Shown in pieces: positions 1 to 64,000 of a DNA stretch of 64,000 nucleotides; position 1 is the first letter of the stretch; every line of letters begins with the position of its first letter. The position numbers and the translations under genes are program-made. The notes under the pieces were generated by a model. The model was given only the letters and a program-made list of their open reading frames with translations. It ran no database searches and was not told where the DNA came from. The DNA comes from Levilactobacillus brevis (GTDB lineage Bacteria; Bacillota; Bacilli; Lactobacillales; Lactobacillaceae): assembly GCA_021383565.1 (NCBI GenBank), contig CP079699.1:1550001-1614000 (forward strand), in the 5' to 3' direction.

Positions 1-38
1 TTGTATGACCGCCCCTGTAAATCAATTGGTTGTGCCAT
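1..38 (-). CDS. 5' end of a CDS leaving the window on the left
   Basis: On the minus strand an ATG at 38 follows a strong GGGAGGAA ribosome-binding site at about 44-51, and the frame stays open to the window edge, giving M-A-Q-P-I-D-L-Q-G-R-S-Y. Twelve residues are too few to name the product. The gene is divergent from the small gene at 241, so the 200-bp space between them carries both promoters. Confidence 0.6.
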   Translation of the reverse strand, partial: MAQPIDLQGRSY

Positions 39-150
39 GTAATTCCTCCCTCATGCCTACTTTAGAAGCATTATCAACTGACTTTTATCCTAGTCCTTTT
101 CCTGTTTTCTGTAAACTCAAGCGTCCCGCAATGGTTGCCCGTACAATCAA

Positions 151-210
151 GTTACTTATCCGCCAATCTTTGGTACAATGAAGCTAATCAGGACCGATAC
201 CAATCGGTCA
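151..210 (+). promoter_or_regulatory. Probable promoter with a leader hairpin for the gene at 241
   Basis: TACAAT at 174-179 is preceded by TGG, giving an extended -10 (TGnTACAAT); the -35 near 151-156 is weak. Just after the expected start, GACCGAT (193-199) can pair with ATCGGTC (204-210). The hairpin could be an operator or an RNA element; no T-run follows it. Confidence 0.4.
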
Positions 211-240
211 CGCGGACTACGCAAGGAATGAGGGTAAACT

Positions 241-417
241 ATGGATTTAGTAGCATATTTGCACGACGAAATTAACTTCTTGACGGAACAAATGAATCGC
301 GCCAAGAAGGAAAAGGATAACGCCATGAATTTTCTCTGCGACGCCCGAATCACCGAGGCTAAACGGATCTTGGAGCAGATTGATAAGGGAAACATTGATC
401 GGCTGAAGGCCGAATAA
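241..417 (+). CDS. Small charged hypothetical protein, 58 aa
   Basis: An ATG at 241 lies behind an AAGGAATGAGGG ribosome-binding region and opens a 58-codon frame ending in TAA at 417. The product is highly charged, with no hydrophobic segment, and its spacing of Leu/Ile/Met residues suggests an amphipathic helix or short coiled coil (MNRAKKEKDN...ITEAKRILEQID). I do not recognise a family. The gene stands alone, with an extended -10 promoter upstream and a hairpin at 450-484 downstream. Good start context and clean boundaries make it likely to be real despite its size. Confidence 0.65.
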   Translation: MDLVAYLHDEINFLTEQMNRAKKEKDNAMNFLCDARITEAKRILEQIDKGNIDRLKAE

Positions 418-449
418 ATCAACTGACGTCTCGTTGGCGCCGGTTATCT

Positions 450-484
450 AAACGCACCTGGGCGGGATTGTCCCAAGTGCGTTT
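450..484 (+). terminator. Hairpin after the 58-aa gene, probable terminator
   Basis: AAACGCAC (450-457) pairs perfectly with GTGCGTTT (477-484), extended inside by TGGG/CCCA after one mismatch. The T-run is poor, so termination may be partial. Confidence 0.5.
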
Positions 485-519
485 GTGCCGTTTAAATACG
501 CTCAGAGAGGGACAGTAAC

Positions 520-693
520 TTGCAGTTAAAAACGCTCATCGACAGCCTGATTTTCATTGTCATTATTGGTCTAGTTACTTTTTTAATCATCAACTTTATC
601 ACGGACTTCCGCACCACCCTACTCGTGGTGCTCGCCCTCACGGCTGCCGGTTGGGTAAAAGCACATTTTTTCAAGGGCCACGTCGACCGGTGA
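520..693 (+). CDS. Small two-helix membrane protein, 57 aa
   Basis: A TTG at 520 is placed 8 nt after AGAGGG and opens a 57-codon frame to TGA at 693. The product has one long hydrophobic stretch (about residues 9-27, rich in Ile/Leu/Val/Phe) and a second at about 33-46, separated by a short polar ITDFR turn; both ends are polar. This is the pattern of a small integral membrane hairpin; I recognise no family. A short inverted repeat CCTAAT/ATTAGG at about 713-730 follows, between it and map. Confidence 0.6.
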   Translation: MQLKTLIDSLIFIVIIGLVTFLIINFITDFRTTLLVVLALTAAGWVKAHFFKGHVDR

Positions 694-770
694 TTTTTGT
701 ATCGCAGGTTCGCCTAATCATGCAATTAGGTGTAGATTAGTAGTGTACGAATTTTTGAGGAGGCAACACA

Positions 771-1571
771 TTGATAACCATTAAATCAGATCGTGAAATT
801 AAAAAAATGGCCGAATCAGGTGCCGTTTTAGCAGGCGTTCACAAGGGTCTGCGTGACATCATCAAGCCAGGTATTTCAAGTTGGGAAATCGAACGGTTTG
901 CCAACAAGTACATCGCCGAACATGGCGCCACCCCGTCCGAAAAGGGCTTCGAGGGCTACAAGTACGCCACCTGCGTCAGCGTGAACGATGAAGTCGCTCA
1001 CGCCATCCCCCGTAAGGACCTCTTGCTTAAGGAAGGCGACATCGTGGCGGTCGACATGACCGTTAACTTGGACGGCTTCGAAAGTGATTCTTGCTGGACT
1101 TACGCGGTCGGCAAGATCAGTCCAGAGGCCCAACACCTGATGGACGTCACCAAGAAGTCCCTATACTTGGGCATCGACCAGGCCGTCGTGGGCAACCGCA
1201 TCGGCGATATTGGCCACGCTATCCAAGCCTACACGGAAGGTCAGGAACACATGGGCGACGTTCGGGAATTAATCGGCCACGGTATTCAACCAACCATGCA
1301 CGAACAACCCAATGTGCCGAACTACGGTGAAGCGGGCAAGGGCTTGCGTTTACGCGCCGGCATGACTATCACCATCGAACCCATGATTAACTTGGGGACT
1401 TGGGAGATTGCGTCCCGTGAAACGGCCGACAAGTCTTGGGAATACTACGTTACGGCCGACGGCTCACTGTCCGCTCAGTACGAACACACACTGGTCATTA
1501 CCGATGACGGTCCCAAGATCTTAACGTCACAAGACGACCCCATCGACGAAAAATACCGACTCAACTTCTAG
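771..1571 (+). CDS. map: Type I methionyl aminopeptidase
   Basis: Cytosolic metallopeptidase that removes the initiator Met from nascent proteins. The pita-bread fold metal ligands are all present: D95, D106, H170 (in GHGI), E203 (in IEPM) and E238; H77 is the expected substrate-contacting His. The length of 266 aa is normal for a lactobacillal enzyme without an N-terminal zinc finger. Translation starts at TTG 771, 9 nt after GAGGAGG. menG follows after 12 nt on the same strand, so the two genes are probably cotranscribed to the terminator at 2313-2365. Confidence 0.95.
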   Translation: MITIKSDREIKKMAESGAVLAGVHKGLRDIIKPGISSWEIERFANKYIAEHGATPSEKGFEGYKYATCVSVNDEVAHAIPRKDLLLKEGDIVAVDMTVNLDGFESDSCWTYAVGKISPEAQHLMDVTKKSLYLGIDQAVVGNRIGDIGHAIQAYTEGQEHMGDVRELIGHGIQPTMHEQPNVPNYGEAGKGLRLRAGMTITIEPMINLGTWEIASRETADKSWEYYVTADGSLSAQYEHTLVITDDGPKILTSQDDPIDEKYRLNF

Positions 1572-1583
1572 GAGGCTCCGCGT

Positions 1584-2303
1584 ATGGCACTGACGAATCA
1601 GACACCGGAACACACCGTCCAACACCTCTTTGATCAGATTGCCCCGCAATATGATCAGATGAATAGCGTCATCAGCCTGGGAACCCACCGCATCTGGCGT
1701 CACCGCGTCATGACGGCGATGGCCGTCCGCCCCGGTGACTTTGCGCTAGACCTGTGCTGTGGCACCGGTGACTGGACGTTGGCGCTGGCTCGCGCGGTCG
1801 GTCCCGCTGGCCGCGTGGTGGGCTTGGACTTTAGCCCGGTGATGATTCGTGAAGCGCAACGTAAGGTCCGCGCCGCTAAGCTAACCGGTCGGATCACGCT
1901 GCGACAAGGAGACGCCATGCAGTTGCCCTATCCCGACAACAGCTTCAACGTGGTGACGATTGGCTTCGGTCTGCGAAACGTTCCCGATGCCAATCAGGTC
2001 CTGCGGGAGATGACCCGGGTCGTCAAGCCGGGTGGACAGGTGGTCTGCCTGGAAACTTCGCAACCGACTAACCCCATCATTCATGCGGGGTGGCAGGTCT
2101 ACTTTGGCCACGTGGTCCCGCTGATGGGCAGTCTGGTGGCCCACCACTATCAGGCCTACAACTATCTCCAGCGGTCGACCCACCGCTTCGTTTCGGCCGA
2201 ACAATTAGCTAAGATGTTTACCGCGGCCGGGTTGACGCAGGTACATGACCACCTCTTCAATCTGGGAGCGGCTGCCGTGCATTTCGGGGTTAAGCCATAC
2301 TAA
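1584..2303 (+). CDS. menG: Demethylmenaquinone methyltransferase (UbiE/MenG family)
   Basis: SAM-dependent methyltransferase of 239 aa. Motif I DLCCGTGDW lies at residues 56-64, LDFSP follows at 81-85, and the family block GFGLRNVPDANQVLREMTRV is intact. In menaquinone-forming bacteria this family performs the last C-methylation. Many lactobacilli lack a full menaquinone pathway and either rely on supplied quinone or use the enzyme on another substrate; no other men gene is in the window. Its ATG follows GGAGG by 7 nt and lies 12 nt after map, so the two genes form one unit. Confidence 0.88.
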   Translation: MALTNQTPEHTVQHLFDQIAPQYDQMNSVISLGTHRIWRHRVMTAMAVRPGDFALDLCCGTGDWTLALARAVGPAGRVVGLDFSPVMIREAQRKVRAAKLTGRITLRQGDAMQLPYPDNSFNVVTIGFGLRNVPDANQVLREMTRVVKPGGQVVCLETSQPTNPIIHAGWQVYFGHVVPLMGSLVAHHYQAYNYLQRSTHRFVSAEQLAKMFTAAGLTQVHDHLFNLGAAAVHFGVKPY

Positions 2304-2312
2304 ATAAAACGG

Positions 2313-2365
2313 AAAAATCCGCCCTACCAGCGATAGTTCACCATCGTTGATACGGCGGATTTTTT
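2313..2365. terminator. Bidirectional intrinsic terminator after menG
   Basis: AAAAATCCGCC (2313-2323) pairs with GGCGGATTTTT (2354-2364), with T-runs usable on both strands. It ends the map-menG unit and can also end the minus-strand gene at 2450. Confidence 0.85.
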
Positions 2366-2380
2366 GATTGTCTTTTATCG

Positions 2381-2414
2381 CCTGCGGCTGCCAGAGATTC
2401 CGCCTGCTGTGGGA
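2381..2414 (-). repeat. Copy D (3' fragment) of a dispersed structured repeat
   Basis: On the minus strand this 34-nt segment reads CCCACAGCAGGCGGAATC followed by TCTGGCAGCCGCAGG. It matches the 3' tail of the repeat at 22752-22785 at almost every base, and the last 20 nt also match 20094-20113. It lies directly downstream of the glycosylase gene ending at 2450, between that gene and the terminator. The upstream three-hairpin part seen in the longer copies is not present here. Confidence 0.75.
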
Positions 2415-2449
2415 TCGAGGGTTAAGCCCCCCTCCCAATTATTTCAGAT

Positions 2450-3076
2450 TTATGCCCAACCATGGTGCTCGCGGTCCCAGTCGCGCTTGCGGCTACCGGA
2501 GACGAACGGGTTACCCGCCACCGTGAAGCGCAGTGGCCGATCCTGCCAGCTTCCAGCCGACACGCCCACGCGTGACGTTGCCGCAATCTTCCTTGGTTGC
2601 CGCGTCATTTCCGGCGTAATTGTTAGATTTTGAGCGCCTAGCATGGTCCGGTTCAAGTTCTTTGACTGAATCCCCAGTGCCGCCATCAGTTTTCCCGGAC
2701 CATTGGTGACATCCGGCACCGGCTTGTCGCGATTTTGCTGCATCAAGTCCAGCCCCTCGTGCGGCTCAATCCCCCGAATCAGAATTCCTTGGGGCGTGCC
2801 GGCTGCCTGGGTAGCCACGTCAAACATGTAATACCCACGCAAGATGTAGATATAAATGGTTCCCGGCGCATCATACAGGGCCGCGTTAGCCGCCGTGTAG
2901 CGCCCGTTAAAGGCGTGGGCCGCCGTATCCTTCTCACCCAGATAGGCCTCGGCCTCGACAATCCACCCGCTCATGGTACCAGCCGGCGTTTGGTAGACCA
3001 ACTCGTGACCCAACAAGTCCTGCGCAATTTGCGGCGTGGGCCGTCCCGTAAAAAATTCTGCTAAAGCGTCTGACAT
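2450..3076 (-). CDS. 3-methyladenine DNA glycosylase, Mpg/AAG type
   Basis: Monofunctional base-excision enzyme that removes alkylated or deaminated purines. The 208-aa product shows the AAG fold signature: LAxxLLGxxL near the N-terminus, WIVEAEAYLGxxDxAAHAFNGRY (with the catalytic Glu in EAEAY), TIYIYxxRGxYxMFDV and NGPGKLMxALGI. Residues SRVGVSAG sit near the C-terminus. The frame is open further upstream, but ATG 3076 follows GGAGGAGAAAACG directly and starts exactly at the conserved N-terminus. It is divergent from the DUF488 gene. Two TagI-family glycosylases also occur in the window (28052 and 39380). Confidence 0.92.
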   Translation of the reverse strand: MSDALAEFFTGRPTPQIAQDLLGHELVYQTPAGTMSGWIVEAEAYLGEKDTAAHAFNGRYTAANAALYDAPGTIYIYILRGYYMFDVATQAAGTPQGILIRGIEPHEGLDLMQQNRDKPVPDVTNGPGKLMAALGIQSKNLNRTMLGAQNLTITPEMTRQPRKIAATSRVGVSAGSWQDRPLRFTVAGNPFVSGSRKRDWDREHHGWA

Positions 3077-3130
3077 CGTTTTCTCCTCCAATTTCACTAT
3101 GTTAGAATGGGGCCATGGAGATGATACCTT

Positions 3131-3523
3131 ATGGCAATTAAATGCGAACGAATCTACACCAAGCCCGCCGATCTTGACGGTTATCGCGTGCTCGTCGACC
3201 GACTGTGGCCGCGAGGAATTTCTAAAGTGAACGCGCAACTCGCGTCCTGGGAAAAGGAAATGGGACCCACCACCGACCTGCGGAAGTGGTTCAACCACGA
3301 ACCCGAAAAATTCCCAGAATTCAAAAAACGCTACGTCACTGAGCTTGAAGCCAACGCAGCGTTACCCGCCTTTTTAGACCTGGTCGCCGAACAACTCAAC
3401 GACCAAGATGTGATTTTATTATACGGCGCCAAGGACGAAGAACACAACCAGGCTGTAATTTTAAAGGAATTTTTGCTTAAACGCTTAGCGGATCGAGTAC
3501 CCGCTGCACGGCTGACAGACTAA
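3131..3523 (+). CDS. DUF488 family protein
   Basis: A 130-aa cytosolic protein matching the DUF488 pattern: IYTKPADLDGYRVLVDRLWPRGISK at the start, W-x-KEMGPTxDLRKWFxHxPEKFPEFKKRY in the middle and DVILLYGAKDEEHNQAxxLKEFL near the end. The biochemical role of the family is not settled. The start ATG follows GGAG by about 10 nt. Its last 47 nt overlap the convergent HAD gene, so the two transcripts are antisense to each other at their 3' ends. Confidence 0.85.
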   Translation: MAIKCERIYTKPADLDGYRVLVDRLWPRGISKVNAQLASWEKEMGPTTDLRKWFNHEPEKFPEFKKRYVTELEANAALPAFLDLVAEQLNDQDVILLYGAKDEEHNQAVILKEFLLKRLADRVPAARLTD

Positions 3524-4154
3524 GCTCGCGAGTACTGGTGAGCATGGCATCCGCCTGCGGTATCGGCTGAGCATTGATGCCGATGGTCAGGCAACCTGCG
3601 GCCTTCGCGGACTGCACCCCAGTCACCGTGTCCTCAAAGGCAATGCACGTGGTCGGGTCGCGATGAATCAGGGCGGCCGCGGCGAGATAGACGTCCGGTG
3701 CCGGCTTGCTAGCCTTCAAGTCCTTAGCCGCCACGATGTGTGGAAAATACCGATCCAGACCCAGATGGGTGATTTCGGCTGGCGCATTGGTCGAAGCTGA
3801 GGCTAGAGCCAGCGGATACCCCGCCGCCACGAGCTCATCCAGAAAGGCCGTGACCCCGGGCAGACGATTAGCCGGCGTCAGAGCGGCCACATACTGCCGA
3901 TACAGCGCGTTTTCATGATCCGTAATCATTTGGCGCTGGTCGGGGCCAAAGTCGTTCTGACGGCCCACAGGCGCCAAAATCGTCAACAAAGAATCGGCCC
4001 GACTCATGCCGGGTAACGTGGCGGCTAGCTGGTCGGTCCACGGAATGTGGAGTTCTTGCGCAACCGTTTGCCAAGAAGCCAAATGGTATTGCCAAGAATC
4101 AGCCAACACCCCGTGGAGGTCAAATAGGAAGCCGCGAAGTTGTCGTGCTTGCAT
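3477..4154 (-). CDS. HAD hydrolase of the beta-phosphoglucomutase type, with an altered first motif
   Basis: A 225-aa HAD-superfamily protein with an alpha-helical cap like beta-phosphoglucomutase or PGMB/YcjU. The motifs are FLFDLHGVLADS (residues 9-20), LASAST (motif II, S119), SKPAPD (Lys150) and AFEDTVTGV (E174/D175). Motif I should read DxDGxxxD. Here the second Asp, the general acid/base, is His14 (codon CAC rather than GAC). Known HAD phosphatases and mutases need that Asp, so the protein may be weak, altered in activity or a pseudo-enzyme. It starts at ATG 4154 after a GGGGGAG site. A cre-like site sits just downstream of its -10, as for a sugar-utilisation gene. Confidence 0.8.
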   Translation of the reverse strand: MQARQLRGFLFDLHGVLADSWQYHLASWQTVAQELHIPWTDQLAATLPGMSRADSLLTILAPVGRQNDFGPDQRQMITDHENALYRQYVAALTPANRLPGVTAFLDELVAAGYPLALASASTNAPAEITHLGLDRYFPHIVAAKDLKASKPAPDVYLAAAALIHRDPTTCIAFEDTVTGVQSAKAAGCLTIGINAQPIPQADAMLTSTRELSLSAVQRVLDPLSV

Positions 4155-4169
4155 GTAATCTCCCCCTCG

Positions 4170-4200
4170 TGAAAGCGTTTCAATTTTTAAATCTATTATA
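4170..4200 (-). promoter_or_regulatory. Promoter (-10) with a cre-like CcpA site for the HAD gene
   Basis: On the minus strand TATAAT (4200-4195) is followed by TTGAAACGCTTTCA (4183-4170), one mismatch from the cre consensus TGNAANCGNWNNCA. A cre downstream of -10 normally means CcpA repression. The -35 is poor. Confidence 0.55.
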
Positions 4201-4211
4201 CACCAAAATAA

Positions 4212-4248
4212 AATGGTTCACCGCTTTAAACTATGCGGTGAACCATTG
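4212..4248 (-). terminator. Terminator of the usp gene
   Basis: A perfect 13-bp stem, AATGGTTCACCGC paired with GCGGTGAACCATT, with a 10-nt loop, followed on the minus strand by TTTTATTTT. Confidence 0.85.
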
Positions 4249-4253
4249 TTAAT

Positions 4254-4712
4254 TTAACGAATAACGATAACTGAAACGTCAGACTTCTTGGCGAGCCGTA
4301 ACCCGATGGCCCCGGGATGACCGTGACTGGCGAAATCAACGTCCGCCCCGCAGACGATCAGATCCGGTTGAAAATCGGGGACAATCTTCTGAAGCACAAC
4401 ATCGTCGACGTCACCGCCCTCCCCCACGATGGCCTGGACATCTTCCACGCCAAACGCGGTGGCCTGATCAGCGTAACTTTTGACGATGGCCTTAAGGTGC
4501 TCACGCTTCTCGTTCAACTTATCTGGCATCAGCGATTCATAGATGCTGATGTCATCGCTTTCCAGTACGGAGGCAATGCCCAGATGTGCTTGATAATCCC
4601 GGGCCATCGTCATCGCGAACCGGAATGCCCGACTGGTTGAGGGCCGGTCATCCTCATCGATGGTGATTAAAATTCGCCGGAAAAATAGTGGATTGTTTAT
4701 TTCGTCTGCCAT
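4254..4712 (-). CDS. Universal stress protein (UspA family)
   Basis: A 152-aa cytosolic protein with the Usp fold: strand 1 RRILITIDED, the A-R-D-Y-Q-A-H-L helix/strand, and a C-terminal LIVCGADVDFASHGHPGAIGLRLAKKSDVSVIVIR block. The glycine-rich ATP loop is atypical (HGHPGAIG instead of G-x2-G-x9-G-S/T), so nucleotide binding is uncertain. The start ATG is 6-7 nt after AGGAGGGG. The gene has its own terminator and lies downstream of a structured RNA that ends in a separate terminator. That arrangement is typical of the Lacto-usp motif. Confidence 0.85.
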   Translation of the reverse strand: MADEINNPLFFRRILITIDEDDRPSTSRAFRFAMTMARDYQAHLGIASVLESDDISIYESLMPDKLNEKREHLKAIVKSYADQATAFGVEDVQAIVGEGGDVDDVVLQKIVPDFQPDLIVCGADVDFASHGHPGAIGLRLAKKSDVSVIVIR

Positions 4713-4814
4713 AAAACCCCTCCTGCAGTGATTGTTGATTCGGCCTTATTGTATCATACCTGAGAATGAAAAGACTCGTCGGACTGACGTAATCCGCTCG
4801 ATTGCCACTCCATG

Positions 4815-4846
4815 AAAAACGCCCTCCGTGAGCTGGAGGGCGTTTG
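4815..4846 (-). terminator. Intrinsic terminator of the structured RNA
   Basis: ACGCCCTCC pairs with GGAGGGCGT around an AGCTCAC loop, followed on the minus strand by TTTTTC. Confidence 0.85.
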
Positions 4847-5022
4847 GTGACTTATTTTGATTGGATGTGGGCGCTAGGTCTCGCTGATATTTTTCTGGCG
4901 AGTCTGGCGGCCGCCGAAACGTGCTCTCTCGGGCAGGTTCCTGCGCTCAACCCGGCTAAGCACCGACTCGGTTCTACCGAGTGGGCCCTTAGCCACGTTA
5001 ATGCTCAGAACCTAACCGCCCT
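4815..5022 (-). ncRNA. Structured ~205-nt RNA upstream of usp, Lacto-usp / 6S-like candidate
   Basis: Read on the minus strand. A closing helix pairs GGGCGGTTAGGTTC (5021-5008) with GACCTAGCGCCC (about 4880-4869), with one bulge. Inside it AACGTG (4999-4994) pairs with CACGTT (4923-4918), and GGCTAAG pairs with CTTAGCC around an ACTCGG/CCGAGT hairpin. Further hairpins are GCAGG/CCTGC, GGCGGCCGCC and CTCGC/GCGAG. It ends in an intrinsic terminator (4846-4815). A weak promoter (TTGTCA, then TAGAGT) lies in the end of the BCCT gene. Size, architecture and position before a usp gene fit the published Lacto-usp motif, proposed to be the 6S RNA of lactobacilli. This is recognition by structure and context, not by a covariance search. 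Confidence 0.5.
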
Positions 5023-5032
5023 CGATCGCACT

Positions 5033-6646
5033 CTACCTTGCGTGGTCCGGTGACAAAATCATTGGCCCGCGAACCGCTCGTGGTAATTCAACCGTAATTC
5101 GGCGTACCACAACGGGTTGTGGCACGACCACTGGTGCTGGCTTGGGCTTGGCGGCCAACATGTGCCAAATGGAATGTAGCAACAACAGGCAGACAAACAT
5201 CAGTGGGAAACCGGCAATCGTCGACACCGTTTGAACGGTCTTGAAACCCCCGACCATCACAATCCCAAAGGAGAAGATGATGAAGACAACGACCCAGATC
5301 ATTCGGTTCCAACGACTGGGTTCCTGACCGTCATCCAAGTGAAGACTGGTGAACGACGATACGATGAAAGCGGACGACGAAATCGTCGTGGCCAAGAAGA
5401 TGAAGCAAGAGATACAGTACAGCGCCAAGATAATCATCTTGAATGGTAACGTCGCAATGACCGTCGATACCACGGCGGCTTGCCCCTGCGTATTTAGGAT
5501 GTGTACCAAGTTAACGGCACCAGTCCGTTGCAGCCACAGTGAGTAGCCCCCGAAGATGGCATAAAAGCTCATGCATCCTAAGGCCCCATACGTCAACATA
5601 CCAACTAAGACCTGACGAATCGTCCGACCCTTGGAGATCCGGGCAATGAACAGCCCCATGACGGGCATGTAGGACAACCACCAGCCCCAGTAGAAAATCG
5701 TTTCCTGCTGAGCGGTACTGTCCCCACCGTTAGGTAACGTGTTGGTCGACATTGAAATAAACTTCTGGGCCATTAACCCAATACTATTCGTTTCGGAATT
5801 TAAAATATAAATCGTGGGTCCAATAATTAAGATAATAGCAAGCAGACCCAACGCCGTCCAAATGTGGGCGGAACTCAACCGATTGATTCCCCCGTTTAAT
5901 CCATGGAAAACCGTGACGGCAAATAAAATAAACAGAATGACAAAGAGTTCAATCTTAAGCATGAGGTTGTCTTGAACCCCGGTAAGCCGGCTTAACACCT
6001 TCGAAATGATGGGAATTTCCATCCCAACAGATGAACCAATTCCCCCCATGATCCCAAAGACCACGAGAAAATCGACCACGTGACGCGCAATGACCTTGCC
6101 CTTGCTGTCACCTTGTAAGCTGGTGATGGCGGCACTGACCCGTTGAACCTTGGCGTGCTTAACGTAGAGCACGTAAGCAATCGCAATCGTCGCGGGCGCA
6201 AACATCATCCACGCCATCGGTCCCCAGTTGAACTGCCCTAACATGTGGGCAGCACCGTAAGCATTGCTGGAGAACGGCTTGAACCCAAAGGCGGGGTGTT
6301 GCAGATACCGCAGCGGATCAACGATGGACAGCATTAAGATGCTGGCATCAATCGCCGTGGCGAAGACCATTGACCCCCACTGAAAGTTACTGTAGTGGGG
6401 CTTGTCATCGGCATCGCCCAATTTAACCTTACCAAATTTACCAAATGCCAAATACATAAAAAATAAGAAGTTGATCACGTACACCATCAAATAGGCCCAT
6501 GACATGTGCGTATCAATCCAGTTCAATAACGAACTCAGAGTGGTTTGTAATTGGTTACCACCTAAGATAAATAGCAATGACGCGAGAATAAATAAAACGA
6601 TGGTTGGTACGAATACTAACTTATCAATATTTTTACGCGCTAAAAT
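5033..6646 (-). CDS. BCCT-family transporter (betaine/carnitine/choline type), apparent ATT start
   Basis: Secondary transporter with about 12 membrane segments. It carries the family block FYWGWWLSYMPVMGLFIARISKGRTIRQ and an upstream GIGSSVGMEIP segment. Substrate is unknown; related proteins import glycine betaine, carnitine or choline. The first canonical in-frame start is TTG 6577, but family-like coding (ARKNIDKLVFVPTIVLFILAS) continues 23 codons upstream to a TGA. Within that extension no ATG, GTG or TTG exists. ATT 6646-6644 lies exactly 7 nt after a strong GAGGAGG and is taken as the start (537 aa). The leader contains a terminator-like hairpin. If the ATT is inactive, translation would start at 6577 and lack part of helix 1. 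Confidence 0.85.
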   Translation of the reverse strand: MLARKNIDKLVFVPTIVLFILASLLFILGGNQLQTTLSSLLNWIDTHMSWAYLMVYVINFLFFMYLAFGKFGKVKLGDADDKPHYSNFQWGSMVFATAIDASILMLSIVDPLRYLQHPAFGFKPFSSNAYGAAHMLGQFNWGPMAWMMFAPATIAIAYVLYVKHAKVQRVSAAITSLQGDSKGKVIARHVVDFLVVFGIMGGIGSSVGMEIPIISKVLSRLTGVQDNLMLKIELFVILFILFAVTVFHGLNGGINRLSSAHIWTALGLLAIILIIGPTIYILNSETNSIGLMAQKFISMSTNTLPNGGDSTAQQETIFYWGWWLSYMPVMGLFIARISKGRTIRQVLVGMLTYGALGCMSFYAIFGGYSLWLQRTGAVNLVHILNTQGQAAVVSTVIATLPFKMIILALYCISCFIFLATTISSSAFIVSSFTSLHLDDGQEPSRWNRMIWVVVFIIFSFGIVMVGGFKTVQTVSTIAGFPLMFVCLLLLHSIWHMLAAKPKPAPVVVPQPVVVRRITVELPRAVRGPMILSPDHAR

Positions 6647-6669
6647 AAATAATCCTCCTCATTTGTTTC

Positions 6670-6687
6670 CTGGAAGCAAGCTTCCAG
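6670..6687 (-). promoter_or_regulatory. Short perfect hairpin next to the BCCT ribosome-binding site
   Basis: CTGGAAGC (6670-6677) pairs with GCTTCCAG (6680-6687) across two unpaired bases, 10 nt upstream of the GAGGAGG. It may affect translation initiation or be a protein-binding site. Confidence 0.4.
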
Positions 6688-6700
6688 CGGTCATGTTTCG

Positions 6701-6825
6701 AAGAGATTGTACGAAAAAAGCGCCATACACGGGTCGTTACACGAGCCACCTGTACAGCGCCAATCACGGTTAAATACAAATTGCCTACGCAAATCTCTTT
6801 GAATCAATATCCAAAGTCTATTATA
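6701..6825 (-). promoter_or_regulatory. Leader of the BCCT gene with promoter and attenuator-like terminator
   Basis: On the minus strand TATAAT (6825-6820) starts a leader of about 165 nt. GCGCTGTACAGG (about 6760-6749) pairs, with G-U pairs, with CCCGTGTATGGCGC (6733-6720), followed by TTTTTT (6719-6714). This intrinsic terminator lies before the gene. AAGAGATT (6799-6792 on the transcript) can pair with AATCTCTT (6708-6701) beyond the terminator. I see no T-box signature. The bases resemble an attenuator or riboswitch expression platform; the ligand is unknown. Confidence 0.5.
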
Positions 6826-6958
6826 CGCAGTCGCTAGGATTAGTAAAATCTTGAATAAGGATAAGATTTTTCTGCGGAAATTTAAGCGCTTACACTACCA
6901 ATCACCATTGGATTCTAAGAATTCGATTAGAATTTAGGTGATAGCTTAACCCTTTGCT

Positions 6959-7564
6959 TTAGTCAAACTTTTCTGGCCACTGGGCTTTAGCCGCCGTATT
7001 TCCAGTGGGACCGTTATCAATTTCCTTGATCACGTGGGCCGGATTGCCAACTAAAACCACGTTATCGCCAAAGGATTTGGTCACGACAGCACCGGCGCCG
7101 ACCACGACATTATTGCCTAACGTCACGCCCGGTAAAACGGTCACGTTGCCACCAAACCACGCGTTATCACCGATGGTAATGGGCGCCCCCATCTCGACAT
7201 CGTGGACCCGCGCCATGGCGTTCAGGGGATGAACCGGCGTGTACAGACCCACGTTAGGCCCGAAGTAGCAGTGTTCGCCAATCGTAATCGGGCAAGTATC
7301 CAGCAAGGTCATGTTGTAGTTGCCGTAGAAATGGTCGCCGATGTGGATATTCCAACCGTAATCGTATTCCAACCCGGCTTCAACGAAGAAATCATCCCCA
7401 CTATCCGCCATCAACTTGCGGTAACCCGCGTTCCGTTGATCATTGTCGTCTAACTGGTTGACCGCGCGTAGTTGCTTTCTAACGGCCACCCGGCGTGCAA
7501 TCAGTTCTGGATCGAATTGTTCGTAGGGTTGACCCGCCGTCATTTTTTCCCGTTCAGTTGCCAT
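6959..7564 (-). CDS. Maltose/galactoside O-acetyltransferase family (LacA/Maa)
   Basis: A 201-aa left-handed beta-helix acetyltransferase that moves acetyl from acetyl-CoA to a sugar hydroxyl. The N-terminal Maa cap begins ATEREKMTAGQPYEQFDPEL. Hexapeptide repeats follow, with YTPVHPLNA containing the catalytic His and GDNAWFGGNVTVLPGVTLGNNVVVGAGAVVTKSF forming the coils. ATG 7564 is preferred because it opens the conserved N-terminus, about 11 nt after GAGGAG; the frame continues 12 codons upstream. The gene is monocistronic, about 120 bp downstream of the VOC gene's stop side. The physiological acceptor sugar is unknown. Confidence 0.88.
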   Translation of the reverse strand: MATEREKMTAGQPYEQFDPELIARRVAVRKQLRAVNQLDDNDQRNAGYRKLMADSGDDFFVEAGLEYDYGWNIHIGDHFYGNYNMTLLDTCPITIGEHCYFGPNVGLYTPVHPLNAMARVHDVEMGAPITIGDNAWFGGNVTVLPGVTLGNNVVVGAGAVVTKSFGDNVVLVGNPAHVIKEIDNGPTGNTAAKAQWPEKFD

Positions 7565-7700
7565 TGCATCAATCACTCCTCTTGAGTTCCATGATACCAC
7601 TTATTCAGAGCGGCCCTAACCATCGACGGGACTAAAAAGGCATCTCGGAGTCTACCGAAACGCCCGCATTACTGATTAAATTAACCGGTCAGCCACAGCG

Positions 7701-8165
7701 TTAAGCATTTTCCGCTGCCGACTCACCCGATACCCGTTGTTCCCGCAGAATCCAAGTGATCCCGTAAGCATCGACGATCTGGCCCATCTTACCACCAGCG
7801 CTCTGTTCACCAAACGGACTGATGACCTTAACGTCGGACTTGAGGAGCCGTTGATACAGCCCCGTTAATTCCTTAACACTAGCGGAATCATCTTCGTCCA
7901 CCGCAATCATCAGTGAAATTAGCGTGGAAGACGTGGGTTGTCCCATCAAGGCGTCAGCACATTGGACATCCAAGCCCATGATTTTGAAGCCGCCTTGCAT
8001 CGTCATTTCCTCTAAATTAACGGTGGGTGCTAACCCAAACTGTTCGACTTCCTCGGCTGTCGGGCTGACCCGGTAGGCGTTGGTTGCCCCAAAGACGCTC
8101 TGATAATAAGCGATCGCTTCTTTGGCGTTTTCAAATTCCAAATATGGAATTAACTTTGCTTGCAT
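7701..8165 (-). CDS. VOC-superfamily protein (PhnB/glyoxalase-like)
   Basis: A 154-aa protein of the vicinal-oxygen-chelate fold, PhnB-like subgroup. It has the start MQAKLIPYLEFENAKEAIAYYQSVFGA, a central EEMTMQGGFKIMGLDV strand and the C-terminal SPFGEQSAGGKMGQIVDAYGITWIL block. Such proteins are often annotated as glyoxalase/bleomycin-resistance relatives without a known substrate. The frame is open to GTG 8216, but ATG 8165 begins the fold; its ribosome-binding site (GAATGGGG) is weak. Function is unassigned. Confidence 0.8.
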   Translation of the reverse strand: MQAKLIPYLEFENAKEAIAYYQSVFGATNAYRVSPTAEEVEQFGLAPTVNLEEMTMQGGFKIMGLDVQCADALMGQPTSSTLISLMIAVDEDDSASVKELTGLYQRLLKSDVKVISPFGEQSAGGKMGQIVDAYGITWILREQRVSGESAAENA

Positions 8166-8282
8166 CGTCGGTACCCCATTCACTACTTGATTTTTTGGAA
8201 CATTTTGCCTGGTCACTGGTGGACCGGTACTAGTCCCCCCAATGAGATTATCCGCATGTGATCTCTAGCTGTTATTATACCC

Positions 8283-9179
8283 TTAATGACCACGAAACGG
8301 TAGGTCTCGCAGCCCCTTGGCAATATCCGCGACCGATTGTTCCGGCGTGGTATGCGTTAACGACGCCTGCGAGGCCGCGGATTGCGGTGCATTTACTGAT
8401 GAAACCGTCTCGGATTTTTTCGCGACTGACGGCGTGTTTTTCGGCCGGCTTACCCCTGCTTGATGGCGCTCCCGGCCCATCTGATCCATGGTCTCGTTGA
8501 GTAAATGATCAACGAACACATTGCCTTGATTGGTCGCGTGCCCCTTGGTCCAGTGGTACTGCAAGTGGCTAAATTGAGGCAACAACCGGTCCACGTCCTG
8601 CCACAGCTCGGCGTTGGCCAGTGGTCCGGCACTACGCTTCCAGCCACGACGTTTCCAGCCAGCCAGCCACCCCTGCGTCACGGCATTTAAGACGTACCGC
8701 GAATCCAGGACAAAGACAATGCTTTCATGTGCCTGCTGAAGTTCCACTAATTTTTGTAAGGCATTGCGAAAGGCCATGATTTCCATGCGATTGTTGCTGG
8801 CCCCAAATTCACCATCCGACCCGGTCACCACATCATTGGGCAACTCGATCCGGTAGGCCCAGGCTGCCTTATCGCCGGTGCGCACGTGACCCCCGGCAAC
8901 GTTACCGGTATTCCGGGAACCACCATCCGTGTAGACGGTAATGGTAGCGGCCGTCAGCGGTTGCGTCGCTGTTGGTTTAGCCGTCGTCTTAGCCTTAGCT
9001 TTGGCCTGGTGCGTGGTCCCCGTATCCTGCATAAAGGCTTCGGCGGCGCTGGCCGTCGTGAAGCTCTTGTACTGCGCACCGGAGAAGCCACTCACCTGTG
9101 CCTGTGTCTCTGGCCACGTCTGGTAAATTCCCGGTTTACGGCCCCGACGAACCGCATAGTATTTCTGTGCCACATTCAT
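8283..9179 (-). CDS. rnhA: Ribonuclease HI with N-terminal hybrid-binding (viroplasmin-like) domain
   Basis: A 298-aa nuclease that degrades RNA in RNA-DNA hybrids. Residues about 5-48 (YYAVRRGRKPGIYQTW...YKSFTTASAAEAFM) form the caulimovirus-VI/HBD domain. An Ala/Lys/Thr linker follows at about 52-78. The RNase H domain has the full metal set D85 (YTDGGSRN), E133 (NNRMEIMA), D159 (FVLDSRYV) and D224 (FVDHLL), plus the GHATNQGN loop. A C-terminal low-complexity tail of about 60 residues is longer than in most homologues. The ATG follows a GAGG-type site. It is a single gene, divergent from the gene at 9449. Confidence 0.92.
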   Translation of the reverse strand: MNVAQKYYAVRRGRKPGIYQTWPETQAQVSGFSGAQYKSFTTASAAEAFMQDTGTTHQAKAKAKTTAKPTATQPLTAATITVYTDGGSRNTGNVAGGHVRTGDKAAWAYRIELPNDVVTGSDGEFGASNNRMEIMAFRNALQKLVELQQAHESIVFVLDSRYVLNAVTQGWLAGWKRRGWKRSAGPLANAELWQDVDRLLPQFSHLQYHWTKGHATNQGNVFVDHLLNETMDQMGRERHQAGVSRPKNTPSVAKKSETVSSVNAPQSAASQASLTHTTPEQSVADIAKGLRDLPFRGH

Positions 9180-9448
9180 TCCTCGCTTTCAACCTAATCT
9201 AAGCTAGTTTACCATAGATTTCATCATTCTAAATAAATTCGATATGACAATACTTATGAAGCCGATGCCATCCCCCACCGGGCCGTAAAAAGTTTTTTTA
9301 TACCACCCAGCACAATCTTTAAAAATCGCTAATTTTAAAGTGTAAATTGTTTCCATAACTTTTAGATTATGCTAACCTAGTAGGTGTGAGTAATGGCCGG
9401 AGACTGTCATTTTTTACTTAATTTTCCAAATTTCTAAGGGGGTTTTTG

Positions 9449-9931
9449 ATGAAAAATCCAATCCATGCGTCCATGATTACCGTCGAGCAAGCCCGCGCAA
9501 TGCTTAAAGACCAGCGAGAACAACGTGATGAACGTTTTCCAGAGCTGGCCGCCTCCGGCCAATATATCTTACCAGACTATCGGTTAACCCGTAAACGCGA
9601 GGCTTTTAAGATTCGACGACATACTTTTTTGAAGAAACATTTTCGTTCCTACGTGGCCTTTGATTCCGACAACGGTCAGACCTTGTGGATTCACAATTTC
9701 TCAAGTCTTTCCGAAGCTTGTTTCTGGTTGAACACCGGTCTGAAGCCCAACGACACGGACTCCGCCGGCTCCTATCAAAGCTGGAAGGAAGAACACGTGA
9801 CTGAGATTGAAGCGCTCAAGGATCAACTGCGCGCCCAACATCAAGAAAAGAAGAAGCCCGTTGCGACGCCGAAACCGGTGACCGTGACGACCGTTAAAAA
9901 GGCCAAGCGCGCTAAAGCCAAGAAAAAATAA
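9449..9931 (+). CDS. Hypothetical basic protein, 160 aa
   Basis: An unrecognised cytosolic protein. ATG 9449 lies 6 nt after AAGGGGG; the TTG three bases earlier would be too close to it. The first 120 residues are mixed charged (ITVEQARAMLKDQREQRDERF...) with aromatic-rich YVAFDSDNGQTLWIHNFSSLSEACFWLNTGL. The last ~35 residues are a Lys/Ala/Thr/Pro tail ending in KKAKRAKAKKK, which suggests nucleic-acid or acidic-surface binding. A strong terminator follows 11 nt after the stop. The gene stands alone. Confidence 0.75.
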   Translation: MKNPIHASMITVEQARAMLKDQREQRDERFPELAASGQYILPDYRLTRKREAFKIRRHTFLKKHFRSYVAFDSDNGQTLWIHNFSSLSEACFWLNTGLKPNDTDSAGSYQSWKEEHVTEIEALKDQLRAQHQEKKKPVATPKPVTVTTVKKAKRAKAKKK

Positions 9932-9942
9932 GTGCGTCTCTA

Positions 9943-9992
9943 CAGCCCCACAAGATTGGTCAGTTGACTCGTCTTGTGGGGCTGCTTTTTTC
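9943..9992 (+). terminator. Terminator of the 160-aa gene
   Basis: CAGCCCCACAAGA (9943-9955) pairs with TCTTGTGGGGCTG (9972-9984), a 13-bp perfect stem followed by TTTTTT. Confidence 0.92.
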
Positions 9993-9996
9993 AAGA

Positions 9997-10107
9997 GTGC
10001 GCCAAAAGGCGATTAGCCGGCGAGCATTAAGGCTGATAACCGAATAATCCCGGGTTTGGATTGTTTGGTTATCAGTTTTAAGCGGAGCCGGCTGCCTTTT
10101 AGCGCAC
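9997..10107. repeat. 111-nt near-palindromic hairpin element
   Basis: GTGCGCCAAAAGGC..GCCGGC at the left pairs with GCCGGC..GCCTTTTAGCGCAC at the right. A second stem, TTAAGGCTGATAACC with GGTTATCAGTTTTAA, and a small AATCC/GGATT tip continue the fold, so nearly all of 9997-10107 folds into one long hairpin. It contains no ORF with a ribosome-binding site. It sits between two convergent terminators. It could be a MITE-like remnant or a structured transcript; I found no second copy in the window. Confidence 0.6.
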
Positions 10108-10202
10108 GTTTCGACTATCTCAATGCCGAGACAACACGGATTTTCAGCTCAATGCAAGCTCATTTGACACAAACTACAAAGCACCCCGCCCCACCACACA
10201 AA

Positions 10203-10245
10203 AATCGGCAAGCCATCTCAAACGAGACGCCTGCCGATTATTTTT
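10203..10245 (-). terminator. Terminator of codA
   Basis: On the minus strand AATCGGCA(GGCGTCTC) pairs with (GAGATGGC)TTGCCGATT around GTTT, followed by TTTTTG. Confidence 0.85.
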
Positions 10246-10257
10246 AACTGTTTAAAA

Positions 10258-11493
10258 TTACAGGTCTAAATGTACCTGTTTCGGGTCGGTCTTAACGATC
10301 ACCTTACCGTGGTGAATCGAGTACAAGACTTCCGAGCGCTGATTCAATGCATTGTAGAAGTTATCGTTGTTCATGATGACCAGGTTGGCCGGCTTGCCTT
10401 CCGCGATACCATAGTGATCGCCGACGTGCATGGCCTTGGCCCCGTTGGTCGTGACAAACTTGTAGGACCCCATGATATCATCGTACCCCATCATCTGGGT
10501 GACGTGAATCCCCATGTGGAGAGCGTCCAGCATGTTACCGTCGCCCATCGGGTACCACGGATCTTTGATATCATCCTCACCAAAGGCCACATTAACCCCG
10601 GCGGCATTTAATTCCTTAACCCGGGTTAACCCCCGCCGCTTCGGATACGTGTCGAACCGACCGCCCAAGTGGGTGTTAATCAACGGGTTGGAGATCATGT
10701 TGATGTGGGACATCTGCAGGAGCCGCATGAGCTTATAGGCGTAGGCGTTGTTGTACGAGCCCATCGCCGTCGTATGGCTGGCCGTGACTTGATCGCCCAA
10801 GCCCGTTTCCAAGGCCAAGGTTGCCAACGTTTCCAGTCCGCGGGAAGCCGGGTCGTCAATTTCGTCACAGTGGGCGTCCACGAGTTTACCGTACTTCTGG
10901 GCTAGCTCTACCGCGAAATGCAGGGATTCCACGCTGTATTCCCGGGTGAATTCAAAGTGCGGGATGGCTCCGATGACGTCGACGCCCAACTTGGCAGCTT
11001 GTTCCATCAATTCCTTACCGTGAGGGAACGACAAAATCCCTTCTTGGGGGAAGGCCACCAGTTGTAATTCGATAAAGTCCTTCACCTCATCACGAACCTG
11101 AATCAAGGCTTTCAACGCCGTCAAACTAGGGTCCGTCACGTCCACGTGGGAACGGACGAACTGGACACCGTGACTGGCTTGGCGTTCCAGTGCCTGCCGG
11201 GAACGGGTCTTCACGTCTTCAATGCTCAACGTCTTCTTCCGTTCGGACCAGATCCGAATCCCGTCAAATAATGTCCCGGACTGGTTCCACTCCGGATCGC
11301 CGGCCGTCATCGTACTGTCCAAATGAACGTGTGGATCAACGAAAGGTGGCAGAATTAATTTTCCCTGCGCATCAATGACCTGTTCATGATCCTTTGCCGT
11401 TAAATGATCGGCAATGGCCGTGAACTTCCCGTCCTCAATTCGAATATCCTGTGGCTGCTGTGCGTTTTCAATAAGACCTTGTTGAATTAACAT
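10258..11493 (-). CDS. codA: Cytosine deaminase
   Basis: A 411-aa amidohydrolase converting cytosine to uracil plus ammonia in the cytosol. Metal-binding and catalytic motifs are in order: PHVHLD (residues 54-59), DAHCDEIDD, TASHTTAM and FGEDDIKDPWYPMGDGNMLDALHM, the last being diagnostic for CodA against other amidohydrolases. The beta-sandwich caps are N-terminal (residues 1-50) and C-terminal (ANLVIMNN). Length is close to E. coli CodA. No cytosine permease is adjacent; an NCS1-family permease lies 38 kb away at 48930. A predicted membrane protein gene lies upstream on the same strand (gap 35 bp). Confidence 0.93.
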   Translation of the reverse strand: MLIQQGLIENAQQPQDIRIEDGKFTAIADHLTAKDHEQVIDAQGKLILPPFVDPHVHLDSTMTAGDPEWNQSGTLFDGIRIWSERKKTLSIEDVKTRSRQALERQASHGVQFVRSHVDVTDPSLTALKALIQVRDEVKDFIELQLVAFPQEGILSFPHGKELMEQAAKLGVDVIGAIPHFEFTREYSVESLHFAVELAQKYGKLVDAHCDEIDDPASRGLETLATLALETGLGDQVTASHTTAMGSYNNAYAYKLMRLLQMSHINMISNPLINTHLGGRFDTYPKRRGLTRVKELNAAGVNVAFGEDDIKDPWYPMGDGNMLDALHMGIHVTQMMGYDDIMGSYKFVTTNGAKAMHVGDHYGIAEGKPANLVIMNNDNFYNALNQRSEVLYSIHHGKVIVKTDPKQVHLDL

Positions 11494-11528
11494 GCGCGTT
11501 AACCTACCTCCTACACTTTTCCATCAGA

Positions 11529-11825
11529 TTAATAAAAACCGGGAATGGTTAGACCCAATAAGAGTAGCGTGCTGTCGGCAACCAACCCCAAGACCACGGC
11601 AATCGCACTCACCGTAGCCGGAATCAAGCACCACCAGGGGCCACACTTACCAGCACGAACCAACCCTACTAAGCTTATCACAGTTAGCCCGACTCCGAAC
11701 AATAAAGTGACGGGTTCGTGGGGAAACCAGCGATAAACCGTTTGGACGGCGCCAATTATTGCATACCAACTAACCGCCAAACCAATTAGACTCCAGATCA
11801 GGACGCGCCTTGACTGTCGTTTCAT
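11529..11825 (-). CDS. Small integral membrane protein, 98 aa
   Basis: Unrecognised protein with three to four hydrophobic segments (about residues 8-28, 39-57, 64-84 and 86-96) separated by short basic or polar turns, including VRAGKCGPWWCL. ATG 11825 follows GGGGG with about 7-8 nt spacing; the frame stays open five codons upstream to a GTG without a good site. It lies 35 bp upstream of codA and may be cotranscribed with it, but no functional link is visible. Confidence 0.65.
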   Translation of the reverse strand: MKRQSRRVLIWSLIGLAVSWYAIIGAVQTVYRWFPHEPVTLLFGVGLTVISLVGLVRAGKCGPWWCLIPATVSAIAVVLGLVADSTLLLLGLTIPGFY

Positions 11826-12009
11826 CTCTATCGCCCCCACGCATTATCAGCTTCCTTGGCACTCCCCTTTAATTTACACGGTACCAGCGGAAATGACGAA
11901 CACTTGGCTTGGGTTGTATAACTAAATTTATAGAACGTCAGAGTCATCATTTCCCGACGTTTTATGCTATGCTGGAAGCTATAATCCTGACTTCGGAGGT
12001 CGATCAATC

Positions 12010-12828
12010 ATGGTAAATTCTTACCCACAAGCACTCACCATCGCTGGCTCGGATAGCGATGGAAGCGCCGGCATGCAAGCCGATCTGCACACTTTCTTCG
12101 CCCGTCACGTCTACGGCGCATCCGTCATGACCGCATGTGTCGCCGGAAATTCTTACGGAATTCACGCCAGCGTGCCCATGCCCACGGACTTTATCGACCA
12201 GGAATTCAAAGATCTCGCGGATGACTACCGGATTCGCGCCGCTAAGACGGGGATGTTAGCCGATTCCGAACTGATTCAAACGGTCGTCAAAAATTATCAA
12301 GCGGCCGATTTTGGCCCGCTGGTCGTCGATCCCGTGATTATGACCAAGCACGGCAACCAACTGTTGGAGGAAAGCGCCTTTAACACGCTACGGACGACCC
12401 TCATTCCGCTGGCCACCGTGCTGACGCCGAACTTCTTTGAGGTCGAAAAGATTGCCGAAATGACCATTACCAGCGATGCCGACATGGAAACGGCGGCTCA
12501 CCAGCTACAAGCCATGGGGGCCAAGAACATCATCGCCAAGGGCAGTCACGCCGACCCTCACCAGACGGTCGTCAAGGACTTCGTGTTGTTGGAATCCGGC
12601 GAGAGTTTTTGGTTGAGCGAACCCTACCACGAGACGGACCGGGTCAACGGCACGGGTGATTCGTTGTCGGCTTGTATTACCGCCGAGCTAGCGAAGGGCA
12701 CCCCGATGAAACGTGCCATCAAGATTGCCAAACAATTCGTCAACGCGGCGATTGGCTCCCCCATTGCGGTCGGTCACAAATTTGGTCCAGTCAATCACTG
12801 GGCGGCAATGGATCGCGATTTCAAATAG
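12010..12828 (+). CDS. ThiD/PdxK-type kinase (HMP-phosphate or pyridoxine kinase)
   Basis: A 272-aa ribokinase-fold enzyme phosphorylating a hydroxymethyl-pyrimidine or pyridoxal-type substrate. N-terminal AGSDSDGSAGMQADLHTF and C-terminal DRVNGTGDSLSACITAEL (anion hole, catalytic Asp) are intact; middle block VVDPVIMTKHGNQLL and VLTPNFFEVEKIAEM are family-typical. The pattern fits the single ThiD/PdxK-like enzymes that lactobacilli use for vitamin B6 salvage and sometimes thiamine; sequence alone does not decide between the substrates. Start ATG 12010 lies 10 nt after GGAGG. Terminator at 12847-12883. Confidence 0.85.
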   Translation: MVNSYPQALTIAGSDSDGSAGMQADLHTFFARHVYGASVMTACVAGNSYGIHASVPMPTDFIDQEFKDLADDYRIRAAKTGMLADSELIQTVVKNYQAADFGPLVVDPVIMTKHGNQLLEESAFNTLRTTLIPLATVLTPNFFEVEKIAEMTITSDADMETAAHQLQAMGAKNIIAKGSHADPHQTVVKDFVLLESGESFWLSEPYHETDRVNGTGDSLSACITAELAKGTPMKRAIKIAKQFVNAAIGSPIAVGHKFGPVNHWAAMDRDFK

Positions 12829-12846
12829 TCAAATAGATCCAAGTCG

Positions 12847-12883
12847 GAAATGGCGGGCTCCCCACGGAACCCGCCATTTTTAA
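12847..12883. terminator. Terminator between the ThiD-like gene and a convergent small gene
   Basis: AAATGGCGGG (12848-12857) pairs with CCCGCCATTT (12870-12879), followed by TTT on the plus strand; the minus direction is also flanked by A/T bases. Confidence 0.85.
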
Positions 12884-12897
12884 GCACCAAGTCATCG

Positions 12898-13077
12898 TCA
12901 CCAGCGATCAGGCCGCCACGTCCGGCCGTCGACCTCACCGCCAAGCTGTTCACTGCGGCGGTCCTGTTCGGCCACCACGCGTTTCAACGCCAGCCAGAAG
13001 GCTCGGTCCGTAAATTTTTCCTGTTGATTCGCCAACTGATCGATTTGTTGGCTTAACCATACCGATTGTTCAGTCAT
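12898..13077 (-). CDS. Small polar protein, 59 aa, coupled to the upstream flavoprotein gene
   Basis: ATG 13077 overlaps the stop of the upstream gene (shared ATGACTGA, 8-nt overlap). Its ribosome-binding site AAGGAG lies inside that gene, so translation is coupled. The 59 residues are charged with Gln-rich helix-like text (WLSQQIDQLANQQEKFTDRAFWLALKRVVAEQDRR) and no membrane segment. The C-terminal part of the flavoprotein is also of this type (QNREQIDQLQDTLAMIKEQ), so the two may interact. No family recognised. Confidence 0.65.
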   Translation of the reverse strand: MTEQSVWLSQQIDQLANQQEKFTDRAFWLALKRVVAEQDRRSEQLGGEVDGRTWRPDRW

Positions 13078-13762
13078 CGTCCTGCTCCTTAATCATGGCG
13101 AGGGTGTCCTGCAACTGGTCGATTTGCTCGCGATTCTGGTCAAACACACTGGCGATTAACCGTCCCGTAGCGCGCTGTTCCGCTGGCAAGCGGTCAATCA
13201 CCCCGTCCAGCCGCTGGGCAAACCAATCCTGGCGATTCGCCAAACTATCCGGTTGCGGCTGCGTCAGATATCGTTGGTAGTCCACGACCAGCTGTAACTT
13301 CTCCGACTCCTCGAGATAGCTGAATTGATAGATGGGGAAGATTGGCAACCAAATCATTTTCGCCCGGTGTGCCAAAGCCGCCAGTGGCGCCAAGGCGGCG
13401 TCGAGTGTCAGACCTTCCGCCCCGCCACGTTGAAAGGCAGGTTGGGGCATACCCGTGGTTACCACAATTCCCAACTCCTTGTCGGCCAACGGATAACGGT
13501 GATCCCCGTAAACAAAAGTCCGGGTCAGTACCGTGTCCTCCCAAGCCTTGAGACCGGCCGGTGCCGCATACCAGTACAACGGGAACTGGAGAATAATGCG
13601 GTCTGCACGACGCAACTGATCCTGCTCGCGTTCGACGTCTAGCGGGGTCTGTGCCTCGATATGCTCCCAGATGATATTCTCATCGGGTAAGCTTTCCTTC
13701 AAAAATTGCTGGCTGGTCGAATCCGCCAACTGGGGATGCGAGACCAAGACAAGCGTGGTCAT
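13070..13762 (-). CDS. NAD(P)H-dependent quinone reductase-like flavoprotein (KefF/MdaB type)
   Basis: A 230-aa protein. The first ~175 residues match the flavodoxin-like fold of KefF/MdaB/NQO proteins: TLVLVSHPQLADS at the FMN site, ADRIILQFPLYWYAAPAGLKAWEDTVLTRTFVYG, and ELGIVVTTGMPQ(xx)FQRGG. These enzymes are cytosolic two-electron quinone or general NAD(P)H reductases. Its last 45 residues form an extra charged helical tail. ATG 13762 is chosen because TTLVLVSHP starts the fold; its AAGGAG site is about 11 nt away. A small gene follows with an 8-nt overlap. Confidence 0.85.
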   Translation of the reverse strand: MTTLVLVSHPQLADSTSQQFLKESLPDENIIWEHIEAQTPLDVEREQDQLRRADRIILQFPLYWYAAPAGLKAWEDTVLTRTFVYGDHRYPLADKELGIVVTTGMPQPAFQRGGAEGLTLDAALAPLAALAHRAKMIWLPIFPIYQFSYLEESEKLQLVVDYQRYLTQPQPDSLANRQDWFAQRLDGVIDRLPAEQRATGRLIASVFDQNREQIDQLQDTLAMIKEQDDD

Positions 13763-13901
13763 CGGGCCATCAACTCCTTTGCGTTTTTTCACTAAACCTA
13801 CTGTAGCACATTTCCCCTGAAATCTTAGCCGTTTCCGCTCAGTAAACTTGGCCAAAAGAAAAGGCCCCTAGCGAAAACGCTAACGACCAAGTTGACTTAA
13901 A

Positions 13902-14054
13902 TTAACTTAAACGCCGATCCGAACCATCGTGGAACTTGTCTCCCCGGGTCGCCAGATGTTTGCTATTCTTCCGGAAAGCTTCCCGGTTGTTCAGATATAA
14001 CTGGCCAACACCGGCCAACAGAATAATGGCCAAAATAATCAGTAGTGCGTGCAT
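13902..14054 (-). CDS. Small single-span membrane protein, 50 aa
   Basis: ATG 14054 follows GGGGGGAATT (spacing about 6). The 50-residue product has one N-terminal membrane helix (residues 3-20, LLIILAIILLAGVGQLYL) and a basic C-terminal tail (NNREAFRKNSKHLATRGDKFHDGSDRRLS). The tail would be cytosolic by the positive-inside rule. No family recognised. It sits among three other tiny genes; nothing indicates that they are one operon with a shared function. Confidence 0.7.
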   Translation of the reverse strand: MHALLIILAIILLAGVGQLYLNNREAFRKNSKHLATRGDKFHDGSDRRLS

Positions 14055-14174
14055 AGCAATTCCCCCCGTCAACTTTTAGATTACAATTATATTATCTAAA
14101 TGTTACAGGAATATTGCAAGTATTGTGTCACGGAAATAAGAAATTCTTCACCTTTTACCGGCCAATTGTATGAA

Positions 14175-14480
14175 TTACTTCGTCGTTGACACGCTTGACG
14201 ACTGTTGGGATTCCCTTTTCTGCTGGGACTCTCGCTGGGAATGCCGTTTTTTCTGGGCCTTGCGTACCTGATTTGAGACCTGATCCGTGGGACTTACCGT
14301 CTTCTGTCGCGAAAGATTGGCCACCGGTGCCGCCAGCAAAAGAACAATTACAGCAGAGAGACAATAAATATAGTTCTGTCGCTTATTGCCCAGCCCCTGC
14401 GTAATTTGGAAAAAATAATAAATAATACAGATGGCGGAAAAGAACACCGCAATTTCTGCCACAACGTGCAAGACGATCAC
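14175..14480 (-). CDS. Small membrane protein with long basic/Ser-Gln tail, 101 aa
   Basis: GTG 14480 is preceded by GGAGG at an 8-nt distance; an in-frame TTG 15 nt upstream would overlap the site. Two hydrophobic helices (about residues 2-26 and 39-55) are separated by QGLGNKRQNY. The 45-residue C-terminal tail is basic and Ser/Gln/Lys-rich (KAQKKRHSQRESQQKRESQQSSS). No family recognised; membrane location is inferred from hydropathy read by eye. Confidence 0.65.
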   Translation of the reverse strand: MIVLHVVAEIAVFFSAICIIYYFFQITQGLGNKRQNYIYCLSAVIVLLLAAPVANLSRQKTVSPTDQVSNQVRKAQKKRHSQRESQQKRESQQSSSVSTTK

Positions 14481-14564
14481 CGTGGCCACCTCCAATCCCG
14501 TTTATCCCTACTCTACTGAACTGGCGCGGTCCCTGTCAACTTTCAACGCCCGGTTAATCCGCAA

Positions 14565-14593
14565 TTGACACGGCGCAGCGGCTTCTCTATAAT
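14565..14593 (+). promoter_or_regulatory. Perfect sigma-A promoter of tRNA-Arg
   Basis: TTGACA (14565-14570), a 17-bp spacer and TATAAT (14588-14593), both hexamers fully consensus. The tRNA begins 32 bp after the -10. Confidence 0.93.
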
Positions 14594-14624
14594 TAAGAAG
14601 TTGTGGGTTTGCTATTCACATTAG

Positions 14625-14698
14625 GTCGCAATAGCTCAGCTGGATAGAGCAACGGTCTTCTAAACCGTAGGTCGAGGGTTCGAATCTCTCTTGCGACA
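14625..14698 (+). tRNA. tRNA-Arg (anticodon UCU)
   Basis: The cloverleaf is complete. Acceptor GTCGCAA pairs with TTGCGAC; the D arm is GCTC/GAGC; anticodon stem ACGGT/ACCGT carries loop CTTCTAA (anticodon TCT); T arm GAGGG/CTCTC carries TTCGAAT. The discriminator is A98 of the window block (14698). CCA is not encoded and must be added by the CCA-adding enzyme. It reads AGA codons. A dedicated strong promoter precedes it and a terminator follows. Confidence 0.96.
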
Positions 14699-14715
14699 TC
14701 AAATTTAACGAAACG

Positions 14716-14749
14716 ATCGGTGAAGTCGAGAGGCTTTGCCGATTTTTTT
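14716..14749 (+). terminator. Terminator of tRNA-Arg
   Basis: ATCGGTGAAG pairs with CTTTGCCGAT (10 bp including G-U), loop TCGAGAGG, then TTTTTTT. Confidence 0.88.
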
Positions 14750-14763
14750 AGCTTTAATCCAAC

Positions 14764-14797
14764 CAAAAAGCAGGACCAGCACTCAGCCGATCCCGCC
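14764..14797 (-). terminator. Terminator of the cytochrome b5-like gene
   Basis: On the minus strand GCGGGATCGGC pairs with GCTGGTCCTGC (11 bp with four G-U pairs), loop TGAGT, then TTTTTGG. Confidence 0.8.
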
Positions 14798-14812
14798 CAG
14801 TTTTTAATGAAC

Positions 14813-15052
14813 CTAAGCTTCGTACTTGCCAACAATCGGTAGCTTGGCCAACACTTTGCGGCCGTGTGGGGATTTTTCGTCAATCACACTGGTCAGTTCT
14901 TGACCGGCCAAGTTGCCGTGGTGCTTGCCGCCAGCCCAAGCTTCTACACCAGACACGTCGTATACGACGCCATCAATGGCCACGTAGGCTGGCTGACCCT
15001 GTTGGCCGTCAAATTTGGCTAATTCATCCTTGGAAAATACTTTTTCACTCAC
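14813..15052 (-). CDS. Cytochrome b5-like heme/steroid-binding domain protein
   Basis: A 79-aa soluble protein consisting of one cytochrome b5-like domain: VFSKDELAKFDGQQGQPAYVAIDGVVYDVSGVEAW, then GGKHHGNLAGQELT and SPHGRKVLAKLPIVGKYEA. The usual HPGG heme loop is changed to KHHGN, with His available both there and in SPHGR. Heme binding is therefore possible but unproven; the family also includes steroid-binding and small Firmicutes proteins of unknown role. GTG 15052 is favoured, with GAGG and GGTGG upstream; GTG 15061 is an alternative. Confidence 0.8.
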   Translation of the reverse strand: MSEKVFSKDELAKFDGQQGQPAYVAIDGVVYDVSGVEAWAGGKHHGNLAGQELTSVIDEKSPHGRKVLAKLPIVGKYEA

Positions 15053-15147
15053 AACTACCACCGCCTCAATTTATTTAGTTTCATCATAAACTGACCGAAC
15101 CAACAACACAAGTAATTCATCTTTCAGGTGATAACTAAAAAGCATAA

Positions 15148-15177
15148 AAAAAACCACCAACCGAAGTTGGTGGTTTT
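15148..15177 (-). terminator. Terminator of the cold-shock gene
   Basis: AACCACCAAC pairs with GTTGGTGGTT around CGAA, flanked by A- and T-runs. Confidence 0.9.
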
Positions 15178-15204
15178 TCACGACACGATTTAGGCTAATG
15201 TAAA

Positions 15205-15408
15205 TTAGTCAACTACCGTAACGTTAGCGGCTTGTGGGCCACGGTCGCCTTGTTCTACATCAAGGGATACGTGTTGGCCTTCTTCAAGCGTCTTGAAGCC
15301 TTCGCTGTTGATAGCAGAGAAGTGAACGAAAACGTCTGAGCCGTTTTCCAAAGTGATGAAGCCGTAACCTTTATCAGCGTTGAACCATTTAACAGTACCT
15401 TGTTCCAT
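15205..15408 (-). CDS. Cold-shock protein (CspA family)
   Basis: A 67-aa single-strand nucleic-acid-binding OB-fold RNA chaperone. RNP1 is KGYGFI (with Tyr rather than the usual Phe) and RNP2 is VFVHFSAI; start [14 protein letters not shown] is typical. ATG 15408 lies 10 nt after GGAGG; a frame extension upstream is untranslated leader. A leader of more than 70 nt precedes it, including TTCTTATAAGAA (a 12-bp palindrome near 15477-15488), as expected for a temperature-sensitive 5' UTR. Confidence 0.95.
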
Positions 15409-15601
15409 AAGAATGAAACCTCCATGCGCATAGCGCAATAATATTTGCATTTGAAAGCTGGGGTAAAAAGGAGCCATTCTTATAAGAACGTCGAGCCTTT
15501 AAAACTTCCGAACCATAAATACATTAACCATAGGATAACAGGTATTTCGCAGAATAGCAAATGCAAACTCCGATATTTTTAAACTATTTTGCAATAAGCC
15601 G

Positions 15602-16210
15602 CTAATTATTTTCCGATAACCATTCCTTGGCGGCTAATACTTCCTGCGGCGTCAGCATATGGCTTCCCCCCGTTTGAAAGAGCGTGGTAGCCACACCACT
15701 TTTTTCGCAATCCGCTGCAACTTGAGCGACTGTGGCGACCGACACTAAGGGGTCACGCTGCCCGGCAGAGAGCCATGCGCGGTAGTTTTTTCGTTGCACA
15801 TTTTGACTGACGGGCAACCACAGCGGATGAAATAATAAAGCCCGTTGACCGGGAAGAATTCCCGTGCGAATCCCGTAAGCCGCCATCGCCGCACCGTTCG
15901 AATATCCCACCGTAATTAAACGGTCAATATCCCAGTGACGGTGCACACAAATATTTTTTACCGTCGCGCTCAACCAGATTGCTTCTGTGGTGACCTGATC
16001 GCTGTCGATTGGTCCCGCCGCGGTCTGCTGAAAATATTGACGCTGGGCACCAACGCCACTGCGACCGGCAATCGTCACCAGTGGACTCTGTGGGGCCAAG
16101 CGCCGCCCAAAGTTCAACATTTCCGTGTTGGTGCCGCCGGTTCCCTGCAAGAGGAGGACTGGTGGGGTCGTGTTCGCGCCCGGCGCCGTTTCAATTAGTT
16201 CATCGTCCAC
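15602..16210 (-). CDS. Alpha/beta hydrolase, carboxylesterase/MhqD-like
   Basis: A 202-aa serine hydrolase. The nucleophile elbow GYSNGAAMA, Asp in AGQRDPLV and His in GGSHMLT give a complete triad; the N-terminal LLLQGTGGTNTEM is the oxyanion-hole region. The family resembles the YodD/MhqD and phospholipase/carboxylesterase group; substrate is not deducible. GTG 16210 starts 6 nt after AGGAGG. It lies 10 bp downstream of the hypothetical gene at 16221 and is probably cotranscribed with it and perhaps with mutY. Confidence 0.82.
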   Translation of the reverse strand: MDDELIETAPGANTTPPVLLLQGTGGTNTEMLNFGRRLAPQSPLVTIAGRSGVGAQRQYFQQTAAGPIDSDQVTTEAIWLSATVKNICVHRHWDIDRLITVGYSNGAAMAAYGIRTGILPGQRALLFHPLWLPVSQNVQRKNYRAWLSAGQRDPLVSVATVAQVAADCEKSGVATTLFQTGGSHMLTPQEVLAAKEWLSENN

Positions 16211-16220
16211 GCGAAGCCTC

Positions 16221-16541
16221 CTAACGCCGAACGATCAGTTCAATCTGACCCTTCTGCGGGGCGAAATTAAGCCCGTAGCAGTCTTCCCCTAGAATCTTAC
16301 CGTACTCGGCCAAAACGTCGTCAGGCAACGGCGTATGGGTCTTTAATCGGCTGATGAGGTCTGGCCCCGACTGCACGTCAGCCAACGACACAAATAGCAA
16401 CGCATTATCAATTAAGTCCCGTAACAAATCAGTCAGCAGACCATTGGGTTTGCCCTTTTCATCGGTCACCACCACCTGATGGCTTTCGACTTCCTGATGA
16501 TTTACCGAAACTGTTTTTAATTGGTCAAAAATCGTTTGCAC
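16221..16541 (-). CDS. Hypothetical protein, 106 aa
   Basis: GTG 16541 follows AAGGGAG by about 9 nt. The soluble product has helix- and strand-rich text (TIFDQLKTVSVNHQEVESHQVVVTDEKG...) and ends GLNFAPQKGQIELIVRR. There is no membrane segment or clear motif, and I do not recognise a family. It lies 70 bp after mutY and 10 bp before the hydrolase, on the same strand. Confidence 0.7.
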   Translation of the reverse strand: MQTIFDQLKTVSVNHQEVESHQVVVTDEKGKPNGLLTDLLRDLIDNALLFVSLADVQSGPDLISRLKTHTPLPDDVLAEYGKILGEDCYGLNFAPQKGQIELIVRR

Positions 16542-16611
16542 GATCAGTCACTCCCTTGCGAATCCGTTTCCAGTTTAACTAGATAATACAGCAAATAGCG
16601 CCTAACTGAAA

Positions 16612-17748
16612 CTAATTCTCCCGAAAAGCCGCAGAATCTTGCTGTTTCGCGTACCGCTGCATCATTTTCTCTTGGACCTTCGGCAATGGTAAGGCCGAAA
16701 TCTCGCCAGCCGGCACCCACTTTCCCGGGAAAAATTCCAAGGGAAGTGCCGTTGGTAAGGTCGCCGTTAAAAGCTTGACCTGCCAGCGTTGATGCGTATA
16801 CGTGTGGCTGACCGGTTGCCCGCTCACTGGCCCCAGTTTCACGGGGAGCTGATATTCTTGACGCCACTGTCGTTCGAGCGCTGAAATATCGTCAGCTAGC
16901 GTCCATGATTTCTGATCCGTCGTGTGCAGGGTTTCCCGTGGGACCAGTGGAAAGCTCCAATACCCGGTCAACATCTCGTTGGCGCCACGCTGGACGAGCA
17001 GATAGCCTGCCGGCGACTGAATAATCAGGCCATAGTAGGCGACTGGCTTGGGCCGAGGTGCCCTGGTCTTGACCGGAAAATCCAGCACCCGTCCTGCCCG
17101 ATAGGACGCGTCAAATGCCTTGACCGGCGAATGTTCCGGGTCGGGATTCTTGGCCGTCATGTAGCTTGACCCCAGATCCATGATGGCTTGATTGAAGGCG
17201 CCCGGACGCTGCGGATCCACGATCGGTTGAATGATGGTCGTAAACAATTGGCGCGTCTTAGGCTTGGCAATGTCGGCGTCAATCATCAGTAGCCGCGCGA
17301 ACACCCGAAAGGCATTGCCATCCACGGCCGGCACGACCTCGTCAAAGGCAATGCTGGCAATGGCACTGGCCGTATACGGACCGATACCAATCAAGTCTTC
17401 CAATTCGGCGGCCGTCTCCGGCCATTTGCCGTGGTAGTCCGTCATCAGTTGCTGGGCCGCGCGCTGGAGATTGCGAGCACGCGAATAGTAGCCCAATCCC
17501 TGCCAGGTTTTGAGTAACGTCGCCTCGTCAGCCGCCGCTAAGTCGGCCACCGTCGGAAAGGTCGCCAAGAAATTTTCGTAATACGGAATCACCGTATTCA
17601 CCTGTGTTTGCTGCAACATTACTTCACTGACCCAGGTGTGATAGGGATTCCGGCCATGCCGCCAGGGCAGGTCCCGCCCCTCGCGATCATACCAATCTAG
17701 CAACGTCTTGCGAAAGTCGCGGATCGTTGCCGCCGACCATTTTTCCAT
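16612..17748 (-). CDS. mutY: A/G-specific adenine glycosylase MutY lacking the Fe-S cysteines
   Basis: A 378-aa base-excision enzyme that removes A opposite 8-oxoG. Catalytic residues are present: E42 in SEVMLQQTQV and D143 in VDGNAFRV, with the HhH motif LIGIGPYTASAI at about 119-130. A C-terminal NUDIX-like recognition domain begins about residue 232. The four cysteines that hold a 4Fe-4S cluster in E. coli MutY are replaced here by M197, P204, S207 and D213, so no cluster can form. Cluster-free MutYs are known in lactic acid bacteria and relatives. ATG 17748 starts the fold; no strong ribosome-binding site is visible. Confidence 0.93.
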   Translation of the reverse strand: MEKWSAATIRDFRKTLLDWYDREGRDLPWRHGRNPYHTWVSEVMLQQTQVNTVIPYYENFLATFPTVADLAAADEATLLKTWQGLGYYSRARNLQRAAQQLMTDYHGKWPETAAELEDLIGIGPYTASAIASIAFDEVVPAVDGNAFRVFARLLMIDADIAKPKTRQLFTTIIQPIVDPQRPGAFNQAIMDLGSSYMTAKNPDPEHSPVKAFDASYRAGRVLDFPVKTRAPRPKPVAYYGLIIQSPAGYLLVQRGANEMLTGYWSFPLVPRETLHTTDQKSWTLADDISALERQWRQEYQLPVKLGPVSGQPVSHTYTHQRWQVKLLTATLPTALPLEFFPGKWVPAGEISALPLPKVQEKMMQRYAKQQDSAAFREN

Positions 17749-17823
17749 AGTGTGCCACCGTCCTTGTTTTTACTATTCTAGCGAATCCCCTGCCACACGG
17801 CAAGTCCACCACGCAACTAAGCC

Positions 17824-17852
17824 TTGACGTGCCGGCGCCGCTCCCCTATTAT
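17824..17852 (+). promoter_or_regulatory. Promoter of the first OppA gene
   Basis: TTGACG (17824-17829), 17-bp spacer, TATTAT (17847-17852). Confidence 0.7.
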
Positions 17853-17919
17853 CAGGGAAGATATAGTCAATGAAGCATCACATCATATGAAAAACACCAC
17901 GTAGTTCGGAGGAAGTAAC

Positions 17920-19572
17920 TTGAAACGTTGGGGAATTCTGATTATTTTAATTGTTTGCAGTGCGCTCAGCGGCTGTACCATCAGTCATGAGACGGACACG
18001 CCCAGTGACAGCAAGGGGGTCATGACCCAGAACCAGGTGCTCACGCTGGCCGCGAACCATCCCTTAACCACGCTGGATACGGACAAGCTGACCCAATTTG
18101 GGCGACTGAACAATACGATTGAGGGCCTGTACCAGGCCAACGGCGACAACAATCCCCAGCTGGCCCTCGCCAAGCGCGTCAAGGTTAATGCGGCACGGAC
18201 GACTTACACTTTCACACTGTGGAAGGACTCTTACTGGAGTAATGGCGACGTGATCACGGCCCCCGACTTTGTCTTCTCCTGGCGCCGGGCCCTCGCTCCG
18301 ACAACCAAGGCGCCCGAGGCCGACCTCTTCGACGGTATTCAAAATGCGCGGCAAATCTTAGATGGCCAACTTCCAGCTAGCCGACTCGGTGTGCGTGCCC
18401 CCAGTCGGTTCAAGCTAGTCGTTCACTTAGACCATCCAATGGCCGAGCTCCCACAGAAGTTGGCCTACCCGCTGTTTGGCCCGCAGAATCAGCGAATTGC
18501 CCAAAAATACGGCAAGTTGTACGCCACGAAGCCACGCTATCAAGTCTACGCTGGGCCCTTCATGGTCGCGGCACATGGCAGTACGCCCTACCGCTGGCAC
18601 ATGATTCCCAACCCCCACTATTGGGACCGCAAGCACGTCTATCTCAGCCGAATCAACGTGAAGACGTACCGGTCACTCGACGCAGCATGGGACGCCTATG
18701 ATAGCGGCAAGCTAGACGAGATGCGTCTACTTGGCAAGGCGGATACGAAATATTACGAAAAAAAAGCGGACTACACGGCCCGCCCTTACTCCAAGATGGT
18801 CCTGCTGAACTACCGGCAAAACGGTCCCAATGCCACGATTAACCACCTCCTCCAACAGAAGATTGCCCGACTGGCCATTTCCCACGCTATTAACCGGAAG
18901 GCTTTGGTCAAGACAGCGTACGGCAATACCTCACTGGCCGCTCAGGGCGTGGTTCCTGCCGGCCTGAGCAGAGGGCTCAAGGGCACGGCCGATTTTGCGG
19001 CTGCCCAACCGGAACAGACCACCCTGACCTACCAGCCCAAGACGGCCCAACGGGAATGGCAGACGGCTTTGCGGCGGGCCCATACCGACCGGGTCACCCT
19101 GATGCTGAGCTATTTGAACGGAACCAATAGCGGCAGTGCAGCCCGGACATTACGCAGTCAGCTCGAATCGCGTTTGCCCGGCCTCACCATTCTCCTGAAG
19201 AAACGAGAACAGACCATCAACCGGTTGGCGGCACCCGTCAATTCCGACCTAACCCTCACCACTCAACGCGCCCAATACGCGGACCCACTCGCCATGCTCT
19301 CCCTATTCACCAGTAGTAACTCGGCTAACATTGGCCATTGGGCGAACCAGGCTTACGACGATCTGATTGACGAGGCCAGCAACGCACCGTCATTCAATTC
19401 AAAACGGTGGCAGACCCTACTCTCGGCAGAAGGCATGCTCATGAAGGATCAGGGCGTCACCCCACTCGTACAACCGGCCAGCACCTACCTGGTCAACCCG
19501 AAGCTCAACGGCGTCCTCTACAATACGGTAGGCACCCAGTCGAATTTCAAAAGTGCCTACTTTGTCAAATAA
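17920..19572 (+). CDS. Peptide ABC transporter substrate-binding lipoprotein (OppA family), orphan
   Basis: A 550-aa extracytoplasmic SBP of the DppA/OppA cluster. The signal peptide ends in the lipobox LSGC at about residue 19, so the protein is a diacylglyceryl lipoprotein. Family blocks include SFTLWKDSYWSNGDVITAPDFVFSWRRAL, PLFGPQNQRIAQKYG and LRLAISHAINRKAL. TTG 17920 lies after GGAGG. No permease or ATPase gene is adjacent, so it must use permeases encoded elsewhere or act alone. It is clearly homologous to the second OppA at 28798. Terminator at 19581-19627. Confidence 0.92.
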   Translation: MKRWGILIILIVCSALSGCTISHETDTPSDSKGVMTQNQVLTLAANHPLTTLDTDKLTQFGRLNNTIEGLYQANGDNNPQLALAKRVKVNAARTTYTFTLWKDSYWSNGDVITAPDFVFSWRRALAPTTKAPEADLFDGIQNARQILDGQLPASRLGVRAPSRFKLVVHLDHPMAELPQKLAYPLFGPQNQRIAQKYGKLYATKPRYQVYAGPFMVAAHGSTPYRWHMIPNPHYWDRKHVYLSRINVKTYRSLDAAWDAYDSGKLDEMRLLGKADTKYYEKKADYTARPYSKMVLLNYRQNGPNATINHLLQQKIARLAISHAINRKALVKTAYGNTSLAAQGVVPAGLSRGLKGTADFAAAQPEQTTLTYQPKTAQREWQTALRRAHTDRVTLMLSYLNGTNSGSAARTLRSQLESRLPGLTILLKKREQTINRLAAPVNSDLTLTTQRAQYADPLAMLSLFTSSNSANIGHWANQAYDDLIDEASNAPSFNSKRWQTLLSAEGMLMKDQGVTPLVQPASTYLVNPKLNGVLYNTVGTQSNFKSAYFVK

Positions 19573-19580
19573 CGCCGTCA

Positions 19581-19627
19581 AAAAAAGTCAGAGCCAAAAC
19601 GATTGTCGTTTGGCTCTGACTTTTTTA
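19581..19627 (+). terminator. Terminator of the first OppA gene
   Basis: AAAAAAGTCAGAGCCAAA (from 19581) pairs with TTTGGCTCTGACTTTTTT, with T-runs on both strands. Confidence 0.92.
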
Positions 19628-19734
19628 GTTACACGTCTAAAGGTTGGAAGCTAGAAAATAGCTAGAATCCGTAGTATGGCAAGGATAGCGCCCATTATAA
19701 TATTAGTCGCGTGCTGGCCCGCCTTGCCGTTCGC

Positions 19735-19878
19735 CAAATTTGGTCTGGAACACGGTGGGTAGGACGGGGAAAGCCAAAAAGCTGTCTTTCCCCTCGCTTT
19801 GAGCCGACAATTCACGTCTCAAAGTCGCCATTTTCCAAGCAACCCACTTGGAAAATCCCACGGCTGAGACCAAATTTG
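19735..19878 (-). repeat. Copy A of the structured repeat (three hairpins in a closed junction)
   Basis: Read on the minus strand. A perfect 12-bp helix (CAAATTTGGTCT, 19878-19867, with AGACCAAATTTG, 19746-19735) closes the element, and GTGGG/CCCAC closes the core (19861-19755). Inside are H1 ATTTTCCAAG/CTTGGAAAAT, H2 CTTTGAG/CTCAAAG with loop ACGTGAATTGTCGG, and H3 GGGGAAAG/CTTTCCCC with loop ACAGCTTTTTGG. H2 and H3 are joined by CGA. Copy C has the same order, near-identical H2/H3 loops and compensated stems. No coding frame with a ribosome-binding site is present. Confidence 0.75.
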
Positions 19879-20015
19879 ACTCACTCACGGCTACCTGAGG
19901 GGTATCCAATTATGCTGGCCAAACGTGGCCACGCCAGCGATGTCACCGTGCGTTTAGTATTTTTCAACCATTGTAACCGGAGGCAGTCAGAGATAGAGGT
20001 AGCCGTGACAGCGGT

Positions 20016-20113
20016 GTTTGGAGACTGGCGAATTTTGCCAGGCTTCAAACCGAGCCGGAGGACCGCTTCTCAGGCCGCAGGCGGTCCCCCGCCGGAATCT
20101 CTGGCAGCCGCAG
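20016..20113 (+). repeat. Copy B of the structured repeat (H2, H3 and tail)
   Basis: GTTTGGAG pairs with CTTCAAAC (20016-20023 with 20043-20050) around an ACTGGCGAATTTTGCCAGG loop that itself forms CTGGC/GCCAG. CGA links this to a second hairpin, CCGG..GGACCGC with GCGGTCC..CCGG (20054-20095). The tail CGGAATCTCTGGCAGCCGCAG (20094-20113) matches copies C and D. H1 is missing or unrecognisable. The spacer between oppA and the 102-aa gene (19628-20183) otherwise shows no gene. Confidence 0.7.
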
Positions 20114-20183
20114 GTGGGGTTGATGGCTCGTTTAATGCCGATAGGCCTTATCAGCTGGAGTGTGTTCGCTTCTATACTAAAGA

Positions 20184-20492
20184 TCACAGCTGCTGTTGGG
20201 CCGTTTGTAAGACGTCTTCGGCGACGAACTCACTAGTGAGCCGGGCCATCGGCGTGTATGCGTGCCGTTCCTTGTAGGGTACGGGGTAGGCAGCAACCAC
20301 CGCTACCTTCAAGTTATTTTCAGTGAGAAAGATCTGTCCCACGCCACGGTACTTGCCCTTGCTGTGCCGTCCTGTTCGCCATGAATGGAGTTTGAAGTCA
20401 CCATCGGGCTCACGTTTGATTTCATACTTACCGGAGGCGTTGGCCGCCACGGGCACGCCGATGTATTGATTTACTTCGTATTTTGCCTTCAT
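20184..20492 (-). CDS. Hypothetical protein coupled to lplA, 102 aa
   Basis: ATG 20492 is one base after the lplA stop and its AGAAGG site lies within the end of lplA, so it is translated together with lplA. The product is soluble, with beta-strand-like text (KYEVNQYIGVPVAANASGKYEIKREPDGDFKLHSW...GQIFLTENNLKVAVVAAYPVPY), and ends Gln-rich. I do not recognise a family. A structural role linked to lipoate attachment is only suggested by the tight gene spacing. Confidence 0.75.
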   Translation of the reverse strand: MKAKYEVNQYIGVPVAANASGKYEIKREPDGDFKLHSWRTGRHSKGKYRGVGQIFLTENNLKVAVVAAYPVPYKERHAYTPMARLTSEFVAEDVLQTAQQQL

Positions 20493-20493
20493 G

Positions 20494-21528
20494 CTACGCC
20501 TTCTTCGTTAAAATTTCGGTTAGCGGCGCCACGGCGGCCGCCCCCAAGACGGCCATTACTTCTGGCCGCTGTAAGACAGCCTGAATCGCCGTAACCGTGG
20601 TGGCCTGACCCGCCAGTTGATCGGCAATGTCATGCAGGTCTGCTGGCGTGCCCACCGTGCCAAACAGGGTGATGGCCCGTAGTTGGTCGTGCCGTCGCGT
20701 GAAGTTCACGTGCAGATCCCCATTAGGCAAACGCAACCGTTGATACTCGCGAAAACCCGGATTAGCCCCGTAGTTCCACGCGTCCGTCCCGTATTTCTCG
20801 GCCAAGCGCTGATCGATAATCTCCCAATCATGCGCGGACAACCGGTACGTCTCGACTTCAGCCAGATTGTCCACTTCAAAAACATGGCAGAGCAACGCCG
20901 TCTTAAAGTCTTGAATGTCTAAATCTTGATATTCGGGCGCTAGGTATTGCCGTAGATTGGTGATAGGCACCCGGTTGGAGGCCACGCCCCGATGTGGCCG
21001 ATCACTGACGGGAATCAAGGCCTGATGAGCGGCATCCACGTTGAGGTCGTACATGATGGTTCCCCCGGCCGCATATCCGGCACCGTTCTTAAACATGGTC
21101 ATGCCCGAGAACTTCTTGCCGGCCACCAAGAGATTACTCTTCTGACTAATGGACAGATCGGCCACGCCCATGGCGGCTAACGCCTTGAGGACGGGATTGG
21201 CGAACACCGTATAGTCACCGAATTGCGCCCCATCTTGCGGATCGCCATTGACGATGTGCTCAAAAATCAGGTTGCGCTCATCATGGTAGACTGCTCCCCC
21301 ACCGGAAGTTCGGCGGACCAGCTGCACATCATGCTTGGCGAGGTAGTGAAAGTCGACCTCGGCCGTCACATTCTGATTGATCCCCACGATCACGGCCGGC
21401 TGATTAACGTACATCATCAGGCCATGCCCGGGGAGCTTCAAGTCATTCACTAAATAATTATCAATCGACTGATTCACAATGGCATCGGTCACGACCTGGC
21501 CCTGCCGGTTCGTATCAATGAGAAACAT
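20494..21528 (-). CDS. lplA: Lipoate-protein ligase A
   Basis: A 344-aa ATP-dependent ligase that adenylates lipoate and joins it to a lysine of acceptor proteins. Family motifs are VRRTSGGGAVYHDERN (R72-R73, residues 71-86) and SNLLVAGKKFSG with the catalytic Lys near 138-139. The C-terminal accessory domain (from about residue 245) is present, so this is the long LplA form. A GcvH-like lipoyl acceptor gene is divergent 155 bp away, which suggests a dedicated enzyme-acceptor pair. The start ATG lies after GGGAGG. Confidence 0.93.
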   Translation of the reverse strand: MFLIDTNRQGQVVTDAIVNQSIDNYLVNDLKLPGHGLMMYVNQPAVIVGINQNVTAEVDFHYLAKHDVQLVRRTSGGGAVYHDERNLIFEHIVNGDPQDGAQFGDYTVFANPVLKALAAMGVADLSISQKSNLLVAGKKFSGMTMFKNGAGYAAGGTIMYDLNVDAAHQALIPVSDRPHRGVASNRVPITNLRQYLAPEYQDLDIQDFKTALLCHVFEVDNLAEVETYRLSAHDWEIIDQRLAEKYGTDAWNYGANPGFREYQRLRLPNGDLHVNFTRRHDQLRAITLFGTVGTPADLHDIADQLAGQATTVTAIQAVLQRPEVMAVLGAAAVAPLTEILTKKA

Positions 21529-21619
21529 GGTAACCCTCCCTAAACGTCGACAGTTGCCGCCGTTATTTTGATTTTAGTGTAGCATACCGGCTAGCCAGCA
21601 ACAACTTGCCGACTAGATA

Positions 21620-21649
21620 TTGTCAGCGGTTACAGCTTAAGGGTATACT
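21620..21649 (+). promoter_or_regulatory. Promoter of the GcvH-like gene
   Basis: TTGTCA (21620-21625), 18-bp spacer, TATACT (21644-21649), followed by GGGAGG before ATG 21684. Confidence 0.7.
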
Positions 21650-21683
21650 AAAGCGGTAACCACCTTAAGGGAGGAAATTAATC

Positions 21684-22067
21684 ATGTCTGAAGAAGCCAA
21701 GCCATCATTTTGGCAAATATTCAAAAGTTTTTTTCGTCGTAAACCCGTTGAACCCAAGGTCACCACGCTAAATGGCGTGTGGTGGGAACAGCGCCACAGC
21801 ATCTACCGTCTCGGCCTGACCAGCGATGCCATCCAGCAACTGGGCAAGGTTAGCTTTGCCGACTTGATTGTGGCCCCCGACGACGTCCTCGACCAAGATG
21901 AAGATATCCTAGAAGTTGAAAGCGACAAGGCCGTCCAGAACTTTAAGACCCCCTTCGCCGGAACCGTGGTCGACGTCAACCACTTTCTGGTAGACAATCC
22001 CGACGCCATCAACTCGAACCGCCAACTGGAAAACTGGATTCTGGATATTCGCATTGATTTCGATTAG
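21684..22067 (+). CDS. GcvH-like lipoyl-domain protein
   Basis: A 127-aa protein whose residues about 40-105 form a lipoyl domain of the GcvH type: YRLGLTSDAIQQLGKVSFADL, EVESDKAVQNFKTPFAGTVVDVN with acceptor Lys82 in ESDKA, and QLENWILDI. The first ~30 residues are basic and aromatic rather than a typical GcvH start. No gcvP, gcvT or other glycine-cleavage gene is near. Divergent orientation to lplA supports a GcvH-like protein serving as lipoyl donor or acceptor, as in the GcvH-L/LplA modules of Firmicutes. No macrodomain or sirtuin gene is adjacent. Confidence 0.85.
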   Translation: MSEEAKPSFWQIFKSFFRRKPVEPKVTTLNGVWWEQRHSIYRLGLTSDAIQQLGKVSFADLIVAPDDVLDQDEDILEVESDKAVQNFKTPFAGTVVDVNHFLVDNPDAINSNRQLENWILDIRIDFD

Positions 22068-22299
22068 CGGCCAATCCCTCGCGATAATTAATTTTACCTA
22101 CTTTCCCGCCGAGTTGCCTCAGGTCGTTAGCACCACCATTTCGCTGCGCTGACAACCACGAACTTATCTATCTTCGAAATGGGCTAGACAAAATATTTAC
22201 CTTTTGGGGCGTAAAGGACTACCATAAGTATTGAAGCCGGTGGTACCCATGCCAAACACAGATCCACTGACCCCAATATTTTTTTGGAGGTAATTGGTT
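22068..22299 (+). other. Noncoding leader region of the 71-aa gene
   Basis: A 232-bp stretch without a gene. It holds a possible promoter (TTTACC near 22196 and TACCAT near 22220) and possible short stems (GGTGGTACC, GGTCGTTAGCACC), but no clear riboswitch signature. It could be a long 5' UTR; I cannot assign it. Confidence 0.35.
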
Positions 22300-22515
22300 A
22301 TGGCTGTTGTAGAAAAGACTGCTTTATTGGATGAAAAAATGAGCGAAGTATTCGATTGGTCCGATCAAAAGCTCCCAGTACGGGATGCTCTGTGGGATCA
22401 CTTCATGGAATCCAATGGTCACAACACCGATGAAACTGAAGCTTCAATGAAGGAAATCGACGCTAAGTCCGACGATGAAGTTCGTTCTTATGTCGAAGAT
22501 AACCTCAAGAAGTAA
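22300..22515 (+). CDS. Small acidic protein, 71 aa
   Basis: ATG 22300 lies 9 nt after TGGAGG; an upstream in-frame extension of two codons lacks support. The product is soluble and acidic (AVVEKTALLDEKMSEVFDWSDQKLPVRDALWDHFMESNGHNTDETEASMKEIDAKSDDEVRSYVEDNLKK), helix-rich, without Cys. No family recognised. A strong terminator follows at 22533-22567, so it is monocistronic. Confidence 0.8.
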   Translation: MAVVEKTALLDEKMSEVFDWSDQKLPVRDALWDHFMESNGHNTDETEASMKEIDAKSDDEVRSYVEDNLKK

Positions 22516-22532
22516 CCGGCTGTCTCAACCTA

Positions 22533-22567
22533 AAAATAACCCCGCCAATTTGGCGAGGTTATTTTTT
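22533..22567 (+). terminator. Terminator of the 71-aa gene
   Basis: AAAATAACCCCGCCAA pairs with TGGCGAGGTTATTTT (one mismatch), followed by TTTTT. Confidence 0.9.
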
Positions 22568-22635
22568 CGTCCAAAATTCCGATGACCGCTCTTAGAGGAT
22601 ACCCTACTGCTCACGAAAACTGGCGTGAGCCGGCC

Positions 22636-22785
22636 GTGGGTACCAAGTTAGCTGGCGTTTCTTCAGCCAGGCTACTTGGCTGGACGACCTTGGAGACGTG
22701 ATTTTCGGCTCCAAGGCGAGGGCCAAGACCGCCTGTTGGCTTGGCCCGGTTCCCACAGCAGGCGGAATCTCTGACAGCCGCAGAC
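22636..22785 (+). repeat. Copy C of the structured repeat (fullest copy)
   Basis: GTGGG (22636-22640) pairs with CCCAC (22752-22756) around three hairpins. H1 is CCAAGT..TAGCTGGC with GCCAGGCTACTTGG (22643-22679). H2 is CCTTGGAG/CTCCAAGG (22688-22695, 22709-22716) with loop ACGTGATTTTCGG. H3, after CGA, is GGGCCAAG/CTTGGCCC (22720-22727, 22740-22747) with loop ACCGCCTGTTGG. The tail AGCAGGCGGAATCTCTGACA..GCCGCAG follows. A CTCACG/CGTGAG hairpin precedes it at 22611-22629. It lies in the convergent space after the 71-aa gene's terminator. Confidence 0.78.
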
Positions 22786-22845
22786 AACCCACGCAATGTG
22801 GACTAAAATCTAGTTGAACGGTAAAACAGCATCGTTCAAGGTTAA

Positions 22846-22885
22846 AGAAAGGTCGCGTTACCCGATGAAACAGGATAACGCGGCC
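22846..22885 (-). terminator. Terminator of the histidine phosphatase gene
   Basis: On the minus strand GGCCGCGTTATCCTG pairs with (T)CGGGTAACGCGACC around TTTCA, followed by TTTCTTT. Confidence 0.8.
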
Positions 22886-22899
22886 GATTTTAGTTTGGT

Positions 22900-23520
22900 T
22901 TATAACTGCGGGCTAACCCCGTAGAACGGCAGATAGCGGTGGCCCGTCGTCGGGTCAATCACCATCCGCGTGACACTCGTATTCGTGGGTTCTGGCAACG
23001 CCGTCGTCGCTGGCGATCCTAGCATCAGCAGAGCCGTTGCCTTGATGGTTAAACCATGACTGACCACCAGGATATGGTCATGGGGATGGTCAACCACCTG
23101 TTCAGCCAACCACTGGCCAACGCGCCGCTGAATGTCGCGGTAAGACTCGCCGCCCACCGTCGCCAACACGTCAGGAAGAGCTTCACCGGTCACGGCATCA
23201 AAGTCTTGCGGCCGTTGTTCACTAATCACCGGTAGACTCTTTCCCGTCCAATCGCCATAAGAGGCTTCCATCAAGCGTTCATCGAAAGACGGCGTGAGGC
23301 TCAACATTGTCGTGAGGGCCGCCGTCGTTTGTCGCGTTCGGTGTAAGGGACTACTAATCAGCTGGTCATAACGTTGATCGTGAAGCCACTGCGCCAAGTG
23401 CTCCGCCTGCTGTAGCCCGCGAACCGTCAAGTGGGTTACCGTCGTGTCCAATTGGCCTTGCATAATTTGATCCACGTTGGCTTGCGTTTGCCCGTGGCGA
23501 ACCCAATCGAAGGTTGTCAT
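22900..23520 (-). CDS. Histidine phosphatase (phosphoglycerate mutase superfamily)
   Basis: A 206-aa cytosolic enzyme with the phosphohistidine motif VRHGQTQAN (H9), an Arg at ISSPLHRTRQT, acid Glu in MEASYGDW and VSHGLTI (second His). Length and motifs fit the broad-specificity phosphatase/PhoE-like group, not the glycolytic mutase. Substrate is unknown. The ATG follows a GGAAGTG-like site; it lies 24 bp downstream of the DMT permease gene on the same strand and may be cotranscribed. Confidence 0.88.
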   Translation of the reverse strand: MTTFDWVRHGQTQANVDQIMQGQLDTTVTHLTVRGLQQAEHLAQWLHDQRYDQLISSPLHRTRQTTAALTTMLSLTPSFDERLMEASYGDWTGKSLPVISEQRPQDFDAVTGEALPDVLATVGGESYRDIQRRVGQWLAEQVVDHPHDHILVVSHGLTIKATALLMLGSPATTALPEPTNTSVTRMVIDPTTGHRYLPFYGVSPQL

Positions 23521-23544
23521 TTCTCAGTCACTTCCTTATTCCCA

Positions 23545-24516
23545 TTAAAACCCTTTTTCCACGTTTCGTCGACCCCGTTGAAGTAAATAAATGGCCACAA
23601 TGACCAATACGGAACCAATCACCTCGGCGGTTGAGATGGCCAGACTGAGGAAAATAATGGATAAAACAAACGTCACCACCGGCTGCATGGCGTCAACGAT
23701 ACTGATGACGTCGGACGGCGCGAAGTGGGAACTGTACAATAACAGAGAAAAGGGCAGAATCGTCCCGAAGATAATCACCGTCGCCATCGAGGCCAACAGC
23801 GTCCCAGTCAACGGTGGCGTATTAACCCAAACGGGCTGGTGAATATTAAATACGATACCGGCGATAAACGTTCCCCACCCTAAAACCGTGATGGGGGCGT
23901 GACCGCCGTCTCGGACCAAGTTTCGCGGCAGAACCACGTAACAAGCCGCCGTAATCCCGGACCCGATTCCCCAGAGAATGGAGTTCAGGGGCAAGGCTAG
24001 CTGCGAGAAATCTCCTCGGGTGATTGCCAGAAAAACCCCAACCATCGCCACAACGAAAGCAATCACGTCGCTTCGTAGCGGCCGTTCATGCTTGAAGAGC
24101 AGGCTGCCCAACACAATGAATAGCGGGCTCAAATACTGAAGAATCGTGGCCCCGGCAGCATTCCCCGTTTGCACCGCAATATAAAAGGTCAACAGGTTCG
24201 CCCCTAATCCGATGAGCGCGTAAGCCACTAGCCACGCAATCTCACGCCAACTACGAAAGACCGTAAATGTCTGCTTACCATATAAAATCAAGCTAATGAT
24301 AAGTAAGACGACCCCGGCACCCATCGTCCGCGCCGACAAGAACCAGCCAACGGGAATCGATTGCTCCTGCGAAATAAATTGTAAAACAGTTCCGGAGACC
24401 CCAAACATCCCTGAAGCGATGGTGGCCCAGAAAATACCCTTAATGACGTTACCCGTCGATATCTCTGAATTTTTCAAACCTGTGAATCCTTTCTCTCTCA
24501 CACTCGCGGCGTGCAT
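23545..24516 (-). CDS. DMT-superfamily permease (EamA type)
   Basis: A 323-aa integral membrane protein with ten hydrophobic helices forming two EamA repeats (first GIFWATIASGMFGVSGTVLQF, second LNSILWGIGSGITAACYVVLP). LQYLSPLFIVLGSLLF and DAMQPVVTFVLSIIFLS are typical conserved segments. Substrate is unknown; the family exports amino acids and metabolites. ATG 24516 lies 7 nt after GGAGA. The histidine phosphatase follows 24 bp downstream. Confidence 0.88.
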   Translation of the reverse strand: MHAASVREKGFTGLKNSEISTGNVIKGIFWATIASGMFGVSGTVLQFISQEQSIPVGWFLSARTMGAGVVLLIISLILYGKQTFTVFRSWREIAWLVAYALIGLGANLLTFYIAVQTGNAAGATILQYLSPLFIVLGSLLFKHERPLRSDVIAFVVAMVGVFLAITRGDFSQLALPLNSILWGIGSGITAACYVVLPRNLVRDGGHAPITVLGWGTFIAGIVFNIHQPVWVNTPPLTGTLLASMATVIIFGTILPFSLLLYSSHFAPSDVISIVDAMQPVVTFVLSIIFLSLAISTAEVIGSVLVIVAIYLLQRGRRNVEKGF

Positions 24517-24682
24517 TATAATTCTCCAAGTTTACCCGATATTCATTAGAATTTGATGATGAAACGGCAATAAATCCGGGATTCAACAAACTTTTTTTCT
24601 GCGGCGGACTTTAGCTAAAAATACGGGTGAAGATTGTGAAAAATGTGACGTAACCAGCTACTTTTAGCACTTCAATCTAAAA

Positions 24683-24722
24683 GAATGGGCCTGAACGTCA
24701 CCGCTCAAGTCCATCCCTTCTG
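24683..24722 (-). terminator. Terminator of metI
   Basis: On the minus strand GGATGGACTTGAGCG pairs with CGTTCAGGCCCATTC (one mismatch, G-U pairs), followed by TTTT. Confidence 0.75.
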
Positions 24723-24750
24723 TTTTTTCATGCTTAGACTATGTGTTCAC

Positions 24751-25434
24751 CTAAGCCGTGTGGTCCACGTGACGGGCCAACAGGTCGCCAATCAATTGAA
24801 TGGCAAAGACAATGACCAAGATGATTAACATGGCCATGATGGTTACGTCCGTTTCAAACCGACTGTAACCCACGTTGATGGCCAAGTTACCCAAGCCACC
24901 ACCCCCGATGGCACCAGCCATCGCGGTCAGGTCAATCAGACTAATCAACGTTAGAACGGAGGAACGAATGATATCGGCCAAGCCTTCCTTCAAGTAAACG
25001 CGGAAGATAATGGCAATCGGACCAGAGCCAACGGATTCGGCGGCTTCAATCACCCCGTGGTCAACTTCGGCCAGTGCATTTTGAATCTGCCGCGCATAGA
25101 ACGGTGCGGAACCGATGACCAACGGCACAATCGCCGCGGTCGTCCCGATTGCCGTTCCCACAATGATCCGGGTCAGTGGCGCAATGACGGCCAGTAAGAT
25201 AACGAAGGGAATCGACCGGCACAAGTTGACGATCTTATCGAGAATATTGTAAATCACGCGATTCTCCAAGATACCGCCGGGTTGGGTGACAATCAATCCA
25301 ATCCCAATCGCCATCCCCAGAATACCGGCAACAATCGCCGTAATCGCCGTCATGTACAGCGTCTCAGCCGTCGCCTGCACAAAGTCACTCTTCATCGTGA
25401 CCGCATTAGGAAAATATTTAGTTAATAAATTCAT
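24751..25434 (-). CDS. metI: Methionine ABC transporter permease
   Basis: A 227-aa inner-membrane permease, five to six helices, with the EAA-like loop EVDHGVIEAAESVGSGPIAIIFRVYLKEGLADI that docks on MetN. Start of MNLL follows the metN stop immediately (25434/25435), so the genes are translationally linked. MetI partners with MetN and MetQ for import of methionine and its analogues. Terminator at 24683-24722 ends the operon. Confidence 0.95.
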   Translation of the reverse strand: MNLLTKYFPNAVTMKSDFVQATAETLYMTAITAIVAGILGMAIGIGLIVTQPGGILENRVIYNILDKIVNLCRSIPFVILLAVIAPLTRIIVGTAIGTTAAIVPLVIGSAPFYARQIQNALAEVDHGVIEAAESVGSGPIAIIFRVYLKEGLADIIRSSVLTLISLIDLTAMAGAIGGGGLGNLAINVGYSRFETDVTIMAMLIILVIVFAIQLIGDLLARHVDHTA

Positions 25435-26496
25435 CTAGGCCACCTCCGAATCGTTAGGATTTAAATGCGTAATGCTGATGCCGGCGTCCTGACAATACTG
25501 CCAAGCCGCAGCTAGTTTATCCGGTTCGCCGGACATGACCACAATCAAGTTCCCCAGTGGCGTATCCTGTAAAATCTCAACGTTTCCGTACAGGATGTTG
25601 GAGACCACGCCGTACCGCTTGTACAGTTCCGTAATCAGTGGCGCATCGGTGCTAGCGCCCACGTACTGCAGTTGAACCAACTGTTGACTGTCACTGAGTT
25701 GAAGCGAATCGGCCTGCCGGAAAATCTTTTCCAGCGCCTGATTGATCTGGGTCGCGGTATTGATGAAGTCTTGGGTCAACGGCTTTTGAGGCCGACTGAA
25801 AATAGAAACCAAGTCGCCACGTTCGATGATCTCGCCATCTTCCATGACGGCCACCTTGTTACAGATTTCCTTCACGGCTTCCATTTCATGGGTAATCAGG
25901 ACGACGGTTAAGCCCAATTCCTTATTCAAACGCTTCAACAGCGCCAGAATTGAGGAAGTTGTCTTCGGGTCCAAGGCACTCGTGGCCTCGTCACTAATCA
26001 GAATCTCGGGGTCATTGGCCAGCGCTCTGGCAATGGCCACCCGTTGTTTTTGTCCACCGGATAGTTGGGCTGGATAGTCCGTCGCCTTCTCGCTGAGGCC
26101 CACCAAGTCCAAGAGGTGCGCGACCTTTTGCTTGCGCTTCTCGTGAGACAACCGGCCCTTCAGCGGGTAACCAACGTTGTCCGCAATCGTACGGGAAGCC
26201 ATGAGGTTAAAGTGTTGAAAAATCATGCCAATCTTAGTCCGAGCCGTCCGTAACTCACGGGGCGAGAGGTCTAAGATATTCTGGCCGTTGACCACCACGG
26301 AACCAGCAGTGGGCCGCTGGAGCCGATTGATCACCCGGACTAAGGTACTCTTCCCGGCACCGGAATACCCAACAACACCGTAGATGTCGCCGCGTTCTAC
26401 CGTTAATGAAACTTTTTTGACGGCCTCGACCGTCTGCCCCTTGTTGTGGAAGGTGACGTCGATATCTTTTAATTGAATAATCGCTTCATTAGTCAA
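25435..26496 (-). CDS. metN: Methionine ABC transporter ATP-binding protein
   Basis: A 353-aa ATPase. Walker [10 protein letters not shown], signature LSGGQKQR, Walker [14 protein letters not shown] and switch His in LITHEM are complete. The C-terminal NIL domain (about 265-353, with [30 protein letters not shown]) binds methionine and inhibits the transporter. TTG 26496 follows AAGGAG by 9 nt and is preferred over the longer open frame (to 26568), whose extra N-terminus is unlike MetN. Transcribed in the order metQ-metN-metI. Confidence 0.95.
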
Positions 26497-26592
26497 ATCT
26501 TCGTTCTCCTTACTCGCCCTATGCTGGCAATTTTTCTCTCTACTTAATTTCCATGACCAGCGCCGCACGCTGAATCTTACTGACAGCGTTCA

Positions 26593-26636
26593 GGCACCGT
26601 GCTGTGAGGGTAACATCATCGGCACAGCGCAGTGCC
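26593..26636 (-). promoter_or_regulatory. Intra-operon hairpin between metQ and metN
   Basis: GGCAC (26593-26597) pairs with GTGCC (26632-26636), extended by GCTGTG with CACAGC. There is no T-run, so it is more likely an mRNA stability or processing structure separating abundant metQ mRNA from metNI than a terminator. Confidence 0.5.
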
Positions 26637-26727
26637 CGAAAGTCTTTAACGCGTAGAAGTTGGTTAAGTCACTAACATCCGTTATCATGTTAATTGTCTT
26701 TTACTTTCTTCTACTTATAATCGCTGT

Positions 26728-27543
26728 TTACCAAGCTGGTACGGATAAGCCGTGGAAGTACTTCTTGATTAACTTCTTAGTTGCTTCTGATTGGTAAGCC
26801 TTGACGATCTTCTTGTAAGTCTTGTTGTTCTTATCAGACTTGTTGGCCGCAATAATGTTGACGTACGGAATAGAGGCCTTGTTCAGCTTTTCCTTGTAAA
26901 TAGTTTCGCTGTTCGGCAACTTGGCTTCGGCAGCGAATTCGTTGTTGATAACGGCACCAGTCGCATCGCTCAATGAACGTGGCGTCTGGGCAGCATCAAC
27001 GGCAGTAATCTTCAAGTTCAACTTGTTTTGCGTGATGTTCTTAGGCGTTGGCAGTGCAACCTTGGAATCAACCTTGATTAAACCAGCGGATTGCAGTAAG
27101 TGTAAGGCCCGGCCTTCGTTAGTCGAATCGTTTGGAATGGTAATCTGGTCGCCCTTCTTGATATCAGAGACGCTCTTAACTTTCTTGGAGTACAACCGTA
27201 GCGGTGCGCGGACAGTCTTCCCGATGGAAACGATATCGGACTTGTGCGCCTTATTCCATTGGTCCATGAAGTACGTGTGTTGGAACGAGTTGATATCAAT
27301 TTCGTGGTTCGTCAACGCCGCGTTAGGCTGGTTGTAATCGGTGAAGGTCACCAGCTTGATGTTGATGCCCTCCTTCTTCAACTTCTTTTGGATAGGTTTC
27401 CAGATCTTTTCGTCGGAGCCCATGATCCCAACTTTAACCGTCTTGTTGCTGGAACTACTGCTGGATTTGCCACAACCGGCAACGATCAACAGTGGAATTA
27501 ATAAAACGAGTAGCCAACTAAAGCGTTTAAATGATTTCTTCAT
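26728..27543 (-). CDS. metQ: Methionine-binding lipoprotein MetQ
   Basis: A 271-aa NlpA/MetQ-type SBP anchored by the lipobox IVAGC at about residue 25. The Ser-rich linker SSSSSSN follows, then VKVGIMGSDEKIWKPIQKKLKKEGINIKLVTFTDYNQPNAAL, INSFQHTYFMDQW and the substrate-contact IPNDSTNEGRALHLLQSAGLI. ATG 27543 lies 9 nt after GGGG; TTG 27549 is too close to the site. Preceded by a T-box leader, so expression rises when tRNA-Met is uncharged. Confidence 0.95.
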   Translation of the reverse strand: MKKSFKRFSWLLVLLIPLLIVAGCGKSSSSSSNKTVKVGIMGSDEKIWKPIQKKLKKEGINIKLVTFTDYNQPNAALTNHEIDINSFQHTYFMDQWNKAHKSDIVSIGKTVRAPLRLYSKKVKSVSDIKKGDQITIPNDSTNEGRALHLLQSAGLIKVDSKVALPTPKNITQNKLNLKITAVDAAQTPRSLSDATGAVINNEFAAEAKLPNSETIYKEKLNKASIPYVNIIAANKSDKNNKTYKKIVKAYQSEATKKLIKKYFHGLSVPAW

Positions 27544-27611
27544 ATTCAAAATCCCCTTTATCCCAATTTAAAATAATTGCTTAATTCTTGCGAGAGAAAA
27601 CGGTGACCAAA

Positions 27612-27905
27612 AGAAAAGAGTCCGCTTCTAAATTAATAGAAACGAACTCTGTCGTGGTACCATTCTAATTCAAGTCAGCTGTTGCCTGACCCCTCATTAA
27701 CACTCGCCAGCTTGCGCCTTAAAGTGCGTGCACGATAATGAGTGCCAAGCATCACCACTTCATCACGAGGACTTAGCGGTGCCAATTCATTTCAGGCCAT
27801 CTTCACCCCGCCGTGAGTTACTCGCTTTCAGCAAAACGCAAGCTCTCTTGAAACCCGTAACGGTGGTTACTCTCCTGATCACATTGTTTTCAATCGCTTA
27901 ATTTA
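27612..27905 (-). promoter_or_regulatory. T-box leader (methionine type) ahead of metQNI
   Basis: The transcript reads TGGTACCACG near 27659-27652, the conserved T-box bulge that pairs with the tRNA acceptor end. It is followed by a terminator, AGAGT..GTTTCT / AGAAGC..ACTCT with TTTTCTTTT (27650-27612). About 290 nt of upstream structure contain the stem I. An ATG followed by A, in the text CTGAAATGAATTGGC near 27802-27788, is the probable specifier. Methionine is also what the downstream genes transport. Met T-boxes are known in Lactobacillales. Confidence 0.85.
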
Positions 27906-27911
27906 ATTGCA

Positions 27912-27940
27912 AGTCTAATGCAACTTTAATCCGATGTCAA
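27912..27940 (-). promoter_or_regulatory. Promoter of the metQNI T-box leader
   Basis: On the minus strand TTGACA (27940-27935), 17-bp spacer, TAGACT (27917-27912). Confidence 0.75.
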
Positions 27941-28051
27941 GGAAAACATTCAATAAATATTTTTATATTAAGCCCGTCATACCGGCCTTTTGCCGCTACG
28001 ACTGCTTTAGAATCGGTTTCATAGCGTCTAAACTTCTCACGTAACTTTTAC

Positions 28052-28600
28052 TTATTCCGGTAAAATCGGTTGGCGTAGGAGACCAGCCGCCAGTAAAAAC
28101 ATGTGGGTGACGACCGGACCGACAAAACTAAATCCGCGCCGCTTTAAATCCTGAGCAACCGCCCGGCCAATCGTCGACTGATTGGTCAATTCATCCCGCG
28201 TTTGCGCTGGCAGGAGCAGTGGCGTCCCATCCACGAACGCCCACAGATAGGCGCCAAAACTGCCAAATTCCTGCTGAACTTTGAGGATGGCCCGGGCATT
28301 CTTCAAGACGGCCCGAATCTTACGCTGATTGCCAATCATCTCCGGATCGGCAGCAATCTCCGGGATCGCCACCTCATCGATCATCGCCGCCACTTTCGGA
28401 ATGGCCATTTCGGCAAAGACCCGCCGGTATACCGGAAGCTTGCTGGCGGCCGCCTGCCAGCTGAGGCCCACTTGAAAGACGCCAACCGTCAGTAATTCGA
28501 ATAAGACGTGGTCGTCGTGAGTGGGCGTGCCAAAATACGTGTGGTATTCCTGGACGCCATTCGTTTGCCAGTCGTGGCCATCGTCCGGTTTAATCGTCAT
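28052..28600 (-). CDS. Diverged TagI-family 3-methyladenine DNA glycosylase, lacking key residues
   Basis: A 182-aa HhH protein clearly of the TagI family (VLFELLTVGVFQVGLSWQ, IGNQRKIRAVLKNARAI, FGAYLWAFVDG, LKRRGFSFVGPVV). In E. coli TagI the base-binding Glu38 lies in LE-GQQAGLSW; here that position is Gly40. The zinc-snap ligands are also changed: the first Cys is His9 and the C-terminal NDHxxxxC is absent, the protein ending RQPILPE. A canonical paralogue is at 39380. It may be inactive, altered in substrate, or binding-only. The ATG lies after GGAGG at about 28606. Monocistronic. Confidence 0.85.
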   Translation of the reverse strand: MTIKPDDGHDWQTNGVQEYHTYFGTPTHDDHVLFELLTVGVFQVGLSWQAAASKLPVYRRVFAEMAIPKVAAMIDEVAIPEIAADPEMIGNQRKIRAVLKNARAILKVQQEFGSFGAYLWAFVDGTPLLLPAQTRDELTNQSTIGRAVAQDLKRRGFSFVGPVVTHMFLLAAGLLRQPILPE

Positions 28601-28797
28601 CGTGACATGCCTCCTTAAAGACCATCATAGCAAAGTCGGTTGATTTTGCCCAACCGTTTGCCTGTCCCGATGGCTTAACGCAAGTTATCGGTGAGATTAG
28701 CGTTTGGTCTAACCTCACCGGCAACTTCAATCTGGTTATCTTCGAACTTGCCCGGGTGCCCACCACCCAGGCTGAATGCGTTCGTTTATTTACAATC

Positions 28798-30438
28798 TTA
28801 CTTCATGTACGCGTACTTGTAGCTCCACTGCGTTCCAGCCGTGTTGTGGATAACGCCACGCACGTCCTTACGCTGAAGGTAGGCGTAGTTGGCCTGATAG
28901 AGCGGCGTAAAACTCTGCTGTTTATTAATCAGCTTGGCCGCCTGAACCATGTCTTGCCAACGGGCTTCATCGTTGCCGGCATCGGCCCCCTGTGCCTTAT
29001 CAATCAAGGCGTCGTACTGCTTGTTGGACCACTTTCCGTAGTTCAACGCATTTGAGCTCGTTGGAATCTGCAGGAAGGAAATTGGATCGTTGAAGTCGGC
29101 CCCCCAGTGCGAGAGATAGAGGTCAAAGTCCCCGCTGGTTGACCGGGACTGCGCCACCGAAGCCGGCACGTTATCAATCTTCAAGTTAAACCCACTCAGG
29201 TTCTTTTCCAACGTGCCCTTGAGGTACTGCGTCACGGTGCTGGCTGCGACGTCATCGTTACCAGCCATAATGTTTAGGTTAACTTTCTTAATGCCTAGCT
29301 GTTTCAACCCGGCTGCCCACTTCTTCTTGGCCAACGTTGGATTGTACGCCGTGGTATTCTTCACGACCTGTTGCTTGGCGAAGTCTTCGCCAGTCTTGGG
29401 ATCACTGGCCAAACCACTCGCCACAAAGCCGGTCGGGGTCACGGAACCATCCCCCAGAACCTTCTTCGTCAGCTGACTGCGGTTAATCGACAACGCAATG
29501 GCCTGCCGAATATTTTGATTGCTCATAATCCGCCGCTTCTCGCTGTTCGTATCCTTGAAGTTATACTTCAGGTGAATCACGATTGAATACGGATATTCCT
29601 TAAAGGCGCTGTTGTTCTTGTAATTCTTAACCTGTTCCGTGGACAGCTGCGCAAAGTCCAGCTTGTTATTTTGATACAAGCTCAGTCCAGTCTGAGGATT
29701 TGTGACCACCTGATAATTAATCTTCTGGAGCTTGACCACTTTCTTATCCCAATACTGATTATTCTTAACAAAGGACCACGTGTTCCCGGTCCCACTCCAG
29801 TTGGTAATCTTAAACGGTCCACTGTAGACCATGTACTGTGACTTGGTGGCATATTTCTTGCCATACTTGTTGACCACTTTTTCATTTTGTGGGGCAAACA
29901 GCGGATAGGCCATCAGAATCTTAAAGTAGGCAATCGGCTTGTCCAACTGAATCACCACGGTCTGCTTGTTCTTCGCGTGAATCCCAATGGTATCAGGGCT
30001 GGCCTTGCCCGCGATGATCTTATCCCCATTCTTGATGCCGGAGAACATGGTCGTATAGGAGGCCTTGGTCGCTGGCGTCAGCGTCCGCCGCCAAGAATAC
30101 ACGAAATCTTGAGTGGTAATCGGATCACCATTACTCCACTTGGCGTTGTCACGGATGTGGAACGTCCAGGTCTTCTTATCCTTGGAAACCTTGGCGGAAT
30201 CGGCCAACCCCGGAGCGACCTTCCCGTTCTTACCTAACCGATAAAAACTTTCAAAGACGTTCCCCGTCTGGCCATAACCCGTGGCCTTGGCCAAGTCGAT
30301 TGTGTCGAGCTGAGCCGTCGCGGGTAACCGTAAGACTTGCGATGGCTTAGTCGTTGAGGCGGATTGACCGCAGGCAGCTAGACCCAATCCTAATACCATA
30401 ACTGCCGCAACTAAGCCGATACTGGTCCATTTTTTCAT
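28798..30438 (-). CDS. Second OppA-family lipoprotein, behind a leader-peptide attenuator
   Basis: A 546-aa SBP with lipobox LAAC near residue 23. It has the OppA blocks KTWTFHIRDNAKWSNGDPITTQDFVYSWRRTLTPAT, YPLFAPQNEKVVNKYGK and IRQAIALSINRSQLTKKVLG. It ends AGTQWSYKYAYMK, parallel to GTQSNFKSAYFVK in the first OppA. ATG 30438 (MKKWTS...) is 11 nt after AAGGGAG; ATG 30447 is in frame but only 2 nt after the site. No permease genes are adjacent. A 34-codon Cys-containing ORF and an intrinsic terminator lie between promoter and gene. Confidence 0.92.
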   Translation of the reverse strand: MKKWTSIGLVAAVMVLGLGLAACGQSASTTKPSQVLRLPATAQLDTIDLAKATGYGQTGNVFESFYRLGKNGKVAPGLADSAKVSKDKKTWTFHIRDNAKWSNGDPITTQDFVYSWRRTLTPATKASYTTMFSGIKNGDKIIAGKASPDTIGIHAKNKQTVVIQLDKPIAYFKILMAYPLFAPQNEKVVNKYGKKYATKSQYMVYSGPFKITNWSGTGNTWSFVKNNQYWDKKVVKLQKINYQVVTNPQTGLSLYQNNKLDFAQLSTEQVKNYKNNSAFKEYPYSIVIHLKYNFKDTNSEKRRIMSNQNIRQAIALSINRSQLTKKVLGDGSVTPTGFVASGLASDPKTGEDFAKQQVVKNTTAYNPTLAKKKWAAGLKQLGIKKVNLNIMAGNDDVAASTVTQYLKGTLEKNLSGFNLKIDNVPASVAQSRSTSGDFDLYLSHWGADFNDPISFLQIPTSSNALNYGKWSNKQYDALIDKAQGADAGNDEARWQDMVQAAKLINKQQSFTPLYQANYAYLQRKDVRGVIHNTAGTQWSYKYAYMK

Positions 30439-30507
30439 AAAATCCATAGCTCCCTTATCCTCAAATTTAGTGGTGTGCAATCCCTAAATCCGTGTGAAAT
30501 GAGACAG

Positions 30508-30553
30508 AAAAAGGCGGGTTCCCCCTCACGTCGATCGTGATGGGAAACCCGCC
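30508..30553 (-). terminator. Leader terminator ahead of the second OppA gene
   Basis: On the transcript GGCGGGTTTCCC (30553-30542) pairs with (GG)GGAACCCGCC (to 30513), with an inner CGTGA/TCACG pairing, followed by TTTTT. It lies 70 nt before the oppA start, so it is an attenuator, not the end of a gene. Confidence 0.85.
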
Positions 30554-30592
30554 TACAGGGACAACAATTACTGTTGTCGTCGTTATGTAGTA

Positions 30593-30697
30593 CTACTGGT
30601 TAGCCGGAAAATCACGATTGAACGCAACGCAAACAAGCACGTTACATTGGCAACATGCGGCTAACATCATTTGGTTTTGGTTGGCGTTGAGCATCAT
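30593..30697 (-). CDS. Cys-rich leader peptide, 34 aa
   Basis: An AAGGAGGG site at about 30714-30707 precedes ATG 30697. The frame encodes MMLNANQNQMMLAACCQCNV-LVCVAFNRDFPANQ and stops at TAG 30595-30593. Cys lies at codons 15, 16, 18 and 23. A consensus -35 promoter lies upstream, and a terminator lies 40 nt downstream of the stop. Small size, a strong ribosome-binding site, repeated rare-amino-acid codons and an attenuator downstream are the hallmarks of a regulatory leader peptide; the sensed amino acid would be cysteine. This is inference from sequence; I know of no described homologue. Confidence 0.7.
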   Translation of the reverse strand: MMLNANQNQMMLAACCQCNVLVCVAFNRDFPANQ

Positions 30698-30708
30698 CGT
30701 GATTTTCC
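30606..30708 (-). repeat. Inverted repeat enclosing the leader peptide
   Basis: GGAAAATCACGAT (30606-30618) and ATCGTGATTTTCC (30696-30708) are a perfect 13-bp inverted repeat. On the transcript the first half overlaps the leader peptide's ribosome-binding site and start, the second its last codons. Confidence 0.9.
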
Positions 30709-30748
30709 CTCCTTACTTTTTATAATCGAATTGGATTGCACAAGATTA

Positions 30749-30777
30749 AAGATAAACTCTTTCACGTCGTTTGTCAA
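30749..30777 (-). promoter_or_regulatory. Promoter of the leader peptide-oppA unit
   Basis: On the minus strand TTGACA (30777-30772), 17-bp spacer, TATCTT (30754-30749). Confidence 0.7.
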
Positions 30778-30859
30778 AAGAAATAAATCGGTGACTAACA
30801 TCTCAAACAGGAAAACTGTATACTGGAGATAGTTGAATTAGTAGAAAGGATTTGAACGT

Positions 30860-33109
30860 ATGGACATCGAACGAACGCTTGCTGCATTGACGTTACCGGA
30901 GAAGGCCGCCATGGTCTCCGGCAAGAATTTTTGGTACACGGCCGCTGTAGACCGCTTGGGCATCCCCGCCTTAATGATGACGGATGGCCCTTCCGGCTTA
31001 CGGAAGCAGGACCCGAACGCTTCCGCCGGAGATATTACGGACTCCGTCAAAGCCATCACGTATCCCGCCGCGGCTCTCAGTGCCAGCTCGTGGAATCAGG
31101 ACCTGATGAAACAGCTGGGGGAACACCTAGGAGAAGAAGCGCGGGCCGAACAGGTTAGTCTCTTGCTGGGACCCGGGGTTAACTTGAAGCGTTCCCCACT
31201 CGGCGGGCGGAACTTCGAGTATCTCTCAGAGGATCCCCTGGTTGCTGGTAAATTAGCCAGTGCCTACGTCGAAGGTGTCCAGTCCCAACACGTCGGCGTG
31301 TCGGTCAAATACTTCGTGGCCAACAATCGCGAAAACCAGCGTTTCACGGCTTCTAGTGATATGTCGGCACGGACCTTACGGGAACTCTACTTACGGACGT
31401 TTGAAATCATCGTCAAGGCGGCCTACCCAGCAACGATTATGACCTCGTATAACCGCACGAACGGTGTGCTCAACTCACAGAACCGCCACCTCTTGCGTGA
31501 TATTCTGCGTGATGAGTGGGGCTTCCACGGCGCCATCATGTCCGACTGGGGCGCAGTGGCCGACCATGCCGCCGCTCTAACGGCTAGCCTGGATCTGGAA
31601 ATGCCAGGGAAGGGCCAAGCCTCGGTCGACGAAATCATTCGGGCCGTAGAAACCGGCGAACTGGATATCGGAACGCTGAATAAGGCGGTCCGACACCTGC
31701 TACACGTCGTGGACAAGTGGAAGCCTGCGCCGACCGCTCAGACCTACGACCATCAAGCCCACCACGATTTTGCGCGTAAGCTGGCGGACGATAGTATTAT
31801 TTTGCTGAAGAATCACCAACAAGAACTGCCACTCAATCCTAAGCAGGCTGGTAAGGTGGTTGTCATTGGTGAATTGGCCGAACACCCACGTTACCAAGGG
31901 TCCGGTAGCTCCCACGTCAATCCAACAAAACTGGTTACACCGCTGGAAGCGCTCAAGAACACCGGTCTACAAGCCGACTACTACCCTGGCTATCAGCTGG
32001 ACGAAGGCGAAACGGATGACCGCTTGGCGGACGCCGCACTCGCTGCAGCCAAGGATGCCGATCACGTCATCATTTTCGCCGGTTACCCAGCTGCGGCCGA
32101 ATCAGAAGGCTTCGACAAAACGTCGATCATGTTACCGGAAAATCAAACGGATCTGATTGGCAGTCTGGCGAAGTTGAACGCACACACAACAGTCGTCTTG
32201 CAAAACGGATCAGCCGTTGAAATGCCTTGGATTCACACGGTGGCTGCCGTGGTTGAAACTTACTTAGCCGGTGAAGCCGTCGGGGAAGCTACCTGGGATA
32301 TTCTGACCGGAGCGGTCAATCCTTCCGGTCACTTGACGGAAACCTTCCCGATTCGGTTGACCGATACGCCAATGGCCCCAACCTTTGCACAGGACCCGCG
32401 GCACGAACTTTACTCCGAAGGCATCTTCATGGGGTACCGGTACTACGATACTCACGAAATGCACGTGCTCTATCCCTTTGGTTACGGTCTGAGCTATACT
32501 GAATTTGAGTTCACCAATTTGGCCGTCAAGCAAAGCGAACACGGTGCCACGATTACGTTCGATGTGACCAACACCGGCGATCGGCCTGGCCAAGCGGTTC
32601 CTCAACTTTACGTGGCAAACCACACGTCGCACGCACCAATGCCAACCAAGGAATTACGCGGCTTCACTAAACTAGCCGTTGAACCGGGCGAAACTAAGCC
32701 GGTCACGCTAACCTTAGACCGGCAAGACTTTAGCTGGTGGCGGCAAGGGAAACATCGTTGGCAAGCCGACTCCGGTGATTATGAAATCATGGTCGGTCAA
32801 TCTTCCCGCGACATTCGGTTGCAGGCCAAGCTGACGATGGACTTCAAGAACTCACCGGCACCAGTCACGGATGAAACCTACCTGACAATCGTAGCCAGTG
32901 ACCAACGTTTGCTGAAACTCTTCAAGCAGTACGTGATTGCACCGGCCAATCAGGACGACAACAGCCTATTGAGCGCTACCGACGCTAACGGTGAGCCAAC
33001 CGTTCTGCAGGATAAGATGTTTCTCAACATGCCGTTACGCGCCTTGACTGCCCAAGGCGTGCCAGCAGATTCAATCGAAGACTTTATCCAAGCCGCGAAC
33101 GCACGGTAA
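30860..33109 (+). CDS. Beta-glucosidase, GH3 family
   Basis: A 749-aa intracellular (no signal peptide) glycoside hydrolase. It has the N-terminal (beta/alpha)8 domain with GVSVKYFVANNRENQRF, the nucleophile D229 in IMSDWGAV, the GH3 C domain with FAGYPAAAESEGFDKTSI (acid/base Glu region), and a fibronectin III-like C-terminal domain (GQAVPQLYVANHTSH). Likely hydrolyses beta-glucosides and perhaps plant glycosides. The start ATG follows AAAGGA. An adjacent transporter or phosphotransferase gene is absent. Perfect terminator at 33123. Confidence 0.92.
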   Translation: MDIERTLAALTLPEKAAMVSGKNFWYTAAVDRLGIPALMMTDGPSGLRKQDPNASAGDITDSVKAITYPAAALSASSWNQDLMKQLGEHLGEEARAEQVSLLLGPGVNLKRSPLGGRNFEYLSEDPLVAGKLASAYVEGVQSQHVGVSVKYFVANNRENQRFTASSDMSARTLRELYLRTFEIIVKAAYPATIMTSYNRTNGVLNSQNRHLLRDILRDEWGFHGAIMSDWGAVADHAAALTASLDLEMPGKGQASVDEIIRAVETGELDIGTLNKAVRHLLHVVDKWKPAPTAQTYDHQAHHDFARKLADDSIILLKNHQQELPLNPKQAGKVVVIGELAEHPRYQGSGSSHVNPTKLVTPLEALKNTGLQADYYPGYQLDEGETDDRLADAALAAAKDADHVIIFAGYPAAAESEGFDKTSIMLPENQTDLIGSLAKLNAHTTVVLQNGSAVEMPWIHTVAAVVETYLAGEAVGEATWDILTGAVNPSGHLTETFPIRLTDTPMAPTFAQDPRHELYSEGIFMGYRYYDTHEMHVLYPFGYGLSYTEFEFTNLAVKQSEHGATITFDVTNTGDRPGQAVPQLYVANHTSHAPMPTKELRGFTKLAVEPGETKPVTLTLDRQDFSWWRQGKHRWQADSGDYEIMVGQSSRDIRLQAKLTMDFKNSPAPVTDETYLTIVASDQRLLKLFKQYVIAPANQDDNSLLSATDANGEPTVLQDKMFLNMPLRALTAQGVPADSIEDFIQAANAR

Positions 33110-33122
33110 TCATAAAAAGATA

Positions 33123-33160
33123 GACGAGCTCGAAATCAATTGATTTCGAGCTCGTCTTTT
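33123..33160. terminator. Terminator between GH3 and the GNAT gene
   Basis: GACGAGCTCGAAATCA (33123-33138) pairs perfectly with TGATTTCGAGCTCGTC (33141-33156), two-base loop, then TTTT. Confidence 0.92.
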
Positions 33161-33167
33161 GCTGTCT

Positions 33168-33614
33168 TTAAGTTAGCGATAGCACCATGTCCAGATGGGG
33201 AATTCCCGTGTCCAAATAGACCGCACTCGTTGGCTGAAAGCCAAACGAGGCGTAAAACTTCTGCAGATACGCCTGAGCCTGAATGACAATAGCCGTGGCT
33301 TCTGGATACGTGCGGCGAGCCGCCGTCAGAGCCATGGTCACCAGTCGCCGTCCGGCCCCCGTACCACGATGGTTCGGGGCGACCAACACGCGACCGATGC
33401 GTACTTGCTGGCCCTCATCGATCAATCGGGCGTAAGCGGTGACGTGTCCCATCGCGTCTTGGGTAAACAAATGCTGGGCTTGGACGTCTAAATCATCAAC
33501 TTCCTGATACGCACACGCCTGTTCCACCACGAATACGGCCACCCGGACGCGATAAATTTCAAACAATTCGGTGGGCGTAAGTTGGGCGAACCCTTTTTGC
33601 TGAAAGTCTGACAT
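33168..33614 (-). CDS. GNAT acetyltransferase, ElaA-like
   Basis: A 148-aa N-acetyltransferase. ELFEIYRVRVAVFVVEQACAYQEVDDLDVQAQHLF is the ElaA signature; acetyl-CoA binding is in VRIGRVLVAPNHRGTGAGRRL (R/Q-x-x-G-x-G/A). Substrate is unknown. ATG 33614 is chosen; the TTG at 33617 is the only alternative. It lies 15 bp downstream of the choloylglycine hydrolase gene and is probably in its transcript. Confidence 0.88.
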   Translation of the reverse strand: MSDFQQKGFAQLTPTELFEIYRVRVAVFVVEQACAYQEVDDLDVQAQHLFTQDAMGHVTAYARLIDEGQQVRIGRVLVAPNHRGTGAGRRLVTMALTAARRTYPEATAIVIQAQAYLQKFYASFGFQPTSAVYLDTGIPHLDMVLSLT

Positions 33615-33628
33615 CAATCCACCCCCGC

Positions 33629-34612
33629 CTAATTCAAATGCTTAATATGGTTCTGATGGGCCAGCGGATATTCAACTGGCGTATCCCAATCCGTTAGCAT
33701 CTTATCCGTTATCTCGACGCGCTGTAACTCCAAGTTATCGTAAGGTTCCATGTAGTAGGCCCGTTCGTTCAGGCTCATGTAACCCCGATACTGCGTGTAG
33801 TCACTGCTGCCATCCGGCTTGAGTTTAACACCCTTAGGAATCGTCACGCCATCCAGCAGATGTTGCAACAAGTTCATGGTCGTTGGTGTATCGGCAGTTG
33901 GCCGGCTGTAGTGCTTGTTAAAGACCGTGCGCACAAACCGTGAAGGAGACGTGTAATCCCCAGGCATCCCAAAGGCCCCCGTTCCCGGCCCAACCGTCTT
34001 GAGATTGAAACCTTGATAGTCGTGGAGGGGGCGCGTATCCGCCACCAAGGTGCCGTACGTGCTCAGGTTCTGCAGGTGCCAGCTTAACTGGGGCGAGTTA
34101 GCCATGACCCCGACTGGATCCTCAATCAAGTGCAAGTCGTGATCGGTGGCTTCTAACACCGCCGTATCGCCAGTCGGATCACTGAAAATGAAGTGTAACG
34201 GCACCGTAATTCCCAGTAGTGCGACGGGTTTATCCACAATCTGAATCTCCTTAATTAGCTCACGTAAATCCGCAACGCTCCGAGCATTTCCGAGCACCCA
34301 AGCCGTCAGGTCATGGGGGGCAATTCCCAGCTTATCGGCCGGTGCGGACTGCGCGTACTGGGCGTAATCCGAGAAATACAGGGCGGCCGCGCCCAGACCA
34401 AACTCATTAACCCCATCAACAAACATGTAGTGACTCAGGTTACGCCCGGCCCCGACAAATCCAAATTTCGTCGTAAACTCACCGGCATCGCCTTGAATCT
34501 TCTGGTTCCGGGGCATGAAGATCGGCTGACCACCCAGCTCAAATCCAAAGTCCATGGTGCGAGCCAGGAAGTGGTCTCCACGGCTATTCTCGTAAGTCAA
34601 ACTCGTACACAT
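33629..34612 (-). CDS. Choloylglycine hydrolase family (bile salt hydrolase / penicillin V acylase-like)
   Basis: A 327-aa Ntn-hydrolase cleaving amide bonds of conjugated bile salts or related N-acyl compounds. ATG 34612 puts the nucleophile Cys at position 2 (MCTSLTYENS), as required after Met removal; ATG 34621 would bury it. R18, D21 (LARTMDFGF), Asn in VMANSPQLSWHL and the family tail are present. Bile salt hydrolase and penicillin acylase cannot be told apart by these motifs. The ribosome-binding site is modest (GGGA). Confidence 0.88.
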   Translation of the reverse strand: MCTSLTYENSRGDHFLARTMDFGFELGGQPIFMPRNQKIQGDAGEFTTKFGFVGAGRNLSHYMFVDGVNEFGLGAAALYFSDYAQYAQSAPADKLGIAPHDLTAWVLGNARSVADLRELIKEIQIVDKPVALLGITVPLHFIFSDPTGDTAVLEATDHDLHLIEDPVGVMANSPQLSWHLQNLSTYGTLVADTRPLHDYQGFNLKTVGPGTGAFGMPGDYTSPSRFVRTVFNKHYSRPTADTPTTMNLLQHLLDGVTIPKGVKLKPDGSSDYTQYRGYMSLNERAYYMEPYDNLELQRVEITDKMLTDWDTPVEYPLAHQNHIKHLN

Positions 34613-35072
34613 CAAAATCATCCCGTTTCCAATTTAGTTACCAATCATTTTAACCCTAAATCAGATGGCGTGCACGGATAATCGTTGATTATATAACTTA
34701 TTTTTATAAATCCCGCCAAATCGCATAGCACCGCCGTTTTACGGTTCATCCCCAGAACCGTATGTGGGGCAAAAGATTGCCCATTATGGCGATCATTGGC
34801 TGACCAAATGACTGCGTTTATTTAGCAATTACTCAGTCTCATGGTTAGCCGGTGTCCACGATGGACGGGCCTTCATTTTCTTCAGTAAAGATATGTGTCA
34901 CACCCTTTTACAGGGACACCCTAATCCCCATCATTGAAGGCATCCACGCAGACCGTAAAATTCATCAGTCGGTTAACCTTAACGAATGCAGTAAATTTCC
35001 TGTCCCAGTTGCGTTTCCAAACTGGCGGCACGCATCTGACCATGCTCGTCAGGACTACTCCCCCATTTCCGC
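34613..35072 (-). other. 460-bp intergenic region with hairpins, no clear gene
   Basis: Between sbcC and the hydrolase gene. ACGGTTC (34741-34747) pairs with GAACCGT (34755-34761), with a possible CCCC/GGGG extension. GTGTC..GACAC occurs near 34892-34916. An 18-codon minus frame (MRAASLETQLGQEIYCIR) near 35030 lacks a good ribosome-binding site. It may hold the hydrolase promoter and a long leader. Confidence 0.35.
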
Positions 35073-38000
35073 TTAGCCTTCATCAATTTGGTAAGTAATC
35101 TTACTTTCCCCGTTGCCATTGCTAACCACTTGGAGCTGGTTGGGTACTTGGGCGCGTAATTCGCTGACGTGACTGATAATACCAATCATGCGGTGCTGGC
35201 CTTCCACCGTCTCCAATGATTCCAAGGCGGTCATCAAGGCATCCTCGTCCAACGAGCCAAACCCTTCGTCAATAAATAGCGCATCGACATCCACACTCCC
35301 TGTGGTCTGTTGAATCACTTCCCCCAAGGCCAGCGCTAGTGCCAAGGCGGCAATGAAGCTCTCACCCCCAGATAGCGTATGAACACTACGCTGCTCACCA
35401 ACGTGGTCGTCATAGACGTTAATTTCCAAGCCGGAATTCTTTTTATACGTGGCCGGCTGGTCATCCACCAAGAACTGATAGCGGCCGTTAGTCAATTGCT
35501 GCAGGCGCTGATTGCCGACCGTTAAAATCTGCCGGAGATACGTCTGCAACACGTAACGTTCCAAGCCCAGCTTGCTGTTGGGACCATCCCCATTGACCAC
35601 ATCGACCAACTCCGTTAGCTCCTGCGACCGTTTAAGGGCCGTTTCCTGTTGTGCCATCTGACGTTTCAGCGCTGACACCGTCTCGGCGTTACGTTGAAAT
35701 TGATCCTGTTGGTTGTGGCGTTGATCCTGTAGCGCGTTGACCTGCTTAGCCGCAGCTTGCAAAGCCGCTTGGGTCTGTGCCCGATCGGGTTCCGGTTGGT
35801 CGGCCACCCGCTTTTTTAGCTCCGCAATCGTGGTGGTTACCCGCTCTTGCTGGGTCCGAAAGTCCTGTACCCGTTGGCGTTTCTGGGGTAACGTCGTGAG
35901 TTGTTCGAGGCATGCGGCCACTTGGCTTTCCGTTTCCGGCGTGACCGCCTCAAAATGCTGGCTCAGCAACGCCTGAACTTGGTCAGCAGCCATTTGACAG
36001 CGCTGTTGACTTTTCTCCAATTCCGCCGTGGCCGCCTTGACCTCAGTCGTAGCAACGGTTAGCCGATCTGTGGCCTGCTTAACGCGTTGGGTAACGGCCT
36101 CCCAGGCAGCTTGATCGGTCGCTAGTTGCTGTTGAAGCTGTTGTTCCTGTCGCTTGAAATCGGCTAACGTCGCGGCCGTAGCCGGTAGTTGTTGCCGTTG
36201 GGTGGTTAACTGAGCCGTTAAGCGGTCAACAGCGCGGGTCTTTTCTTGCTGCGTTGTCTGAGCCGTCTGCAATTGCTGCTCGCATTGCGTGACTTGCTTC
36301 TTCAGTTGGTCAACCTGAGCTTGCGCCTGCGTAATGGCGGCCTGCTGTTGGTGTAACGTCCGTAACGCGGCTTGTTGTTGGTTGGTTAGATCTGCTAGGC
36401 GTTGGGCAACCGCCGGCAACGTCATGGGGTCTACCGCAACCGTTGCGGGTAAACTCTGCCAAAATACCCGCACATCCGCTTGCTGCTGGGTTTGCCGCGT
36501 CGTTAACTCTTCCCGTAAATTTTGTTGCCGCGTGGTCAACTGCGTTAAACGATCCTGCTGCTGTTGGGCCACTGCTTGCGCCTGTTTGACTTCGGCCTCT
36601 GTAACCGTGGTATCCGCAACTGCCGCCGGTGACGGATGATCCGTGGCCCCACAGATGGGACAGGGACTGCCCGGTTTCAGCTGGCCCACTAACCGAACAA
36701 TTTCATGGTTTAAGAGCTCTTGATTTAAGTCTTCCGCCTGCTGGCGAGCCTGACCCGTCGCCTGCCGCTGCGTTGCAATCTGTGTTTGCAGCGCTGTTAA
36801 CTGCTTTGTCTCTTGCTGCTGTTGCTGCTCAGCTGTTTGGAGCGCCGTTAGCTGGCGATTCCAGTCCTTGAGCTGTCCGTCTTGTTTGGTGAGTTGTTGA
36901 CCCGTCTGATAGAGGGTCGCCTGACCAGTGACCACTTGCTGTTGGTCCTGCAGTTCCTGTTTGGTCTGCGTTAACTTTTGCTGAAGCGCCACCACCGTCT
37001 GTTGGGCAGCCGACGCGTCCTTTTTTCCTTGGCTTAGTTGCGTGGTCAGCGCCGCAATCTGCTGGTAAATCGGCTTAATCTTGGCCTGTTGGGCCAGTTC
37101 ATCCTTGGTCGTCGCGATGCGATCGGAAATTGACTGCGCATCGGTCTGAGCAGTTGTAGCCGTCACGTGGGCCGCTTGTGCCTGATCCAACCCAGCCTGT
37201 GCTTGCTGCAGCGCGGTTCGCCGCTGCGTCAAGTTATGACGGGCAGTCTGCCGTTCTTGCCACTGGGATTGAATACCTTGACTCCACTCCAACTCCGCAA
37301 TCTGCTGCTGTACCGTCTTCATTGCCGGGGCTTGAGCCGCCAACTTCTGCTGACGATCGGTCTGAATGACCAGCTGCTGGCGGTCTTGTAGCAACTGCTC
37401 TTCTCGAGTATCCTGCTTCGTCAGCATCGTCACCTGATCCTGCGCGGCTGTCACTTGTTCCGTGAGCGCCGCCACCGCTGACTGCGTAGCCTGTTGCTGC
37501 TCTTCCACTAGTGTTAGCAAGGCCGGTGTCTGATGAGCATCTAACAGTTCCGTTGCCCGATCCTGATTCGCCTGAGTCCAGATTAGTCGCGTCTGAAGCT
37601 GCTCCAACTGTTGGGCAACTTTTTCCGTCTGTGCACGATCCCGCCGCCGTTTATCGCGTAGCTGGTCCGTCCACCGCGCGAAAATTTCCGTGTTAAATAA
37701 TTGCTCCAACACAGCGGCCTTATCCTCACTGGGTGCGACCAAGAATCGACGAAATTCACCCTGCGGCAACAGAACGATTTGAGCAAATTGCTTGCCGTCC
37801 ATCTGTAACAATTCCTGCAAATACTCGTTGACTTGCCGAGCTTTGGTGAGCTGCTTAATCTCCGTTTCCCGTTCAAACACCGTTAGTTCAACGCTCGCAG
37901 CTGTTCGTTTGACTCCCGTTCCCCGTTTTTTCTTCAGTATCTGAGCAGGTTCTCTGACGATCCGATACGTCCGATTCCGGTGACTAAATGTAAAGGTCAC

Positions 38001-38231
38001 CCGGGTATGATCACCAGTCGTGGCAAAATCCGACCGCATGTCTTGCGGCTCTCTATCCACCCCGGAAGACTGGTCAAACAGCGCGTAACACATGCCATCA
38101 AAGATTGTGGTCTTGCCACTACCCGTTTTACCGCTAATTAAAAAGAGTGGTGTGGCGTCAAATTTTTGAAAATCGATATTTTCGTCCCGATAAGGACCAA
38201 AAAACTGGAGGTGTAAGGTTAATGGTCGCAT
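35073..38231 (-). CDS. sbcC: SbcC nuclease subunit (SMC-like ATPase)
   Basis: A 1052-aa Rad50-like protein that, with SbcD, opens and degrades hairpin and protein-blocked DNA ends. Walker A GKTGSGKTT is at residues 34-42. Two long Gln-rich coiled coils flank the zinc hook PCPICG near residue 527, and the C-terminal lobe has TLSGGESFIAALALALALGEV with Walker B ALFIDEGFGSLDED. The coil is unusually rich in Gln/Thr/Ala, presumably relaxed. The gene starts 3 bp after sbcD. The hook and both ATPase halves are intact, so it should be functional. Confidence 0.95.
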   Translation of the reverse strand: MRPLTLHLQFFGPYRDENIDFQKFDATPLFLISGKTGSGKTTIFDGMCYALFDQSSGVDREPQDMRSDFATTGDHTRVTFTFSHRNRTYRIVREPAQILKKKRGTGVKRTAASVELTVFERETEIKQLTKARQVNEYLQELLQMDGKQFAQIVLLPQGEFRRFLVAPSEDKAAVLEQLFNTEIFARWTDQLRDKRRRDRAQTEKVAQQLEQLQTRLIWTQANQDRATELLDAHQTPALLTLVEEQQQATQSAVAALTEQVTAAQDQVTMLTKQDTREEQLLQDRQQLVIQTDRQQKLAAQAPAMKTVQQQIAELEWSQGIQSQWQERQTARHNLTQRRTALQQAQAGLDQAQAAHVTATTAQTDAQSISDRIATTKDELAQQAKIKPIYQQIAALTTQLSQGKKDASAAQQTVVALQQKLTQTKQELQDQQQVVTGQATLYQTGQQLTKQDGQLKDWNRQLTALQTAEQQQQQETKQLTALQTQIATQRQATGQARQQAEDLNQELLNHEIVRLVGQLKPGSPCPICGATDHPSPAAVADTTVTEAEVKQAQAVAQQQQDRLTQLTTRQQNLREELTTRQTQQQADVRVFWQSLPATVAVDPMTLPAVAQRLADLTNQQQAALRTLHQQQAAITQAQAQVDQLKKQVTQCEQQLQTAQTTQQEKTRAVDRLTAQLTTQRQQLPATAATLADFKRQEQQLQQQLATDQAAWEAVTQRVKQATDRLTVATTEVKAATAELEKSQQRCQMAADQVQALLSQHFEAVTPETESQVAACLEQLTTLPQKRQRVQDFRTQQERVTTTIAELKKRVADQPEPDRAQTQAALQAAAKQVNALQDQRHNQQDQFQRNAETVSALKRQMAQQETALKRSQELTELVDVVNGDGPNSKLGLERYVLQTYLRQILTVGNQRLQQLTNGRYQFLVDDQPATYKKNSGLEINVYDDHVGEQRSVHTLSGGESFIAALALALALGEVIQQTTGSVDVDALFIDEGFGSLDEDALMTALESLETVEGQHRMIGIISHVSELRAQVPNQLQVVSNGNGESKITYQIDEG

Positions 38232-38234
38232 CGC

Positions 38235-39365
38235 TTATTTTTCCTCCTTCATGGCATCTTGTAAGGTCGTCTTCGCCCAAGTCTGTTGCTGCATCGTCAA
38301 GGCATGGGTCGTGACTGTGTCAAAGAAGTCCCCTAACAAGGTCAGCGGGTCACGCTGCACTTCCTCAATGTTTAACGTCGTCGGTGTAACGTCCAGTTGG
38401 TTGACCCGTTGCAGTTCAATGATCTTGGGGAACCGGGTCTTTAGCCGCTGCATGACGTTGGCAATCGGCGTCGTATCCGTTAATTCTACGGCAATAAAGT
38501 CATCGGCCGAAACCGGGTAGCTCACCTCGGAATCTATCAAATGGTCAAATGAGTCAGTCAACACAACCAGGTCATGGAGGGGCTTCAGTGGCTTAAATGT
38601 CACGCTGACTGGCGTCTGATCGGTATCCACAATCCAAACACCTTTGGTATCCTCGGCCTCACTCGTCGAAAATTTCAACGGTGAACCGCTGTATTTAATC
38701 ACGGGTTCGTTCTGTAAGGCTTCCTTGCGATGCAAGTGGCCCAAGGCAACGTAGTCAAACGGTGCCAGCAAATCCACGGGCACCGCGTTCAGACCACCCA
38801 CTTGAACCAACGTTTCCGAGTCACTGTGTTGGCTGCCAGCCGCAAAGAAATGGGCCACCAGTACGTGCTTCATCTGTGGGTCAAATTGGGCCTGCATCGC
38901 CGCCACCAATCGTTCCATCCCCGCCGCAACCGTCTTAATGCTGTCATCGTGGAAATACTGCCGAACAGCAAACGGCTCAAAATACGGCAACAGAAAAAAT
39001 TGGGTATTCCCCATGACCACGGGCTTCACACCATCGGCAATCCGCGTCTTCAAATAAAAATCGGTGCTGGCGTACCACTCACTTCCCTGGCCCAGCCGCA
39101 CCGCCGAGTCATGATTACCACTAATGGCTAGCAGCGGCAAATGTTGCTGGCGATTCAAGTCGACCAGCATCTCATCCAAGGCACTGACAGCATCTTCACT
39201 CGGCAACGCCCGATCGTAAAGATCCCCAGCAATGACGACCGCATCGACCCGCTCCGCAAGTGCAATCGCCTTAATCTGTTCGTAAGCATCCCGTTGTTCC
39301 GTCAGTAAATCATAACCGTGAAGCTTTTTGCCGATATGCCAATCGGCCGTATGTAAAAAGCGCAT
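38235..39365 (-). CDS. sbcD: SbcD nuclease subunit
   Basis: A 376-aa Mre11-type phosphodiesterase, partner of SbcC. Metal motifs are in order: DWHIGK (residues 8-13), GDLYDR, SGNHDS and ALGHLH, all complete, with the C-terminal capping domain. The start ATG lies after GGAGAG. It is followed by sbcC after 3 bp. The tagI gene lies 14 bp upstream and may be cotranscribed. Confidence 0.95.
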   Translation of the reverse strand: MRFLHTADWHIGKKLHGYDLLTEQRDAYEQIKAIALAERVDAVVIAGDLYDRALPSEDAVSALDEMLVDLNRQQHLPLLAISGNHDSAVRLGQGSEWYASTDFYLKTRIADGVKPVVMGNTQFFLLPYFEPFAVRQYFHDDSIKTVAAGMERLVAAMQAQFDPQMKHVLVAHFFAAGSQHSDSETLVQVGGLNAVPVDLLAPFDYVALGHLHRKEALQNEPVIKYSGSPLKFSTSEAEDTKGVWIVDTDQTPVSVTFKPLKPLHDLVVLTDSFDHLIDSEVSYPVSADDFIAVELTDTTPIANVMQRLKTRFPKIIELQRVNQLDVTPTTLNIEEVQRDPLTLLGDFFDTVTTHALTMQQQTWAKTTLQDAMKEEK

Positions 39366-39379
39366 GACATCTCTCCTCT

Positions 39380-39940
39380 CTACTGATTCTCCGGCGCCCA
39401 GTCACAACCCAGTACATGGTCATTAACCAACCCGGCGCCCTGCAAAAATGAATATACGGTGGTGGGCCCGACAAATTTAAATCCCCGCTTCTTCAACTCA
39501 CGAGAAATGTGCTGGGACAAATCCGTTGTCGCGGGAACTTCATCGTCTGTCGTCACCTTGTGGCGGATCGGGTGTCCCCCAACAAAGTCCCACAGCCAGG
39601 TGGCAAAATCGGGCGTATCCGGCCAATTCATCAGTACCCGCGCATTATTGACCGTCGCCTCTAATTTACGGCGATTCCGAATAATCGCCGCATTGGTCAT
39701 CAACCGATCGATGTCAGCCGACTGCATGGCTGCCACGGCGGCAATATCATAGTAATGGAACGCCGCTTCAAAGGCTGACTGCTTATTCAAAACCGTCTGC
39801 CAGCTTAATCCCGCCTGATAGGTCTCCAAGCAGAGCAATTCAAACAGCGTCCGTGTGTCATGCTCTGGACGGCACCAAACCTCATCGTGATACCGTTGCA
39901 TAGCTGCTGAAGACATTGCCCAAGCACACCGTTTAACCAT
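39380..39940 (-). CDS. tag: 3-methyladenine DNA glycosylase I
   Basis: A 186-aa TagI enzyme removing 3-methyladenine. Zinc-snap ligands C5 and H18 at the N-terminus and NDHVLGC at the C-terminus are present. The base-binding Glu39 sits in LLCLETYQAGLSW; IRNRRKLEATVNNARV and LKKRGFKFVGPTTVYSFLQGAGLVNDH are typical. ATG 39940 follows GAGGAGG. It lies 14 bp before sbcD, so the tag-sbcD-sbcC set looks like a DNA repair operon. Confidence 0.93.
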   Translation of the reverse strand: MVKRCAWAMSSAAMQRYHDEVWCRPEHDTRTLFELLCLETYQAGLSWQTVLNKQSAFEAAFHYYDIAAVAAMQSADIDRLMTNAAIIRNRRKLEATVNNARVLMNWPDTPDFATWLWDFVGGHPIRHKVTTDDEVPATTDLSQHISRELKKRGFKFVGPTTVYSFLQGAGLVNDHVLGCDWAPENQ

Positions 39941-40087
39941 CGTGAAACCTCCTCTTTTCTGTTGTCTTTACTATACCAGATTCGCCGGGAAAAGGCCCGA
40001 ACAAATGTTCACTTCTATATTTTTGAAACCGTCATCATTGCCGTCGTTATTGAGAATGTTAGTTAAAAATTAACAGGCAGTTTTTAC

Positions 40088-40116
40088 TTGACCGCCCCCG
40101 CAGAAAAGGCTATGCT
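40088..40116 (+). promoter_or_regulatory. Promoter of the secreted metalloprotease gene
   Basis: TTGACC (40088-40093), 17-bp spacer, TATGCT (40111-40116). Confidence 0.65.
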
Positions 40117-40158
40117 ATTGTAAATGTTACGTTTTGGGGAATTGAGGAGGTTAGTATC

Positions 40159-41085
40159 ATGCACAGAGCACACCATCTGAAAGCGCGATCGTTAGCGATT
40201 GCTGCGGCAGCCGCACTCCTATTCGCGCCGGCTGTTGCCACCAGTACCGTCACAGCACAAGCAGCCAGCGTGACGCCTTCAGCCGCCAAGTTGAAGAAGT
40301 CCAAGAGCTACTACCGTAAGAACGCCAAAAGCTTGGGCAAGAAGTACAAGTTAGCCTTTGACGCCCAAACCGCTCTGAAGAAGAACGGCAAAGCTACGGT
40401 GTGGATCAACACCAAGGACGCCAAACTCAAGAGCAGTGTTAAAATCGCCATGAACTACTGGAACAAGAAGCTGGGTAAGAAGGAGTTCGTGCAGGGGTCT
40501 AAAAAGAACCATACCCTGACCTTCTCCGTCTCCAAGGCGAAAGCCACGAAGAGCGATCAGAGTGACGCCTGGTGGACGCCTAGCAATAAACGACTACAAG
40601 TTCGGTGGTCCTACTATCAGGCCGAAACCAAAAATATCGGGGTCGCCATGACCAACCAGTTAAACGATGCGTTCTACAACAAGTACGCCAACACCATTGA
40701 ATCGCACGCCAAAGCCAACTTAGCAGCTAAGGGGATCACGTCTGCTGACACCGACTACCAGGACGCCTTCAACGCCGAAGCGCAATCCGTCGAAAAGTCT
40801 CTGCCGGCTTACAGTACGCTTGAAAAAGAAGTCCAAGGCGTCAACACGGTGGCCAAGAACGGCCGAATGTACGAGTACGCTAGCACGATTGCCCACGAAC
40901 TGGGCCACGTGATGGGACTCAATCATTCACCGAATAAATCAGACCTGATGTACTTTGAAAGTGGTAACAGCAACGTTTACAGCTACAAGAAAGTCAAGGC
41001 CGGGTTGTCTAAATATAATCCGGTCACGAAGACCGATAAGAACCGTGCAAAACTCGCCCTTAAAATTTACACGGCTGTTCACTAA
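40159..41085 (+). CDS. Secreted matrixin-like zinc metalloprotease
   Basis: A 308-aa protein. A signal peptide with Ala-rich core ends near AQA-AS (residue 35). A Lys-rich mature part follows, then HELGHVMGLNH-SPNKSDLMYFES at about residues 246-263, which is the metzincin HExxHxxGxxH motif with a Met-turn (DLMY). The family is M10-like; its target is unknown and could be cell-wall or environmental protein. ATG 40159 follows GAGGAGG. The protein is monocistronic and ends at a strong terminator (41102-41130). Similar Lys/Tyr-rich extracellular style recurs in the GH25 and GH8 proteins nearby. Confidence 0.85.
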   Translation: MHRAHHLKARSLAIAAAAALLFAPAVATSTVTAQAASVTPSAAKLKKSKSYYRKNAKSLGKKYKLAFDAQTALKKNGKATVWINTKDAKLKSSVKIAMNYWNKKLGKKEFVQGSKKNHTLTFSVSKAKATKSDQSDAWWTPSNKRLQVRWSYYQAETKNIGVAMTNQLNDAFYNKYANTIESHAKANLAAKGITSADTDYQDAFNAEAQSVEKSLPAYSTLEKEVQGVNTVAKNGRMYEYASTIAHELGHVMGLNHSPNKSDLMYFESGNSNVYSYKKVKAGLSKYNPVTKTDKNRAKLALKIYTAVH

Positions 41086-41101
41086 ATTTAACGTCAACTT
41101 C

Positions 41102-41130
41102 TACCCGGAATTCAGTTCCGGGTATTTTTT
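41102..41130 (+). terminator. Terminator of the metalloprotease gene
   Basis: TACCCGGAA (41102-41110) pairs with TTCCGGGTA (41116-41124), followed by TTTTT. Confidence 0.92.
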
Positions 41131-41259
41131 ATTTGCTCACCAAAATTGTCGCTTTTCACGAGCTTGCAATCTAACTGTAATCAATTGTAAATCTGTAGTA
41201 ACCTGCTAGCTGGTCACACCGTGTACAATAGCAGGTAAAGACTGAGGAGGATGTCATTC

Positions 41260-42201
41260 ATGCAAATTAAGTTACATAAATTGGTTGCCGGTATCGCGGC
41301 TTTTGCAGCTGTGTTGGCCGTTGGGGTTAGTTTGAACACGACGACGGCGAACGCTGCGGGTAAGAAAGTTGCCGATATCTCGCAATACCAAGGGAATATC
41401 AATTGGAAAAAAGCGTCTAAGGACTTAAAGTACGCGATTATTCGGGTTCAACACGGGAGTAAGGGTGACGCTGGCTACATGATCGATAGCAAGCGTAACG
41501 TCAACGCTAATGGTGCTTACAAGAACGGCGTGCCATTCGGCCAGTACATGTTTGCCGAATTCACCAGCGTTAAGGATGCCCAACAAGAAGCCAAGGACTT
41601 CTACAAGCGGAGCAACAAGCATACGAAGTTCTTCGTCTTGGATGAAGAAAAGCGGATGCCATCTGCTAAAGGTAAGGAACAAACTTACGTTAACGCTTGG
41701 TTGAAGACGATGCGTGGGTTGACCGACAAGCCATTAATCATGTACGCCGGCGAATACTACGCCAACGCACACAACCTGAACTTCGACAAGTTTGATGGTA
41801 CTTGGATTGCCAAGTACAGTTCCGTTAAGCCTAAGGTCAGCGGCACGTCCGTCGACTTGTGGCAATACACCAGTACTGGCCGCGTCTCCGGTATCAGTGG
41901 CAACGTTGACTTGAACAAGGTACTTGATAGTTCTGCCGTGAATAAGTGGTTCTCCGGCAAGACCAAGAGTGCAGCTAGCTACTACAAGAGCATGACTGAC
42001 GTTAGTGGTATCAAGACCAAGAAGACCGTCTACCAATACAATTCAACGTCATTCACGAAGAACAAGCGCAGTACCAAAGTTACTGCTGGGACGAAGTTGG
42101 CCGTTAAAGCCATCACCAAGAACAGCAAGAACGCCTACCGTTTCCAATTAACTAACGGTAAGTACGTCACGGCGAACCAGGCCTACGTTTCAACTTATTA
42201 A
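41260..42201 (+). CDS. Secreted GH25 muramidase (lysozyme family)
   Basis: A 313-aa peptidoglycan hydrolase. Signal peptide to about residue 32 (TTTANA-AGKK). The catalytic GH25 domain covers about 36-215 with D39 (VADISQYQG), the acid/base D128-E129 region (FFVLDEEKR), and VDLWQYTSTGRVSGISGNVDLN. A C-terminal ~60-aa beta domain (KKTVYQYNSTSFTKNKRSTKVTAGTKL) may bind cell wall. ATG 41260 is 9 nt after GAGGAGG; ATG 41251 would overlap the site. Role in wall turnover or competition is inferred. Confidence 0.9.
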   Translation: MQIKLHKLVAGIAAFAAVLAVGVSLNTTTANAAGKKVADISQYQGNINWKKASKDLKYAIIRVQHGSKGDAGYMIDSKRNVNANGAYKNGVPFGQYMFAEFTSVKDAQQEAKDFYKRSNKHTKFFVLDEEKRMPSAKGKEQTYVNAWLKTMRGLTDKPLIMYAGEYYANAHNLNFDKFDGTWIAKYSSVKPKVSGTSVDLWQYTSTGRVSGISGNVDLNKVLDSSAVNKWFSGKTKSAASYYKSMTDVSGIKTKKTVYQYNSTSFTKNKRSTKVTAGTKLAVKAITKNSKNAYRFQLTNGKYVTANQAYVSTY

Positions 42202-42215
42202 TCAGTCATCTATTA

Positions 42216-42248
42216 AGGGTCACTGGCCATCGCCAGCGGCCCTTTTTT
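42216..42248 (+). terminator. Terminator of the GH25 gene
   Basis: GGGTC-CTGGC pairs with GCCAG-GGCCC around a 4-nt loop, followed by TTTTTT. Confidence 0.85.
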
Positions 42249-42345
42249 GATCTCATGTTTACATCCTTAGACTGGTGGATTCGCTGTTATTGAAAGCGGT
42301 TAATTATGCTATGATAAAGCTATGAAATCTTTGGGAGGGATTGGT

Positions 42346-43293
42346 ATGCAAGGTCTATTACTCGTTAACTTAGGCTCACCGGCATCCCCAGAAACAGCGG
42401 ATGTACGCGCCTACCTCAAGACATTTCTCAGTGATCGCAGTGTGATTGAAATGCCACCGGCGCTCTGGCAACCCATTTTACGGGGGATTATTCTGCCGTT
42501 ACGGTCCTGGCGCTCGGCCACCTTTTATCAACACATCTGGACCAAGGAGGGATCGCCTCTCGTCGTTTATACGCAACGGATCGCCCAGCAGGTCCAACAG
42601 TTATTACCCGACTGGCAGGTCCGGTACGCCATGACCTATGGTGAACCGGACATTGCACAGACGCTAAACGATATGGTCCGTCAGGGCTGTGAACACGTTG
42701 TTCTCCTGCCTCTCTTCCCCCAATACACCCAGAGCACGCATGGTGGTATCTTCAAACAAGCTTCAGCTAGTGATGCCGAACTCCTGACCATTCGCCACTT
42801 CTACCAGGAACCGGCCTACCTCGACTTGTTGGCCGATCAGGTCTGGCACGCCTACCAGCAGGCTGATTTCGACGCCGTTCTCTTCAGTTACCACAGCATT
42901 CCTAGCGCGATGGTGGCGCACGGCGACCCCTATCCCGACGAATGCCAGGCCACGACACGCGGCGTACTCGAGCGCCTACCGGACTTACCTGCTGAGAAGG
43001 TTCAGACCGTCTATCAGTCCAAGTTTGGGCCGATGCCGTGGCAGAAACCGTACTTAAAAAATACGCTCATGCAACTCGTCGAATTGGGCAAACGAAATGT
43101 TCTAATTGCCACACCGTCCTTCGTGGCCGACTGTCTGGAGACCTTGGAGGAAGATTACGTTCAAAATTACCAGACGTTCAAGGCCAGTGGCGGCGATAAC
43201 TTTCAGCTGGTGCCGCCCATGAACGACGACCCGCGCTTTGCAAAATTCCTCGCCGCGTTGGCGCAACGAAGGGCGCGTGATGGCCATGCCTGA
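42346..43293 (+). CDS. hemH: Ferrochelatase
   Basis: A 315-aa enzyme inserting iron into a porphyrin or coproporphyrin. Catalytic FSYHSIP (His) and the ALL-FVADCLETLEE motif (Glu) are present; GLLLVNLGSPASPETADVRAYLKTFLSDR is the typical start. ATG 42346 lies 6 nt after GGGAGGG. No other heme gene is in the window; some lactobacilli keep hemH while needing external porphyrin or heme. mntH overlaps its 3' end by 14 nt, so metal import and iron insertion are translated together. Confidence 0.93.
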   Translation: MQGLLLVNLGSPASPETADVRAYLKTFLSDRSVIEMPPALWQPILRGIILPLRSWRSATFYQHIWTKEGSPLVVYTQRIAQQVQQLLPDWQVRYAMTYGEPDIAQTLNDMVRQGCEHVVLLPLFPQYTQSTHGGIFKQASASDAELLTIRHFYQEPAYLDLLADQVWHAYQQADFDAVLFSYHSIPSAMVAHGDPYPDECQATTRGVLERLPDLPAEKVQTVYQSKFGPMPWQKPYLKNTLMQLVELGKRNVLIATPSFVADCLETLEEDYVQNYQTFKASGGDNFQLVPPMNDDPRFAKFLAALAQRRARDGHA

Positions 43294-44608
43294 ACCTCAA
43301 CGTCCCAGTCTAGACGAGGTCAACCGTAGTGTGGCCGTTCCCAACTATGGTGCCTCATTTTTCCAAAAATTTCTCGCCTATAGCGGACCGGGGGCCCTGG
43401 TCGCCGTGGGCTACATGGATCCCGGCAACTGGCTAACTTCACTAGCGGGTGGCAGCCAGTACCGCTACCAATTACTGGCCGTGTTGACGCTTTCCATTCT
43501 GGTTGCCATGTTCATGCAGACCCTCGCCATTAAGTTGGGCGTGGTGGCCCGCCGCGACCTGGCCCAGGCAATCGCCGAGCGGGTACCGACGCCGCTACGG
43601 TTCACACTGTGGATTCTCAACGAAATCGCCATGATGGCTACCGATCTGACGGGCGTGGTAGGTACCGCCATCGCGTTGAAGCTTCTCTTCGGCCTGCCGC
43701 TAGTCTACGGCATTCTGTTGACGATTGCGGACGTTCTGATTGTGCTCTTATTTCTGCGCTTTGGGATTCGACGCGTCGAATTCATTGTCTTGGCCGCCAT
43801 CCTGACCGTGGGCGTCATCTTTGCCATTGAAGTCGCCCGCGCACATCCCGCCCTGCCGGCGATTCTGCGGGGCGTCGTGCCCACAACTAGCCTGTTGACG
43901 GACCACCGCCGCTTGATTCTCAGTGTCGGTATCATTGGTGCGACCATCATGCCCCACAACCTTTACCTGCATTCATCCTTGGCGCAGAGTCGGCGCTACG
44001 ACTACCATGATCCTCAGCAAGTCAACGAGGCGCTGCGATTTGGCAAATGGGACTCCAACGTCCACCTAATTGCGGCGCTAATTGTCAACGCGCTACTGCT
44101 GATCCTAGGCGGCACTCTCTTCTTCGGGCGCACGGGCCAACTCACCAGCCTGCAAGCCGTCTTCACAGGGCTTAAAAATTCGGCGATTGTCGGTAGTCTG
44201 GCCAGTCCCGTCATGAGCTGGCTCTTCGCCTTTGCGCTCCTCATCACCGGATTAATCTCCTCTATCACCAGTACCCTCTCCGGTCAAATCGTGATGGAAG
44301 GTTACATTCACATTCGCCTACCACTCTGGCAACGACGACTACTGACACGATTCGTCACGCTCATTCCGATTCTCCTCATTGGGTGGCTCATCGGCTTTAA
44401 CGACCGAACGTTTGAGCACCTCATCGTCTACGCACAGGTCACGTTGAGTGTGGCCCTTCCCTTTACGCTATTTCCGATGGTGGCCCTCACTGGTAGCACC
44501 CAGCTTCTCGGTGAACACGCCAATCGGCGCTGGGTCACCGCCTTAGGTTACCTGCTCACTGCCGTCATTACCGTATTCAATCTGCAATTATTACGTGATC
44601 TCTTCTAA
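43280..44608 (+). CDS. mntH: Manganese/divalent metal transporter, Nramp family
   Basis: A 442-aa proton-coupled Mn(II) importer. The metal-binding helices are DPGNW in helix 1 (GYMDPGNWLTS) and MPHNLYLHS in helix 6; 11 hydrophobic segments are visible. ATG 43280 (MAMPEP) is preferred, with AAGGGCG upstream inside hemH; the frame is open further upstream but runs inside hemH coding sequence. The overlap with hemH means translational coupling. Terminator at 44608-44642. Confidence 0.92.
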   Translation: MAMPEPQRPSLDEVNRSVAVPNYGASFFQKFLAYSGPGALVAVGYMDPGNWLTSLAGGSQYRYQLLAVLTLSILVAMFMQTLAIKLGVVARRDLAQAIAERVPTPLRFTLWILNEIAMMATDLTGVVGTAIALKLLFGLPLVYGILLTIADVLIVLLFLRFGIRRVEFIVLAAILTVGVIFAIEVARAHPALPAILRGVVPTTSLLTDHRRLILSVGIIGATIMPHNLYLHSSLAQSRRYDYHDPQQVNEALRFGKWDSNVHLIAALIVNALLLILGGTLFFGRTGQLTSLQAVFTGLKNSAIVGSLASPVMSWLFAFALLITGLISSITSTLSGQIVMEGYIHIRLPLWQRRLLTRFVTLIPILLIGWLIGFNDRTFEHLIVYAQVTLSVALPFTLFPMVALTGSTQLLGEHANRRWVTALGYLLTAVITVFNLQLLRDLF

Positions 44609-44642
44609 AAAAACTCCCGACAAGTCCTGTCGAGAGTTTTTT
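44608..44642. terminator. Shared terminator of mntH and the GH8 gene
   Basis: AAAAACTC-CGACA pairs with TGTCG-GAGTTTTT, usable for the plus-strand mntH and the convergent minus-strand GH8 gene. Confidence 0.88.
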
Positions 44643-44645
44643 CGG

Positions 44646-45776
44646 TTACTGTAACCCGGTAACCACCTGTAATGTAGCCGAATAATAATTGTGTTTTTCG
44701 ATGGTCCGCGGCAATTGCTTAGCCGTCTTGTTCTTCAGTCCAGTTTGTTTCAACGTCTTCGCGGCAAAATGAACGGGGGCTGTGAACGCCGTATTTTCAT
44801 AAGAATTGACCGCCTTGCCACCTAACGTGTAGACCGCGGTGATTTTTTTCTTACGATTGAAGAATTTCAACTGCTTCAACAGCGCCTTCTTGGTCGTACT
44901 ATCCTTGCGAATCTTGTAGGTTTGCGCTAGCCGCCAAGGTACCCGGTTAGCATTGTAACCCACCTGATTATCCGTGCTGGATTCGATGCTATATGGTTTC
45001 ACGGCCTTCAGCTTCAGACTCTTTCCCGTCACCAGGATAAAATCAGGGAACAGCCCCGTCTTGTGACGCGCACTGAGTTTCTTCACGGCCGACTGGCTAC
45101 GCTTGGCTACCTTCGTCCACGTCCCATCCTTGGTGTAGGTAGCGAACGTCTTGAAGTACCCCGTCATCAGGTCGGAGGTCCGCAATTTGCTCAAATCATA
45201 ACTATTTGTGGCCCAGTTGCCCATCGTCGGCAGGTAGGTCGTATGATTGATTTCTTTTTGCTTAATGGCCTTGATCAGCTTCTTGGCTGCGGCCCGGTAA
45301 TTGGTGTGCTTACTGCCCCACTTCTTGTCCGCCAAGATTAAGGCGTAGGCGATATCCAAGTCGCCATCCGTTGCAGAATTTCGTTGCGAGCCCGTGCTGG
45401 TCATCTTGCCACCACGCTTGGTCTGTTGCCACTGCATGAGCGGCACCTTGCTGGAAACGCGATGCGCCCGGTAGTATTTATACATCTGGTTAAATGTCGT
45501 CTGGGTCTTGGCCCCCTTCTTGGCCGCCAGGACGGTCGCTAACATCCCGTAGCCCTGTCCCTCAGACAGCGCCGTGGTTGCGCCCTGACCGTTATTAGAC
45601 TTCACGTACTTTTGCGTCTTTCCACCAACGTAGGCCTTCTTCCACTGCCGGTACTGCGTCACGGCCTGGCTGGTCTTAGCCTGTGCGGTCGTTGGTCGTA
45701 ATACATTTAAGCCCATGACCAAGCCACTCACAGCTAACATACCGAGAAGGCCAGCGAAAATTTTACGTTTCTGCAT
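44646..45776 (-). CDS. Secreted GH8 glycosidase (cellulase/BcsZ-like)
   Basis: A 376-aa enzyme with a signal peptide (cleavage after TAQA, residue ~33). GH8 motifs are ALSEGQGYGMLATVLA with catalytic Glu72 and NSATDGDLDIAYALILA with the Asp near 137-139; WRLAQTY in the middle and a C-terminal PVHFAAKT are in the expected positions. Substrate may be beta-glucan, cellulose-like exopolysaccharide or chitosan; the window has no cellulose synthase. ATG 45776 follows AAGGGG. It stands alone. Confidence 0.88.
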   Translation of the reverse strand: MQKRKIFAGLLGMLAVSGLVMGLNVLRPTTAQAKTSQAVTQYRQWKKAYVGGKTQKYVKSNNGQGATTALSEGQGYGMLATVLAAKKGAKTQTTFNQMYKYYRAHRVSSKVPLMQWQQTKRGGKMTSTGSQRNSATDGDLDIAYALILADKKWGSKHTNYRAAAKKLIKAIKQKEINHTTYLPTMGNWATNSYDLSKLRTSDLMTGYFKTFATYTKDGTWTKVAKRSQSAVKKLSARHKTGLFPDFILVTGKSLKLKAVKPYSIESSTDNQVGYNANRVPWRLAQTYKIRKDSTTKKALLKQLKFFNRKKKITAVYTLGGKAVNSYENTAFTAPVHFAAKTLKQTGLKNKTAKQLPRTIEKHNYYSATLQVVTGLQ

Positions 45777-45887
45777 CCCAAATCAGTCCCCTTTTTGATG
45801 CGTCTTTATGTTTTATTATGTAACTTTTCTCACAACTTGTCGTCCAAAATGACTCAGTCTGCTGGAAATGGCCTAGAAAAAATTAGC

Positions 45888-45921
45888 AAAAAAAGGCGTC
45901 CAGGAAGGGGCCCCGGACGTC
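45888..45921 (-). terminator. Terminator of the CMD gene
   Basis: On the minus strand GACGTCC pairs with GGACGCC around a long G/C loop, followed by TTTTTTT. Confidence 0.75.
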
Positions 45922-45929
45922 AATTCTGT

Positions 45930-46250
45930 CTAGTCTTTAAAGATTTCCTTGGCAATGACAAATGCGGACCAAGCCTTAGGCCAACCCACGTAGAAGGCTA
46001 AATGCGTAATCACTTCGGAGATTTCATCCTTGGTGATGCCATTGCCCTTGCCAATCTTCAGGTGGGCGGGCAATTGTTCAAAATTCCCCGCCGAAATCAA
46101 GGCGGAAATGGTAATCAGACTCCGTTGATGAGCGGACAGCTTGTCCTCACGCGACCACACTTGCCCGAATAAAACATCATCATTTAACTCGGCAAATTTA
46201 GGGGCAAATTCACCTAAATTATCCCGACCAGCCGTTTGTTTCTTTGCCAT
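45930..46250 (-). CDS. Carboxymuconolactone decarboxylase family protein
   Basis: A 106-aa CMD-domain protein (LITISALISAGNFEQLPAHLKIGKGNGITKDEISEVITHLAFYVGWPKAWSA). The redox CxxC of AhpD-type members is missing and only the His of ITHLAFYVGW remains, as in the CMD decarboxylase-like subgroup. It lies 13 bp after the cupin gene and with it and the MerR gene forms an operon. A joint role in a stress or aldehyde response is suggested by the regulator type, not by a known reaction. Confidence 0.88.
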   Translation of the reverse strand: MAKKQTAGRDNLGEFAPKFAELNDDVLFGQVWSREDKLSAHQRSLITISALISAGNFEQLPAHLKIGKGNGITKDEISEVITHLAFYVGWPKAWSAFVIAKEIFKD

Positions 46251-46263
46251 TATCCGTAACCTC

Positions 46264-46680
46264 CTAGTCTAAAGCGTCGTAATGAGCATCGTCAACGGGT
46301 TCCAACCATTCTGGCGTGCCCGCGGTGATGGCGATGTGGCTGAACCAGCTATCCTTCGTCGCACCGTGCCAATGCTTAACACCATCTTTAGTAACCACCA
46401 CGTCACCAGGATGTAAGCGCCGTGCGGGTTGACCGGCTTCCTGGTACCAGCCTTCGCCGCCAGTTACCAGTAAAATTTGAAAGCCGTTGTGGTGAATATG
46501 CCAGTTGTTCCGGCAACCGGGTTCAAACGTCACGTTACCAACCCCCACACTGACGTCGGGATCATTGACTAATCCTTGTAAGTAACTTTGTCCGGTGAAA
46601 ACATCCTGATAGGCCACGTTCTTGTCGCCAGCAGGAAAAATCACACCATTTTTGACTTCTTCATTTTTTGCCAAATTCAT
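46264..46680 (-). CDS. Cupin-domain protein
   Basis: A 138-aa single-cupin protein. It has the metal-binding NNWHIHHNGFQILLVTGGEGWYQEAG (His pair and Glu/Gln), HPGDVVVTKDGVKHWHGATK and its second His, consistent with cupin_2. Such proteins are often paired with CMD proteins in short operons. Enzymatic role is unassigned. ATG 46680 lies directly after the MerR gene (gap 11 bp) and 13 bp before the CMD gene. Confidence 0.87.
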   Translation of the reverse strand: MNLAKNEEVKNGVIFPAGDKNVAYQDVFTGQSYLQGLVNDPDVSVGVGNVTFEPGCRNNWHIHHNGFQILLVTGGEGWYQEAGQPARRLHPGDVVVTKDGVKHWHGATKDSWFSHIAITAGTPEWLEPVDDAHYDALD

Positions 46681-46691
46681 GCACTCCTTTG

Positions 46692-47120
46692 CTATTCTTG
46701 GTTAAAGCGTTGCAAATAATCGTGGAAACTCTCGGAATCGGCGATGGTCTGGTCCAGCTTACCGTCGTACCAGTCAATCTTGTGACGTAGCACTTGCAGA
46801 TGCATCTGTAGTTCGGCAATATCGGCCTCAGCATCATCCTTAGTTTTCTGCAACATCTCCCGGCGTTCGGGAATCGTTGCGTCGCCCTGGGCCCGCAACG
46901 TCACGTAACGTTTAAGCTCATTGAGTCGCATGCCGGTGCCCTTCAAATGTAAGATGAACCCTACCCACCGAATATCCAAATCCGTGTAGTAACGGATGCC
47001 AGCCTCATCGCGATGAGACTTAATCAGGCCCTGGTCCTCGTAGTACCGCAACGTATACGTGGATAGACCCACTAATTTGGCAAATTCGCCAATCCGATAA
47101 CGACGGTTCGTCTCTACCAT
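46692..47120 (-). CDS. MerR-family regulator of the cupin-CMD operon
   Basis: A 142-aa regulator with an N-terminal winged helix (YRIGEFAKLVGLSTYTLRYYEDQGLI, residues ~6-31) and a coiled-coil dimer helix (MLQKTKDDAEADIAELQMHLQVLRHKIDWYDGKLDQ). No Cys is present, so thiol sensing is excluded; it resembles the AdhR/NmlR type that lacks its Cys. ATG 47120 is 7 nt after AAGGAGG; the frame is open to 47147 but the extra codons overlap that site. It probably controls its own promoter at 47153-47183. Confidence 0.9.
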   Translation of the reverse strand: MVETNRRYRIGEFAKLVGLSTYTLRYYEDQGLIKSHRDEAGIRYYTDLDIRWVGFILHLKGTGMRLNELKRYVTLRAQGDATIPERREMLQKTKDDAEADIAELQMHLQVLRHKIDWYDGKLDQTIADSESFHDYLQRFNQE

Positions 47121-47152
47121 GTCGCCACCTCCTTCGCTTCCTAACAAGTCCT

Positions 47153-47183
47153 AGTAAACACCTTAGAGTGCACTTTAAGTCAA
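47153..47183 (-). promoter_or_regulatory. MerR-type promoter with a 19-bp spacer
   Basis: On the minus strand TTGACT (47183-47178), a 19-bp spacer with the dyad CTTaaAGTGCACTctAAG, and TTTACT (47158-47153). Overlong spacers with a central dyad are the MerR/AdhR operator type. Confidence 0.78.
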
Positions 47184-47204
47184 GCTGAATTTGATAAAAA
47201 ATAA

Positions 47205-47228
47205 AAAAGCCGGACGCGCCGCCCGACC
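47205..47228 (-). terminator. Terminator of the first TetR gene
   Basis: On the minus strand GTCGGGCG pairs with CGTCCGGC (one mismatch), followed by TTTTT. Confidence 0.7.
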
Positions 47229-47234
47229 CTTAAT

Positions 47235-47804
47235 CTATTCCAATGTCATCTGATCGATGACTAACTGCATCATCTGCTGGAACCGTTCGTCAATCCGCTT
47301 CTGCGGCAACTTCAAGTACCCCCCCAGTTCCTGCATGATAAAGCCAAACAGGGCCGAACGATACAACGTCGATTCAACTAAGTTGGGATTATCGGCCCCT
47401 TCCAGTACGTGCAGGCTCTCAAACATTTGCTTATACAAGTCCCATAAGGCTTGATGCGTTCGCTTTAATTGACGTAAGTCATTGGAATTCATTAAAATGG
47501 GCGCCAGGTGTTTTTCCTGACGACACCCCTTCCGGAATTCCTGGGCAAAGACCATTAAGGCTTCTTTTCCACCCACGCCAAACAAACGATGCATCAACCG
47601 ATCAGTCAACTTATTGACGAAGCGTAGCCCCACTTGATCGAGCAAATCATTCAAACTATCCGCGTAGTTATAAACGGATTGCGGTCGAATCTCCAAGGCA
47701 TCCGCTAAGGCCCGGATCGTCAGGTTTTCCAATCCCCGCTCCGCGATCAACCGGTTCGCCTGATCCAACACAATCTCTCTGGTTAATGTTCGCCGTTTTA
47801 CCAC
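47235..47804 (-). CDS. TetR-family regulator
   Basis: A 189-aa regulator with an N-terminal HTH (LTREIVLDQANRLIAERGLENLTIRALADALEIRPQSVYNYADSLNDLLD) and a ligand domain; the C-terminus resembles the WHG subgroup (ALFGFIMQELGGYLKLPQ). GTG 47804 follows GAGG by 7 nt. Target is unknown; the MerR-cupin-CMD operon is upstream and the 51-aa gene is on the other side. Confidence 0.85.
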   Translation of the reverse strand: MVKRRTLTREIVLDQANRLIAERGLENLTIRALADALEIRPQSVYNYADSLNDLLDQVGLRFVNKLTDRLMHRLFGVGGKEALMVFAQEFRKGCRQEKHLAPILMNSNDLRQLKRTHQALWDLYKQMFESLHVLEGADNPNLVESTLYRSALFGFIMQELGGYLKLPQKRIDERFQQMMQLVIDQMTLE

Positions 47805-47891
47805 GTTCTCGCCTCTTTCTGAAGTGTTCAATACTTCCTATTATACCTTGAATAGGTGTCTTAAACCAAATCAATCATGGGGCTCCCACGC

Positions 47892-48047
47892 TTATTTCTT
47901 CGGGCGATCACGAGAAAAAAGATCGGCTAACGACACCCAAGCCTGACCGTACCCGCCACCTATCAGACCACTGCCCAACATAGCCAGCAGAAAACTACGC
48001 GTCAGCCATGCCCGTTGCTCGGTCTTAATCTGCTTATCTTCAATCAT
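47892..48047 (-). CDS. Small single-span membrane protein coupled to the PfkB gene, 51 aa
   Basis: Start ATG 48047 overlaps the pfkB-like stop (ATGA, 4-nt overlap). The product has one hydrophobic segment (SFLLAMLGSGLIGGGYGQAWV, residues ~18-38) and a polar N-terminus (MIEDKQIKTEQRAW). It has no known family. The strict overlap makes it part of the DraG-NCS1-PfkB operon; a transporter-associated role is possible but unproven. It was easy to miss because it is short. Confidence 0.75.
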   Translation of the reverse strand: MIEDKQIKTEQRAWLTRSFLLAMLGSGLIGGGYGQAWVSLADLFSRDRPKK

Positions 48048-48928
48048 GATTGACGCTCCAAGGCACCGGCACGTTGCGCGACCACCCGGGCGGCCAACTG
48101 GTTAGCGCGTTGAACGGCCGTCGCTACCGCATGTCCGGTCGCCAATTCAGCCAATAAACCACCGCAGTGCGTGTCGCCGGCGCCAATCGTATTCACCACC
48201 TGCGTCGCTTCGCCGGGAACCATCGTCCCCACGCCATGATCGACGTAGTAACATCCCTGGGCATCCAGCGTGACGACGACCGGTGCTTCTGTCTGAGCAT
48301 TCAACCGCTGCGCGATGGCCTGGTAGGTTTCTGTGGGCGCACCCAACTGTTGAATCTCGACCGCGTTCCCATGAATGATGACGCCCGGCCGAATCAGCTG
48401 CTCGATAACTGCTGGCGCCAACTGGCTAACGCGTGGTGACGTGTCAAACAGCACCCGTAATTGTGGGTGGCGCTGCAGCGCTGTTAAAATGACCGCGGCC
48501 GCCTGTGGATCCTCCAGCTCATAACCGGAAAGATAGACGTAATCGTAGGCGGCTAAGTCGAGACGTGAAAACCACGCCGCCTGCCAATACCGTTCGACAC
48601 CACTAATGGACAGAAACGCCCGCTCACCAGTGGCCTCGACAAAGGAAATATCCCAGCCGTTGTCCGCCCGTGAATCCTCTAGGCGTATCGGAATCTTCAA
48701 GCGGTCAAAGGTTGACCGCACAATTGTCGCGTGTTCGCCGCGACCAATCGGTGCCAGGAGATCGGCCGTGACACCCGCATACGTCAAGGCCCGCTGAACG
48801 TTAAAGGCCGACCCACCCACTTGCGTACTGCGCCACTCACCAGCAACATCTTCTCCACTTTGTGGCAACCGCTGAACGTTAATCACAACGTCCACATAGG
48901 CGGCGCCAATGACCAATACCCGTCCCAC
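48044..48928 (-). CDS. PfkB-family carbohydrate/nucleoside kinase
   Basis: A 294-aa ribokinase-fold kinase. N-terminal GGSAFNVQRALTYAG, PV-VTLDAQGCYYVD and C-terminal VNTIGAGDTHCGGLL (catalytic Asp, anion hole) are complete. Related to YegV-type and pseudouridine kinase-like proteins; substrate could be a ribose or nucleoside released by the DraG-type hydrolase of the same operon. GTG 48928 lies 9 nt after GAGG. Followed by the 51-aa gene with ATGA overlap. Confidence 0.88.
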   Translation of the reverse strand: MGRVLVIGAAYVDVVINVQRLPQSGEDVAGEWRSTQVGGSAFNVQRALTYAGVTADLLAPIGRGEHATIVRSTFDRLKIPIRLEDSRADNGWDISFVEATGERAFLSISGVERYWQAAWFSRLDLAAYDYVYLSGYELEDPQAAAVILTALQRHPQLRVLFDTSPRVSQLAPAVIEQLIRPGVIIHGNAVEIQQLGAPTETYQAIAQRLNAQTEAPVVVTLDAQGCYYVDHGVGTMVPGEATQVVNTIGAGDTHCGGLLAELATGHAVATAVQRANQLAARVVAQRAGALERQS

Positions 48929-48929
48929 G

Positions 48930-50294
48930 TTACTCGACCTCCTCAGTCAGTCGTTTCCCAATGGGCCGTAGCACCAGCATGCAGATCACCGCCGCCAAGC
49001 CAGCGATGAATACGCCTAAGCTGTTATCCCGGAAGATTCCCTGTGCAAACGGCCCATTCCACACTGCGTTATTCGTGAATAGAAAGCCGGTCACCACCGC
49101 CACGATCCAGGAGCTGATTCCTTTCCAATTATAGCGATTGGTCGAGGACAACATCATCTCACTCACGGCATACCCCTCACGGCGATAAAGCACGCTGTCA
49201 CAGAGAAAGACGGCGACCCATGCGGCTAGGCACGTGCCCAAAAAGCCCAAGAATAATTCGAAATTCCCCATAAAGTCTTCCGCCACAAAAAGCACGTAGA
49301 CGGGAATCAAAATGACAATTGCCCCGTGAAGCAACAGTGAATGCGGCTGAGAAATGTGAATTCCCACCGTTTCCAGATTAATCCGTGCTGAACGCAGACT
49401 GATAATACACTGGGGAATCAATCCACCAGCGGCGACTAAGAAGTAAATCACCGTCATCCATGAAGGCAGGGCACGACTCATCACGTCAATGGGATTCGCA
49501 GCACTGGCCAGTCCCGGTTCAACAGTACTGAGGAGCACACCACCCCACATGAGGATGAATAATGGTACCGCGCCACCCAACAATGTATGCCAAAAGGTCG
49601 CACGTTGCGTGGCCTGGGGTTTAACATAGGCGCCCCAATCCGCCGCGGCCATGGACCAACTAATCCCGGAACCGGCAGCGACAATGGATACGGCCGGCCA
49701 AAACCCGCCTAACCATTTACCAGACGGTCGAGCCAGGGCCTGTTGCCAATCGGCTTTCATCAAGAACAAAATTAAGATGACGACCGTTAGCGCCCCAAAG
49801 ATCCACGACAGCCAGGTTTGAATCTTGGCTAGAAAGGCTTCATCTACCAATCCCGATAGAATGACTACCCCAGCAAAGACGGCTAAGGCAATAGCCATCA
49901 CTACGCCGGACTTGGCAACGTGGACGACTTGTAGGAGCGAGACCAACAGGAGGGTCCCCGTAATGACGTTGATGGCGAGCCACCCCACCATGTTGACCCA
50001 AGCAATCCCGTTGGGCAATTTATTTCCCTGCGTCCCGTATGCGGCCCGAGAGAGTTTAAACGTTGTGACACCCTCACGTTTGCCAATCATGGCGACCCAA
50101 CCGGGAAAGACGAAGGACAGTGCCCCAACCAGTGAAGCCAGCGTGGCCTGAACAAACGAGAGATGATAGCTCACAATAATCGCACCGAATACAATTCCCA
50201 TGATGCCGATGTTGGCCGCAAACCAATTGTAAAACAGTTTTCCCGGCGTTAACGTCTTGTCTTTCTGTGGTACTTTCAGTGTTTCCCCATTCAT
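48930..50294 (-). CDS. NCS1-family nucleobase/vitamin permease
   Basis: A 454-aa permease with 12 hydrophobic segments. NCS1 features are seen in GKLFYNWFAANIGIMGIVFGAIIVSYHLS, the helix-3-like GTQGNKLPNGIAWVNMVGW and the WSMAAADWGAYVK region. Substrates of the family include cytosine, allantoin, hydantoin and thiamine precursors; here a nucleoside-like compound is inferred from the neighbours. ATG 50294 is 10 nt after GAGGAG. It follows the DraG gene and is 1 bp before the PfkB gene. Confidence 0.88.
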   Translation of the reverse strand: MNGETLKVPQKDKTLTPGKLFYNWFAANIGIMGIVFGAIIVSYHLSFVQATLASLVGALSFVFPGWVAMIGKREGVTTFKLSRAAYGTQGNKLPNGIAWVNMVGWLAINVITGTLLLVSLLQVVHVAKSGVVMAIALAVFAGVVILSGLVDEAFLAKIQTWLSWIFGALTVVILILFLMKADWQQALARPSGKWLGGFWPAVSIVAAGSGISWSMAAADWGAYVKPQATQRATFWHTLLGGAVPLFILMWGGVLLSTVEPGLASAANPIDVMSRALPSWMTVIYFLVAAGGLIPQCIISLRSARINLETVGIHISQPHSLLLHGAIVILIPVYVLFVAEDFMGNFELFLGFLGTCLAAWVAVFLCDSVLYRREGYAVSEMMLSSTNRYNWKGISSWIVAVVTGFLFTNNAVWNGPFAQGIFRDNSLGVFIAGLAAVICMLVLRPIGKRLTEEVE

Positions 50295-50308
50295 ATTTTC
50301 CAAACTCC

Positions 50309-51349
50309 TCAGTTATGTATTTGTTGATTACGGCAGGCGACAATCGCCGTCACGTAGGTCGATAAATGATGCTGCGGATTCTGTTGATCGATGAGACTTC
50401 CCCACCCCAATGGCAAGCAATGGTAGCCGAGCTTAGCGCCGCAAACGGCGACGGCCATCGCCCCGATCGTATCGGTATCCCCACCAAGATTCGCCGCTAG
50501 GAGCGCACACTGCCGCAGATCACGCGTGTAGTAGGCTAACGCCAAGGCCGCCGGCACCGATTCACTCACCGCCGTACCGGTCCCCACCAGTTCGGTGAGT
50601 TGCCGGGTAAATTCGGCCGGATCGCCCTGCGTGGCCCGAGCAATCTCCAGTCCCAAGCGTAACCGGGCCTGAGGACTAGCGGCCCATGTCGGCGTCCCCA
50701 GGCGTTTGGCAGCATCACCAGCCATGATTGCCCACTCAAGAAGTGCGTCCCAATCCTGATCGGCCAACGCGGCCGTGACCGCACCGGCAATCATGGCCGC
50801 ACCGCTAAAAGCAACATCCGTGGCGTGGGTCACGCGCGTGATGGCGACCACCATTTTTACCAGCTCAGGTAACTGTTCCGGCGTAAACAGCGTTCCGATC
50901 GGTGCAATTCGCATAGCACAGCCATTGGTGACGGCCTGTCGCGTGACATGCTGCGGGTCTTGGCCTGCCTGGATGGCGAGCAACGCCGCCTTCGAACTGG
51001 GACCGAGAATATTGCGCTCAAAGGCGTGGACTGATTTCGCCCAAGCTAAGAACCGTTGCGCCAAGTCAGTCGGCGAGACCTCCCACCGCTGTGCGCGCAG
51101 ACTGTCTAAAATCAGCAGCGCTTGACTGGTATCATCCGTATATTGTCCCCGCAAATAGTTCATGGCGATGGTGTTTGTGCGTGGACCGGTCACAAAATCC
51201 GTGATGCCGGCGGGATATGTCCGCTGAATCTGGGCAACCGACCAGAGCTCCGTGGGCATCCCCATGGCATCTCCGATGGCCTGACCATACAGTACGCCGC
51301 GAATCCGGTCGGTCAGGCGATCTTGATTCATTTTCCCCACTTCATTCAC
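50309..51349 (-). CDS. ADP-ribosylglycohydrolase family protein (DraG/YegU-like)
   Basis: A 346-aa dinuclear-metal hydrolase that cleaves N- or O-glycosidic bonds of ribosylated molecules. Motifs are YGQAIGDAMGMPTE, YTDDTS (metal ligands) and C-terminal NLGGDTDTIGAMA. It is the first gene of an operon with an NCS1 permease, a PfkB kinase and a tiny membrane protein, an order like E. coli yegTUV. ATG 51349 is 6 nt after GGAGG. Promoter with CTGAC/GTCAG dyad upstream. Confidence 0.9.
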   Translation of the reverse strand: MNEVGKMNQDRLTDRIRGVLYGQAIGDAMGMPTELWSVAQIQRTYPAGITDFVTGPRTNTIAMNYLRGQYTDDTSQALLILDSLRAQRWEVSPTDLAQRFLAWAKSVHAFERNILGPSSKAALLAIQAGQDPQHVTRQAVTNGCAMRIAPIGTLFTPEQLPELVKMVVAITRVTHATDVAFSGAAMIAGAVTAALADQDWDALLEWAIMAGDAAKRLGTPTWAASPQARLRLGLEIARATQGDPAEFTRQLTELVGTGTAVSESVPAALALAYYTRDLRQCALLAANLGGDTDTIGAMAVAVCGAKLGYHCLPLGWGSLIDQQNPQHHLSTYVTAIVACRNQQIHN

Positions 51350-51374
51350 CCCCTCCTAAAAATTGAATATCCCC

Positions 51375-51404
51375 ACTATACCGGAAGTCGCTGACCTTGT
51401 CAGA
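51375..51404 (-). promoter_or_regulatory. Promoter of the DraG operon with a dyad at -35
   Basis: On the minus strand CTGACA (51404-51399), 18-bp spacer, TATAGT (51380-51375). CTGAC and GTCAG form an inverted repeat at the -35, a possible operator. No regulator gene is adjacent. Confidence 0.55.
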
Positions 51405-51463
51405 AATGAACACTTACAAATTTATTTATATTATTATTCGTGTATATTGCCAAATTTGACTAC

Positions 51464-51495
51464 AAAAAAACGTATAGCCCGATAAGCTATACGTT
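51464..51495 (-). terminator. Terminator of the aldo/keto reductase gene
   Basis: AACGTATAGC pairs with GCTATACGTT around TTATCGG, followed on the minus strand by TTTTT. Confidence 0.88.
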
Positions 51496-51503
51496 AAAAG
51501 CGA

Positions 51504-52346
51504 TTAATCAAATTCTTCGTATTCATTGGGATCCTGACCATCCACTCGGCCATCCGCACGGTTCAAGTCGTTGATGGCACTCATTTCTTCGGGCGTCAGA
51601 TTAAAGTCAAAAATGTTCAGGTTAGAGCGCTGATGCAGCAGGTTGCTGGCCTTAGGAATTGGCACAATTCCTCGTTGAAAATGCCAACGCAGGATAATCT
51701 GGCCCACGTTCTTCGCGTATTTCTTCGCCAATTTCTGAATCAGAGGTTCCTTTAGCGCCGCGCTACCGCGACCCAGTGGACTCCACGCCTCGGTCACAAT
51801 GCCTCGCTGCTGGTCGGCCGTTAACATCCGCTGATTGTTCCAGTAAGGATGGGCTTCGATCTGATTGACAGCCGGTGTGACTCCCGTCTCCTTGACCAGA
51901 CGATCCAGATGTTCTGGCTCAAAGTTGGAAACCCCAATCGAGCGAATCAACCCACGGGATTGGGCATCAATCAGGGCCTGCCAAGCTTCGACGTAGTGGT
52001 CACGCTTAGGCAATGGCCAGTGGATAAGGAATAAATCGAAATAATCCAGTCCCATACGATAGAGTGATTCCTGAATGGCCATGGTGGCGTCGGCATACTG
52101 GTGATATTTTCCCGGTAATTTCGAAGTCACAAAGAAGGCCGAACGAGGCAACCCAGAGCGGCGAATCGCCTCGCCCACGGCCCCTTCATTGTCGTAGTTG
52201 GTCGCCGAATCCAGACTGCGGTAGCCATCTTTAATCGCCGCTAAGATCTGGTTGACGCCCTGACCGCCACGAACTTGAAACGTGCCTAGTCCGATCGCCG
52301 GCATTTGGCACCCGTCATTAAACGTTACTGTTGGTGTATCTGTCAT
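51504..52346 (-). CDS. Aldo/keto reductase
   Basis: A 280-aa NADPH-dependent reductase of the AKR5-type bacterial group. The catalytic tetrad is D46, Y51, K76 and H109 (SLDSATNYDNE, TSKLPG, LIHWP), the cofactor loop is IPKASN, and GVSNFEPEHL is present. ATG 52346 follows AGGAGG by 7 nt. No directed substrate is evident. It stands between the DraG promoter and the first MFS gene, with its own terminator. Confidence 0.92.
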   Translation of the reverse strand: MTDTPTVTFNDGCQMPAIGLGTFQVRGGQGVNQILAAIKDGYRSLDSATNYDNEGAVGEAIRRSGLPRSAFFVTSKLPGKYHQYADATMAIQESLYRMGLDYFDLFLIHWPLPKRDHYVEAWQALIDAQSRGLIRSIGVSNFEPEHLDRLVKETGVTPAVNQIEAHPYWNNQRMLTADQQRGIVTEAWSPLGRGSAALKEPLIQKLAKKYAKNVGQIILRWHFQRGIVPIPKASNLLHQRSNLNIFDFNLTPEEMSAINDLNRADGRVDGQDPNEYEEFD

Positions 52347-52401
52347 CAAATAACCTCCTAGTTTAATTGTTCAACTAGGATAACCTTAACGCTGAACGTC
52401 C

Positions 52402-53586
52402 TTAAAGGGAACTATTTTGCCGACGATGCTGCTTGATCACCTGATTTAAAATGACCGCCAAAACCAGTGAAATTGTCGCGTAGACCGCCGCACCCCAACT
52501 GATGTGATTTAATCCCACAACGCCCAGTAAACCGGAAGCCGTAGCCGAGCCCAGTGAAATGCCAAAGTTGAAGAAAATAGAATTCAACGAGGACGCCAAC
52601 ACCGTTGATTGTGGGTACTCTTCCTCCGCAATGTTTAAGAAGTGAATCTGAATGGGTGAGTTGATAATCGTCACAATCAGACTGAGTACCAGTAAAATTC
52701 CGAGTCCCCCGAACTTAAAGGCCAACCCAACTGGCAACACCGCCAGCAAGATCACATCGGCAATGTAAAAGCGGGGCATAATCCGTAGTCCATTTCGCTC
52801 GGCCAGCATCCCGGATAGACGGTTGCTGATAATACTCATAATCCCAATGAGGAATAACAACCAGTTCAGGCTCTGTGTGCTAAAGCCCAACGCGGTCGTC
52901 AGTAACGGCCGAATGTAGGTGTAGTACGCGTACATCGTCGCCGCCGTAAAGAGTACTAACGCAATGCCGACGTAGATTCGGCGGTCCTTAAGTAAGACCA
53001 GCTGATTTTTGATACTCCCCTGTACCTGCTCAACCTGCCGTGGCAATAACCACCCCAGCAAAACGCAGGTTACGGCACTAATCACGGAGATGAGGTAAAA
53101 GGCGTCGTGCCAGCTATAGCTGGTACTAATCGCCGTCCCAATCGGCACCCCGAAAACCGAGGCGATACTGAAGCCTGCGAAGATCCACGAGACCAGAGAC
53201 GCCCGCTTCTCTCGCGGTGCGATGGAACTGGCAAACGTCATGATTAAAGAAATAATCGCGCCAGCCACCATCGCCGTCATCATCCGTGACAGCAGCAGGA
53301 CCGGGTAATTCATGGCGAATCCACTCAACGTGTTCCCCACTAAGAAGATTCCCATCAGCGTCATGAGCGTCTTGTACCGACTAAAGCGACTGGTTAGCAC
53401 CGTGATAAACGGCGTGCTGACCGCATAGACCGTCGCAAAGATCGTTACCAAATAACCGACCGTGGCGACCGGAATTTGATATTCCTTTGCAATGTCGGAG
53501 AGTACCCCAACCACAATAAATTCATTACACCCCAACATAAATGCCACCAGGACAAAGACGATGGCTTGCCAACGATACTTGTTCAC
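52402..53586 (-). CDS. MFS transporter, first of a tandem pair
   Basis: A 394-aa 12-helix major facilitator. It has the GCNEFIVVGVLSDIAKEYQIPVATVGYLVTIFATVYAVSTPFITVL start and the TSRFSRYKTLMT loop (motif A variant), typical of the DHA1 AraJ/YdhP efflux group. GTG 53586 follows GGAG by 8 nt; the open frame upstream lacks a suitable site. It is about 60% similar by eye to the next gene, indicating tandem duplication. Substrate is unknown. Confidence 0.88.
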   Translation of the reverse strand: MNKYRWQAIVFVLVAFMLGCNEFIVVGVLSDIAKEYQIPVATVGYLVTIFATVYAVSTPFITVLTSRFSRYKTLMTLMGIFLVGNTLSGFAMNYPVLLLSRMMTAMVAGAIISLIMTFASSIAPREKRASLVSWIFAGFSIASVFGVPIGTAISTSYSWHDAFYLISVISAVTCVLLGWLLPRQVEQVQGSIKNQLVLLKDRRIYVGIALVLFTAATMYAYYTYIRPLLTTALGFSTQSLNWLLFLIGIMSIISNRLSGMLAERNGLRIMPRFYIADVILLAVLPVGLAFKFGGLGILLVLSLIVTIINSPIQIHFLNIAEEEYPQSTVLASSLNSIFFNFGISLGSATASGLLGVVGLNHISWGAAVYATISLVLAVILNQVIKQHRRQNSSL

Positions 53587-53695
53587 GATATTTTCTCCTC
53601 TGACTCTCAATATTTTCACTCGCTACCTATCAGAATACACTACCTTCTAGAAAACGAGCAGTCGGACGTCTTATGAAAACGTCCCCAATAAAAAA

Positions 53696-54883
53696 TTATT
53701 TTTCAACCGCTGCTAAACGTTGATGAACGGCAATGACTCTGTTCAAGATGACCACTAACACTAGCGAGAGCAAGGCGTATCCTGCCGCCCCGAAGCTGAC
53801 ATTCTGTAGTCCAACTTGCCCTAACATCAACGAAGCCGTGGCCGACCCCACCGAGATACCGATATTAAAGGAAATCGGACTCACCGACGAAGCCAGCATA
53901 GTCGCCTGCGGGTAACTTTCGGCGGCCACGTCGAGGAAGTGAATTTGAATCGGCGCCCCGGCGATTGTGACGATTAACGTCAGAATCAGAAGCACGCCAA
54001 AGCCCAGCACCTGGCTATTTAACGCCACCGGCAAAAAGAGTAACAAGGCAATATCGACGATGTAGAACCACGGGAGCGGCCGTAATCCGCCGCGTTCGGC
54101 TAGCGCTCCCGACAACCGATTACTGATGATACTCATGATTCCCAAGATGAAGAGCAACCAGTTCAGACTCGTCAGGCTAAAGCCCATGCTGGTGGTAATC
54201 AGTGGTCGAATGTACGTATAGTACGCGTACATCGTCGCCGCCATGAAGAGGTTGACCGCAATGCCAAGATACACCCGTTTATCGGTTAGAAAGACCAACT
54301 GATCCTTCACGCCACCCTTGACCTGCTGCACGTGACGCGGCAATAACCAGGCCAATAAGATATACGTGACCAGCGTAATTACCGAGATCACGTGGAAGGC
54401 CGCGTGCCAACTATCGGCGGTACTGATCGCCACCCCAATTGGCACCCCAATAACCGAGGCGATACTGAACCCGGCGGAAATCCAAGCAATCAGGACCGCC
54501 CGTTTGTCATGCGGCGCAATGTCGTTGGCAAAGGCAATGATAAAGGATTCAATGGCTCCGGCCACAATCGCCGTCATCATCCGTGCCAACAGCAACATAC
54601 CATAGCTCGTGGCAAAACCGCTCAGCGTGTTTCCCACCAGGAATATCAGCATCAGCACCATCAGCGTCTTATAGCGACTAAAGCGATTCGTCAGGACCGT
54701 AATAAACGGTGTGCTGACGGCAAAGGTCGTCGCAAAAATCGTGACCAGATACCCCACCGTGGCCACCGAAACATTGAGTGATTGGGAAATATCCGAGATC
54801 ACCCCAACTACTATAAATTCATTACACCCCAACATAAACGAGGTCAAAACAAAGAGGATCGTTTGGAGACGGTACTTCGACAT
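53696..54883 (-). CDS. MFS transporter, second of the tandem pair
   Basis: A 395-aa 12-helix transporter with the same opening as its neighbour (GCNEFIVVGVISDISQSLNVSVATVGYLVTIFATTFAVSTPFITVL). ATG 54883 follows AAGGAAG. The two differ in the C-terminal half and loops more than in the N-terminal half, so they have diverged. 110 bp separate them and a separate start context exists for each. A TetR gene lies upstream. Confidence 0.88.
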   Translation of the reverse strand: MSKYRLQTILFVLTSFMLGCNEFIVVGVISDISQSLNVSVATVGYLVTIFATTFAVSTPFITVLTNRFSRYKTLMVLMLIFLVGNTLSGFATSYGMLLLARMMTAIVAGAIESFIIAFANDIAPHDKRAVLIAWISAGFSIASVIGVPIGVAISTADSWHAAFHVISVITLVTYILLAWLLPRHVQQVKGGVKDQLVFLTDKRVYLGIAVNLFMAATMYAYYTYIRPLITTSMGFSLTSLNWLLFILGIMSIISNRLSGALAERGGLRPLPWFYIVDIALLLFLPVALNSQVLGFGVLLILTLIVTIAGAPIQIHFLDVAAESYPQATMLASSVSPISFNIGISVGSATASLMLGQVGLQNVSFGAAGYALLSLVLVVILNRVIAVHQRLAAVEK

Positions 54884-54989
54884 GGTTGACTTCCTTTCGT
54901 TTACCGAGATTATCGGCGTTTTTCGTTGCCAGCGTAACCGCTAGTCTGGTTAACGCATTGGCTTTACCCTCTAGGTTACACGAGAATCA

Positions 54990-55025
54990 AAAAAACGGCT
55001 AGTCCCCTCAGGCAACTAACCGTTT
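54990..55025 (-). terminator. Terminator of the second TetR gene
   Basis: AAACGG-TAGT pairs with ACTA-CCGTTT (one mismatch), with TTTTTT on the minus strand. Confidence 0.82.
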
Positions 55026-55028
55026 CAT

Positions 55029-55676
55029 TTATTTCTTAATCGTGCGAATAATTTGTTTGGCAATAATCTCGAGGTCCTGTTCCTCGTCGTGCACCAAGAC
55101 TGGTGCATAATTCCGTTGAACGAGATAAACCACCAGCTGTCCACCAAAAATCCGGACAATTCCCGCCGCATCGATATCGTCTCGCAATTCACCAGTTCGT
55201 CGAAAGTTCTTCAGCAACTCACCCAAGAAGTCAAAGTCATTCGTTGAAACTAATTTACCAAAGAGTTGTCGTAGCTCTTCATTGGTCATCATTTCCATCG
55301 CCAGAATTTTCACGGCTTCAAGATTACCAGCTACAAAGTGATACCGGTCGGTCACCATAAAGCGGACCATTTCAGGCAGCGTTTCCTGTCTGGCAATTCC
55401 GGCAAAAAACTCATCCCGATACGCGGGAAAGAAGTGCTCCATTACCGGTCGCACGATGGCAAACATCAAGTCTTGCTTGGTATGAAAATACTTAAAGATA
55501 GTTGCCTGACTAATGCCGGCTGCCTTAGCGATATCCACCGTTGAAGTACCGTCAAAGCCTTCTTCCGAAAAGAGTTCCATGGCAGCCACCAACGCTGCCT
55601 TCTTACCGCGCGGCATCTTCTGCTGATCCAACCAATCGCGGTAATTGACAAAAATATTTGGTTCCACACCGCTCAC
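55029..55676 (-). CDS. TetR-family regulator
   Basis: A 215-aa regulator with a longer N-terminal lead and HTH at about 22-66 (GKKAALVAAMELFSEEGFDGTSTVDIAKAAGISQATIFKYFHTKQDL). GTG 55676 is preceded by GAGGAAAGG; GTG 55667 is also possible. It lies between two MFS genes and the ABC efflux operon and may regulate one or both. A large dyad upstream (55712-55755) may be its operator. Confidence 0.88.
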   Translation of the reverse strand: MSGVEPNIFVNYRDWLDQQKMPRGKKAALVAAMELFSEEGFDGTSTVDIAKAAGISQATIFKYFHTKQDLMFAIVRPVMEHFFPAYRDEFFAGIARQETLPEMVRFMVTDRYHFVAGNLEAVKILAMEMMTNEELRQLFGKLVSTNDFDFLGELLKNFRRTGELRDDIDAAGIVRIFGGQLVVYLVQRNYAPVLVHDEEQDLEIIAKQIIRTIKK

Positions 55677-55711
55677 CCTTTCCTCGTTGTTTGTTGATTT
55701 TCACGAATACG

Positions 55712-55755
55712 GATTGCCGGTCGCGGTGAGTCCGTGACCTCCGCAATCGGCAATC
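55712..55755 (-). promoter_or_regulatory. Dyad in the TetR promoter region
   Basis: GATTGCCG (55712-55719) and CGGCAATC (55748-55755) form an 8-bp inverted repeat, with an inner GTCGCGG/CCGTGAC imperfect repeat. It lies downstream of a TATAAT (55775-55770 on the minus strand), a usual place for an autorepressor site. Confidence 0.5.
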
Positions 55756-55808
55756 GACTGTACTAATCTATTATACGCGAACTGACCAGCAAACGCCTGT
55801 AGTTTTCG

Positions 55809-57029
55809 TTAAACTTTCCGATACCGTTTCAAACCAACCACGTTTAGAATGGTCAACCCAATCAAGAAGACCAACAGAATGGAAATATCGAAGCCCAAGT
55901 TGAAGATGGAGGTCCCCCGCATGATGACAGAATTAACGGCATCTCCAGAGTATTTCAGCGGAATCACGTAGGAAATATCTTTAACCCAATCGGCCATGGA
56001 ATCTAGTGGGATAATCCCGGAGAAGAAAACTTGGGGAATCACGACTAGTGGAATGAACTGCATCATCTGGAACTCAGAGTTGGCAAACGTGGATAGTAAA
56101 ATCCCAAAGGCCAACGCTACCAACGCCAGAATTAAGTTGATGACGACCACACTAGCCATACTACCAACGACTTCAATGCCCAACAGCCAAACGGTCGTCA
56201 GCACAATCACGATGGTCTGAATCACGGCGAGAATCCCGTAGCTCAGCATGTAACCGAAGACAATCGACGACCGCTTAACCGGCGTTGCTAACAACCGGTC
56301 CAAGGTTCCCGTCGTCCGTTCCTTCAGAAGCGCCATCCCGGAAATCAGGAAGACAAAGAAGAAGACGAAGAAGCCCATCAGAATTGGTAGCATTTTGGCA
56401 AAATAGCCGGTGTTCTTATCCCCATAAACATAGTGATTCGTGATCTTAGGGATCGACTGGCTGGAACTCTTGGTGGCGTGATTAGTTGACTGGGCCTTGG
56501 CCGCGGCCGCTTTTTTGGCAGCAGCCGCATTGCCAGTCGTGGTTGCTGAGGTGCTGGCAGCAGCCTGTTGTTTTTGCAATGCCTGTAACTGCGCCTGCAA
56601 CTTGACTGTAGCCTTGGTACTCTGCTTCAAAGCCGATTTTAGTTGATTAATGCTGGTAGCTGTCAAAGCGTTTTTAAAGGCTAACTTGACCGTTGCCGTC
56701 TTAGTGGAATCGGTGTTAGCGTACGTCAGACTGTAGTTATGCCCGTTCTTTTTGATAATTGCATCGACTTTTTCATCGTTCATGGCCTTCTTGGCATCCC
56801 GTTTGGTGTCATAAGACTTGATCGTGACGTGCTTGATACCGCCCATTTCCTTATTCAGCTTCTGAGAAACGGCGACCGTCCCCACACTGACGTCTGTTGA
56901 AGAATTGGTATTAAAAATCACACTCATCAATAACATCACTAGAATTGGAGCGATAAACATCAGCGCTAATGTCCGTTTATCTCTGAAAAGTTCCTTCAGT
57001 ACCCGATTCATAATTCCTATTGTTCTCAT
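55809..57029 (-). CDS. ABC-2 type permease with an Ala/Lys-rich insert
   Basis: A 406-aa membrane protein. An N-terminal helix (TLALMFIAPILVMLLMSVIF) is followed by an extracytoplasmic region. This includes an Ala/Ser/Thr/Lys low-complexity stretch at about residues 148-195 (NAAAAKKAAAAKAQSTNHATKSSS). Five further helices with ABC-2 loop LKERTTGTLDRLLATPVKRSS follow. It pairs with the ATPase whose stop overlaps its start (ATGA). Role is drug or lipid export, inferred. Confidence 0.88.
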   Translation of the reverse strand: MRTIGIMNRVLKELFRDKRTLALMFIAPILVMLLMSVIFNTNSSTDVSVGTVAVSQKLNKEMGGIKHVTIKSYDTKRDAKKAMNDEKVDAIIKKNGHNYSLTYANTDSTKTATVKLAFKNALTATSINQLKSALKQSTKATVKLQAQLQALQKQQAAASTSATTTGNAAAAKKAAAAKAQSTNHATKSSSQSIPKITNHYVYGDKNTGYFAKMLPILMGFFVFFFVFLISGMALLKERTTGTLDRLLATPVKRSSIVFGYMLSYGILAVIQTIVIVLTTVWLLGIEVVGSMASVVVINLILALVALAFGILLSTFANSEFQMMQFIPLVVIPQVFFSGIIPLDSMADWVKDISYVIPLKYSGDAVNSVIMRGTSIFNLGFDISILLVFLIGLTILNVVGLKRYRKV

Positions 57030-57751
57030 TGTTCAACACCCTCCGCCTTTAAAAATACGTCTTCAATCGTGGTCACCCCGTACTGCTGTTTCAATGTAGT
57101 CGGCGTGTCAAAAGCCATCACTTCACCACCCAAGAGTAAGGCAACGCGGTCAACTAATTCGGCTTCATCCATCACGTGAGTCGTAATTAGAATGCTTCGT
57201 CCTTCGTCACGAATTCGCCCTAATTCTGACCAAATCTGGCGCCGTAACGCCGGGTCAATCCCTACGGTTGGTTCATCTAAAATCAGCAATTCTGGATTAC
57301 CCAATAAGGCAATGGCGAGTGATAACCGCCGCATCATCCCACCGGAGTACCCGGAAACCCGCTTGTTCAGATCAGCCGTCAAATCAACGACCTCTGCGGC
57401 GTGCATGACTTCTTGTTTCATATCCGCTTTTGCAATCCCCTTCATGAGGCCGAAGAACTTCAAGTTTTCCATTCCCGATAAAGTGTCATACAAGGCATCC
57501 GTTTGAGCCATGTAACCAATTCGGCCAAGCAACTCACGGTTGGGCATGGTGGTATCGAAGACTGTAGCGGAACCCCCGCTAGCGACCTCCATCCCCAACG
57601 TCACTTTAATGACCGTTGACTTTCCGGCACCAGATGGCCCGATTAATCCGACAATTTCACCGGGTTTTACGGTGAGGTTGATGTCTTTTAACACAGTTTG
57701 ATCGCCAAACTTCTTGGCGAGATGTTGTAAATCAATAATAGTTTGTCCCAT
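57026..57751 (-). CDS. ABC transporter ATP-binding protein
   Basis: A 241-aa ATPase. Walker A is GPSGAGKST, signature YSGGMMRRL, Walker B LLILDEPTVGIDP, and switch His is in ITTHVMDEAE. The shortened, DrrA/CcmA-like form fits an ABC-2 export system. ATG 57751 is 7 nt after GGGAGG. It forms an operon with the permease at 55809; the promoter at 57813-57841 carries two palindromes. Confidence 0.9.
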   Translation of the reverse strand: MGQTIIDLQHLAKKFGDQTVLKDINLTVKPGEIVGLIGPSGAGKSTVIKVTLGMEVASGGSATVFDTTMPNRELLGRIGYMAQTDALYDTLSGMENLKFFGLMKGIAKADMKQEVMHAAEVVDLTADLNKRVSGYSGGMMRRLSLAIALLGNPELLILDEPTVGIDPALRRQIWSELGRIRDEGRSILITTHVMDEAELVDRVALLLGGEVMAFDTPTTLKQQYGVTTIEDVFLKAEGVEQ

Positions 57752-57784
57752 GATAATACCTCCCAAAACAAATTTTAAAAGGTG

Positions 57785-57841
57785 AGTGATTAATCACTTA
57801 CTCAATAAAGTGAGTATATACTCACCTCGTCTTTTTGTCAA
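57785..57841 (-). promoter_or_regulatory. Promoter of the ABC operon with two palindromic operators
   Basis: On the minus strand TTGACA (57841-57836), 17-bp spacer, TATACT (57818-57813). The -10 lies within the perfect 16-bp palindrome GTGAGTATATACTCAC (57810-57825). A second 14-bp palindrome, AGTGATTAATCACT, lies at 57785-57798, downstream of the start. Confidence 0.8.
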
Positions 57842-57848
57842 TTCGGAC

Positions 57849-57888
57849 TTGTAATTCTTTTGAAATAGGTTTAATGTGTATATACACA
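57849..57888 (+). promoter_or_regulatory. Promoter of the MarR gene with a palindromic operator
   Basis: TTGTAA (57849-57854) and TTTAAT (57870-57875), followed by a perfect 14-bp palindrome TGTGTATATACACA (57875-57888). Its GTATATAC core is shared with the ABC operator. Confidence 0.68.
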
Positions 57889-57908
57889 GTAAAGAGAGGA
57901 GCTTACCC

Positions 57909-58337
57909 ATGACTCATCATTTCTACCAGACCTGTGCCTACTTCACGGCCGCGCGGTACATGCGGTCCGTGGAGCAACTAACCGATAAGATCTTTGCCCC
58001 CACCGGCCTGAAACCCGCCTACAGCTATATTATGATGGCCTTGGAGGATCACCATCCCCAGACCATCAAAGAACTTTCTACTAAGCTGGGATACGAACGA
58101 TCCACAATTTCACGGCTAACCAAGACGCTCGCACAAAAGGGCCTAGTTAACTTGCAGGCTCAGGGCCGGGCGACCAGCATCGATCTAACGCCGGCAAGCG
58201 CCACATTTCTAGTCACCGCTAATCAGTGTCTCGACCAACTCACCGCCACGACTGACCGCCTCATGGGCCCCGACAAGGCCCCGATGACGACACTATTGAC
58301 CGCTAACAATCAAAAAATTCGGGAGGACTTACAATGA
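57909..58337 (+). CDS. MarR-family regulator
   Basis: A 142-aa winged-helix regulator with the MarR DNA-binding segment TIKELSTKLGYERSTISRLTKTLAQKGLVNLQAQGRATSIDLTPA. ATG 57909 is 7 nt after GAGGAG. Its gene is divergent from the ABC export operon and overlaps the alpha/beta hydrolase gene by ATGA, so the hydrolase is under the same control. The palindromes in its own and the divergent promoter are candidate binding sites. Confidence 0.9.
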   Translation: MTHHFYQTCAYFTAARYMRSVEQLTDKIFAPTGLKPAYSYIMMALEDHHPQTIKELSTKLGYERSTISRLTKTLAQKGLVNLQAQGRATSIDLTPASATFLVTANQCLDQLTATTDRLMGPDKAPMTTLLTANNQKIREDLQ

Positions 58338-59179
58338 CCACTTATCAAACACTTGAAGTTAATGACTTGCACATTTTCTACAGAGAAGCCGGCGACCCGC
58401 ATAAACCAACCATGCTGCTCCTTCACGGTTTCCCCACGGCCAGTCACATGTTCCGTGATCTCATACCAGCACTAGCTGATCACTTTCACTTGATCGCCCC
58501 GGACTTCCCCGGCTTTGGCCAATCCAGTGCGCCCGATCACAGCCAATTCATCTACAGCTTCCAACATCTCAGCGAAGTCATGACGGCCTTTCTGGAAAAG
58601 CTTCATCTAAATTCTTTCTACATGTACGTCTTCGATTACGGCGCACCGATTGGCTACTACATCGCTCAAGCCCATCCCGACTGGATTCGCGGCATCGTCA
58701 GTCAGAATGGTAACGCCTATCAAGAGGGGCTCGGCAGCAAGTGGGCGACCCGGCAAGACTTCTGGGATCACCCGACACAGGCTAAGCGAGATAGCTACCG
58801 CAACGCCTTCGCCCCCGAAACCATCAAGGGACAATACCTCACTGGGACGCAGTCAAACCGCGTCGCCCCGGACGGCTACACCCTCGATATTGCCTACACC
58901 CACACACCAGACTACGCGGAACGGCAGCTCGACTTGATTTTTGATTACCAAAACAACGTCAAAGACTATCCCTTATTCCAGCAGTATTTTCGCGAATACC
59001 AGCCGAAATTACTCGCCGTCTGGGGTAAGAACGATCCGTCCTTCATCCCTGCTGGCGCCGAGGCCTTCAAGCGCGATGACGCCAACGTTGAGGTCGATCT
59101 GCTAGATACCGGTCACTTTGCGCTGGAGACCCACGCCCAGACGATTGCGCATTTAATTATCCAGTTTTTCAACAACTAA
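58334..59179 (+). CDS. Alpha/beta hydrolase with an Asp nucleophile (epoxide hydrolase/dehalogenase type)
   Basis: A 281-aa hydrolase. The nucleophile position in YVFDYGAPIGYYIAQAH is Asp, as in haloalkane dehalogenases and epoxide hydrolases, not Ser. LLLHGFPTASHMFRDLIP gives the HG oxyanion region; WGKNDPSF (Asp) and DTGHFALET (His) complete the triad. Substrate is unknown; the MarR partner suggests a response to a toxic compound. ATG 58334 overlaps the MarR stop and has GGGAGG upstream. Confidence 0.85.
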   Translation: MTTYQTLEVNDLHIFYREAGDPHKPTMLLLHGFPTASHMFRDLIPALADHFHLIAPDFPGFGQSSAPDHSQFIYSFQHLSEVMTAFLEKLHLNSFYMYVFDYGAPIGYYIAQAHPDWIRGIVSQNGNAYQEGLGSKWATRQDFWDHPTQAKRDSYRNAFAPETIKGQYLTGTQSNRVAPDGYTLDIAYTHTPDYAERQLDLIFDYQNNVKDYPLFQQYFREYQPKLLAVWGKNDPSFIPAGAEAFKRDDANVEVDLLDTGHFALETHAQTIAHLIIQFFNN

Positions 59180-59209
59180 CCAACCCGACCATATTTGGTT
59201 GGCGAACCC

Positions 59210-59253
59210 CAAAAAGATGACGCTCAGCACAGTTGCCGAACGCCATCTTTTTT
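59210..59253. terminator. Terminator between the hydrolase and the third TetR gene
   Basis: AAAAAGATG-CG pairs with CG-CATCTTTTT, with A- and T-runs on both sides; bidirectional. Confidence 0.85.
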
Positions 59254-59265
59254 TATCATCTCTAT

Positions 59266-59865
59266 TCAAATCAACTGCATCAACAGATGAACCTGCCCAC
59301 TGATAAACGCGTGGGTCCCCGCCGGCAATTCCTGCCGATTACGGATGAGTAGTTCATCAAAGATAACCTTTTGGAAAGTCGCCATGATGGCCATTGCCAG
59401 CTGATGCGTCCGCTCCTTGGTAATTTCCGCCGAGGTAATCTCGAACAAACTATCCGCCACCAGCTGTTGTACGCTCTCAAAGGATTGCACCAACCACGCC
59501 GACTGCTCATCCGACAGCATGGCCCGGTTGCGAATTGTAATAATAAATTCCTGGTAACCGATACCGTCACCCAAGAGTTGCCACATCTTTTCAAATAGGC
59601 CCACGACGTCCTGTTCAATGGTCTCTCTGGTCCAACCAACCGTCATATTCTTAGCAATCCGAACACGGTCATCGACGCCTTCTCTGACGATGGTATCCAG
59701 CAATTGCCGTTTGCCTTTAGGAAAGTAGTAATACAACAGACCTTCCGCAATACCCGCCCGGTCGTTAATCTCCCGGGTCGTCGTCTCCGTATAGCCTTTC
59801 TGCGTAAATAGTTCCCGACTGACCGCAATAATTTTTTGCCGCTGCTGGTCACTTTTTTTCGTCAT
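59266..59865 (-). CDS. TetR-family regulator
   Basis: A 199-aa regulator with HTH residues about 10-50 (KIIAVSRELFTQKGYTETTTREINDRAGIAEGLLYYYFPKGKRQLL). ATG 59865 is about 9-10 nt after GGAG. It is the last gene in the direction of the PlsC/GT8 cluster, 35 bp downstream of the acyltransferase gene, and may be co-transcribed with and regulate that cluster; this is inference. Confidence 0.87.
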   Translation of the reverse strand: MTKKSDQQRQKIIAVSRELFTQKGYTETTTREINDRAGIAEGLLYYYFPKGKRQLLDTIVREGVDDRVRIAKNMTVGWTRETIEQDVVGLFEKMWQLLGDGIGYQEFIITIRNRAMLSDEQSAWLVQSFESVQQLVADSLFEITSAEITKERTHQLAMAIMATFQKVIFDELLIRNRQELPAGTHAFISGQVHLLMQLI

Positions 59866-59900
59866 AGTTCCGTCGCTCCACTCAAGATATTTGCCTTTAA

Positions 59901-60794
59901 TTATACCGTTTTTCTGGTCTCCCGGGTAACGGGCATCCGTTCACCCCGCCAGCCTGCGATGTCACCAGGCTCAAACTGATACGTCAACGGCTTACCGTAG
60001 GCTTGTTCGTAAGCGGCCTTCTTCTGTTGATAATCCGTCGCCATCATGGCTCGGCTGTTATCCCGCACAGATTTCTGCGGATCGGGAAAGATCGGCTTTA
60101 AAACGTGCATGACGTAGCTGACCTGATCGAATTCAGCATTGTCCACGTGGGGCAGATCGCGAATTTCCACGAAACACGACAGGATAGGCACCTGAAATTT
60201 AGCTGCATAGTAGTAGGCGCCCCGCTTGACTGGTCGTGGCTTGCGGTAGTTAAACCACATCTCCTGTTCCGGATAAATCAAAACGTACTGCTGCTGGGCG
60301 AGCGCGTTCTGAATGAACTTGGGAAAAATTCGCCCAGCATACTCCTTGTCATCACTGATCGGAATCGTATCGTAATAATTCATCAGGTAGCCGATGAACC
60401 CGCCCATCTCGAGATTGGTATCTCGACTCACAATGTACAGCCGCTTCTTACTGGTCCGCTGCACCATCCGCCGCACGACCGTGTTATCTAGCGGATTAAA
60501 ATGGTTGCTGGTAATGATTGCCCCGCCAGTAATCCCTTGGAGATTATCCAGTCCCTCGAAGCGCGTACGGCGGTTGAAGTAACGCGTGGCCAGTCCGGCA
60601 ACCTGTCGGGAAACCTGATTATTGACGCGGTACGTGAGCGTTCCATTGCGGCGCAGGTAGCGGCGGAGAACCGCCTGCTGTTGAGCTTTTGTGAACGTGG
60701 GGTCATTCACCTCAACCTTAGCATTGAGATTGCCGGTTAAGGCGTCGTGTTCAATATTTTCAACAACTTTTTCCTTCATCCCACCAATAATCAT
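59901..60794 (-). CDS. PlsC-type acyltransferase
   Basis: A 297-aa membrane-associated acyltransferase. Motif I is NHFNPLDN (HX4D), IPISDDKEYAGRIFPKFI follows, and motif III is YPEQEMWFNYR. The N-terminal ~80-residue extension before the HX4D block is longer than in housekeeping PlsC (about 200-250 aa). It lies in a run with three GT8 enzymes and a second PlsC. ATG 60794 follows GGAG by 10 nt and is 1 bp after the GT8 stop. Confidence 0.87.
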   Translation of the reverse strand: MIIGGMKEKVVENIEHDALTGNLNAKVEVNDPTFTKAQQQAVLRRYLRRNGTLTYRVNNQVSRQVAGLATRYFNRRTRFEGLDNLQGITGGAIITSNHFNPLDNTVVRRMVQRTSKKRLYIVSRDTNLEMGGFIGYLMNYYDTIPISDDKEYAGRIFPKFIQNALAQQQYVLIYPEQEMWFNYRKPRPVKRGAYYYAAKFQVPILSCFVEIRDLPHVDNAEFDQVSYVMHVLKPIFPDPQKSVRDNSRAMMATDYQQKKAAYEQAYGKPLTYQFEPGDIAGWRGERMPVTRETRKTV

Positions 60795-60795
60795 G

Positions 60796-61746
60796 TTAGA
60801 TCAACTCCATTTCTTTTCTGATTTGTCGCACACCAGTCTGAGGAGCGTTCGCATAGTGCGCCAACGTCTTTAGCAATCGGCGCTCAGCCAGGCGATCCTG
60901 AGCACGATCCGCAGCGGAAAAGGCCCGTTGCATCGCCAGAATTTCTGCGTAGTACGGCGAATTAACCGCATCGGCCCAAAAGTATTGGGCATTCTGAGCA
61001 TTGGGATTGTGCCACGGTTTACTAAACAAGGTATAGTGCACAATCTTAGGTACCACTTTCCTTGAGCTAAGGGTCGGCATGACATTCCAACAACGGTCTA
61101 AATACAGGACCCGCCCCCGACACAACTCGTTCAAATAATCCTGATCTGGTGCCATAAAATCCGGGTGATTGGTCGTTAAGACGTGCACAAATTTTTCACT
61201 AAACCTCTCAAGACGCATTTGCTTGAGATTCAACAGCAGTACGCCCGAATTGAAATACTGGTCGATCGGCAACTGTAATCGTCGTTCAACGTAACGCCGG
61301 CTCTGAGGGTGCTCGATGGCAAAGTTCTCCCGCACGGCCCCCACCAGATGTTGGCCCAGATCAATAGTAAACAATGCCGCAAGATCCGTCGTTACCACTA
61401 AGTCTGCATCGAGATAGATGGCCTGGTCATACTGCGGAAACATCTTGGCGATAAAGAGGCGATAGTAAATTGCGAAAGAGAACTGCGCCCACGGTAACGC
61501 ACGAGATTCTCCCGCCAACTGATGAATGAAACGTTCGTCAATCCGGACAAACCGAATGGTAACCGTAGCCGTGGCCATTTTTCCCAATCGTTCACGATTC
61601 TCTGAGCTAAGTGCTTCAGACAAAATGATCAATTCATAACTTTGGTGCGGGTCGGCATGCGCCGTAATCGACGCAATGGTGACTGACAGAAACGGTGCAT
61701 AGGCATCATTAATGGCTAAGAAAATAGGTATCGGTTTCGTCATCAT
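60796..61746 (-). CDS. GT8 glycosyltransferase (1 of 3)
   Basis: A 316-aa cytosolic, membrane-near glycosyltransferase with the GT8 N-terminal INDAYAPFLSVTIASI, metal-binding YLDADLVV (DxD), LPIDQYFNSGVLLLNLKQMR and PDQDYLNELCRGRVLYLDRCWNVMP. Close paralogue of the next gene upstream. Donor is a UDP-sugar by family. ATG 61746 or 61743 (5 or 8 nt after GGAGG) is the start. Operon with PlsC. Confidence 0.9.
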   Translation of the reverse strand: MMTKPIPIFLAINDAYAPFLSVTIASITAHADPHQSYELIILSEALSSENRERLGKMATATVTIRFVRIDERFIHQLAGESRALPWAQFSFAIYYRLFIAKMFPQYDQAIYLDADLVVTTDLAALFTIDLGQHLVGAVRENFAIEHPQSRRYVERRLQLPIDQYFNSGVLLLNLKQMRLERFSEKFVHVLTTNHPDFMAPDQDYLNELCRGRVLYLDRCWNVMPTLSSRKVVPKIVHYTLFSKPWHNPNAQNAQYFWADAVNSPYYAEILAMQRAFSAADRAQDRLAERRLLKTLAHYANAPQTGVRQIRKEMELI

Positions 61747-61764
61747 TATCCCCTCCTAATCGGC

Positions 61765-62712
61765 TTAATTCCGGGCAATCTCTCTTCTAAACTGCTGTAT
61801 ATCATGACGATCCTTTTCCGAAAAGGTCTTCAAGGTGGCTAGCAAGCCCTTCTCAGCCGCCGTATCTTTGGCCTGATCCGAAGCTGTAAAGGTCCGTTGG
61901 ATGGCCTTAATTTCCGCAAAATACGGGGATTGTGCTGCGTAGTCCCAGAAGTACTGACCATTCTGGGCATCCGCATAGTGCCACGGCTTGCCAAAAAGAC
62001 TGAAATGCAGGAGCTTCGGCGCCACCACCCGCGACTGCTGGGTTGGCATGACGTTCCACGCCCGGTCGATGTGAACCACGCGATTGCGGCACAATTCGTT
62101 GAGGTAATCCTGGTCCGGAGCGATGAATTCTACGTGGTAAGTCGTGAGTAGCCGGGTAAAGGTCTCACTGAAGTTTTCCGCACGCATCTGCTTAAGGTTC
62201 AGGACCATCATGCCGGAGTTAAAGTAATCGGCAATCGGCAACTGCAGGTGGTGCTCCACGTACCGAACGCTCTGGGGATTATCGGCGGCAAACGTATCCT
62301 GTACAGCGCCGACCAGATTAGTTCCAAGGTCGGTCTGGAATAGCTCCGCTAAATCCGTGGTGGCCACAACATCGGCATCGAGATAAATCGCCTTATCGTA
62401 TTGGGGAAACATCGCCGCGATGAAGAGTCGGTAGTAAATGGTCAGGGTGAACATATCCCCCCGGAGTTTCATGTGCTCGCCAGCTAACTGCTTCAATAGG
62501 TTCTCGTTGACCGTGACAAATTGAATCGATACATTCGTCGTTGCCAACTGGCCCAGTCGTTCACGATTCTCCGCATTCAGGTCCTCGTACAGAACAATCA
62601 GCTCATACTTTTTCTGCGGGTCAGCGTGCGCGACAATCGAAGTCAGCGCAACGGAAAGAAACGGGGCATAGGCATCATTGATTGAAAAGAAAACAGGAAT
62701 TGTTTGGGTCAT
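61765..62712 (-). CDS. GT8 glycosyltransferase (2 of 3)
   Basis: A 315-aa GT8 with the same opening (FFSINDAYAPFLSVALTSIVAHADPQKKYELIVLYEDL), YLDADVVATTDLAELF and PDQDYLNELCRNRVVHIDRAWNVMP. More than half of its residues match gene 60796 by eye, so the two arose by tandem duplication. ATG 62712 follows AAGGAGG. It is in the same transcript. Confidence 0.9.
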   Translation of the reverse strand: MTQTIPVFFSINDAYAPFLSVALTSIVAHADPQKKYELIVLYEDLNAENRERLGQLATTNVSIQFVTVNENLLKQLAGEHMKLRGDMFTLTIYYRLFIAAMFPQYDKAIYLDADVVATTDLAELFQTDLGTNLVGAVQDTFAADNPQSVRYVEHHLQLPIADYFNSGMMVLNLKQMRAENFSETFTRLLTTYHVEFIAPDQDYLNELCRNRVVHIDRAWNVMPTQQSRVVAPKLLHFSLFGKPWHYADAQNGQYFWDYAAQSPYFAEIKAIQRTFTASDQAKDTAAEKGLLATLKTFSEKDRHDIQQFRREIARN

Positions 62713-62725
62713 AATGGTCTCCTCC

Positions 62726-63547
62726 TTACAAGGTCACAATTAATTTTTGGTAGGCAGCTAATAGGTCGTCGTATTCATGAAGTTTCAATTTGCGATGAAC
62801 ATCATCGACTTGCCATGGCTTAACAGTTAACGTGTGGAGCCACGGAAATAACCGGAAGCTGGTCGTGAAATGTTGAAAGACGGTGTTGGCCTTTAATCGT
62901 CGCTGCTCGTTGTAACGCCGCGGTAGCAGTCGCTTTCGGGTTACCAAGTTGTTCAGCGCGGATTGATCGGGCATGAACATTTCCTTGGTCCGGCACAATT
63001 CTCGACTCCGAGCAAAGAGTCCTGTGCGGCGAATCTCTCGTAAATTCAGTAGGAGTACCCCTGAATTCAGGTAGTCAAAGTGTTCCCAATCCTGGTGGAA
63101 GAACCACCGGCCATAATGGTCGAGCACGCCTGCTAACTCAATGTTCGTCACGTCTTGGTGATAGAATGACTGGCAATTCAAGCGACAAATCACATCGGTA
63201 TCCAGATACAAGAGTTTATCTGGCAATTCCGGCACCTGGTCGGCGTATAGGCGTAGCATGCAACACGGCGTAAAGATTGTGTCGCGGTTGGCCGTTGGTG
63301 GATTGGTAGTAACCAACGCGGTCACGTCGATTCGAATGACCTGATTAGCCGGATTAGTCTGCTTAACAAGGTCATCCAGCTCCGCGGTCGTTCGCGCGGA
63401 TAACGGGTAAAATCGTTGGGTGTCACTTTGCATGGAAGCCGTTAAAATATAGATATTGAGTGGCTCTCGGACTTGCTTACGTAACGACAGAATCGAAATC
63501 AACAATCCCGATTTCATTCGACTGTCGCCACAGTAAAGAATATTCAT
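62726..63547 (-). CDS. GT8 glycosyltransferase (3 of 3), divergent
   Basis: A 273-aa glycosyltransferase of the GT8 type with MNILYCGDSRMKSGLLISILSL, YLDTDVIC (DxD), YLNSGVLLLNLREIRR and PDQSALNNL. It is shorter and clearly diverged from the other two; the sugar or acceptor probably differs. ATG 63547 lies 3 bp after the second PlsC stop, which contains its GAGGAGG site. Confidence 0.88.
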   Translation of the reverse strand: MNILYCGDSRMKSGLLISILSLRKQVREPLNIYILTASMQSDTQRFYPLSARTTAELDDLVKQTNPANQVIRIDVTALVTTNPPTANRDTIFTPCCMLRLYADQVPELPDKLLYLDTDVICRLNCQSFYHQDVTNIELAGVLDHYGRWFFHQDWEHFDYLNSGVLLLNLREIRRTGLFARSRELCRTKEMFMPDQSALNNLVTRKRLLPRRYNEQRRLKANTVFQHFTTSFRLFPWLHTLTVKPWQVDDVHRKLKLHEYDDLLAAYQKLIVTL

Positions 63548-63550
63548 CCT

Positions 63551-64000
63551 TCATCCCTCCTCATAAGTTACATATTGAACGTCACTGGTCGCCGCGCGCT
63601 TGGCCATCTGCGCCTGAATCCGCTGCTGCAGCACACGTTGCTGTTGTTTGGGCGATAAACTGGTGTCTGGTAGAAACGGCCCATCTAGATAAACGACGAG
63701 TCGCGGCCGCCGGTGCCAACGCTTACGGTAAGTCACCGTCACACAGTAGGCTGGGACCTGAGCCGCCACGGGAAAGTGAAACGCACCCGGATTGAACGAC
63801 CGAATTCCCGTGTAGTATGGCCAAACGTGCTCTTCGGGATAAATCATCACCCAGTCCCCCGCCTTCAATTTGGCAACGACCGCGCGATTGAATCGTCCCA
63901 ACTGATGCAGTGTCTGCGGGGTCGGCAACGCCCCTCCCCGATCGATTACCGGCCCAATAACTGGAATACCAAGATTGGCTGGACTGGCGAGAAAATTCAC
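63551..64000 (-). CDS. PlsC-type acyltransferase, 5' part outside the window
   Basis: The frame is open to the right edge, so the N-terminus is missing. The visible 149 residues contain NLGIPVIGPVIDRGGALPTPQTLHQL, motif III-like VMIYPEEHVWPYYTGIRSFNPGAFHFPVAAQVPAYCVTVTY and a Gln/Arg-rich tail. The motif parallels YPEQEMWFNYR of gene 59901. The HX4D motif would lie beyond the edge. It is the upstream end of the GT8 run. Confidence 0.85.
   Translation of the reverse strand: MNFLASPANLGIPVIGPVIDRGGALPTPQTLHQLGRFNRAVVAKLKAGDWVMIYPEEHVWPYYTGIRSFNPGAFHFPVAAQVPAYCVTVTYRKRWHRRPRLVVYLDGPFLPDTSLSPKQQQRVLQQRIQAQMAKRAATSDVQYVTYEEG

Follow-up and report, generated by a model that had tools for sequence, protein, structure and literature searches.

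Within a window of 64,000 nucleotides (nt) from Levilactobacillus brevis, the gene for an OppA-type peptide-binding lipoprotein is, judging from sequence comparison, very probably controlled by a ribosome-mediated, cysteine-specific transcription attenuator of the trp type. A preliminary description of this DNA had proposed cysteine-responsive attenuation here, and the proposal is supported by the anatomy of the leader, its conservation, the co-variation of its alternative helices and the recurrence of Cys leaders across genera. Ribosome stalling, the cysteine signal and polymerase pausing are the parts of the model that we infer. The elements of the locus all lie on the minus strand and are listed by window position.

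30749-30777, minus strand: sigma-70 type promoter, TTGACA-17-TATCTT (TTGACA at 30777-30772, 17 nt, TATCTT at 30754-30749).
30727-30742, minus strand: 5′ strand of the outer helix P0, at or beside the inferred mRNA 5′ end; partner 30492-30474.
30707-30714, minus strand: Shine-Dalgarno (SD) sequence of the leader ORF, AAGGAGGG.
30684-30708, minus strand: segment 1 (GGAAAATCACGAT plus CAACGC), overlapping the SD and the start codon; partner segment 2.
30593-30697, minus strand: leader ORF of 34 codons, MMLNANQNQMMLAACCQCNVLVCVAFNRDFPANQ, with Cys codons at 15, 16, 18 and 23.
30637-30658, minus strand: hairpin of the Cys codons themselves, 9 bp, with nearly invariant letters and followed by a T-rich stretch.
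30606-30630, minus strand: segment 2 (GCGTTG...ATCGTGATTTTCC), with segment 1 or segment 3 as alternative partners.
30560-30578, minus strand: small middle hairpin between the ORF and the terminator, three pairs predicted from the alignment.
30526-30550, minus strand: segment 3, the terminator 5′ arm and loop, which is the 3′ strand of the antiterminator and includes ATCACGAT at 30541-30534.
30508-30553, minus strand: intrinsic terminator with T-tract (stem 30553-30513, T-tract 30512-30508).
30474-30492, minus strand: 3′ strand of the outer helix P0, between the terminator and the oppA ribosome-binding site.
28798-30438, minus strand: oppA, a lipoprotein of 546 aa in the SBP_bac_5 family (Pfam); the closest solved chain by sequence is 5kzt.

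On re-reading the minus strand, the promoter, the SD and the 34-codon ORF with Cys codons 15, 16, 18 and 23 were found where the preliminary description had placed them, and its three 8-mers at 30703-30696, 30618-30611 and 30541-30534 were exact. Transcription is predicted to start near 30742, which gives a 5′ leader of approximately 45 nt ahead of the ORF. The terminator stem begins 39 nt past the ORF stop (the earlier figure was 40 nt), and its T-tract lies the expected 70 nt before the ATG at 30438. This ATG is most likely the oppA start because it is conserved in relatives; the program-made ORF list begins the frame at TTG 30480. The label "orphan" fits: oppA is flanked by a divergent gene of glycosyl hydrolase family 3 and by one for a methyladenine glycosylase, and no oppBCDF-like frame was seen by eye among the ORFs of 26000-34000. 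The transcript 30742-30505 folds to −88.6 kcal/mol compared with −58.7 (s.d. 4.5) for dinucleotide shuffles, i.e., 6.7 s.d. below them, and the fold of the terminator region is 5.5 s.d. below its shuffles (z −5.5).

The leader is conserved throughout the genus. Searching with a leader profile recovered the ORF in all 35 Levilactobacillus genomes examined (one of them only 72% complete), so that the lack of conservation which the preliminary description had named as refuting its proposal is not seen. There is one strong copy per genome, with a second match at E 0.00996 in one genome (G316). The profile gave 25 named loci, of which 23 carry the label Levilactobacillus and two Lactobacillus sp., and in the 24 loci examined for context the leader lies between oppA and the divergent frame of glycosyl hydrolase family 3. 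Each of the 35 genomes has 4-5 Cys codons in its leader, and the motif A-C-C-x-C-N is invariant in the 24 aligned leaders (alignment A1, 24 rows) and seen in all 35. The leader peptide has no Pfam or NCBIfam family match. A TTGACA-17-TANNTT promoter is present in 33 of the 35 genomes (L018 and L099 returned no match) and the terminator in 34. In the exception, L016 (read as L. cerevisiae DSM 100836, L070), a deletion has taken out the terminator and left the ORF and both segments 1 and 2 untouched; this is a natural variant, presumably a constitutive one.

The pattern of change along the ORF differs on the two sides of the Cys codons. From the start codon to the Cys core, gaps in the nucleotide alignments are multiples of three; this result rests on the alignment gaps, and the start positions were not counted as evidence of frame because the script chooses only starts that are in frame with the core. 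Between the Cys core and the next conserved stretch (TTTGCG) the distance is 25, 26 or 27 nt, such that all three frames occur, and thus the stop codons differ by lineage while the RNA letters are kept. The Cys-codon stretch itself is almost frozen, synonymous sites included. Selection seems to preserve the reading frame as far as the Cys codons, and beyond them the RNA.

For the alternative helices, the 34 terminator-bearing sequences were reduced to 12 representatives (similarity < 0.88), and the duplex energy of each sequence's own segment pair was compared with that of permuted pairs in 20,000 permutations. No permutation was as good for segment 1 with segment 2, and only two were for segment 2 with segment 3 (5′ arm and loop of the terminator); the loop by itself gave 1/20,000 and the stem by itself 1,384/20,000. 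Two control pairs were flat (segment 1 with the terminator arm, 10,761/20,000; Cys region with the terminator arm, 3,378/20,000), and a third, the Cys region with segment 2, was not clean at 23/20,000, so that the test is not perfectly specific. Mean helix energies are −29.4 kcal/mol for 1:2 (35 sequences) and −19.5 kcal/mol for 2:3 (34 sequences). Independently, RNAalifold on alignment A2 (34 rows, of which L019 and L021 are, by eye, out of register at segment 1) recovered helix 1:2, the Cys hairpin, three pairs of the middle hairpin and the terminator, with 41 consensus pairs, 19 of them showing compensatory changes on both sides. The complementary segments, whose covariation the preliminary description had asked to see examined, thus co-vary in both helices across the 12 representatives. 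Its picture of pairing between 8-mers stands to that extent, although the antiterminator extends past 8 bp (GCGTTCA, for instance, joins the loop of the terminator, and AACC pairs with GGTT in its stem), and the outer helix had been missed.

That outer helix, P0, joins the inferred transcript start (30742-30727) to 30492-30474, just before the oppA ribosome-binding site. In nine representatives with a short spacer, only 14 of 20,000 permutations equalled the pairing of the sequences' own segments. In four loci (L018, L019, L021 and L099) oppA is set further from the terminator by approximately 100 nt or more of additional sequence, which replaces the P0 partner, and the representatives L018, L019 and L021 were omitted from the test for this reason. 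A paired change from GTGC/GCAC to GTAC/GTAC is found in L014, L015 and L082. P0 may serve in 5′-end protection or in translation control of the read-through mRNA.

Staged folding of 34 species, with the RNA made up to the terminator loop, indicates what a ribosome would have to do. The mean probability of pairing between segments 3 and 2 is 0.00 without a ribosome, 0.01 when a ribosome sits at the stop codon and 0.92 with a ribosome on the Cys codons and all upstream RNA excluded, in which case the antiterminator forms in 34/34 species. With only the footprint of the stalled ribosome masked, the pairing probability is 0.00 and the antiterminator forms in 0/34. Segment 1, comprising the SD and start codon, lies approximately 40 nt upstream of the first Cys codon, and a ribosome stalled on Cys therefore does not cover it. 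Something else is needed: the start site might be occupied by a ribosome that is queued or initiating, or the block might be topological or kinetic. The earlier idea that a ribosome stalled on the Cys codons prevents the first pairing accordingly holds when the upstream RNA is excluded and fails for the footprint by itself.

The proposed mechanism would then run as follows. When charged Cys-tRNA is ample, or when the leader is not translated, segment 2 would be paired with segment 1 or lie under the ribosome at the stop codon, leaving segment 3 free; the terminator would form and oppA expression would be low. When charged Cys-tRNA is short, a ribosome would stall on the Cys codons, and segment 1 would be kept unpaired, most simply because the following ribosome occupies the strong SD and start codon. 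The freed segment 2 could then pair with the 5′ arm and loop of the terminator, and RNA polymerase would continue into oppA. Once read-through has occurred, the 5′ end of the message could pair ahead of the oppA ribosome-binding site, which may protect it. The Cys-codon hairpin and the T-rich stretch after it are a putative RNA polymerase pause hairpin, an element known in trp leaders.

Beyond the genus the peptides do not align, and leaders were therefore found only through oppA orthologues (52% identity or more). The leader profile matched 73 of the 292 genomes of the order that lie outside the genus at E ≤ 1; of the 27 matches whose locus was read (L028-L054), none looked leader-like by eye, and several appeared by eye to be antisense to His-rich genes. 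Upstream of the orthologues we counted as a Cys leader any SD-led ORF of 8-60 codons with at least three Cys within 600 nt. In a first sample of 35 loci (25 + 10), 24 pass this rule, 17 of them with at least four Cys, compared with 1/10 paralogue loci in relatives, 9.7% of 700 shuffles and 5.2% of 212 window tiles. Counting by eye, which admits an unusual start or SD or only two Cys, raises the figure to 29/35; the remainder comprise two loci with T-boxes and four, all of genus g86, without a leader. A second sample of 40 loci from 38 new genomes, 1 to 6 per genus, was chosen among the matches listed, with genera g86, g78, g81 and g91 not resampled and one region (L221) incomplete at a contig end. 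Here 33/40 pass, 30 with at least four Cys, versus 11.1% and 4.0% of 800 shuffles. The loci that fail number seven: four of g90, one of g92, one of g20 (L236) and the incomplete L221. In the own genome, 0/10 other SBP_bac_5 genes pass, some of the start codons picked there being doubtful.

By genus, the Cys rule is passed in 11 other genera, and g81 and g78 are added by eye; the four g86 loci have neither a Cys leader nor a T-box. Together with Levilactobacillus, this tally covers 17 genera with oppA orthologues among the matches listed. Cys leaders are present, for example, in Lactobacillus amylolyticus, L. intestinalis and Ligilactobacillus salivarius UCC118, and none was found upstream of the Latilactobacillus curvatus orthologue. 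The peptides are unrelated in sequence and have Cys runs in common (CCC, CCxCC, CCCC), Cys making up 112 of 778 residues (14.4%) in 26 of them. Some of the passes may be due to chance: L198 is doubtful, and at L117 the ORF that satisfies the rule is a mini-ORF, the likely leader there being the 7-codon MLMQCCC. Of the passing loci, 22/24 and 29/33 have a terminator downstream, counts made without a shuffle control; by the rule used it is absent at L117, L176, L220 and L233-L235, four of these six belonging to g20. Helix 1:2 beats shuffles in 14/22 loci (≤5/200 shuffles as good) and helix 2:3 in only 8/22 (≤10/200 as good), and thus the detailed architecture is established for Levilactobacillus only. 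The maximum pairing probability of the terminator arm is often high in other genera without any ribosome and was set aside as uninformative.

Several loci depart from the common arrangement. At L176 (g20) the Cys leader overlaps the inferred oppA start and no terminator was detected, which suggests translational attenuation there. L117, L123, L130 and L138 have a second Cys mini-ORF (e.g., MKKACCCRMLRGSI, MAKSCCCWMMTKN) between the terminator and oppA, possibly an additional translational Cys sensor. L120 has a Cys-rich leader whose SD is spaced for ACG, with no ATG, GTG or TTG start at the right distance, which would reflect either an unusual start or decay. At L196, on pMP118 of Ligilactobacillus salivarius UCC118, the orthologue of oppA immediately precedes sufC and sufD, which are Fe-S cluster (sulphur) genes. 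An oppA of L. salivarius Lv72, which may or may not be this orthologue, is described in the available text of one study as rising more than 50-fold on contact with HeLa cells (PMC6962182); cysteine supply might play a part in that rise.

T-boxes occupy the corresponding position in some lineages. They precede oppA orthologues in g90 (6/6 loci examined) and g92 (1/1), and the specifier loop region of these seven reads GAA(A/G)AUG(A/G); the specifier is apparently AUG, for Met, with the register a matter of judgement. The covariance model (RF00230) finds no T-box at 30508-30777, where this candidate was rejected, and a scan of the window returned no Rfam element at gathering threshold at the focal leader. 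Elsewhere in the own genome there are 24 T-box matches, and by coordinates four SBP_bac_5 genes other than the focal oppA lie behind T-boxes; a simple T-box letter pattern had found none at 11 SBP genes of this genome, including the four before which the covariance model places them. One match lies close to oppA:

27635-27891, minus strand: T-box of 80.3 bits, under the Rfam gathering score of 93, with specifier region GAAGATGG.

This T-box precedes a metQ-like lipoprotein gene (26728-27549), and its specifier appears to read as Met, like those of the seven oppA T-boxes. The window also contains a match to the cspA thermoregulator RNA (RF01766) at 15147-15509 on the minus strand (88.2 bits, gathering 78).

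Among other explanations, the strongest is that the leader acts by cysteine-dependent translational attenuation, controlling ribosome access to its own SD or to that of oppA, with termination secondary. We consider this unlikely. It would account for segment 1 being the leader's own SD and start, for the outer helix ending shortly before the oppA ribosome-binding site and for the overlapping leader of L176, but the terminator is kept in 34/35 genus genomes and its loop co-evolves with segment 2. Appreciably less probable is a nascent-peptide sensor, in which the Cys-rich peptide itself would arrest the ribosome, or would sense redox state or a metal, rather than Cys-tRNA charging being read. 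The invariance of A-C-C-x-C-N within the genus would be expected of such a sensor; between genera, however, the arrangement of the Cys residues varies (CCC, CCxCC, CCCC, the 7-codon MLMQCCC), and the invariance within the genus extends to synonymous sites, which points to the RNA hairpin.

It is also very improbable that the ORF merely couples ribosomes to transcription, with the terminator fixing oppA at a low level and no cysteine signal involved. The near-universal terminator of the genus agrees with a constitutive leader of this kind, which nevertheless gives no reason for Cys runs to recur in unrelated leaders before the same gene, nor for the antiterminator to co-vary. That the ORF encodes a functional Cys-rich peptide, such as a pheromone or metal binder taken up by OppA, is suggested by its position next to a peptide-binding protein gene. 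We regard it as extremely improbable, given that no peptide is conserved between genera beyond the Cys runs, that the C-terminal frame is free to shift and that no Pfam or NCBIfam family was matched. Cysteine-specific transcription attenuation remains the preferred reading.

A need for cysteine from outside would give the attenuator a physiological setting. The own genome has no cysKM match, whereas all 14 control genomes match (11 over the cut-off), and CysE exceeds the curated cut-off in 0/35 genus genomes, the best score being 192.6 bits (G326) against 210.65; this cut-off is strict, passed by 8/14 control genomes, and the search returns many general acetyltransferases. On these two results outside sources of cysteine should matter, and an external supply is plausible on the strength of the cysKM and CysE routes, which were the two examined. 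OppA may import Cys-containing peptides. The generic name "oppA" would then gain a likely physiological role, and the attenuator would be a new regulatory route for sulphur nutrition, shared by about a dozen genera of lactobacilli from food and the gut.

A broader history can be proposed, for which we see the chances as evenly balanced. An old, Lactobacillaceae-wide cysteine attenuator would act on one peptide-binding protein, its peptide turning over while the Cys codons stay; it would have been swapped for a Met T-box in some lineages and perhaps for a translational leader in one, and in Levilactobacillus a 5′-end helix formed after read-through would couple antitermination to message stability or translation. 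If so, OppA would be a dedicated scavenger of sulphur amino acids in cysteine-requiring lactobacilli. The natural replacement series (Cys leader, Met T-box, none, terminator deletion) offers material for studying how attenuators evolve.

Ribosome-mediated transcription attenuators of the trp, his and leu type are known from enterobacteria, and amino-acid control of transcripts in Gram-positive bacteria is mostly credited to T-boxes and riboswitches. Like the enterobacterial leaders, the focal leader has an SD-led ORF with a run of codons for the sensed amino acid, mutually exclusive 1:2, 2:3 and 3:4 helices, an intrinsic terminator and a probable pause hairpin. It differs in that it is predicted to sense Cys, that its target is a peptide-binding lipoprotein rather than a biosynthetic operon, and that it has an extra helix at the 5′ end. 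In trp the stalled ribosome lies on segment 1; here segment 1 comprises the SD and start codon of the leader, the first Cys codon follows about 40 nt downstream, and a ribosome stalled on Cys would leave segment 1 unoccupied.

In the open-access literature, which leaves most subscription journals outside, we found no description of a Cys-codon leader of lactobacillar oppA, in keeping with the preliminary description, which knew of no such system in lactobacilli. The terms searched for such a leader are absent from the available text of a paper on Cys/Met regulation in L. paracasei (PMC6004538), and the available parts of a T-box survey (PMC2494555) and a terminator survey (PMC2965389) do not mention one. 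Cysteine attenuation as such is already known from actinobacteria and Rhodobacterales; of the known Cys systems compared, none, as far as the consulted portions of the sources go, is in lactobacilli or precedes a peptide-binding gene.

One counterpart is uORFC-8-2, for which, in the available text, attenuation by Cys is predicted, with tandem Cys codons at about 14-15 in the first stem and a U-run terminator, exclusively before cysS in Rhodobacterales and only in Alphaproteobacteria (PMC8632094). The two share Cys codons at about 14-15 within a leader hairpin that is followed by a terminator, but uORFC-8-2 is described in that text with two stems and no antiterminator (PMC8632094), whereas the focal leader has a co-varying antiterminator and precedes oppA in Lactobacillaceae. 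Cys-run leader peptides without terminator hairpins are reported before actinobacterial cys operons (PMC1262725), Cys-rich uORFs have been found in mycobacteria (PMC4633059), and the cysteine genes of M. smegmatis are stated, citing Canestrari 2020, to have been shown to be under translation attenuation (PMC13236596), each according to the parts of these papers available. These leaders resemble the focal one, so far as described there, in being short ORFs with Cys runs and a proposed cysteine response. The mycobacterial ORFs are there called leaderless, were found without a terminator hairpin, are described as acting translationally or possibly through Rho, and target cys genes; the focal ORF, in contrast, has an SD, a 5′ leader of about 45 nt and a terminator. 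In the Gram-positive S. aureus, a Leu-rich leader peptide is likewise described, in the text available, as an attenuator, of branched-chain amino acid synthesis and with leucine as the amino acid (PMC5794164). A further parallel is to the T-boxes of g90 and g92, which act on the same gene and use transcription antitermination governed by amino-acid supply, but do so through direct tRNA binding and with an apparent Met specifier, AUG.
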